NCBI GenBank assembly: GCA_020722375.1
Contig: DYKX01000011.1
Span: 1 to 32,233, forward strand
From: Anaerolinea thermophila
Lineage (GTDB): Bacteria > Chloroflexota > Anaerolineae > Anaerolineales > Villigracilaceae
Direction of reading: 5' to 3'
Length of the DNA stretch: 32,233 nt
The notes below the pieces were generated by a model, which was given only the letters and a program-made list of their open reading frames with translations, searched no databases and was not told the DNA's origin. Both the position numbers and the translations under genes were made by a program. Below, in pieces: positions 1-32,233 of this stretch (position 1 is its first letter; each line of letters starts with the position of its first letter).

Positions 1-408
1 CGCCGCCACCTTGACCTCGCCGCTTTCAACGGCACGCCGCCCCGCGGGAGACAGCCCGCGCAGTTCGTGACCGAACGAGTAGGCGCACTCCACCTTGCTG
101 ATACAGCCTCCGCCGATCAACAGGTCAATATCGTGGACGGCGGTCTTGCCTGCCATCACCAGGTTGCGGCGCTTCTGACGAATGATCTCGTAGATTAGCG
201 ACATCGGCACGCGCACGTGACCAAAGCCGCCGATGGCAAGATAGTCGCCGTCCTTCACGAAGCGCGTCACCGCGTCCTGGACGGACATGCGTTTGTCAAT
301 CAGCCCGCGCGATTTATTCTCGCGCACCCAGGCGCGGTTCTCGTCGGGGTCGTGCCAGCCGATGAGTTCTCCCTGTCCTTCTGCCAGGATTTCTATCGTC
401 TTTGCCAT
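1..408 (-). CDS. CoA-transferase subunit A-like protein (family I, glutaconate/3-oxoacid type), 3' part cut by window edge
   Basis: Reverse-strand frame open from CAT at 406-408 to the window edge: MAKTIEILAEGQGELIGWHDPDENRAWVRENKSRGLIDKRMSVQDAVTRFVKDGDYLAIGGFGHVRVPMSLIYEIIRQ...; GGFG and overall pattern typical of CoA-transferase alpha subunits. Not in the supplied ORF track because it runs off the edge. Confidence 0.8.
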   Translation of the reverse strand, partial: MAKTIEILAEGQGELIGWHDPDENRAWVRENKSRGLIDKRMSVQDAVTRFVKDGDYLAIGGFGHVRVPMSLIYEIIRQKRRNLVMAGKTAVHDIDLLIGGGCISKVECAYSFGHELRGLSPAGRRAVESGEVKVAA

Positions 409-587
409 GTGTGCTCCTCGACTACTTTTATTTCAGCCCCATAATATCACGCACCGCATCGGATGTGGCGGGTTCGCGTCCAAACAGAAATGCTTGTCCT
501 GACCAGCGCACTGTTCTCAGAGTTCTTCAAGGCCAGTCGCCAGTCATGTTATGATGGTTTCAAACTGGCCTGAATTTTTTGAGAAAA

Positions 588-642
588 GGATTCCGAAAGT
601 TCTCTTTCAGTAAACCTGCCCGAAGTAGAACTTCGGGATTCC
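588..642. repeat. Twin-hairpin palindromic element (family C), GGATTCC-bounded
   Basis: GGATTCCGAAAGTTCTCTTTCAGTAAACCTGCCCGAAGTAGAACTTCGGGATTCC; related to 31770-31833. Confidence 0.7.
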
Positions 643-654
643 AACGGAGGCAAT

Positions 655-1830
655 ATGACATTTTCCAACCGCACATCACACCTCAAACCCGAAGGCGCGT
701 ACCAGGTTTTGGCGCGCGCCACACAACTCGAAGCCCAGGGACGGGAGATCATCCACCTCGAGATCGGACAGCCCGATTACGCCACGTTCGAGAACGTCAG
801 CGAGGCGGGGATTCAAGCCATCCGTGCGGGCAAGACGCGCTACACGCCGCCCGCGGGCATGACCTCCCTCAGGGAGGCAATCGCCGCAGATAGCGGAACC
901 CGCCGCGGGGTCAAATTTGAAGCGGACGAGGTCGTCGTCAGCCCGGGCGGAAAGCCCAATCTATTTTTCCCGACGATGGCGCTGGTCGAGCCGGGGGATG
1001 AGGTCATCTATCCCAACCCAGGCTTCCCGACCTACGAAGCGATGATCAAGGTCGCGGGCGGAATCCCAGTGGCGGTGCCGCTGTTGGAGAAAAATAGTTT
1101 TTCGTTTGATCTCGCCGCGTTCGACGAACTCATCAACGAACGGACGAAACTCATCATTATCAACTCGCCCGGCAACCCGACGGGAGGCGTGATCCCGCCC
1201 GCGGATTTGGAGCACATCGCCGCGCAGGCGGAAAAATATGACTGCTGGGTGATGTCCGATGAAATTTACGCACGCATCGTTTACGATGGGTTGGCCGCGC
1301 CTTCGATAGCCGCACTGCCAGGGATGAAGGAACGCACCATCATCGTGGACGGCTTCTCGAAGACCTACTCGATGACGGGCTGGCGTCTCGGCTATGGCAT
1401 CATGCCGCGCGAACTCGCCGCCCGCGTAGACCTGTTGTTGACTCACTCCATCGGCTCGACCGCGCACTTCACGCAGTTCGCGGGTCTCGAAGCGATAACT
1501 GGCCCGCAGGATATGGTGAACGTGATGGTGGCCGAATACGAACGCCGCCGCAACGTGATCGTGGACGGGTTGAATTCCATCCCGGGCTTCTCCTGCCAGA
1601 AACCGCAAGGCGCGTTCTACGTTTTCCCGAACATCACAGGAACGGGCATGACCTCCACTGACCTGGCCAATCTCCTTTTAGAAAAGGCGGGCGTGGCGCT
1701 GTTGCCTGGCTCCTCGTTTGGAAGTTACGGCGAGGGCTACCTGCGATTGTCGTATGCCAACTCGATTGAAAATATCCAACGCGGGTTGGAGAAGATCAAA
1801 GCCGTTGTGGGCGAGCATGTGGCGCGATAA
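655..1830 (+). CDS. Pyridoxal-phosphate-dependent aminotransferase, class I/II (aspartate aminotransferase-like)
   Basis: 391 aa; SPGNPTGG, DEIYARIVYDG, DGFSKTYSMTGWRLGY (PLP lysine region), LRLSYANS; GGAGG ribosome-binding site at 646-650. Confidence 0.93.
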   Translation: MTFSNRTSHLKPEGAYQVLARATQLEAQGREIIHLEIGQPDYATFENVSEAGIQAIRAGKTRYTPPAGMTSLREAIAADSGTRRGVKFEADEVVVSPGGKPNLFFPTMALVEPGDEVIYPNPGFPTYEAMIKVAGGIPVAVPLLEKNSFSFDLAAFDELINERTKLIIINSPGNPTGGVIPPADLEHIAAQAEKYDCWVMSDEIYARIVYDGLAAPSIAALPGMKERTIIVDGFSKTYSMTGWRLGYGIMPRELAARVDLLLTHSIGSTAHFTQFAGLEAITGPQDMVNVMVAEYERRRNVIVDGLNSIPGFSCQKPQGAFYVFPNITGTGMTSTDLANLLLEKAGVALLPGSSFGSYGEGYLRLSYANSIENIQRGLEKIKAVVGEHVAR

Positions 1831-1854
1831 TGACTTTCCTGCAAAAATATTTTC

Positions 1855-1940
1855 AGCCACGGATTACACAGATTTTCACAGATTGGTTTAAAAATTCGTG
1901 CGAATCCGTGACATCGTACCCACAGGGTAAATCTGTGGCT
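1855..1940. repeat. Small CACGGATT-type element with short terminal inverted repeats
   Basis: AGCCACGGATT (1855-1865) and AATCTGTGGCT (1930-1940) are inverted with 10/11 identity; interior has ACACAGATTTTCACAGATT. Confidence 0.6.
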
Positions 1941-1959
1941 AACAAAGGAACTTCCCTCC

Positions 1960-2150
1960 ATGAAAACCACCTGCTTCGAAGTCCTCAGTCCCGATGAAGT
2001 CGAACGCATCCACACCGTCTCGATGAGATCTTTGTCGAGGCGGGGATATTTCTTCGACACACCGTATCACCTCAACGCACAGGGCAGGGAAATTCGGACG
2101 AAGCGCTTGTTCCGCAACCTGCTCGAATTCGACGCTGAGCCGCGTCCATT
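1960..2150 (+). pseudogene. Remnant of the N-terminus of an MttB-like trimethylamine:corrinoid methyltransferase family protein
   Basis: FEVLSPDEVERIHTVSM resembles the conserved N-terminus of the MttB family; after this the frame appears shifted (alternative frame reads DEIFVEAGI), and the ORF ends after 88 aa. Confidence 0.45.
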
Positions 2151-2190
2151 TTTTAAGCATCCCGCCCATCGTTCCACCGAACACGCGTGC

Positions 2191-2196
2191 TATAAT
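2191..2196 (+). promoter_or_regulatory. Candidate -10 box (TATAAT) upstream of dnaE
   Basis: Exact TATAAT in CGTGCTATAATCACT, 45 bp before the dnaE ATG; no strong -35 seen. Confidence 0.4.
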
Positions 2197-2208
2197 CACT
2201 CCAGCCCA

Positions 2209-2236
2209 CTGATGACTGAAAACTGATCACTGGTTA
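2209..2236. repeat. Heptamer tandem array (4 units) abutting dnaE start
   Basis: CTGATGA CTGAAAA CTGATCA CTGGTTA, then TTGGAATG with the ATG at 2242. Confidence 0.7.
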
Positions 2237-2241
2237 TTGGA

Positions 2242-5200
2242 ATGTCCTTCGCCCACCTCCACGTCCATACCGATTACTCGCTCCTCGACGGCTTCTCGAA
2301 TGTGAAGAAGTTGACTCAACGCGTCAAGGAAATGAACATGCCCGCGGTCGCCATCACAGACCACGGGACGATGTTCGGCGTCATCGAGTTTTACAACGCC
2401 GCCAAAGCCGCGGGGGTGAAACCCATCATCGGCATCGAAGCGTACATGGCGGCGCGCACCATGCAGGATCGCGATTCCAAACTGGACCGCAGTTCCTCGC
2501 ACCTGCTCCTGCTCGCGGAAAACGAGACGGGCTACCGCAACCTCCTCAAGATCGCCTCCGCCGCGCAACTGGAGGGGATGTACTACTACCCGCGCATTGA
2601 CCACGACTTCCTCGCCGCACATTCCGAGGGGCTGATCGCGACTTCGGGTTGCATGGCCGCCGAAATTCCCGATGCCATCCTGCACGAAAATCCCGAAGAG
2701 GCCGTGCGCCGCATCAACTGGTATTACGATGTCTTCGGCCCCGACCGCTTCTTCCTCGAATTGCAGCAGCACGACATCCCCGAAATTCTCGAACTGAATC
2801 GCAAACTCGTCGAACTCGGCGCGCGCTACAGCGCCAAATACGTGGCCACCAACGATGTCCACTACATCGAACCCGACGATTACAAATATCAGGACATCCT
2901 GCTCGCCATCCAGACCAACACGCGTCTCGACGATAAAGAGCGGATGCGGATGAGCGACTCGTCTTACTACCTCCGCACGCCCGAGGAGATGAGCCGCATC
3001 TTCGCCGAGGTGCCCGAGTCCCTCAGCAACACCCTGCTCATCGCCGAACGCTGTAATGTGGATTTGGGATTCAAGGGCTATCACCTGCCCGAATTCCCCG
3101 TCCCCGAGGGATACACCGCGCAGACCTACCTCCGCTCTCTTTGTGACGAGGGGCTGGGCCGCCGCTACGGAGATCGGGCCACCAGCTCACAGGTCCGCGA
3201 GAGACTCGAGTACGAGTTGGGCATCATCCACAAGATGGGGTTCGACGCGTACTTCCTCATCGTCTGGGACTTGTGCCGTCACGCCCGTGAGACCAACATC
3301 TGGTACAACGCGCGCGGCTCGGCGGCTGGTTCCATCGTGGCCTACGCGCTGGACATTACACTCGTAGACCCGCTCGCTCACGACCTGATCTTTGAACGTT
3401 TCCTCAACCCGGGCCGCAACGAGATGCCCGATATCGACCTCGACTTCCGTGACGACCGCCGCGCCGAAATGCTCGAGTATTGCGCCCACAAGTACGGTGA
3501 TGACAAGGTGGCGCAGATCATCACCTTCGGCACCATGGGAACGAAGGCCGCCCTGCGCGATGTGGCGCGCGTAAAAGGCATCGAACTCAGCGCAGTGGAC
3601 AAAGTTGCCAAACTCGTCCCGTTCGTTTCGGGACGCAACACCACCATGGCCGACGCGATGGCCGTCCCCGATTTCAAGAAGATTTACGACACCGACCCGC
3701 AGATGCGCGAGTTGATCGACATCGCCGCGAAGATGGAAGGCACCGTCCGCAACGCGGGGACGCACGCCGCGGGCGTGGTCATCAGTGACAAGCCGCTGAC
3801 CGAGTATCTCCCGTTGCATCGTCCCACCTCCAACTCCGAAGAGACGCCCATCAAAACGGTCACGCAATTCGAGATGGGCATCCTCTCCTCGCTCGGCATG
3901 TTGAAGGTGGACTTCCTCGGCCTGATCACCCTGACCGTGATGGCCAAGGCCTGCGACCTGATCAACCAACGGCACGGCAAATCGTTCAACCTGGGCAACA
4001 TTCCGCTCGATGACCCGAAAGCCTACGAACTGATGGGCGCAGGCAACACCGCAGGACTCTTCCAACTGGAAGGCGGCGGGATGACGCGTTGGATCGTCCA
4101 GATGAAACCCAGGACAGTGGAACACGTCATCGCCATGGTGGCCCTGTATCGCCCGGGCCCGATGGCCTTCATCCCCGATTACATCGCCCGCATGCACGGC
4201 GAAGCCGAAGTGGAATACCGCCACGAGTCACTGCGTCCCATTTACGAGTCGACGTACGGCATTCCCATCTATCAGGAACAATTAATGCGCGCCGCCATCG
4301 AACTGGGCGGCTACACCCCCTCCGAATCGGACGAACTCCGCTCCGCCATCTCGAAGAAAAAAGCGGACAAGATCGAAAAACACCGCGCCAAATTCATCAA
4401 AGGCGCGGTGGAAAAGGGCATGGAACAACCTGTCGCCGAGGCCATCTACGGAGACTGGGAGGAATTTGCCCGCTACGGCTTCAACCACAGCCATGCCGCC
4501 GATTATGGCGTCATCGCCGTGGAGACGGCCTTCCTCAAGGCGCACTACCCCGCCGAATACATGACGGCGCTTCTCTCCGCGTCGAAAAACCAGACCGAGA
4601 AAGTGGCCTATTACGTGGCGGACGCGCGCTCGATGGGCATCCCCGTCCTGCCGCCAGACATCAACGCCTCGGGCTGGGACTTCGAGATCCAAGACGTCGA
4701 AAGCGGCCCCGCCATCCGCTTTGGGCTCGGCGCGGTGAAAAACGTCGGCGAGGCCGCGGTGAATCTGATCGCCAACGCGCGCAAGGAAGGCGGTCCGTTC
4801 AAAGACCTGAACGATCTCGCGGCGCGCGTGGACCTGCGCTCGGTTGGCAAACGCGCCCTCGAATTCCTCATCAAAGTCGGCGCAATGGACTCCTTCGGCA
4901 ACCGCGCCGCGCTGCTTGCAGGCATGGATCGCCTCGTGGCCGTCTCCAGCGCACACTTCCGCGCCGCCGACGCGGGACAGATGAGTCTCTTCGGCGCGGC
5001 CACGGGCGTGGTCGAGCAGGTCCATCTCCCCGACGTCAAGGATGTGGACCGCCGCGAAGCCCTCAACTGGGAGCGCGAACTCGTCGGCATGTACATCTCC
5101 GACCACCCGCTCACCCCCTATCAAAAAACGCTCGCACAACTCGTCAGTTATTTTTCCGCGCAACTCGGCGAGGCCAGCCACGAGGAACGCGTACGCGTGG

Positions 5201-6480
5201 CAGGCAGCGTCGAATCCGTCCGTCCCTACACCACAAAGCAGGGCAAGCCGATGGGCTTCGTCACCATCGAAGACATCCAGGGCGTGATCGAACTGGTACT
5301 CTTCCCGAAAACGTGGGAAAAATTCCGACCCATCCTCACACAGGGCAAGATCGTTCTCGTGGAAGGCAAAGTAGACGCGACCAACACCCCGCCGAAGATT
5401 CTCGTGGACAACATCCGCACCGAATTTTCGATGACGGTCGCGGCAGAGGAGGCATCCCCCCATTTAGGGGGGACAGGAGGGGGGTTGAAGCCGCGTGACG
5501 CGTCCGATTCACCCCGACGCATCGAATCATTCCCGACGAAGAAAGCGGCCTCCGTCCAAAAAGCGACTCAGCCGCCCAAACCGACTCCGCCCCAACCCGC
5601 GCCCGCGCATGCCGTTACGGAACCGAAACCCGCGTACCCTGTAGGACAAATTGCCAATTTGTCCAATGCGGGGCAAATCAGCGATTTGCCCTACAGCGAC
5701 GATACGCCTCCTCCTCCCGAAAACTTCCCCGCGGGCTGGGAGGACGAGTGGCAGCCCTCGTTCGATCAGGCGATCGTTGCCGCGCGTCCCAAACCGACTC
5801 CGCCCCAACCCGCGCCCACGCGCGCCGTTACGGAACCGAAACCCGCGTACCCTGTAGGACAAATTGCCAATTTGTCCAATGCGGGGCAAATCAGCGATTT
5901 GCCCTACAGCGACGATACGCCTCCTCCTCCCGAAAACTTCCCCGCGGGCTGGGAGGACGAGTGGCAGCCCTCGTTCGATCAGGCGATCGTTGCCGCGCGT
6001 CCCCAGCCGAAACCGTCCAAAGCGGACGAACCCGTCACCCCGCCGCAGACGCTGGAGCCAGCCGCTGATGCGGAGATTCTGTCCGAGGAAACCGAGCCCG
6101 CTCCACGGTCAGGAAACGAAGCGGCAGTAGGACAAATTGCCAATTTGTCCCACACTCCCATCCCGCCTCCTGTCCTCCCCTCCCTCTACGTCCCCCTCGC
6201 AGAGACGGAAGACCGCGAGCATCCGCCGCAACAGATCACGATCATCCTGCGTCCCAGCCCCGACAGGGAAATTGACAAGCGCCGCATCAAGACGATCTAC
6301 GGGACGCTGATCTCGTATCACGGACGGGATCGATTCTCGTTCCAGATTTTCGAGAACGGCAAGGGACACCTGATTGACTTCCCCAACGACACCACGCGCC
6401 TCTGCCCCGAATTGCTGGCGCGCCTGCGGAAGGTGGTGGGCGGGGAGAGTTGGCGCATCGAGCCGATTTTGTTGCAGTAG
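2242..6480 (+). CDS. dnaE: DNA polymerase III subunit alpha
   Basis: 1412 aa; PHP start FAHLHVHTDYSLLDGFSNVKK, catalytic PDIDLDFRDDRR, IPIYQEQLMR, YGFNHSHAADYG, OB-fold region, then a repeat-filled linker and a conserved-looking C-terminus. Confidence 0.98.
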   Translation: MSFAHLHVHTDYSLLDGFSNVKKLTQRVKEMNMPAVAITDHGTMFGVIEFYNAAKAAGVKPIIGIEAYMAARTMQDRDSKLDRSSSHLLLLAENETGYRNLLKIASAAQLEGMYYYPRIDHDFLAAHSEGLIATSGCMAAEIPDAILHENPEEAVRRINWYYDVFGPDRFFLELQQHDIPEILELNRKLVELGARYSAKYVATNDVHYIEPDDYKYQDILLAIQTNTRLDDKERMRMSDSSYYLRTPEEMSRIFAEVPESLSNTLLIAERCNVDLGFKGYHLPEFPVPEGYTAQTYLRSLCDEGLGRRYGDRATSSQVRERLEYELGIIHKMGFDAYFLIVWDLCRHARETNIWYNARGSAAGSIVAYALDITLVDPLAHDLIFERFLNPGRNEMPDIDLDFRDDRRAEMLEYCAHKYGDDKVAQIITFGTMGTKAALRDVARVKGIELSAVDKVAKLVPFVSGRNTTMADAMAVPDFKKIYDTDPQMRELIDIAAKMEGTVRNAGTHAAGVVISDKPLTEYLPLHRPTSNSEETPIKTVTQFEMGILSSLGMLKVDFLGLITLTVMAKACDLINQRHGKSFNLGNIPLDDPKAYELMGAGNTAGLFQLEGGGMTRWIVQMKPRTVEHVIAMVALYRPGPMAFIPDYIARMHGEAEVEYRHESLRPIYESTYGIPIYQEQLMRAAIELGGYTPSESDELRSAISKKKADKIEKHRAKFIKGAVEKGMEQPVAEAIYGDWEEFARYGFNHSHAADYGVIAVETAFLKAHYPAEYMTALLSASKNQTEKVAYYVADARSMGIPVLPPDINASGWDFEIQDVESGPAIRFGLGAVKNVGEAAVNLIANARKEGGPFKDLNDLAARVDLRSVGKRALEFLIKVGAMDSFGNRAALLAGMDRLVAVSSAHFRAADAGQMSLFGAATGVVEQVHLPDVKDVDRREALNWERELVGMYISDHPLTPYQKTLAQLVSYFSAQLGEASHEERVRVAGSVESVRPYTTKQGKPMGFVTIEDIQGVIELVLFPKTWEKFRPILTQGKIVLVEGKVDATNTPPKILVDNIRTEFSMTVAAEEASPHLGGTGGGLKPRDASDSPRRIESFPTKKAASVQKATQPPKPTPPQPAPAHAVTEPKPAYPVGQIANLSNAGQISDLPYSDDTPPPPENFPAGWEDEWQPSFDQAIVAARPKPTPPQPAPTRAVTEPKPAYPVGQIANLSNAGQISDLPYSDDTPPPPENFPAGWEDEWQPSFDQAIVAARPQPKPSKADEPVTPPQTLEPAADAEILSEETEPAPRSGNEAAVGQIANLSHTPIPPPVLPSLYVPLAETEDREHPPQQITIILRPSPDREIDKRRIKTIYGTLISYHGRDRFSFQIFENGKGHLIDFPNDTTRLCPELLARLRKVVGGESWRIEPILLQ
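5456..5490. repeat. G/C-tract palindromic element inside dnaE (LGGTGGGLKPR-coding)
   Basis: CCCCCC ATTTA GGGGGG stem followed by ACAGGAGGGGGGTTGAAG. Confidence 0.6.
5641..5694. repeat. Twin-hairpin palindromic element (family A), copy 1
   Basis: GTAGGACAAATTGCCAATTTGTCCAATGCGGGGCAAATCAGCGATTTGCCCTAC; encodes VGQIANLSNAGQISDLPY in frame. Confidence 0.9.
5854..5907. repeat. Twin-hairpin palindromic element (family A), copy 2
   Basis: Same 54 bp as 5641-5694, within the second tandem copy. Confidence 0.9.
6127..6150. repeat. Single-hairpin family A half-element inside dnaE
   Basis: GTAGGACAAATTGCCAATTTGTCC; encodes VGQIANLS. Confidence 0.85.
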
Positions 6481-6506
6481 GGGTGGACGTCCGTCCGCCC
6501 TTTTTG
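6481..6506 (+). terminator. Putative intrinsic terminator after dnaE
   Basis: GGGTGGAC GTCC GTCCGCCC stem-loop (G-T pairs allowed) followed by TTTTTG. Confidence 0.5.
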
Positions 6507-6519
6507 TTGCGGAGGAGAC

Positions 6520-7302
6520 ATGAATCTCGAAACCATCACTCGCACTCCCACAACCCAAACTCACCCCACCCCCCTGCTCTTCATCCACGGCATGTGGCAC
6601 GGAGCCTGGTGCTGGGACGAATTCTTCCTGCCCTTCTTCGCGGAGGCGGGTTACCACGTCACCGCGCTCAGCCTGCGCGGACACGCGGGAAGCGAGGGAC
6701 GCATTCGCGGCAGCGCCATCGCCGATTACGTCGCGGACGTGGAACAGGTGGCGCGCACGTTCGAGAGGCCTCCCGTGCTCATCGGCCACTCGATGGGCGG
6801 ATTCATCGTCCAGAAATATCTCGAAGCGCACGACGCGCCCGCAGGTGTTCTGCTGGCGTCCAATCCGCATAACGGACTTTGGCGCGCGTTTGGACGCGTC
6901 CTCGCGCACGATCCGCGCATCGTCATCAAGGCGTTTCTCACGTGGAACATGCGTCCCGTGGTGGAGACCCCCGCTCGTACGCGTTGGGCCTTCTTCTCCG
7001 AGAATTTCCCCGAAGACCGATTGCTGAAATACCACGCGAAGATGAACGAGGAATCCTTCCGCATGTTCCTCGACCTGCTCGGATTGAATCTCGCGCATCC
7101 GAAGAAAATAAAAACGCCATTGCTCGTCCTCGGCGCGGAAAGGGATGCGGTCATCGCGCCGCGCGACGTCCACGATACGGCGCGGGCATACGGAGTCAAA
7201 GCAGAGATCTTCCCGAACATGGCGCACGACATGATGCTCGAAGCGGGCTGGAAGTCCGTTGCCGAGCGAATTCTGAACTGGCTTCAGGAACGCGGAATTT
7301 GA
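6520..7302 (+). CDS. Alpha/beta hydrolase
   Basis: 260 aa; LLFIHGMWHGAWCWDEF oxyanion region, GHSMGGFIVQKY nucleophile elbow, MAHDMMLE; GGAGGAG upstream of ATG. Confidence 0.9.
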   Translation: MNLETITRTPTTQTHPTPLLFIHGMWHGAWCWDEFFLPFFAEAGYHVTALSLRGHAGSEGRIRGSAIADYVADVEQVARTFERPPVLIGHSMGGFIVQKYLEAHDAPAGVLLASNPHNGLWRAFGRVLAHDPRIVIKAFLTWNMRPVVETPARTRWAFFSENFPEDRLLKYHAKMNEESFRMFLDLLGLNLAHPKKIKTPLLVLGAERDAVIAPRDVHDTARAYGVKAEIFPNMAHDMMLEAGWKSVAERILNWLQERGI

Positions 7303-7326
7303 GCAAAAGGCATTGTGCGATATACT
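7299..7326 (+). promoter_or_regulatory. Candidate sigma70-type promoter, possibly producing a leaderless transcript
   Basis: TTGAGC (7299-7304), 16 bp spacer, TATACT (7321-7326), ATG at 7333. Confidence 0.45.
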
Positions 7327-7332
7327 TGCGCA

Positions 7333-7836
7333 ATGCAAACCCACTTTATCACTGCCAACGGAATCAAACTACACGTCCAGACCGACGGCCCCGAAAACGG
7401 CACGTCGGTCGTTTTATTGCACGGTTTTCCCGAATTCTGGTACGGCTGGCGCAGGCAAATCCCCGCGCTGGTGGAGGCGGGCTTCCGCGTCATCGTCCCC
7501 GACCAGCGCGGCTACAACCTGTCTGATAAACCAAAGGGCGTCGCGGCTTACGATGTGGACGTTCTCGCCCGCGACGTGATCGGCCTGCTCGACCATTTCG
7601 GGATTCAAAAAGCGCGTCTGGTCGGACACGATTGGGGCGCGGTCGTCGCGTGGACGGTGGCGCTTCAGCATCCTGACCGACTGGAGAAACTCGCCATCCT
7701 CAACGTCCCCCACCCCGACGTGATGACGCGCTTCGTACTGGGGAATCCCGCCCAGCGGAAAAAATCCTGGTACGTGTTCTTCTTCCAACTCCCATTTGTG
7801 GAATGGATCCTATCCAGAAACTCATCGCCTTCCTGA
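7333..7836 (+). pseudogene. Truncated epoxide-hydrolase-like alpha/beta hydrolase (N-terminal part only)
   Basis: [67 protein letters not shown]...[11 protein letters not shown]..., then the ORF stops at about 168 aa, where complete family members usually have a cap and His-containing C-terminus. Confidence 0.75.
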
Positions 7837-7845
7837 GATGATTCC

Positions 7846-8706
7846 ATGCCCACCCTCGCCATCGTCCTCCTGCTCACATCCGCTTTCATGCACGCCCTGT
7901 GGAATCTGATTCTTAAAAAATCCGAGATCAAATATGTCGCCATGAACTGGCAGGTGCTGCTCGGCGGCGCGGCGGCGGTTGCCGCCATGTTCTTTCTGGG
8001 ATTGCCGCCGCGCTCGGTGTGGTTGTTCGCCATCCTCAGCGGCATTCTCGAAACCCTGTATTTTTTCCTGCTCATGTATGCCTACACCGACCACGATTTT
8101 TCGCTGATCTATCCCGTGGCGCGCGGCGCGGCGCCCGCGCTGGTGGTGGTCTGGGCGGCGATCATTTTGAGCGAGATCCCCACGCTCGGCGGCTCGGTCG
8201 GCATTCTCCTCATCATCGCGGGGCTGGTCATCATCGGCGCGACGAGTCTGTTTCAGAACCATGAGAACAAGCCGCACGTGAGGGGAATTCTGCTTGCGTT
8301 GGGGGTGGCGTTCATCATTTCAGTTTACACGATTGTGGATGGGACAGCCGTGAAACAGGAACCCGACGCATCCCTGTCCTACGCGCTTGCGATGTTCGCC
8401 GTCGTCCCGCTTCTGACGACCCCCGTGGTGGTCCGCCGCTTCGGATGGGGAGTCTACGCGGATGCCTGGCGCGGGCAACGCTGGCGGCTGATCCTCGGCG
8501 GCGTGCTGGGAGTCGTCGCGTACACTACCGCGCTCTTTGCCTACTCCTTCGCCCCGTTGAATTATTCGGAAGCCATCCGCGAGGTCAGTGTGGTGATCGG
8601 CGCGTTCTTCGGCTGGCGCTTCCTCGGCGAAAAGATGGGAGGCTATCGGCTGGTGGGAGCGATGGTCATCTTCGCTGGAATTCTGCTGATCGCGATGTTT
8701 GGATAG
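7846..8706 (+). CDS. EamA/DMT-family transporter
   Basis: 286 aa, repeated hydrophobic helices, YTDHDFSLIYPVARGAAPALVVVWAAIILSE and a second similar repeat ending FFGWRFLGEKMGGYRLVGAMVIFAGI. Confidence 0.88.
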   Translation: MPTLAIVLLLTSAFMHALWNLILKKSEIKYVAMNWQVLLGGAAAVAAMFFLGLPPRSVWLFAILSGILETLYFFLLMYAYTDHDFSLIYPVARGAAPALVVVWAAIILSEIPTLGGSVGILLIIAGLVIIGATSLFQNHENKPHVRGILLALGVAFIISVYTIVDGTAVKQEPDASLSYALAMFAVVPLLTTPVVVRRFGWGVYADAWRGQRWRLILGGVLGVVAYTTALFAYSFAPLNYSEAIREVSVVIGAFFGWRFLGEKMGGYRLVGAMVIFAGILLIAMFG

Positions 8707-8711
8707 GTCCT

Positions 8712-9128
8712 ATGCCCGATCAAATTTTCCCCGAACCGACTGTGGGCGCGTTCATTTTCAACCAGAAAGGCGAAATCCTTCTGCTGCAAAGCCACAAATG
8801 GCCTGGACGATACGTCGTCCCCGGCGGACATGTGGAATTGGGCGAGCGGCTGGAGGAAGCCGTGACCCGCGAGGCGAAGGAGGAAACGGGGCTGGACGTC
8901 TACGATGTGGAGTTCATCAACTTCCAGCAATTCATCTATGACCCCGCCTTCTGGAAAAAACGTCATTTCATCTTTTTCGATTTCGCCTGCAAAACGGACG
9001 GCGCCGATGTGCAACTCAACGAGGAGGCCGAAGGCTACGTCTGGGTGGAGCCGCGGCAGGCGCTGGCGATGGAACTGGATACGTACACGCGCCGCTCGGT
9101 GGAAGAATACCTGAAGAAGCATGCGTAG
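8712..9128 (+). CDS. NUDIX hydrolase
   Basis: MPDQIFPEPTVGAFIFNQKGEILLL...VPGGHVELGERLEEAVTREAKEETGLDV; Nudix box GX5EX7REUXEEXGU satisfied. Confidence 0.93.
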   Translation: MPDQIFPEPTVGAFIFNQKGEILLLQSHKWPGRYVVPGGHVELGERLEEAVTREAKEETGLDVYDVEFINFQQFIYDPAFWKKRHFIFFDFACKTDGADVQLNEEAEGYVWVEPRQALAMELDTYTRRSVEEYLKKHA

Positions 9129-9132
9129 ATGG

Positions 9133-9163
9133 AAAACGGGTTTCCTTGCGAAACCCGTTTTTT
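9133..9163. terminator. Intrinsic terminator, probably bidirectional, between convergent genes
   Basis: AAAACGGGTTTC-CTTGC-GAAACCCGTTTT perfect 12-bp stem with flanking A/T tracts. Confidence 0.85.
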
Positions 9164-9173
9164 GTCGCTGAAA

Positions 9174-9950
9174 TTATTGCCCTGCCCGATATGGGATGGA
9201 ATCGGCAAATTCGGCCAGCGCGTTTGCCACCTCGGTGGGCTGTTCGAGCATCACCATGTGTCCCGCGCCGGGGAAGGTGACGAGACGCGCGCCAGCGATG
9301 CGGTCGCGCAGGAATTCGGAATACTTCACGGGGGTCAGGATATCGTCCGTGCCGCAGAGGATGAGGGTGGGCACGGATATTTCGCCGAGGCGCGCCATCA
9401 CGTCGAATTCGTTGCAGGCGAGGAAATCTCCGTGCAGGACGGAGGGGCGGATCTCCGCCATGCGTTGGGCGGCCAGTTCCTTCATCCGCGGGTTGACCGA
9501 GGGGCCGAACTCCGCGTCGTTGATGAGTTCGACCGCCGTCGGGAAGGTGGCTGCGCTGGAGGTGCTTTCCAGAATCTGGGGCGCCACGCGCAGGCGCGCG
9601 CCGCTTCCCACCAGACCGAGGCCGAGGACGCGCTTCGGAAAATCTAATGCGAGCGTGAGGGCAATGGCGCTTCCCATCGAATGGCCGACGAAGACCGCCG
9701 CGTTCAAGCCTGCCGCGTCCAGAAAATCCACCACAATGCTGGCATAGTCCGCGACGGACTGGTTTCCGACGCCGCCCGATTTCCCGTGCCCGGGCAGATC
9801 GAGGGCAAAGATGCGTTGACCAAGGATGCGCCTCACCTGTGGAGGCCAGTGCAGATGCGTCCCGCCTGCGCCGTGGATGAAAACCAGCGGCGGCCGCGAG
9901 ACATTTTCCGCCCCGTGGGAGAAGTAGAAGATGTGATTGAGGGTTGGCAT
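9174..9950 (-). CDS. Alpha/beta hydrolase
   Basis: 258 aa; LVFIHGAGGTHLHW, GHGKSGG, VGHSMGSAIALTLAL, GAGHMVMLEQP. Confidence 0.92.
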   Translation of the reverse strand: MPTLNHIFYFSHGAENVSRPPLVFIHGAGGTHLHWPPQVRRILGQRIFALDLPGHGKSGGVGNQSVADYASIVVDFLDAAGLNAAVFVGHSMGSAIALTLALDFPKRVLGLGLVGSGARLRVAPQILESTSSAATFPTAVELINDAEFGPSVNPRMKELAAQRMAEIRPSVLHGDFLACNEFDVMARLGEISVPTLILCGTDDILTPVKYSEFLRDRIAGARLVTFPGAGHMVMLEQPTEVANALAEFADSIPYRAGQ

Positions 9951-9982
9951 GGGAGGTTGCAGCGGCGAAATACTATCTCGCC

Positions 9983-11728
9983 TTACTTTTTATGATGCAG
10001 ACGATCCGCGGCATCTTCCGTGAGCGGAATATAGACCTGGACGCGCGTCCCCTTGCCCGGGGCAGAGTCGATGTTGAGCAGGCCGTTCACCAGTTCCGTG
10101 CGCTCGCGCAGGTTGACCATGCCCAGGCTGCCGCGCTGGTCGTAGGCTTTGTCCACGGCCTTCACGTCGAAGCCGATGCCGTCATCCACGATCTCGAGCA
10201 GGGCGATCCCCTGCTCCACCTGGCCGAGGCGAACGGTGATGGTGAGGGCGTTGGCGTGTTTGCGGGCATTGTTGACCGCCTCTTCGATGATGTAGAAAAT
10301 GACGCCCTGCTTGCCCATCTCCAGTTGGTTGGTTAACTTCGAGTCAATGTTGATCACCACGTTTTGGTTGAACGTCTCGCGCATTTTCTCGGCCATGGCC
10401 TGTAATGCCGCGCCCAATCCCTGCGACTCGAGGATGAGCGGCCTCAACGTAAACAGCATGTGGCGGATTTCCTTGGTGGTGCGGTGCGCCAGGTCTTCGA
10501 GTTTGACCAACTCATCGGAAGCCATGGCAGGATTACGGTCCAACATGCGGCGGGCGAGGTTGATGCGCATGGCGATCGCCGCGACGGATTGGGTCGGCCC
10601 GTCGTGCAGGTCACGCGCCAGTTTCTTGCGCGCTTCCTCGTGGACCTCCACCATGCGGTTCTTCTCCTCGACCAGGTCCTGGTAAAGACGCGCATTCTGA
10701 ATGGCAATCACCGATTGCCGCCCGATAATCTCCAGCATGGAGACACGGTCTGGCGTGAAGTATTGCGGGTCGGGATGCGCAAACAGCATCGCGCCGTACA
10801 CGTTGAAGCCGCTGCGTAAAGGGAAACAGTAAATCGAGGTACAGGCGCGCAAAGCGATGATGCGGCTGAGTTCGGGGTCGTAGCCAATATCGTTGGAAAG
10901 GACAGGTTCGCCCTCATCCACCACTTTTTTCAGAATCCCCTCCGCGCCAAGCAAACTGACCTTTTGATCGGCATTGGTGAAGCGCCGCGCCGAACCGATG
11001 CGGAGTTTGTCGCCCTTGAAGAGCAGCACCGCGCTGACGAGTTTCCCGTCATCGCCCGCCTCGGGGTCGGCGTCGAGCGCGGTGTGACCCATGTCGAGGG
11101 CGGAGTCGAGCACGCGCTTGTAACTGAGCGTGGCCGTCAACGTGGAGGTCAACTCGTAGATGGCGCGCATGCGCTCGCTTTCGATGTGCCATTTTCGTTC
11201 CTGCTCGCGCAGGCGTTTCTCACGGGCTTCCCGCAAATAGCCCGCCAGTTTATTCCCCATCAGGCCAAACACCACCCCCAGGATCAGCGTGACCGCCATC
11301 GAAAGCAGGATGGGCAGGCTCACGGAAAATGTGCGCGTCTCCAGCCAGGCGCTCCCAAATTGGAGGACGGCAAAAAAGGCCGCCACGATCATGGTCCCCG
11401 TCATCTCGAAATACACCGAGGCGGTCAGGATGGGCAGGATGGGCGACCATGAGGCGGGACCCGTCAGACCGCCCTGCAGGAAGAAAAAGATGGCGGTGAA
11501 GACGATGTCCACGCTCAGGCCGATATAGCGGTGCCATTTCATGCGCGTGTTCGTCGCCGCGAAAAAGGTCATGGCCAGGTTCCACAGCAGGAGCGCGATC
11601 AGCGGCCATGAAGTCGCGAATGCCAACTCCCCGCCGAGCCCAAGCGAAACGAGCAGTCCCGCCTGCGTGATCCAACGCAGGGAGATGACGAACCAGTCGG
11701 CGATATAGGGTGAATCGAACGTACGCAT
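9983..11728 (-). CDS. Membrane sensor histidine kinase with GAF-like region, HisKA_3 dimerisation region and ATPase domain
   Basis: 581 aa; N-terminal TM helices, EEARKKLARDLHDGPTQSVAAIAMRINLARRML (HisKA_3), VINIDSK...EEAVNNARKHANA (N box), DDGIGFD, GSLGMVNLRER. Confidence 0.92.
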   Translation of the reverse strand: MRTFDSPYIADWFVISLRWITQAGLLVSLGLGGELAFATSWPLIALLLWNLAMTFFAATNTRMKWHRYIGLSVDIVFTAIFFFLQGGLTGPASWSPILPILTASVYFEMTGTMIVAAFFAVLQFGSAWLETRTFSVSLPILLSMAVTLILGVVFGLMGNKLAGYLREAREKRLREQERKWHIESERMRAIYELTSTLTATLSYKRVLDSALDMGHTALDADPEAGDDGKLVSAVLLFKGDKLRIGSARRFTNADQKVSLLGAEGILKKVVDEGEPVLSNDIGYDPELSRIIALRACTSIYCFPLRSGFNVYGAMLFAHPDPQYFTPDRVSMLEIIGRQSVIAIQNARLYQDLVEEKNRMVEVHEEARKKLARDLHDGPTQSVAAIAMRINLARRMLDRNPAMASDELVKLEDLAHRTTKEIRHMLFTLRPLILESQGLGAALQAMAEKMRETFNQNVVINIDSKLTNQLEMGKQGVIFYIIEEAVNNARKHANALTITVRLGQVEQGIALLEIVDDGIGFDVKAVDKAYDQRGSLGMVNLRERTELVNGLLNIDSAPGKGTRVQVYIPLTEDAADRLHHKK

Positions 11729-11818
11729 CTTTTGTATGATACCCGAAAAACTGCGGCCAGGCTTTCGGCAGACGTTACAGGTGAATTACGGATTCGAGCG
11801 AATCCAGGTTTTCTGGTC

Positions 11819-12547
11819 TTAAATCTCGTATCCCATCTTCTTCAGGGCGGGACCAAAGCGCTCGGCCATGACTTTTTGTTGCTCCGCGTCATAGGATTGG
11901 CGGAAGCGCCCGATCTTGCCCTTGTAAAAATGCAGACCCTGCTGGCTGTCGTTCGCGCCGGGACGATACTGCTCGATCACTCTCTGGACCTCGGGCTGGC
12001 CGCCGTCCAATTTGAGGAATCCAACCAGACGGGTGATCTCCTCATCGTAATTCGTCAGCAGGTCTTCGTAGCGGGCGATGAGGGGAGTCTTTTCCTGCAT
12101 CCACTTTTCCCAGATGCGAACATATTCCGTCATGAAGTCGAGCGTCTTCTGGAAATCGGTGAGATGCGAAAAGGCGTTGGGACGTCCCTTCGAGATGGCG
12201 CGCTGACCAAAGTCAAAGGCGGAAAGCATGGCATCGCGCGGGTCGCGGTAGATGTAGGTAACTTTCAACAGGCCGATCGCTCCGAGAAACCGCGACGCGG
12301 CCGACGGTCCCGCGTGAGCCTTGATGACAAAGGTGTTCCCCGTCAGCGCGGGGACGGTCACCATCGCCAATCGTCGGGCGGAGAGGACGCCGATGTTGCA
12401 GTTCACTTCAGTCAATATTTTTTGCAGACGATACTTCTCGCGAATATCGCGGGCATCGGCACAGCCTGTGGTCGCCATCAGGTCGTGGATGACATTGTAA
12501 TGCCAGCCCGACCCGGCGCGCGGCATTCCGACAGAAAGAACGATCAT
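11819..12547 (-). CDS. Sulfotransferase family protein
   Basis: 242 aa; MIVLSVGMPRAGSGWHYNVI (PAPS-binding-like loop), TYIYRDPRDAMLSAFDFG. Confidence 0.8.
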   Translation of the reverse strand: MIVLSVGMPRAGSGWHYNVIHDLMATTGCADARDIREKYRLQKILTEVNCNIGVLSARRLAMVTVPALTGNTFVIKAHAGPSAASRFLGAIGLLKVTYIYRDPRDAMLSAFDFGQRAISKGRPNAFSHLTDFQKTLDFMTEYVRIWEKWMQEKTPLIARYEDLLTNYDEEITRLVGFLKLDGGQPEVQRVIEQYRPGANDSQQGLHFYKGKIGRFRQSYDAEQQKVMAERFGPALKKMGYEI

Positions 12548-13965
12548 TGTTTCTCCGTAACATTGATTGAAAGTCCCGCCATGATCCCAGGGATGACCCA
12601 GATATTTGGCGCGGCAAGCGAATCCTGGGTCACATTATACAGGCCAATCGCCAGCCATGCAAAAAGCGCGGCAATGCCGAGGAAGCGGCGGAGACCATCC
12701 TGTTGTAAGTGCGAGAGAGAATCGGCCAGCGTAGAAAAGAGAAAAACAAAAAACAAAACGAATCCCACCAGACCCGTTTCGGCCAGCAGGCGGATGTAGA
12801 GATTCTTCGGGTTGGGAAACAGCCTGTTTTGCGGGTTCAATTGTTTCGCGATCTCTGGGACGGTGGTGAGAGTCCAGTCGGGCAGGTTGTCGTAGATCCA
12901 GAATCCGCTGGCGCCGAGTCCCACGCCCAGGATGGGATGTTCCTCGAAGGCGGCCAGCGCGCCCGTAGCGTAGGCGCTGCGTCCGCCCGCGTTGATGTCG
13001 GTCAGGTACTCGCTCAGGCTGTCGGCGGAGGTGTCCCACAGGCGTTTGAAATAATTTTTCTGGCCTAGGAAGAGCGCCGCCCCCGTCAGAACGCCGATGA
13101 CGGCCGCGATCATCGCGAGGCGCAACAACCAGCCGCGGCGGAATCCGCCGAAGAACCACGTCCACGCCGCGCGGAGGTGGCCGCGTCCGACGAGGAGGAA
13201 GACGAGTCCCGCGATGCCGACACCGATGAGCAATCCGCCGCGCGAGTAGGTGGCGAGAAGCGTCAGCGTGGACAAGGCCAGTAGAACAGGTTCCAGCCAT
13301 TTCGTGCGCGTGAGGCGGGTATTCGTCATCAGCGCCGCGAACAAAATCGGCAGGTACATCGTCACGATCTGCCCCGCCAGCCAGGACGGTTCGTAGGCCA
13401 TCCCTGAGATTCGATTCGTGCGGACGAGTTCGCGCATCGAGAAGGCCAGTTGCCAGTGCGTGACCATTTCTTTTTCGAGCAGGGGCGTGTAAAACGTGAC
13501 GGCTTGCAGGCCGCACCAGGCCAGGTCGAGGCCGAGGCCTGCCAGCATCCAACGCAGGGTGAATTTGACTTCGGCCTCGTCGCGGTTCATCCAGGCGGCG
13601 GAGAGGAAGAACGCCAGCCCGATGACGAGGGTGACGAGGGCGCGGACGGCGCGTCCGAAATATTCCTGCCCGCGCAACGGGATCGGGTCGTTCAGGACGC
13701 CGAGGCTGGTCGCGGCGAAGATGGCGGCCGCGAAGGCCGCGAGCAGGATCGTGCTTCCCGTCCACGGGAAGGGACGCTGGCGGCGGATGGATTGGATCAG
13801 CAAAAGAGGGAGGAGAATCGCCAGCGGGTAGAGCGCCAGCGGGCGGACGTAGGTGGTCTCGCCGAGAAACGGGAACCAGCGAAAACTAGTGACGGGCAGG
13901 GACACGAGCGCCGCGGCCCATAACCAACGCGAAATACGGTGAGAAATATCGGAAGAGGAGGACAT
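12544..13965 (-). CDS. O-antigen ligase/polymerase-like multi-TM protein
   Basis: 473 aa, many TM helices, EEHPILGVGLGASGFW and PKNLYIRLLAETGLVGFVLFF typical of the Wzy_C/O-antigen ligase family. Confidence 0.85.
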   Translation of the reverse strand: MSSSSDISHRISRWLWAAALVSLPVTSFRWFPFLGETTYVRPLALYPLAILLPLLLIQSIRRQRPFPWTGSTILLAAFAAAIFAATSLGVLNDPIPLRGQEYFGRAVRALVTLVIGLAFFLSAAWMNRDEAEVKFTLRWMLAGLGLDLAWCGLQAVTFYTPLLEKEMVTHWQLAFSMRELVRTNRISGMAYEPSWLAGQIVTMYLPILFAALMTNTRLTRTKWLEPVLLALSTLTLLATYSRGGLLIGVGIAGLVFLLVGRGHLRAAWTWFFGGFRRGWLLRLAMIAAVIGVLTGAALFLGQKNYFKRLWDTSADSLSEYLTDINAGGRSAYATGALAAFEEHPILGVGLGASGFWIYDNLPDWTLTTVPEIAKQLNPQNRLFPNPKNLYIRLLAETGLVGFVLFFVFLFSTLADSLSHLQQDGLRRFLGIAALFAWLAIGLYNVTQDSLAAPNIWVIPGIMAGLSINVTEKQ

Positions 13966-13990
13966 GCGAGTTACAGGCTCACTTTATACA

Positions 13991-14040
13991 GTATCGCAAG
14001 ATTTATCTTGCCCCGCGAGGCAACATGAATGTTGCAGTAC
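13991..14040. repeat. Twin-hairpin palindromic element (family B)
   Basis: GTATCGCAAGATTTATCTTGCCCCGCGAGGCAACATGAATGTTGCAGTAC; aligns with the reverse complement of 16570-16617. Confidence 0.85.
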
Positions 14041-14046
14041 TACACT

Positions 14047-14688
14047 TTATCCTTGTCGCGGCGCAAAAAACAAAACGGCAAACGCGCCGAGGAACCACGC
14101 GGCGACTGTCCCTGCCAGCAGGTACGCGCTGAGCGGCGCGCTTCGTTGTTTTGGCAGATTGGCAGATTGGGTGACTTCAACCTTGATGAAGGAGTTGAGT
14201 CCGCTTTGTGTGTCGATGTTGGCCTGCGCCGCGTCTGCAAAGGACTGCGCCCAGGCGGAGGCCAGGGTTTCGGCGCGTTGCGCGTCCCCGTCATCGGCGT
14301 AGAAATGCCAGCCCGCCTCGGCAGGTTGACTGAGTTGCAACTTCCCCTCGCGCAGTTCGCGGACGGTCACTTTGCCATCGGCATCCGCCACTGCTTGCAA
14401 GACCGCGTCCGACCAGGCGATCTCCTCCAATTTACGCGTCTCGCGTTCGAGATAGTAAAACTGTTGACGGTCAATCTCCTGCGGCCAGGCCTCTTCCAAA
14501 TTGAAATCCACGTTGACGACGGCGCGCGCCCGATACGGCGGCGGAGCGACGAAATAAATCGCCGCGCTGACAAGTCCGCCGAGCAGGGCGGCAAGGAGCC
14601 AGAAACGCCAGGCGCGCAGGAGACGGATGAGGTCGTCGGAAGAGGGAGGGGAGAAGATGAAGGATGAAGGATGAAGGATGAATTTCAT
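14047..14688 (-). CDS. Wzz-like polysaccharide chain-length/biosynthesis protein
   Basis: 213 aa with TM helices at both ends, SDDLIRLLRAWRFWLLAALLGGLVSAAIYF and RSAPLSAYLLAGTVAAWFLGAFAVLFF. Confidence 0.65.
   Translation of the reverse strand: MKFILHPSSFIFSPPSSDDLIRLLRAWRFWLLAALLGGLVSAAIYFVAPPPYRARAVVNVDFNLEEAWPQEIDRQQFYYLERETRKLEEIAWSDAVLQAVADADGKVTVRELREGKLQLSQPAEAGWHFYADDGDAQRAETLASAWAQSFADAAQANIDTQSGLNSFIKVEVTQSANLPKQRSAPLSAYLLAGTVAAWFLGAFAVLFFAPRQG
14653..14680. repeat. Heptamer tandem array in the Wzz-like N-terminus
   Basis: GAAGATG AAGGATG AAGGATG AAGGATG. Confidence 0.75.
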
Positions 14689-14727
14689 AGTTGCGAAATA
14701 GGAGATGGGGGATGCGGGTTAGAACGG

Positions 14728-14815
14728 GTACTTGTGTACGTGTGTACGTGTGTACTTGTGTACTTGTGTACGTGTTTACTTGTGTACTTGTTTACTTGTG
14801 TACCTGTGTACGTGT
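14728..14815. repeat. Octamer tandem array (11 units) upstream of the Wzz-like gene
   Basis: GTACTTGT/GTACGTGT/TTACTTGT variants in uninterrupted 8-bp register. Confidence 0.9.
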
Positions 14816-14829
14816 CTACGATCATTGAA

Positions 14830-15615
14830 TTATACGCCCAGCCTGCGCCTGAATCTCCAACTCCACAACGGCGCGATCAGTTTACGAATGTAGTATTTCG
14901 CCACGATGGGAGCGAAGAACGAGCCGCCATCGCGATAGTGGACGCGGATCATCTCCGGCCAGCAACGGTCATCGGCGGCGATGGTCTTACCCGATGTGTG
15001 GATGCGGAAATTCGCCCACGTCTGCCCCGCGAGATATTTCAATTCAGAACGCGCGGCGATGCGCGTCCACAGGTCGTAGTCCATCGCGAAATAAAAGGAC
15101 GGGTCGAGAGGCCCGACCTGTTTCCACAGCTCGGCGCGGAAGAACATCGTCTGCTGCGGGATGTGGACGTAGCCGCGGCGCAGTCGCGCCAGGTCGGTCT
15201 GGGCGGCGGGGAACTTGCCGATGACGCGTCCCTCCTCGTTGATGTAATTGCAATCCGCGTAGACCATCCCCACTTCACGATGCTCCAGCAAATATTTCAC
15301 GGCCTGTCCAACGGCGCGCGGCTCGTAGGTATCGTCCGAGTTCAGCCACGCGAGAATCTGTCCCGACGCACGCGCGAAGCCTTTGTTGATGGCGTCGGTC
15401 TGGCCGCGGTCTTTTTCGCTCACCCACCAGGCGAGTTGGTCGGCGTATTTTTGGATCACATCCACCGAGCCATCGGTCGAGCCGCCGTCCACGATAATGG
15501 TTTCGATGCGCGGATAATCCTGCGACAACACAGACTGAATCGTCGCTTCCAAATATCGCGCCTGGTTGAACGACGGCGTCACGATCGAAACGGTGGGCAG
15601 GGCAACAGGTCTCAT
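14830..15615 (-). CDS. Glycosyltransferase family 2
   Basis: 261 aa; VSIVTPSFNQARYLEATIQSVLSQDYPRIETIIVDGGSTDGS, AWLNSDD. Confidence 0.95.
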   Translation of the reverse strand: MRPVALPTVSIVTPSFNQARYLEATIQSVLSQDYPRIETIIVDGGSTDGSVDVIQKYADQLAWWVSEKDRGQTDAINKGFARASGQILAWLNSDDTYEPRAVGQAVKYLLEHREVGMVYADCNYINEEGRVIGKFPAAQTDLARLRRGYVHIPQQTMFFRAELWKQVGPLDPSFYFAMDYDLWTRIAARSELKYLAGQTWANFRIHTSGKTIAADDRCWPEMIRVHYRDGGSFFAPIVAKYYIRKLIAPLWSWRFRRRLGV

Positions 15616-15616
15616 C

Positions 15617-16558
15617 TCAGTCCCATTTCACATCGGCGTAAAAAAGGCCCGCCACATCCTCGGTCAGATCGCGGATGCGCGCGATCTCGTCCGCCGACAA
15701 ACGCTTCTTCCAATTTTCGAGATTGGCGCGGCTATCCAGTTTGACGGAATGTGTTTTGCGACTGGACAACTCCGCGGGATTTTCACTGCTCGACGCGTTG
15801 CGGATCGTTTCCTGGACTTTGGCGGTGTACGCCAACCCGAGCGACTCATACGCCCGCGCGAACCCCGCGACGGGATCGAGTGAAAGGTCCTCGTGGCGGA
15901 CGACCAAAATGGACGGTATCCGCTCGCGGGCGCCGCCCTGAGCCTGTCGAAGGGCCGCGTGGACGACGCGGTAAACCATCCGCCAGAGCAGCGCGGACTG
16001 GCCGATAATGTCGTCGGGCGGAATCCGCTCCATGTCCGCACGGAAGGGTTCGAGATGGTCGCGCATCAGCAAGGGCTGGTCGAGCAAGTCTTTGAAGTCG
16101 AACGGCCAGTTGAGTCTTTTGAGACTGCTGGCAAACCCCGCGGGGTGACGGATGGTGACGACGATGCGGCAATTGAGCCGTTCCACGAACCACGGCAGCG
16201 AGAAGACCGCGAACGGGTCTTTGAGCAACGCGGGCTGGCGCGTCACGCGTCCGCGCAGGAAGATGCCCAGGTCGCGTCCCATGCGGAGCAGGTCGCGGCG
16301 CGATTTCAGCGATTTAATTTCGGCGAGCAATCCATAGCGCAGCGCGAGGGTTTTTTGCAACGCGGGCAGAAACTCGGCTTCGTTCTCGCGCGTGATGTAC
16401 TGATACCAATGGCGGACAGGCGCGCCCATCACCCCAGGCCGATGGGACACATTGAGCGGCTCGCTGACGTAGGCGAATCCGCCCGCGGCCAGCATTTTGC
16501 CGACCCAGGTGGTGCCTGTGCGATGCGCGCCAGTGACGAGGAGGGGGTGATGAAACAT
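15617..16558 (-). CDS. Sulfotransferase family protein
   Basis: 314 aa from CAT at 16556-16558: MFHHPLLVTGAHRTGTTWVGKMLAAGGFAYVSEPLN...; RIVVTIRHPAGFASSLKRLNW. The supplied ORF (to 17857) extends too far upstream. Confidence 0.88.
   Translation of the reverse strand: MFHHPLLVTGAHRTGTTWVGKMLAAGGFAYVSEPLNVSHRPGVMGAPVRHWYQYITRENEAEFLPALQKTLALRYGLLAEIKSLKSRRDLLRMGRDLGIFLRGRVTRQPALLKDPFAVFSLPWFVERLNCRIVVTIRHPAGFASSLKRLNWPFDFKDLLDQPLLMRDHLEPFRADMERIPPDDIIGQSALLWRMVYRVVHAALRQAQGGARERIPSILVVRHEDLSLDPVAGFARAYESLGLAYTAKVQETIRNASSSENPAELSSRKTHSVKLDSRANLENWKKRLSADEIARIRDLTEDVAGLFYADVKWD
15935..15955. repeat. Short REP-like imperfect palindrome inside the sulfotransferase CDS
   Basis: GCCCTGAGCCTGTCGAAGGGC, encoding part of ALRQAQGGAR in the minus frame. 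Confidence 0.65.
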
Positions 16559-16569
16559 AGTGGAGTTTT

Positions 16570-16617
16570 GTACCGCAACATTTATGTTGCCGCTGGGCGA
16601 GATAAATCTCGCGGTAC
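16570..16617. repeat. Twin-hairpin palindromic element (family B)
   Basis: GTACCGCAACATTTATGTTGCCGCTGGGCGAGATAAATCTCGCGGTAC in the intergenic gap. Confidence 0.88.
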
Positions 16618-16626
16618 TAAAAAAAA

Positions 16627-18201
16627 TTACGGGCTTTCCTGCGACGCGGAGATGGTATCCACATCGTAGTAGATGGCCGCGCAGTAGTTGATCCAGTGAC
16701 CAGGGCGCGCATCGAGATCGTTGACGTTGGCAATACCTGACAACTCCCAGGTGACGATGTCCTTCTCGCCCGAGGCGGCCAGTTCGCGGATGCGCGCGTC
16801 GCGGGAATCCCACTGGGCGGCACGGGTTCGATAGGCAGGGATGAGCGGCAGGTTGTTGCGGATCGTCCACAGCGGGTAGAGCGCGGTGACCAACAACGCA
16901 ATGACAGCCAGAGTCGTCGTCCAACGCGGCACACTTCGCGAAAGACGCGTCGCCCACAGTCCGAGTAACCCGCCCTCGGTCAGGAGGGACGCGGCGAGCA
17001 GGACGTGCGCGGGAAAGCGGACGCGGTCCACGGGGAAGGATTGTCCGTAGGCGCTGGGAGCAAACGCGGCGACGATCAGGAGATAGGTCAGGAGCGGAAT
17101 GAGGAACAGTCCCAGCCAGGCGCGGCGAGGCAGGGAAATGTCTGCCGCTTTGGAATAGAGATAGGCGATCAGACCGCCAGAAACAAAGGTGAAGCCGAGC
17201 GGAATCTTGAGCAGGCGGGCGGACTCGGCGAAGAAGAGCGCCGCGTAGTTGAACGAGCGCAGGATGACATCCAGCAGGGACGGCGGCTCCGCGCCTTGGA
17301 TGCGGATGGCGTTGGCGGGCGTGATGAACATGCCGATCATGGCGAGCAGGGCGCCCGCGAGCGTGGCAGTGATGAGTACGAGCGCGGCGCGGCGGGTGGG
17401 GGTTTTGTTCCAGAGAAAATTGACAACCAGCGCCAGGCCAAGGATGGAAATGTGCAACGCGCCCGTGGTCTCGGAGAGTCCGCCCGCGAAGAACGCGCCG
17501 AAGAAGAGGAGGGTGATGGTTATGCTGGTCTCGATATGCCACTTTGTGGTTACTCGACCAGCGGCGAGACGAGACACACGCAAGATCCCCGCGAAGAGGA
17601 AGGAGTAGATGACGAGCGGGAGAAAATAGGTCATCAGCCCTGGCCGCCATTGCACAGATTGGAACAGATTGGGCGCGGTGTAATAGGAAATCAACGCGAC
17701 AATTTCTGCCAGCAGGAAACCTGTCCAAAAATCCCAGCGGATTTTGAGGAGGCGCGCCGCTTCGTAGAGCATCCACGTCAGCCCCGCGAGCCAAAGCAGG
17801 AGGGACGTCACCGCCAGCAGAGCCACGCCGCGCGGCCCGAACAGGTCGGTGAGCCACGCCACCATTTCGTTGGAGAAGCGGTTGGACGTGTACCAGTATT
17901 TGATGAGGCTGGCCGTCAATGGATCGTAGCCGATCAGCCGCGCCGAGATGCAGTAGTCATCGCCAATGGGACGGATGAACGCGGCGAGGTAGGCGTAGAG
18001 TGAAAGCGCCGCGGCAGATGTGATGGCGAAGAGTCTGGTGGGGAGGGATTTGAGCAAGGGAAAATCCGAGATGCGAGTTAGGAATAGGTATTGCGTATTG
18101 CGTGTTGTGTATTGCGTGTTGCGTATTGCGTAGTGTGTGAGGGCAAAAATATCAGCGATGAGTTTGCAGATCGTAAATGATGTAGCCATCGCCTTCTGCA
18201 A
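16627..18201 (-). CDS. Multi-TM membrane protein, DUF6056-like putative glycosyltransferase
   Basis: Up to 524 aa; FIRPIGDDYCISARLIGYDPLTASLIKYWYTSNRFSNEMVAWL. The start is uncertain: the long form overlaps the upstream gene by 50 bp and reads through a heptamer array. Confidence 0.65.
   Translation of the reverse strand: MQKAMATSFTICKLIADIFALTHYAIRNTQYTTRNTQYLFLTRISDFPLLKSLPTRLFAITSAAALSLYAYLAAFIRPIGDDYCISARLIGYDPLTASLIKYWYTSNRFSNEMVAWLTDLFGPRGVALLAVTSLLLWLAGLTWMLYEAARLLKIRWDFWTGFLLAEIVALISYYTAPNLFQSVQWRPGLMTYFLPLVIYSFLFAGILRVSRLAAGRVTTKWHIETSITITLLFFGAFFAGGLSETTGALHISILGLALVVNFLWNKTPTRRAALVLITATLAGALLAMIGMFITPANAIRIQGAEPPSLLDVILRSFNYAALFFAESARLLKIPLGFTFVSGGLIAYLYSKAADISLPRRAWLGLFLIPLLTYLLIVAAFAPSAYGQSFPVDRVRFPAHVLLAASLLTEGGLLGLWATRLSRSVPRWTTTLAVIALLVTALYPLWTIRNNLPLIPAYRTRAAQWDSRDARIRELAASGEKDIVTWELSGIANVNDLDARPGHWINYCAAIYYDVDTISASQESP
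18090..18138. repeat. Heptamer tandem array (7 units)
   Basis: ATTGCGT ATTGCGT GTTGTGT ATTGCGT GTTGCGT ATTGCGT AGTGTGT. Confidence 0.9.
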
Positions 18202-19768
18202 ATATCGCGAAGCGCGAGAGACGTTCTTGCAGGTCGGGCTGGCGTTTCAGGTCGGCGAGGTCGGTGACGAGGAAGAGGTCTTTGTTCTTGGTCAGGCGGT
18301 CGAAATATTTTTCAACGGTCTGTCCACCGCCGCGCAGGGCATGATACTCCCTATCGGATGAATCAGGCCAGTTGGCGGCGCCCGTCCAACCCCAGTAGGC
18401 GAGCGGGAGGGCGTACTCCTGCGTCAACGCGACGACGCGGTGACCACGCACGGTCTCGCCGATTTGATTCCAGAACGCGGCTTGTGGACGGTAGTCCACG
18501 GATTTGAGGGCGGCGCGGGAGGTCCAGAGCGCGGCGAGGAGGCAGAGGGTCAGGATGGAGGCGGCGAAGATTTTGTAGCGCAAATTGGCAATTTGCGTTA
18601 CAAGCGCGTCCGCGAGCGGAGTCAACGCGAGCGCGGCGATGGGGACGAGCGGCAGGCTGTAGTAGTCGTGGGTGGAGATGTGATAGTCGAAGAAAATGCC
18701 GAAGGCGAAGTACGCGGCCCAAAGTCCGAGCAGGAACGTGCGCGTGGGTTTGGAGTCCACGAGCAGGAGGCCGAGGAGGGCAAGCGCGAAGGGGAAGAGT
18801 CCGAGGACGTTGTCGAGCATCCCCGCCCAGCCGAGATAAAAATTGGGCGAGAGGAAAAGTTCGGGCATGAAGCGTCCGCCGAATTGCTGACCGAGGAAGC
18901 CGCGCGACAGTCCATAGACCACCCAGCCGAGGCCAGGCAGGATTCCAAGCGCGGCCATGATCCACACCTGCTTGTTGCGGAGAATGTCGCGAACGGATGC
19001 GCGTCCGAGGGTGGCGCCGAGCGCGCCGCCGATGACGAAGAAGGCCGCGTTCAGTTTGATGAAGATGGCGAGGCCGCCGAGGAGGGAGGCGAGGAGGACG
19101 TAGAGCCAGAAGAATGTTGCGTGTTGCGTGTTGCGTATTGCGTATTGCGTAATGGGTCGCGAGGTAGGGGTGAGGGAGTGCGACCAGCGGTTGACTGCCC
19201 ACCAGAAGGCTACGAGGAGCGCGGCCATGAGGGGATCGGGTTGGAAAGAGCGGCTGGCGATGACGGCGTAGGGGAGCAGGAGGTAAAAGGCCGCGGTGAA
19301 GAGCGCGGCGTCGGTCGGTACACGGATTACACGGATTGGACGGATTTCACGAATTTCTTTTTTATTTTCTTCTTTGGAATCTGCATTTCCAAAAAGATCG
19401 CGGGCGAGGAGATAGAGGAAGATGCCGCCAATCAACCAAAAGAGACTGGAGTAGATGCGCGCCACCCAGAGTTGTTCGCCTGTGAATTTCCACGTGAAGA
19501 CAGTGAGTTTTTCGAGAATTTCCGGTTCGATGGTGGCGCGCAGTTTTCCCTGCTGGATCGCAAACTCGCGTTGCTGTGCGGGCGCGTCCGTGAGAGTCTC
19601 GTAGTACATGCCGCGTGCCTTGAGTGCGGAGAAGAGTTGCCGCGTGGGATGAAAATCCAGCGGCAGGTCGGTCAGGTCGTAGAGACGGATGCCAAGAGCC
19701 GCGATGAAAATGACGAGGAGCGCGAGGGTGTGGTAACGGCCAAAGAGGGAGCGAGGGGATTCGTCCAT
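18152..19768 (-). CDS. GT39/ArnT-like multi-TM glycosyltransferase (paralog A)
   Basis: 538 aa; IRLYDLTDLPLDFHPTRQLFSALKARGMYYE, SRSFQPDPLM; aligns along most of its length with the 21009-22517 product. Confidence 0.85.
   Translation of the reverse strand: MDESPRSLFGRYHTLALLVIFIAALGIRLYDLTDLPLDFHPTRQLFSALKARGMYYETLTDAPAQQREFAIQQGKLRATIEPEILEKLTVFTWKFTGEQLWVARIYSSLFWLIGGIFLYLLARDLFGNADSKEENKKEIREIRPIRVIRVPTDAALFTAAFYLLLPYAVIASRSFQPDPLMAALLVAFWWAVNRWSHSLTPTSRPITQYAIRNTQHATFFWLYVLLASLLGGLAIFIKLNAAFFVIGGALGATLGRASVRDILRNKQVWIMAALGILPGLGWVVYGLSRGFLGQQFGGRFMPELFLSPNFYLGWAGMLDNVLGLFPFALALLGLLLVDSKPTRTFLLGLWAAYFAFGIFFDYHISTHDYYSLPLVPIAALALTPLADALVTQIANLRYKIFAASILTLCLLAALWTSRAALKSVDYRPQAAFWNQIGETVRGHRVVALTQEYALPLAYWGWTGAANWPDSSDREYHALRGGGQTVEKYFDRLTKNKDLFLVTDLADLKRQPDLQERLSRFAIFAEGDGYIIYDLQTHR
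18575..18601. repeat. Family A-like hairpin inside GT39-A
   Basis: GTAGCGCAAATTGGCAATTTGCGTTAC; encodes VTQIANLRYK. Confidence 0.85.
19116..19157. repeat. Heptamer array inside GT39-A (5 clear units plus 1 degenerate = 42 bp)
   Basis: GTTGCGT x3, ATTGCGT x2, AATGGGT. Confidence 0.88.
19319..19353. repeat. CACGGATT-type repeat inside GT39-A
   Basis: TACACGGATTACACGGATTGGACGGATTTCACGAA; encodes the EIRPIRVIRV stretch. Confidence 0.85.
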
Positions 19769-19854
19769 GGGAAAGCCCGCCTATTTTAACCCCTATTCGG
19801 ACGCGGACGAGCGCGGATTTACGCGGATAATTTCTTTTTCCGCGTTTTCAGCGT

Positions 19855-20790
19855 TCATCCGCGTCCCGAAAAAATCCGCTTTCGTCGCTTCAATACCATA
19901 TCGCGCAGTTTTCCCAGTCCAACCAAATTGAGCAACGCTGAGCCAAGCAGATTGAGACGCGCGAGGGCCGTAGGCGGATGGAGGAAGAAGGCCCGCGTCC
20001 ATGCTGTGAGACTGGCGGCGGACTGACCACCATCGAGGAGGTAGCGCGCGTCCACGCGGTGGGCGGAGGCAAGAGCACGATGCGAGATAGAAGATAGAAG
20101 ATAGGAGGTAGGCTCGTAGATTTTTGCCCAGTCGAGGATGCGGAAGGCTTCACGGCCAAACTCACTGGCTTTGGCGCGGTTTTTAGCCGCAGGATGATAG
20201 CGCGCCGCCGCCCAAATCTGCGGGACGTGGAGAATCCTCCCCAGGCAGGCTATACGAATCCAGAGATGGTGGTCGAGCAGGAAGTGGAAGGATGTATCCA
20301 ATCCACCTGCCCTCTCATACGCGTCCCGCCGCATGAACACGGCGGGCTGTCCGATGATCTGAAACGAGAGCAAATCTTCGAGCGTAAGTTGTCGGTAACG
20401 GAGAGTGTTGAAAGTCTGACCGTTTTCGTTCACGGCGAGCATGTCCGCGTAGACGAGGGCCGCTTCGGGATTTTTCTCGAGGGCTTCTACGGCAGCCGCG
20501 ACCGTGCCAGGCAGATAGTAATCGTCCGAGTTGAGCCAGGCGACAATGTCCCCTTTGGCGCGCGCCATGCCCTTGTTGATGGCATCGGCCTGGCCCGCGT
20601 CTTTTTCCGAAACCCAGTAGGCAAGGCGAGACGCGTATTTTTTGATGATATCAACCGAACCGTCTGTCGAGCCGCCGTCCATGACGAGGGTTTCGATGTC
20701 CGCGTAATCCTGATTCAGGACAGATTGAATGGTCTGTTCCAGATAGGAGGCTTGGTTGAAGGAGGGGGTGACGATGGAGACGAGGGTCAT
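19855..20790 (-). CDS. Glycosyltransferase family 2 (paralog of 14830-15615 in the catalytic domain)
   Basis: 311 aa; VSIVTPSFNQASYLEQTIQSVLNQDYADIETLVMDGGSTDGSVDIIKKYA, AWLNSDD. Confidence 0.95.
   Translation of the reverse strand: MTLVSIVTPSFNQASYLEQTIQSVLNQDYADIETLVMDGGSTDGSVDIIKKYASRLAYWVSEKDAGQADAINKGMARAKGDIVAWLNSDDYYLPGTVAAAVEALEKNPEAALVYADMLAVNENGQTFNTLRYRQLTLEDLLSFQIIGQPAVFMRRDAYERAGGLDTSFHFLLDHHLWIRIACLGRILHVPQIWAAARYHPAAKNRAKASEFGREAFRILDWAKIYEPTSYLLSSISHRALASAHRVDARYLLDGGQSAASLTAWTRAFFLHPPTALARLNLLGSALLNLVGLGKLRDMVLKRRKRIFSGRG
20084..20111. repeat. Heptamer array (4 units) inside the GT2 gene
   Basis: GAGATAG AAGATAG AAGATAG GAGGTAG; encodes part of TSYLLSSISH. Confidence 0.7.
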
Positions 20791-20792
20791 TT

Positions 20793-20827
20793 AGTAATCA
20801 GTGATCAGTAATCAGTAATCAGTTATC
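20793..20827. repeat. Heptamer array (5 units) directly upstream of the GT2 start
   Basis: AGTAATC AGTGATC AGTAATC AGTAATC AGTTATC. Confidence 0.85.
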
Positions 20828-20857
20828 AGTTTGGGTGAGGATCGGTCGAAGACCTTT

Positions 20858-20995
20858 GTATGTCAGCACGGGTAATTCATCCCCGTGCGGTACCCGAGGC
20901 GAGGGGAACGCGCGTCGGGGAGGTGGAGTCCGTTTCGATACGCGTTCGCGCGGCGACCATATCCGCACGGGGATAAGATCGCCGTGCTCAGATAC
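20858..20995. repeat. MITE-like element with ~36-bp imperfect inverted repeats
   Basis: Arms 20858-20893 and 20960-20995, 26/36 identical by eye; each arm contains its own GCACGG hairpin; the interior is also partly self-complementary. Confidence 0.75.
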
Positions 20996-21008
20996 GAAGC
21001 CCTTCGGG

Positions 21009-22517
21009 CTAACGCAAATCATACAACACAAATCCCTCACCTTGCGCCGCGATGGAATCATCAGCCAGAATCTTTTTCAGGTCGGGCTGCTTGTCGAGTT
21101 GGTTGAAGGCCGTCACCAGAAAATATTCCTTGTCGGCAGTCAACTCATCGAAACGCGCGGACACATCACGGCCCGCGTTGCGAGCCGCGGCCAGGTCCGT
21201 GCTGAGCGGCCACAAGGTCACCTTGCGCCAGCCCCACAGCATCAGCCGATAGCCGTAGTCCTGCGTCAGCGCGATGGTGTCCGCGTCGGCGGGGATGGAT
21301 TGACCGACCGACTCCCAGAACGCGGGTTCGTGACGAAAATCTTCGGCGACGAGGACGGACCGCGCCACCCACGACTGATATCCAACCAACGCGACGATCA
21401 CTGCAACGAAGGCGGCGCGTCGCGCGAGACCTGCGCGGGCCGCGGCCTCGAGAATCGGATTCAACACGGACGCGAGTCCCAGCGCAAGGATGGGGATGAG
21501 TTGAATGTGGTAGTAACTGTGCGTGTACATCTGGAAGGGCAGCGTCAGCCCGTAGGCCGCGTAGCCGATCCACAAGCCGATGAGCAGCCAGCGCAGACGC
21601 GGCGGAGCGAGGAACACGCCCGCGATGGACGCGAAGATGACCGTCAACCCGAAGAGACTGCCGATGAATCCCAGCCAGTCCGCGTAGAAGTGGATGCTGG
21701 TGATGAGTTTGAAGAGCGCCACCGACCAACTGAAAAAGTATTCGGTGGAGCGGCCTGAATTGAGTAAAACGTAAAACGCAAAGGCAGGAAGGATCATGAG
21801 GAGACCCATCACCCAGACTTGTTTCGATTTCCAGAAGTCCCTGCGGAGGGTGAACAGCGCCAACGCAATGGCCGCCGCGCCGACAAAGAAGGCGATGACG
21901 ATTTTGACGAGGGTCGCGAGGCCGAGGAAGAGGCCTGCAAGGAGGGCGAAGCGCCAGGATTGCGAGTTAGGGGATACGGGATAGGAGTTAGGAGTTAGGG
22001 ATTCCGACCAACGATAGAGAAAGTAGATGCCGATGACAAAGGCGGAGGTCATCAGCGGGTCGGGTTGGAAGGAGCGGCTGGCCTGAACGGAAAACGGCAG
22101 GACGAGGTAGAACGTCAGCGCGGCGAGGGCAGACCAGGGAGAGATGGCGCGACGGAGCAGATCGTAGAGGGCGAGTCCCGCGAGGAGCCAAAAGAGAGTC
22201 CCCCAAATGCGCGGGGTGGCGTAGTTCTCTCCGCCAGTGAAGCGCCAGGCGACCGCGACGATCGATTCGATGATGGGCGGCTCGTACTGTCCCACCGCGC
22301 GGCGGAAGGACTCAGTGAGGGCGAGGGTCTGCGCGTCCGTGTCGGGGAGGAGGCGGTAGTAGATGTCGCGGGCGACGAGGGAGTTGCGGAGTTGGCGCGA
22401 GGGCTGGAAGTCCAGCGGGGGATCCGTCAGGTCGAGGAGTCGGAGGAGTCCGCCGAGGGCGAGGAGAAGGATGAGGAGGGCGCGGCCCGCGAGGGGTCGG
22501 GGGAGAGGCGAGGGCAT
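21009..22517 (-). CDS. GT39/ArnT-like multi-TM glycosyltransferase (paralog B)
   Basis: 502 aa; LRLLDLTDPPLDFQPSRQLRNSLVARDIYY, SRSFQPDPLM, TIALTQDYGYRLMLWGW. Confidence 0.85.
   Translation of the reverse strand: MPSPLPRPLAGRALLILLLALGGLLRLLDLTDPPLDFQPSRQLRNSLVARDIYYRLLPDTDAQTLALTESFRRAVGQYEPPIIESIVAVAWRFTGGENYATPRIWGTLFWLLAGLALYDLLRRAISPWSALAALTFYLVLPFSVQASRSFQPDPLMTSAFVIGIYFLYRWSESLTPNSYPVSPNSQSWRFALLAGLFLGLATLVKIVIAFFVGAAAIALALFTLRRDFWKSKQVWVMGLLMILPAFAFYVLLNSGRSTEYFFSWSVALFKLITSIHFYADWLGFIGSLFGLTVIFASIAGVFLAPPRLRWLLIGLWIGYAAYGLTLPFQMYTHSYYHIQLIPILALGLASVLNPILEAAARAGLARRAAFVAVIVALVGYQSWVARSVLVAEDFRHEPAFWESVGQSIPADADTIALTQDYGYRLMLWGWRKVTLWPLSTDLAAARNAGRDVSARFDELTADKEYFLVTAFNQLDKQPDLKKILADDSIAAQGEGFVLYDLR
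21964..22005. repeat. Heptamer array inside GT39-B (5 units plus 1 degenerate = 42 bp)
   Basis: GAGTTAG GGGATAC GGGATAG GAGTTAG GAGTTAG GGATTCC. Confidence 0.75.
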
Positions 22518-22521
22518 GTGG

Positions 22522-22615
22522 ATCGAAGGTTGAAAGTCGAAGGTCAGTTACGAGTTACAGGTTACAAGTTACAGGTTACGGACGTGTCTACGTGTGTACT
22601 TGTTTACTTGTCTAC
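22522..22615. repeat. Mosaic intergenic tandem repeats: two heptamer families and one octamer family
   Basis: GATCGAAGGTTGAAAGTCGAAGGT; CAGTTAC GAGTTAC AGGTTAC AAGTTAC AGGTTAC (22545-22579); GTCTACGTGTGTACTTGTTTACTTGTCTACG. Confidence 0.8.
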
Positions 22616-22616
22616 G

Positions 22617-23534
22617 TTATCCGAAGAGAGAATTGTAGTCTACCTTCTTGAATATTGTTAACTTCCCGCCGACCGTCGCGTCCAAAACTTCGCGTCCTGC
22701 GGATTCGTAGGTCTGGCGGGCGAGGCGATAGCCGATCTCGGAGGTGTCGAGGTCGGGGAGTTGCCAGCGGAAGCCTTTGCCGAAGTAAGCGGCGGAGAAG
22801 TGGTTGGGATCGTCGCCGTCGGAGACGACGGTTTTGTTGGCGTCGCCTTTCGCGGAGCGGGCGAAGTTGTGGTCCACGCCGATGAGGATGACCTGCTGAA
22901 ATCCCATGTGGAAGGCGAGTTGGAGCGCGACGTTGGTGACGGTGGCGCCTTCCCAGACGCGGCCGCGGACGTCGGTGGAAAATTTGGGTCCCGTGTAAGA
23001 GGTGTAGAGGAAGGTTGGTAATTGGTAATTGGTAACTGGTAACTGATCACTGAGCACTGGCGACTGATCACTGATGACTGATAACTGATCACTGATGACT
23101 GATAACTGATCACTGATCACTGATGACTGATGACTAGCAAAGTGGCGATGCGCGCGCCACGCAATGTATTTTGGAATTTCGAGGGCGGCCATTTCGGAGG
23201 CGCACTGTTCGATGACGAGGTCGTTGATGGAGACGAGGCAGGATGTGGTGAAGCCGAGTTCGGGAAACATCAGGTAGATGCGATTCATCCCGAAGGTGAA
23301 TTCGTTCTTGAGTTTGGTGAGGTCGGTCTGCTTGAGGGAGGGTCCGTTACCGATGATGAAGGCGCGCTGACCTTTGTGCGCGTCCTTGAGCGCGGCGAGG
23401 CGACGGATGCTCTCGCGCCGCCACGGATGCAGGTATGCGGCGGGGAGTTGAGGAGCGCGGCGAAGCGCGTCGTAGGTGTTTTTGACGGTTTGGAGGAGGG
23501 AGGAGGGGAGGAGAGTGGTGAGGGTTTGTTTCAT
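22617..23534 (-). CDS. DUF115/MptE-like (6-hydroxymethylpterin pyrophosphokinase MptE-like fold) protein
   Basis: 305 aa; GQRAFIIGNGPSLKQTDLTKLKNEFTFGMNRIYLMF, VALQLAFHMGFQQVILIGVDHNF. Confidence 0.8.
   Translation of the reverse strand: MKQTLTTLLPSSLLQTVKNTYDALRRAPQLPAAYLHPWRRESIRRLAALKDAHKGQRAFIIGNGPSLKQTDLTKLKNEFTFGMNRIYLMFPELGFTTSCLVSINDLVIEQCASEMAALEIPKYIAWRAHRHFASHQSSVISDQLSVISDQLSVISDQSPVLSDQLPVTNYQLPTFLYTSYTGPKFSTDVRGRVWEGATVTNVALQLAFHMGFQQVILIGVDHNFARSAKGDANKTVVSDGDDPNHFSAAYFGKGFRWQLPDLDTSEIGYRLARQTYESAGREVLDATVGGKLTIFKKVDYNSLFG
23015..23140. repeat. Long in-frame heptamer array within the DUF115-like CDS (17 clear units plus 1 degenerate = 126 bp)
   Basis: TTGGTAA x3, CTGGTAA, then CTGATCA/CTGATGA/CTGATAA variants in uninterrupted 7-bp register to 23133, ending CTAGCAA. 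Confidence 0.95.
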
Positions 23535-23535
23535 A

Positions 23536-23598
23536 GATACTCGGTATTCGATACTCGATATTCGGATGTCGGTTTTCGACTCTCGAGTATCGAATTAT
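23536..23598. repeat. Heptamer array (about 8-9 units) directly upstream of the DUF115-like gene
   Basis: GATACTC GGTATTC GATACTC GATATTC GGATGTC GGTTTTC GACTCTC GAGTATC. Confidence 0.8.
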
Positions 23599-23634
23599 CG
23601 TTATTCCGTACTCAATCGCACCGTTGCGCCAATG

Positions 23635-23700
23635 GATTCGCGGGAAGATGAATCTCCCGCATCAGCGCGTGGAAATCCGCTGAAGCGGACTCAGCGAATC
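23635..23700. repeat. Twin-hairpin palindromic element (family D)
   Basis: GATTCGC...GCGAATC ends; hairpins GCGGGA-AGATGAA-TCTCCCGC and TCCGCTGAAGCGGA. Confidence 0.75.
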
Positions 23701-24062
23701 TATTCTGAAAACTCAGAAAGTATCTTCTGAATCTTCGCGGCAGAAATATCGGCTTGTTCGGTCTTTGAGTAAATTGTTACGAGAATAACAGACGTTTTGG
23801 TTTTCAGGTAGTAGATGGCGCGGTATCCGCCGCTTTTGCCGCGAGATGTGTCACTGTTACGAATACGGACTTTGAAAATGGTGTAACCAGTTCCCTGAAC
23901 CTGGTCCCCAACCCATTCCCCATGCTGGAGTTGGTCAATCAATGGCTGGACATCGGAACGAATGTGGGGATATTTTTTCGCCAGAGCCCGCAGGTTTCGT
24001 TTGAACTCTGGCGTAAAGAAAATGTTCACTGGAGATTTGGAATTATCGGGCATTGATCCCAT
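23700..24062 (-). CDS. RelE/ParE-superfamily toxin-like protein
   Basis: FFTPEFKRNLRALAKKYPHIRSDVQPLIDQLQHGEWVGDQVQGTGYTIFKVRI...GGYRAIYYLKTKTSVILVTIYSKTEQADI; alternative start at 24053. Confidence 0.85.
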   Translation of the reverse strand: MGSMPDNSKSPVNIFFTPEFKRNLRALAKKYPHIRSDVQPLIDQLQHGEWVGDQVQGTGYTIFKVRIRNSDTSRGKSGGYRAIYYLKTKTSVILVTIYSKTEQADISAAKIQKILSEFSE

Positions 24063-24261
24063 CCCAGAGATGTTCGATGGGAAGGACTTCGTTATTCAAT
24101 GCCTCTTTCCAGCCTTGCAGAAAACTTTCGTCCGCTGGTTTCAGGGTCACGCTTTCACGGAACAAGCGAATCATCGCCAGCAGAGCAGGCAGGTACTCTT
24201 CTGGCGTCTCGCGGATTTCTTTGTTGATTCTCTTGGAATAGGTGGAAGGATAGGTTGTCAT
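24043..24261 (-). CDS. Probable antitoxin partner of the RelE-like toxin
   Basis: 72 aa small ORF ending 20 bp inside the toxin start: MTTYPSTYSKRINKEIRETPEEYLPALLAMIRLFRESVTLKPADESFLQGWKEALNNEVLPIEHLWDGINAR. Confidence 0.7.
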   Translation of the reverse strand: MTTYPSTYSKRINKEIRETPEEYLPALLAMIRLFRESVTLKPADESFLQGWKEALNNEVLPIEHLWDGINAR

Positions 24262-24283
24262 AGTTTGTCGCTTTGATTATCGT

Positions 24284-24559
24284 CTATCTCACATGCTCAT
24301 TCATGTAGGCGCGTAACAGTAAATTAATTTTCGTCTGGTAGCCGCTTCCCTGTTTTTTGAACCACGCCAGCACATCGTCGTCCACGCGCAGGGTGATTTG
24401 TTTTTTGACGCGCGGTTTAAGTCCGCGGCGCACGATGGCTTTGGCAAACATTTCGGGCGTGATTTCGGGCGCGTCGGAGTAGTCAATATCCTCGTCCTTC
24501 ATTCGGTCAAGGCGGGCAAAGTCAGTCTGCGATTTGGGAGAAGTAGAATTTTTCTTCAT
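24284..24559 (-). CDS. brnA: BrnA-family antitoxin
   Basis: MKKNSTSPKSQTDFARLDRMKDEDIDYSDAPEITPEMFAKAIVRRGLKPRVKKQITLRVDDDVLAWFKKQGSGYQTKINLLLRAYM; start inferred within the longer supplied ORF. Confidence 0.88.
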   Translation of the reverse strand: MKKNSTSPKSQTDFARLDRMKDEDIDYSDAPEITPEMFAKAIVRRGLKPRVKKQITLRVDDDVLAWFKKQGSGYQTKINLLLRAYMNEHVR

Positions 24560-24797
24560 GCTTGTTCGCCTTTCGGGCAGATATGAGACGGATAACGGTT
24601 TCTGATTCAGTGTGGACAACCATGATGACGCGGCTCGTGAGTAATCCAAGCGTTTGATAACGCGTCTCACCGTAATCGAAGCGGTCGTCAATCACGGTAA
24701 CGATGTCATTCTCGAACATGGCAGGTACATCAACGAAGTCAATCCCATGTTTCTTGATATTGGTCGGCCGTTTCTGCTCGTCCCATTCGAATTTCAT
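24522..24797 (-). CDS. brnT: BrnT-family toxin
   Basis: MKFEWDEQKRPTNIKKHGIDFVDVPAMFEND...YGETRYQTLGLLTSRVIMVVHTESETVIRLISARKANKHEEKFY; overlaps brnA by 38 bp. Confidence 0.92.
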   Translation of the reverse strand: MKFEWDEQKRPTNIKKHGIDFVDVPAMFENDIVTVIDDRFDYGETRYQTLGLLTSRVIMVVHTESETVIRLISARKANKHEEKFYFSQIAD

Positions 24798-24863
24798 GCG
24801 CCGATTGTATTGTCAAATTGGCAATACGTCAAATCCCATCGTTACGCACCACGCAACACGGAT

Positions 24864-25619
24864 TTATTCCGTACTCAGCCTCGCCGTCGCGCCACCATCC
24901 ACCACCAGCGCCTGACCTGTCATAAACGAGGATTGCTCGTTGTCGGCGAGGAAGTAGATGGCGTGGGCGATCTCTTCGGGGCGACCCACCTTGCCGCTGA
25001 CGGTCTTGCGCGCCAGGTTGTCGAGCCGCTCCTGCATGTCACCGTGACCGACGTGGCCGCGGCTGAGTCCCGCGCGCAGCATGGGAGTGTCCACCGCGCC
25101 GGGGAGGATGGCGTTGACGCGGATATTGTCCGCGGCGAATTCGATGGCCATAGCGCGCGTCAGGGCGAGCAATCCGCCTTTGGAGGCGGCGTAGGCGGCG
25201 ATGTTGGCGGAGGTCTGAATGGCGTGGACGGATGAGACGTTGACGATCGCCCCTCCCCTTCCTGCTTTGAGCAACGGGTGTGCCAGTTTAATGCCGAGAA
25301 ACACCGAGCGCAGGTTGGCGGCCATGACCGCGTCCCATTCTTCGACGGTCGTTTCGACCAGCGGCTTGGCGATCTGCATGGCGGCATTGTTGACCAGCGC
25401 GTCGAGCGAATCGGTGAACTGGTGCGCCTTCTCGAAGATGGCCGCGATTTCGTCCGCGTGGGAGATGTCGGATTGGATGAAGAGGCCGTTGGATGGGAAA
25501 CCTTCGCCGAAGGGGGCGCGGTCCACGCCGATAACGCGCCAGCCTTTTTCGGAAAAGAGAGTCATGGTCGCGCGGCCGATCCCGCCCGCGACACCTGTGA
25601 TGAGGATTGTTTTTGTCAT
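24864..25619 (-). CDS. SDR-family oxidoreductase
   Basis: MTKTILITGVAGGIGRATMTLFSEKGWRVIGVDR, LVNNAAMQ, YAASKGGLLALTRAMAIEFA; possible upstream start at 25643. Confidence 0.93.
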   Translation of the reverse strand: MTKTILITGVAGGIGRATMTLFSEKGWRVIGVDRAPFGEGFPSNGLFIQSDISHADEIAAIFEKAHQFTDSLDALVNNAAMQIAKPLVETTVEEWDAVMAANLRSVFLGIKLAHPLLKAGRGGAIVNVSSVHAIQTSANIAAYAASKGGLLALTRAMAIEFAADNIRVNAILPGAVDTPMLRAGLSRGHVGHGDMQERLDNLARKTVSGKVGRPEEIAHAIYFLADNEQSSFMTGQALVVDGGATARLSTE

Positions 25620-25632
25620 GAGTTTAAAAACC

Positions 25633-26224
25633 TTTTTGGACACGGATCACACGGATTTCACGGATTAGGATTTTTTGATGGATTCTTTTTGAGGAGGCTT
25701 TGTCCAGGACAGGGAGCCTTTACGGGCGTTGTCGTAAACGCCGCGACGGAATTTGGGTTCGGGGCCAAAATTGAGCACGTAACCGACCTCAATTTCAGTT
25801 GCCTTGAGGTAATGGAGAAGTTGCGACATGTGCGCGTCAATGATTTCAGAAACCGATTTGAGTTCGAGCAAAACAAGACCATTGACAATCAGGTCGGCAG
25901 TATAAACCCCAACCACCTGGCCGTGATAGTAGACAAAGATATCCTTTTGCCTCTCAACGAAAAAGCCCATCTCCTTGAGCAAAATTTCCAGCGCGGCTTC
26001 ATAAATCTTTTCCGAGAAGCCATAACCCAATTCGTTATAAACCTGATAGAACGCTGCGATAATTTTATCGGTTATATCCGAATGCTTTCCATCAAACTTT
26101 CCTCTCAAATTCATTTTGCTCCTCCATCAACCAAAAAAGAATGGAATCCGTGTTTTCCGTGAAATCCGTGTCCAAAAAAAGAATCGAATCCGTGTCATCC
26201 GCCGAAGGATCCGTGTCCAAAAAA
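25633..26224. mobile_element. Putative CACGGATT inverted-repeat unit carrying a GxxExxY gene
   Basis: Left TTTTTGGACACGGATCACACGGATTTCACGGATT (25633-25666); inverted right copy AATCCGTGTTTTCCGTGAAATCCGTGTCCAAAAAAA (26145-26180) and a second right copy (26186-26224). Confidence 0.55.
25665..26114 (-). CDS. GxxExxY protein (PDDEXK-like family)
   Basis: 149 aa; VYNELGYGFSEKIYEAAL (GxxExxY motif), VYTADLIVNGLVLLELKSVSEI (D...E-x-K). Confidence 0.92.
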   Translation of the reverse strand: MNLRGKFDGKHSDITDKIIAAFYQVYNELGYGFSEKIYEAALEILLKEMGFFVERQKDIFVYYHGQVVGVYTADLIVNGLVLLELKSVSEIIDAHMSQLLHYLKATEIEVGYVLNFGPEPKFRRGVYDNARKGSLSWTKPPQKESIKKS

Positions 26225-27166
26225 TTATTCCACAATCCCAAGTCCGTCCAGTAAATTCCGAATCGTATTCCAATGCACCCTCTCCCATGCGGCGGGACTG
26301 GAGTTGGCGTTGTGCGGCGCGAGCAGGACGTTGTCCATTTTCAGCAAGGGACTGTCGTGCGGCAGAGGCTCGAACTCGAACACGTCCAGCGCCGCGCCTG
26401 CGATCTGACCCGATTGCAGTGCGGCGACCAGCGCGGGTTCGTCCACGATGGGACCGCGGGCGGTGTTGATGAGAATGGCATTCGGCTTCATTAGCGCGAA
26501 GGTGCTGGCGTTCATCAGGTGGTGACTGGTGGGATTCAAGTCGCAATTGAGCGAGACGAAATCGGACTCATCCAGCAGGGCGGCGAGAGAGGTCATTTGG
26601 ATTCCCGTCTCAGTGATGAAGACATGATCTATCTCGATAATGTCCGTGCCGAGGACTTTCATGCCAAAGGCGCGGGCGCGGCGCGTCACAGCCTTGCCGA
26701 TATTGCCGACGCCGACCACGCCAAGGGTACATTCGCTGAGAGTCTTGCCAGGAATTTTCTCCCACTCGCCGCGCTTCATGGCCGCGTCCATCCACGGCTG
26801 GCGGCGGACGAAGGCCAGCAGGTAGCCGAGAACGGTATCCGCGACGGGGGTGGTGAACGCGTTGGGCGTGCGCCCCACCTTCACGTTCAGGCGGGACGCG
26901 GCCGCGCTGTCGATGGAGTCGATGCCCGTCCCCCACTTCGAGATGACTTTGAGTCGCGGCGCGCAGGCTTCGAGCACGCGCGCCGTGTAACGGTCATCGC
27001 CGCAGATCGCGCCGTCGAATTGACCGGCGTATCTCAGCAGGTCGGCCTCTTCCATGCGCTCCTGCACGTCGGGGACGATTAAGTCAATCCCGTATTTGTC
27101 GAATGTCGCTTTGAAGCGGTCTAAAAAAGGAATCATGTAGGGGGCGGTCATCAAAACAGTGGGCAT
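26225..27166 (-). CDS. D-isomer-specific 2-hydroxyacid dehydrogenase / phosphoglycerate dehydrogenase-like
   Basis: MPTVLMTAPYMIPFLDRF..., TLGVVGVGNIGKAVTRRARAFGMKVLGTD, LINTARGPIVDEPALVAALQSGQIAGAALDVFE. Start at 27166 with GGAGGAG upstream rather than ORF-track 27259. Confidence 0.93.
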   Translation of the reverse strand: MPTVLMTAPYMIPFLDRFKATFDKYGIDLIVPDVQERMEEADLLRYAGQFDGAICGDDRYTARVLEACAPRLKVISKWGTGIDSIDSAAASRLNVKVGRTPNAFTTPVADTVLGYLLAFVRRQPWMDAAMKRGEWEKIPGKTLSECTLGVVGVGNIGKAVTRRARAFGMKVLGTDIIEIDHVFITETGIQMTSLAALLDESDFVSLNCDLNPTSHHLMNASTFALMKPNAILINTARGPIVDEPALVAALQSGQIAGAALDVFEFEPLPHDSPLLKMDNVLLAPHNANSSPAAWERVHWNTIRNLLDGLGIVE

Positions 27167-27179
27167 GTGATTCTCCTCC

Positions 27180-27254
27180 CTCATCCCCAACCCTTCCCCC
27201 CGAAGGGGAAGGGAGTTACTCCCCTCTCCCTGCGGGAGAGGAGCCGGGGGTGAG
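27180..27254. repeat. Twin-hairpin CCCTTCCCC/CCTCTCCC element (NPSPxRGEG-type)
   Basis: CCCTTCCCC CCGAA GGGGAAGGG and CCTCTCCC TGC GGGAGAGG, ends CTCATCCCC / GGGGGTGAG. Confidence 0.85.
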
Positions 27255-27259
27255 GGCAT

Positions 27260-28807
27260 TCACTTACAAGTATTCGGCACAACTTCGTAATTATACGGCT
27301 CGCGGTCGGGGGAATTGTAGTTCACATCTTCGAGCAGTGGCAGGTCCGCGCCAAAGTACTCATTCAGCACCACACGAAACGAATTGACGGGCGATATGGA
27401 CGGATAGAGCGCGTCCGTGTGGCCGGGGAGATAATACGCGTTCAGGATGGTGAGGACGGTTTCGGGCGGCTGGTACCATGGGCCGTGGTCGCCTTGGATG
27501 ATGACGACCGGCGGGACTTCCGAATTTTCGATCAAGGCCTGGACCGTGCGCTGGATTTCGCGGTTGATGAATTGCACCTCGCCGACGTAGCCGCGCGCGT
27601 AGGACTCGGGCGTGTACTTGCCCTGCGCGTTGATGAACCGCGCCGCGTCGATGAAATTCCCGTCCGCGTCGAACACGAACGGCGGATGCGGCTCCAGCAA
27701 ATGGACGAAGACGAAGCGCGGCCCCTCCGCCTCGGGCAGGGACGGGAGGGCGGACAGCGCAAACAAGCTACGTTCCCACTGACGGGTGTATTCCTCCTCG
27801 TTGAAGTTGAACCAGCCCACCTCGGGCGCAGCATGGACGAGCGTGGTACGCAAGAGCAGCACTTCGAACTCGGTCAGGTCGTTCCACTGCAATTCGGGTC
27901 GAAGGAAAGTGTCGGCGTCGGAAATCTCGGACCACGGATAACCTGTGGAAAACGCGACGGTTTGATAGCCGAGTCCCTCCAATAAGGCGCGCAGGCGGCT
28001 GTTGCGAATCAGCCCCCACAGCGCGGTTTTGTCGCGGCGTTCGGGCGTGAGCGAAGGGTCGAGGGTTTGCAGGTAGTCGAAATTCAGGGTTGAGGAAAAG
28101 GACAGCTCGGTACGGTCATAGTTGCTTTGGCTGCAACGCGCCACATAAAAGCCCATGCTTTCGAGCGCAGAAATGAATCCCGAGTTGTCGAACCCGTAGA
28201 CGTTCTGCAGCGTGTCGGCGCGCGTATACGAGTCGAGGATGATGTAATACACGTCGGGCAGCGGCGCGGAGGTGTCCACGTGCAGGGCGGGCAATGATTC
28301 GGGAGGGGCGGGAGTTGCAAGCAGGCGCGAGAGTTTCAGGTCGTAGGAGCCGAACTGCCAGGCGGTCATGCCGACCAGGAGCAGGGCCGTCAGGTTGAGG
28401 GGCGTCGAAAGGCCGTGCAAGTTGGGGCGGGCGCGCCAAGCCCACGCCAGGGAAAGAAGCGAGAGACCCAGCCAAAGAGGCAGCAGGACTCCGGGACGCG
28501 TCCACGCCTGGTCGGGCAGGAGAATCCGAAAATGTCCGTAGGAATAGAAAAGAAACAGCCAGGCCGCCGTCACAAAAGCGGCGCGGTGCACATCGCGCAG
28601 GAGGATTCGCAGCAGCCAAAACACGACCGCGGTCACGACCAGCGAAACGAGCAGGGAGCGCGCGGCCGAGGCGGGACGCAGCTCGCCCACGTTGAAGGCC
28701 AGCATCGCGAGGATGGGATACGCCGCCAGCAGGAAGGGATAGATGGGCGCGGTGAATTGGCGCGGCGCGGCCTTTATTTTGGGTTGCATCCCACTCAAGA
28801 TTTCCAA
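27260..28807 (-). CDS. Membrane-anchored sulfatase/alkaline-phosphatase-superfamily protein
   Basis: 515 aa; N-terminal TM helices, DVYYIILDSYTRADTL, FVFVHLLEPHPPFVFD, VVIIQGDHG. Confidence 0.83.
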   Translation of the reverse strand: MEILSGMQPKIKAAPRQFTAPIYPFLLAAYPILAMLAFNVGELRPASAARSLLVSLVVTAVVFWLLRILLRDVHRAAFVTAAWLFLFYSYGHFRILLPDQAWTRPGVLLPLWLGLSLLSLAWAWRARPNLHGLSTPLNLTALLLVGMTAWQFGSYDLKLSRLLATPAPPESLPALHVDTSAPLPDVYYIILDSYTRADTLQNVYGFDNSGFISALESMGFYVARCSQSNYDRTELSFSSTLNFDYLQTLDPSLTPERRDKTALWGLIRNSRLRALLEGLGYQTVAFSTGYPWSEISDADTFLRPELQWNDLTEFEVLLLRTTLVHAAPEVGWFNFNEEEYTRQWERSLFALSALPSLPEAEGPRFVFVHLLEPHPPFVFDADGNFIDAARFINAQGKYTPESYARGYVGEVQFINREIQRTVQALIENSEVPPVVIIQGDHGPWYQPPETVLTILNAYYLPGHTDALYPSISPVNSFRVVLNEYFGADLPLLEDVNYNSPDREPYNYEVVPNTCK

Positions 28808-28839
28808 CGGATCGCTATCCTTCCTGATCAGTTGCCCCG

Positions 28840-30663
28840 TCAGCGCAGGGAACTGACATCGTAGCCATATTGTTCAAGATAATCCAATATCTCGGCGCGG
28901 ATCTCCTCCTGCGGCGGCAGGGATTCTGGTTCGCAGGGCGCGGTATGGCCGATCAAATCGTTGACGGTGAGTTTGTTTTCCTGCACATTCAGTTCGTAGT
29001 ATTTCTGGCAGACGATGAACACCACGGATTTTATTTGGAAAAATGGCGGTTTGACCTTCTTCGGGGAGCCCGCAATGACGCTGACGATTTCGCGCGTTGG
29101 GGACAATTCGGAATTGAGGAAGCTCGCTCCACTCATCCAGGCGGGTTTTTCGATGCCGAGATAATCCAGCAGGGTGACTGGGATATCAATAACCTGCAAG
29201 TTGTTCTTTCGCATACCCGCGTGGGCCTGCCCCGGAAAACGGATGATGATGGGGATGCGCTTATTGACAGTGTACATGAAGCCATGATCCGTGTACACCA
29301 CCAGGATGGTGTTTTCGAGTTGGCCCGTCTCTTCGAGGTACCCGTAGATTTGCTCCACGCTTCCGTCAAAACTGAGAATGGCATCCAGGTATTGTTCCCT
29401 GTCCCAGTCTTTCTCCGTCTCGCCTGTGGAAAAGACATGGTGGCTGAACGAAAAGTGCGGTCCGTGCGTGTCCATGAAATGGGCAAAGATGAAGAGCGGG
29501 CGGTCGGTCTGGTCGAGCAGGTCTTTGATCTGCTGGACGCGCTGTTCGTCGGTCATGCGCGCGTTCGGATCATCCACTTCCTTGATGGCGTTATGCATAT
29601 CGCGGATAAAGAATATGTGGAGCAGGCGTTCTTCGGCACGGGCTAAAACGGTCGTGATGAATTGGGAGGAAGGCGAGTTGCCCAAAACGCTACGGATAAT
29701 TTTGGCTGTGGGTTCATCGAAGGAACGGCCATTGACGATCTCGAATCCATCCAGCAGGTTTTGCTCACCAGCGTCGACGTAATCGTGGACACCGATCTCC
29801 ACCGTCTGGTATCCGTGCGCTTTGAGAATGGCGGGCAAATGCTCAAAAGAGTCATCCCCCGTGAGGGTATCGGGATAGCGAAAGACCTGTACATCCACGG
29901 GATGTTTCCCAGTAAGCATGGATGTGGTGGAGCCAGTGGTGCTCGATGAATTGACAAACGCATTTTCCGCCATCAGCGACTCGGTCGCCAATTTCTCGAG
30001 GAAGGGGGTGGTCTCCCTGGTGTATCCATACACGGAAAGGTAGGACGCGCTGAGTCCGTCCCCGCCAATGATGAGGATGTTGGGATATTTTTGTGTAGCC
30101 GCTGTGCTCTCACCAGCAACGGACACTTTGTTGCTGGAAGAAAGCGTTACAGACAGAATGGCGATAATCGAAACAGCGAGCAGGCCAAACGTCGGGACAG
30201 AGGCGGGCTTCTTCCGTTTGTAGGCGCGGACGTGAGTCCTGTGCGTCATCCAGGCCAGAAAAAGCAGGAAGCCGATCAAATATGGGATTCGCCAATTGCC
30301 GGCGGAGGTGGCAATGCCAAACTTGAAAACGGTATAGGTGAAGTTGTCGAAGAGGATAAGCGCGGTTACCGCGGCGATGAAGGCGGGCACAAGGCAGGCA
30401 AGGTAGGCGAGTCGCCGCTGGGTTTTATCTCTGGTGAACAGGGAGGGCAGGAGAAGCAGGAAAAGAACGATCAGGGCCGCCAGAGCCATCGTCCCGCCTG
30501 TCACGAAAAAGATGCGCACTTTCTCGAACAGGCTGAGGAGCGAAAGCGCGGACGGTTTGGTAACGAAGAAGATCCACTCCATCAAGGCGTAGAAAAACGC
30601 GTTGAGGATGGTCGCAATGATGAGCGCAGATGGATTGAATGGAGGTTGTTTGGCAGAAGACAT
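28840..30663 (-). CDS. Membrane-anchored sulfatase-family protein (LTA-synthase/phosphoethanolamine-transferase-like topology)
   Basis: MSSAKQPPFNPSALIIATILNAFFYALMEW..., NILIIGGDGLSASYLSVYGYTRETTPFLEKLA, AFVNSSSTTGSTTSMLTGKHP, LFIFAHFMDTHGPHF, LVVYTDHGFM. Start at 30663 instead of ORF-track 30912. Confidence 0.85.
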   Translation of the reverse strand: MSSAKQPPFNPSALIIATILNAFFYALMEWIFFVTKPSALSLLSLFEKVRIFFVTGGTMALAALIVLFLLLLPSLFTRDKTQRRLAYLACLVPAFIAAVTALILFDNFTYTVFKFGIATSAGNWRIPYLIGFLLFLAWMTHRTHVRAYKRKKPASVPTFGLLAVSIIAILSVTLSSSNKVSVAGESTAATQKYPNILIIGGDGLSASYLSVYGYTRETTPFLEKLATESLMAENAFVNSSSTTGSTTSMLTGKHPVDVQVFRYPDTLTGDDSFEHLPAILKAHGYQTVEIGVHDYVDAGEQNLLDGFEIVNGRSFDEPTAKIIRSVLGNSPSSQFITTVLARAEERLLHIFFIRDMHNAIKEVDDPNARMTDEQRVQQIKDLLDQTDRPLFIFAHFMDTHGPHFSFSHHVFSTGETEKDWDREQYLDAILSFDGSVEQIYGYLEETGQLENTILVVYTDHGFMYTVNKRIPIIIRFPGQAHAGMRKNNLQVIDIPVTLLDYLGIEKPAWMSGASFLNSELSPTREIVSVIAGSPKKVKPPFFQIKSVVFIVCQKYYELNVQENKLTVNDLIGHTAPCEPESLPPQEEIRAEILDYLEQYGYDVSSLR

Positions 30664-30725
30664 GGGCACAATTTTATAACACTTTGCTGTGGAAGGTGAA
30701 CACGCAGGTTCGTCCTCTACCGATT

Positions 30726-32192
30726 TCATCGGCAATACCATTCCAGCGCGAAGGATTCCATTTCGGGCGACAACATCCCATCCTTCGCCATGTCCGTCAC
30801 AATCGAGCAGGCTTGATCGCCAAGGAACGCGTCCGCGCGCAGGATGGACGCGAGTTTCTTCAAATCTTTTTCGCGGCCGAGGACCGCGTACGCCTGCATG
30901 AACGGCATCCACTCCACACTGTCCGCAGGATAAAAACCGAGACTCAGCCCCTCATCGCCCAACGTGGCGACGCGTTTCCAATCTCCCATCTGACGCGCCA
31001 GGGACGCCTGCTGATAGTACCAGCACCAACCGTGTTCGGGTTCGGGGCCGAACGCCGCTTCGAGCGGGACGGGAGAGGGGCCCTCCACGATGACGTTTTC
31101 AATTCGGGACAGCGACGCGACCAGCATGATGCGCGGGTCGTCGCCCGCGGACAGTTCGGGCTGGGAACCGTCCAGCACGCGGACGCAACTGCCAGGCGAG
31201 GCCTGCGCGAGGATGAGCATGTTATCGTAATCCATCGTCACGTGCGTATTGCGGCGGTCGGGTTCGTCCACGCCTTTGCCCGTCAGGATGCGCGTCACGT
31301 TTTCGGGAGTGAGCAACACGCCGCCAATCGGCGCTTCAATAGGCTGGGTAGTCTGCGGTTCGGGGTAATAGATGAGGTTGGCCGCGCCCCACAAAAAGTA
31401 GTCTTCCTGAATCGAGGCGGGGAAATAGGCCGCGAGCGTTGTCCCCTCGCGCATCTGCGGAACGCGCCATGCCACCTGCCACCAGAAATTCTTGACGGCA
31501 TCCGCTTCTTTGGCAATGTTGACCGCGTTGGCGTAATGCGTGAGGACGGCGAGTCCCGTCAACAGGCCGACCAGTCCCCAGCGCAGACGCGCCGACGAAA
31601 GGTAGCCGAGCATCGCCACCACTGCCATCGCCGCGCCGACGGAACTCGCCAGCGTGTAACGCGACAGCGAGAAAAATTCCACGTGACGGTTGACGAGGAT
31701 GACGGGGATCAGTCCCGCGGCCGCGCTGATCAGTCCGACACAGAGCATTTCGACGCGCCAATCGACTTTGGATTCCTGAAGTTCTACTTCAGGAGAGGGC
31801 AGATCGGCTCCGAAAGTAGAACTTTCGGATTCCTGCACACGTACCAAAACAAAAACCACACCCGCGGCGACCGCGAAGGCCAGCGTGAATCCAATCCACG
31901 TTTCGGACAGGCGCAAATTGAAAGCCAAATTATAGAGCGGCACGCCCCAGGCGAGAAAGACCACGTTGATCGTATCCTGGATGAAACGCGCCAACCACCA
32001 AAATCCTGTCTGAAGTGGAGAGGCGAACAGCGCGCCGAATTGGAGTCCCACATCCGTGGCGTTGCGCTCGCTGGTGAAGAAGAAGAGCCGCCAGATGAGG
32101 AAGGTGAGAGGACCGAGGAGGGAGGGAAGCCAGGAGAGAAAAACGCGAGTTGAGAGATAGGAGTTAGGTATTGCGTACTTGTCGTCCATCAA
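30726..32192 (-). CDS. Multi-TM membrane protein of unknown function
   Basis: 488 aa, several predicted hydrophobic segments in the N-terminal half, soluble C-terminal half. Confidence 0.7.
   Translation of the reverse strand: MMDDKYAIPNSYLSTRVFLSWLPSLLGPLTFLIWRLFFFTSERNATDVGLQFGALFASPLQTGFWWLARFIQDTINVVFLAWGVPLYNLAFNLRLSETWIGFTLAFAVAAGVVFVLVRVQESESSTFGADLPSPEVELQESKVDWRVEMLCVGLISAAAGLIPVILVNRHVEFFSLSRYTLASSVGAAMAVVAMLGYLSSARLRWGLVGLLTGLAVLTHYANAVNIAKEADAVKNFWWQVAWRVPQMREGTTLAAYFPASIQEDYFLWGAANLIYYPEPQTTQPIEAPIGGVLLTPENVTRILTGKGVDEPDRRNTHVTMDYDNMLILAQASPGSCVRVLDGSQPELSAGDDPRIMLVASLSRIENVIVEGPSPVPLEAAFGPEPEHGWCWYYQQASLARQMGDWKRVATLGDEGLSLGFYPADSVEWMPFMQAYAVLGREKDLKKLASILRADAFLGDQACSIVTDMAKDGMLSPEMESFALEWYCR
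31770..31833. repeat. Twin-hairpin palindromic element (family C) inside the multi-TM CDS
   Basis: GGATTCCTGAAGTTCTACTTCAGGAGAGGGCAGATCGGCTCCGAAAGTAGAACTTTCGGATTCC; encodes part of ESESSTFGADLPSPEVELQES. Confidence 0.88.
32147..32181. repeat. Heptamer array at the N-terminus of the multi-TM CDS
   Basis: GAGTTGA GAGATAG GAGTTAG GTATTGC GTACTTG; encodes about KYAIPNSYLSTR. Confidence 0.7.
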
Positions 32193-32233
32193 AACATCGT
32201 GGACGAACTAACAAACTAACCATCAAGACATCG

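Follow-up and report, generated by a model that had tools for sequence, protein, structure and literature searches.

Inverted nonamer arrays bracketing GxxExxY genes: a probable REPIN-like/MITE-like mobile unit whose sole gene encodes a predicted RecB/Cas4-like nuclease

The window, that is, the whole 32,233-nucleotide stretch of Anaerolinea thermophila DNA analyzed here, contains a compact element in which a single small gene is bracketed by inverted arrays of nonamers. Its parts, together with two further copies of the repeat in the window, are as follows:

25633..26224, no strand assigned: the whole GxxExxY element, between the SDR gene start and the 2-hydroxyacid dehydrogenase stop codon
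25633..25666, plus strand: left arm, TTTTTGGA and three inward nonamers, CACGGATCA CACGGATTT CACGGATT (inverted repeat I9)
25665..26114, minus strand: GxxExxY / PDDEXK_3 gene, 149 aa (Pfam, NCBIfam)
26145..26178, minus strand: right arm, copy 1, AATCCGTG TTTTCCGTG AAATCCGTG TCCAAAAA
26187..26224, minus strand: right arm, copy 2, terminating in ATCCGTGTCCAAAAAA
1856..1939, no strand assigned: gene-less hairpin of the same repeat family, GCCACGGATTACACAGATT...AATCTGTGGC
19320..19364, plus strand: half-element with one arm, in frame within the GT39-A gene; right limit approximate

The arms at 25633-25666 and 26145-26178 constitute a 34-nt inverted repeat that is 85% complementary with a spacing of 478 nt; they are inverted, yet the exact ends of the element are uncertain, and no target-site duplication (TSD) was found at it. 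The window has 12 occurrences of the unit CACGGATT where 1.44 are expected, a count reached in none of 100 shuffles. A preliminary description of this DNA had reported a GxxExxY gene bracketed by inverted CACGGATT repeats at 25633-26224, with the left repeat running into the gene's stop codon. Both observations hold: arms, gene and copies lie where it placed them, and the stop codon (25665-25667) overlaps the last left-arm unit. The two other copies, given as gene-less repeats at 1855 and 19319, do lack the gene. The former had been labeled degenerate, whereas it is a complete hairpin; the latter does lie inside GT39-A, where it is read in frame, and is better delimited as a half-element from 19320 with units in a single orientation only. 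At the position of this half-element, the paralogue GT39-B is about 22 residues shorter.

The encoded protein belongs to a family annotated in many phyla without a known function, for which the link to the repeat offers a testable role. It matches TIGR04256 (GxxExxY; E=8.7e-35, 125.9 bits with a cut-off of 22) and PF13366 (E=1.3e-36, 119.6 bits with a cut-off of 35), and has intact D74, E84-x-K86 and Q98xxxY102, of which D74, E84, K86, Q98 and Y102 are invariant across 30 aligned proteins. The best Foldseek matches of its AF2 model (pLDDT 87.7) are the Cas4-like SSO0001, lambda exonuclease and the Hjc resolvases, at modest TM-scores; by motif and modeled core fold, it is predicted to be a PD-(D/E)XK nuclease of the RecB/Cas4/lambda-exonuclease type. 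Hence, given the predicted RecB/Cas4/Hjc-like fold, it is plausible that GxxExxY is a nuclease with hairpin or cruciform DNA as its substrate. Among related copies dN/dS is mostly 0.03-0.13, with one pair at 0.33, and is 0.08 between the window copy and the C90 copy; thus, the gene is under purifying selection.

In the genome of the window's organism, the two-unit pattern has 114 matches as against 5 for the reversed control. Most of these array copies are hairpins of ~70-150 bp without a gene, with end pairs such as GTACACGG/CCGTGTAC or TTAGCCACGG/CCGTGGCTAA. The element accounts for a common class of intergenic repeats of the CACGGATT/CACAGAG type. This genome has four PF13366 genes, three of which have the same inward arrays on both sides; no such arms were seen at the remaining one, close to a contig edge.

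Other repeats are also found in the window: heptamer arrays of the ACTGATN type, a second repeat class (2207-2239, 20792-20831 and 23002-23149); period-8 arrays (TGTGTACT/TGTGTACG), a third class (14705-14836 and 22565-22624); period-7 TTGCGTA arrays at 18077-18157, beside or overlapping a gene end, and at 19103-19169; and a 213-bp tandem duplication, 99% identical and with GGACAAATTGCCAATTTGTCC palindromes, at 5575-6000.

The association of the gene with inverted arms extends well beyond this genome. In a motif-free test on the 250-bp flanks of GxxExxY genes, with an ungapped inverted repeat score of at least 12, an inverted repeat spans the gene at 163 of 219 loci as opposed to 23 of 400 mispaired flanks; in a first named set of loci across phyla, scored at 14 or more, the figures were 44/78 versus 3/524 for displaced windows of the same spacing elsewhere within the same loci. 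Both arrays point inward at 105 loci; at 10 loci both point outward. Organisms with bracketed genes include Chloroflexi, Bacteroidota, Planctomycetes, Cloacimonadota and one archaeon of the Methanoperedenaceae; further searches gave 8 plasmid records and 3 IMG/VR contigs, and no match in phages. Selection of array loci solely by pattern gave 49 pairs that were hairpins and three with a plausible bracketed gene, in each case GxxExxY. Thus, the enrichment of flanking repeats foreseen in the preliminary description is found at GxxExxY loci elsewhere, and the repeat-gene association is correct; as worded, however, it covered too little, since repeats other than CACGGATT serve as well. The nonamer is particular to each GxxExxY lineage, for example CACGGATTT, CGCAGATGA, CACGAATGA, CACAGAGAC, CACAAAGAC or CGCTGAGGA, mainly of the types CRCDRAT-NN or CRCDRAG-NN, and a universal CACGGATT motif was accordingly rejected.

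This variation follows the protein. G-ending units accompany GxGL proteins in 38 of 39 typed loci, and T-ending units accompany GxGF proteins in 97 of 106; eight of the nine GxGF exceptions form one subfamily and the ninth (L454) lies elsewhere. Mapped on a 150-protein tree, unit type changes 4 times, whereas shuffled labels need 41.5 changes on average and none of 500 shuffles is as low. Co-variation of unit and protein is by itself no proof of recognition, since shared descent alone suffices for such a match if gene and arms travel together, as is claimed here. Across 151 genomes of the window organism's order, three-unit matches, which are pattern matches that count a long array more than once, average 36.0 (median 18.5) in gene-bearing genomes and 2.9 (median 0) in those without GxxExxY (p=1.2e-12), in keeping with the expectation that the repeats are commoner where GxxExxY is present; their number correlates with GxxExxY gene number (Spearman 0.71). 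The difference persists within taxonomic families (permutation p=0.001; residual correlation 0.42). There are exceptions on both sides: in 24 of 92 gene-bearing genomes the array matches number at most two, and five genomes without the gene have at least 10. A crude split of the 151 genomes does not resolve a two-way specificity of unit and protein, because many genomes with G-type arrays are without the GLLESAY protein type; this is partly accounted for by the GF-type subfamily bearing G-type units.

Empty sites, which the preliminary description had proposed to look for, were found at orthologous positions in related genomes. G071, a genome of the same genus, also has the element at the window site, with an apparently frameshifted gene; in others the orthologous intergenic region measures only 32 bp (G118 and G011), 42 bp (G165), 63 bp (G079) or 76 bp (G159). 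The C75 site holds a GxxExxY element in the window's genome, CACAAAG-type hairpins in G151, G153, G160 and G178, heptamer/octamer arrays in G071 and G062, and nothing in G158 and G095; such intergenic spots are repeatedly hit by different palindromic repeats. The array filling this spot in G071 (L337) is similar to the window's period-8 class. In G062, a heptamer-bracketed 136-aa ORF (L340, G062:C32:54350-55550) occupies a spot that carries GxxExxY in the window's genome; its only match is a weak, restriction-endonuclease-like one (Mrr_cat_2, E=0.04).

One interpretation of these sites would be homing or drive, with GxxExxY cutting nonamer sites and spreading by break repair from an element-bearing copy, so that new copies arise mainly at or beside existing palindromes. 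The nuclease fold is consistent with this, as is the finding that one and the same spot can hold different palindromic repeats in different genomes: at C75 these are CACAAAG hairpins, 7/8-mer arrays or the GxxExxY element. However, the empty sites in G158, G011 and G118 are devoid of any repeat, and TSDs occur at unique sites (see below); we accordingly consider homing improbable. Still less probable, and disfavored here, is the view that the arrays serve the host in regulation or RNA processing, for example as terminators or RNase III stems, with GxxExxY an incidental host gene. It could draw on the location of arrays between co-oriented genes and on the precedent of intervening sequences (IVSs), with RNA processing by RNase III (PMC4990558). 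Against it stand the presence and absence of arrays at orthologous sites, the multi-copy bursts with unique flanks described next and the fact that the same gene bears different units in step with phylogeny; a terminator function in particular was rejected, as the T-runs are on the wrong side.

The clearest view of the element's ends comes from G046. A single GxxExxY element is there in more than 20 copies, which have unique flanks and sharply defined ends (GTATYTGTTTACC), and its terminus GTAT[CT]TGTTTACC is present in 74 copies. Full-length copies of 449/450 bp run from terminal inverted repeat (TIR) through three nonamers, the ORF and three more nonamers to the second TIR, and derivatives range from 99 to 537 bp, among them forms of 307, 249, 187 and 99 bp, the 99-bp form being a gene-less hairpin that retains both ends. 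Solo ends adjoin host genes. Exact 8-bp TSDs flank two copies (GGCACATT and GAAATGAG), a third copy matches at 7/8, and the L473 insertion is missing from two congeners. All the complete copies that were read are damaged, by a frameshift or by loss of the E-x-K stretch, and were therefore moved in trans; no intact driver copy was seen in this 59%-complete genome. Neither was any element with these TIRs (74 termini) longer than 537 bp or any transposase seen there. A related MITE-like hairpin family of ~200 bp in G072 (L561-L580) has the TIR GTAACTATTCAGCC with nonamer arrays nested inside, and 13 of 16 copies show 8-bp TSDs, 8 of them exact. Over 148 other GxxExxY loci no TSD enrichment was found, and TSDs are unsupported as a general hallmark of these elements. 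Either the duplications have decayed, or the outer GTA ends with their TSDs stem from another transposition system, of a conventional kind; our interpretation is least certain on this point.

Some further features of these genomes deserve mention. At L475 (G046:C46) the element terminus directly follows the T-run of a rho-independent-like terminator, and the hairpins C147 and C64 are nested in larger palindromes, a hint that DNA rich in hairpins may be preferred. The right flank of L480 (query 1292-1344) is another multi-copy G046 sequence of ~53 bp, unrelated to the GxxExxY termini, that occurs at many contig ends.

A rival account is that the unit is an ordinary MITE-like one, moved in trans by a DDE (e.g., IS66-type) or HUH transposase encoded elsewhere. 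GxxExxY would then be a passenger and might gain from the spread by shielding, resolving or trimming the palindrome as it is replicated. The TIRs with initial GTA and the 8-bp TSDs of G046 and G072 are such as an ordinary DDE transposase would leave, defective copies have moved in G046, some genomes without the gene contain hairpins, and we know of no lone PD-(D/E)XK nuclease that transposes DNA. Nevertheless, the search for a larger element with the TIRs of G046 found none, GxxExxY was the only plausible gene seen between the arrays, the unit type changes together with the GxxExxY protein from phylum to phylum, and gene and arrays remain associated within families. On balance we regard a transposase in trans as rather unlikely, even though we would give only even chances to GxxExxY itself being the driver.

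That the element is mobile, with its own gene and derivatives, we consider highly probable. Gene and arrays form a single evolutionary unit, which inserts between genes, often next to a stop codon, and internal deletions yield hairpins without the gene, which spread through the same genomes in the manner of MITEs and REPINs. We therefore read the element as a REPIN-like/MITE-like mobile unit whose sole gene encodes a RecB/Cas4-like predicted nuclease. The explanation that we favor overall, if by no wide measure of confidence, is a minimal mobile palindromic element with a PD-(D/E)XK protein that processes its own nonamer hairpin. Here, the protein would recognize its own nonamer and, as its RecB/Cas4/Hjc-like fold suggests, cut or process the hairpin or cruciform once it is extruded; the element, thus released, would then join a staggered break at a new site, with an 8-bp duplication where visible, possibly aided by host repair or replication, and defective copies would be served in trans. 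Should the nuclease indeed move the element, this would be a transposition chemistry outside those of the DDE, HUH, serine and tyrosine enzymes.

No description of the nonamer repeat or of GxxExxY function was found in the open-access literature searched, and the novelty is thus relative to that literature. Among known systems, we file the element with the palindromic mobile elements, as a member of neither REPIN/RAYT, IS/MITE nor IVS. IS elements with MITE derivatives, such as those with IS66-type ends, have TIRs, 8-bp TSDs and internal-deletion derivatives mobilized in trans. The G046 and G072 families likewise have TIRs with defined ends, and 8-bp TSDs at some of their copies, and internal-deletion derivatives occur here too; no DDE transposase was seen among the 74 termini of the 59%-complete G046, and an autonomous GxxExxY form would be ~450-590 bp with a nuclease only. 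The closest system in behavior is REPIN/RAYT, in which REP doublets occur as hairpins together with a Y1 HUH transposase, RAYT (PMC3116915, PMC2817692). Both have dispersed, multi-copy intergenic palindromes, inverted hairpin doublets whose occurrence correlates with one small gene bracketed by inverted copies, and non-autonomous hairpins that outnumber the gene copies. Unlike RAYT, the gene of GxxExxY elements encodes a predicted PD-(D/E)XK nuclease rather than a Y1/HUH tyrosine transposase, the window protein matching PF13366 only; moreover, the arms are tandem nonamers, and the bursts show TIRs with 8-bp TSDs. The TAACTGA heptamer arrays of Beggiatoaceae, read as possibly regulatory (PMC4679880), are also abundant, intergenic and made of tandem short units, but have a period of 7, and neither inverted pairing nor any encoded protein is connected with them.

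Finally, the IVS in the 23S rRNA of Coxiella consists of one S23 ORF in terminal inverted repeats, adjoined by tandem heptamers GACAGAT, and has been called selfish (PMC4990558). It shares with the GxxExxY elements the layout of a single small ORF within terminal inverted repeats; it differs in that S23 is an unrelated four-helix bundle, the period is 7 rather than 9 and all known cases are located within rRNA, whereas the window ORF is PF13366 with protein genes as neighbors. Unexpectedly, S23 (PF05635) genes sampled genome-wide (L267-L296) have the same layout as GxxExxY with heptamers, inverted heptamer arrays being present at 24 of 30 loci versus 1 of 56 control windows (score of at least 12). 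On this parallel, the IVSs of rRNA would belong to a wider group of selfish DNA elements. It is tempting, though we advance this more tentatively than the processing of its own hairpin, to see GxxExxY elements as a distinct autonomous class, in which a lone RecB/Cas4-like nuclease with lineage-specific nonamers may mobilize itself and its hairpins, and as one of several parallel classes combining short-array palindromes with a small ORF, period 9 with GxxExxY and period 7 with S23.
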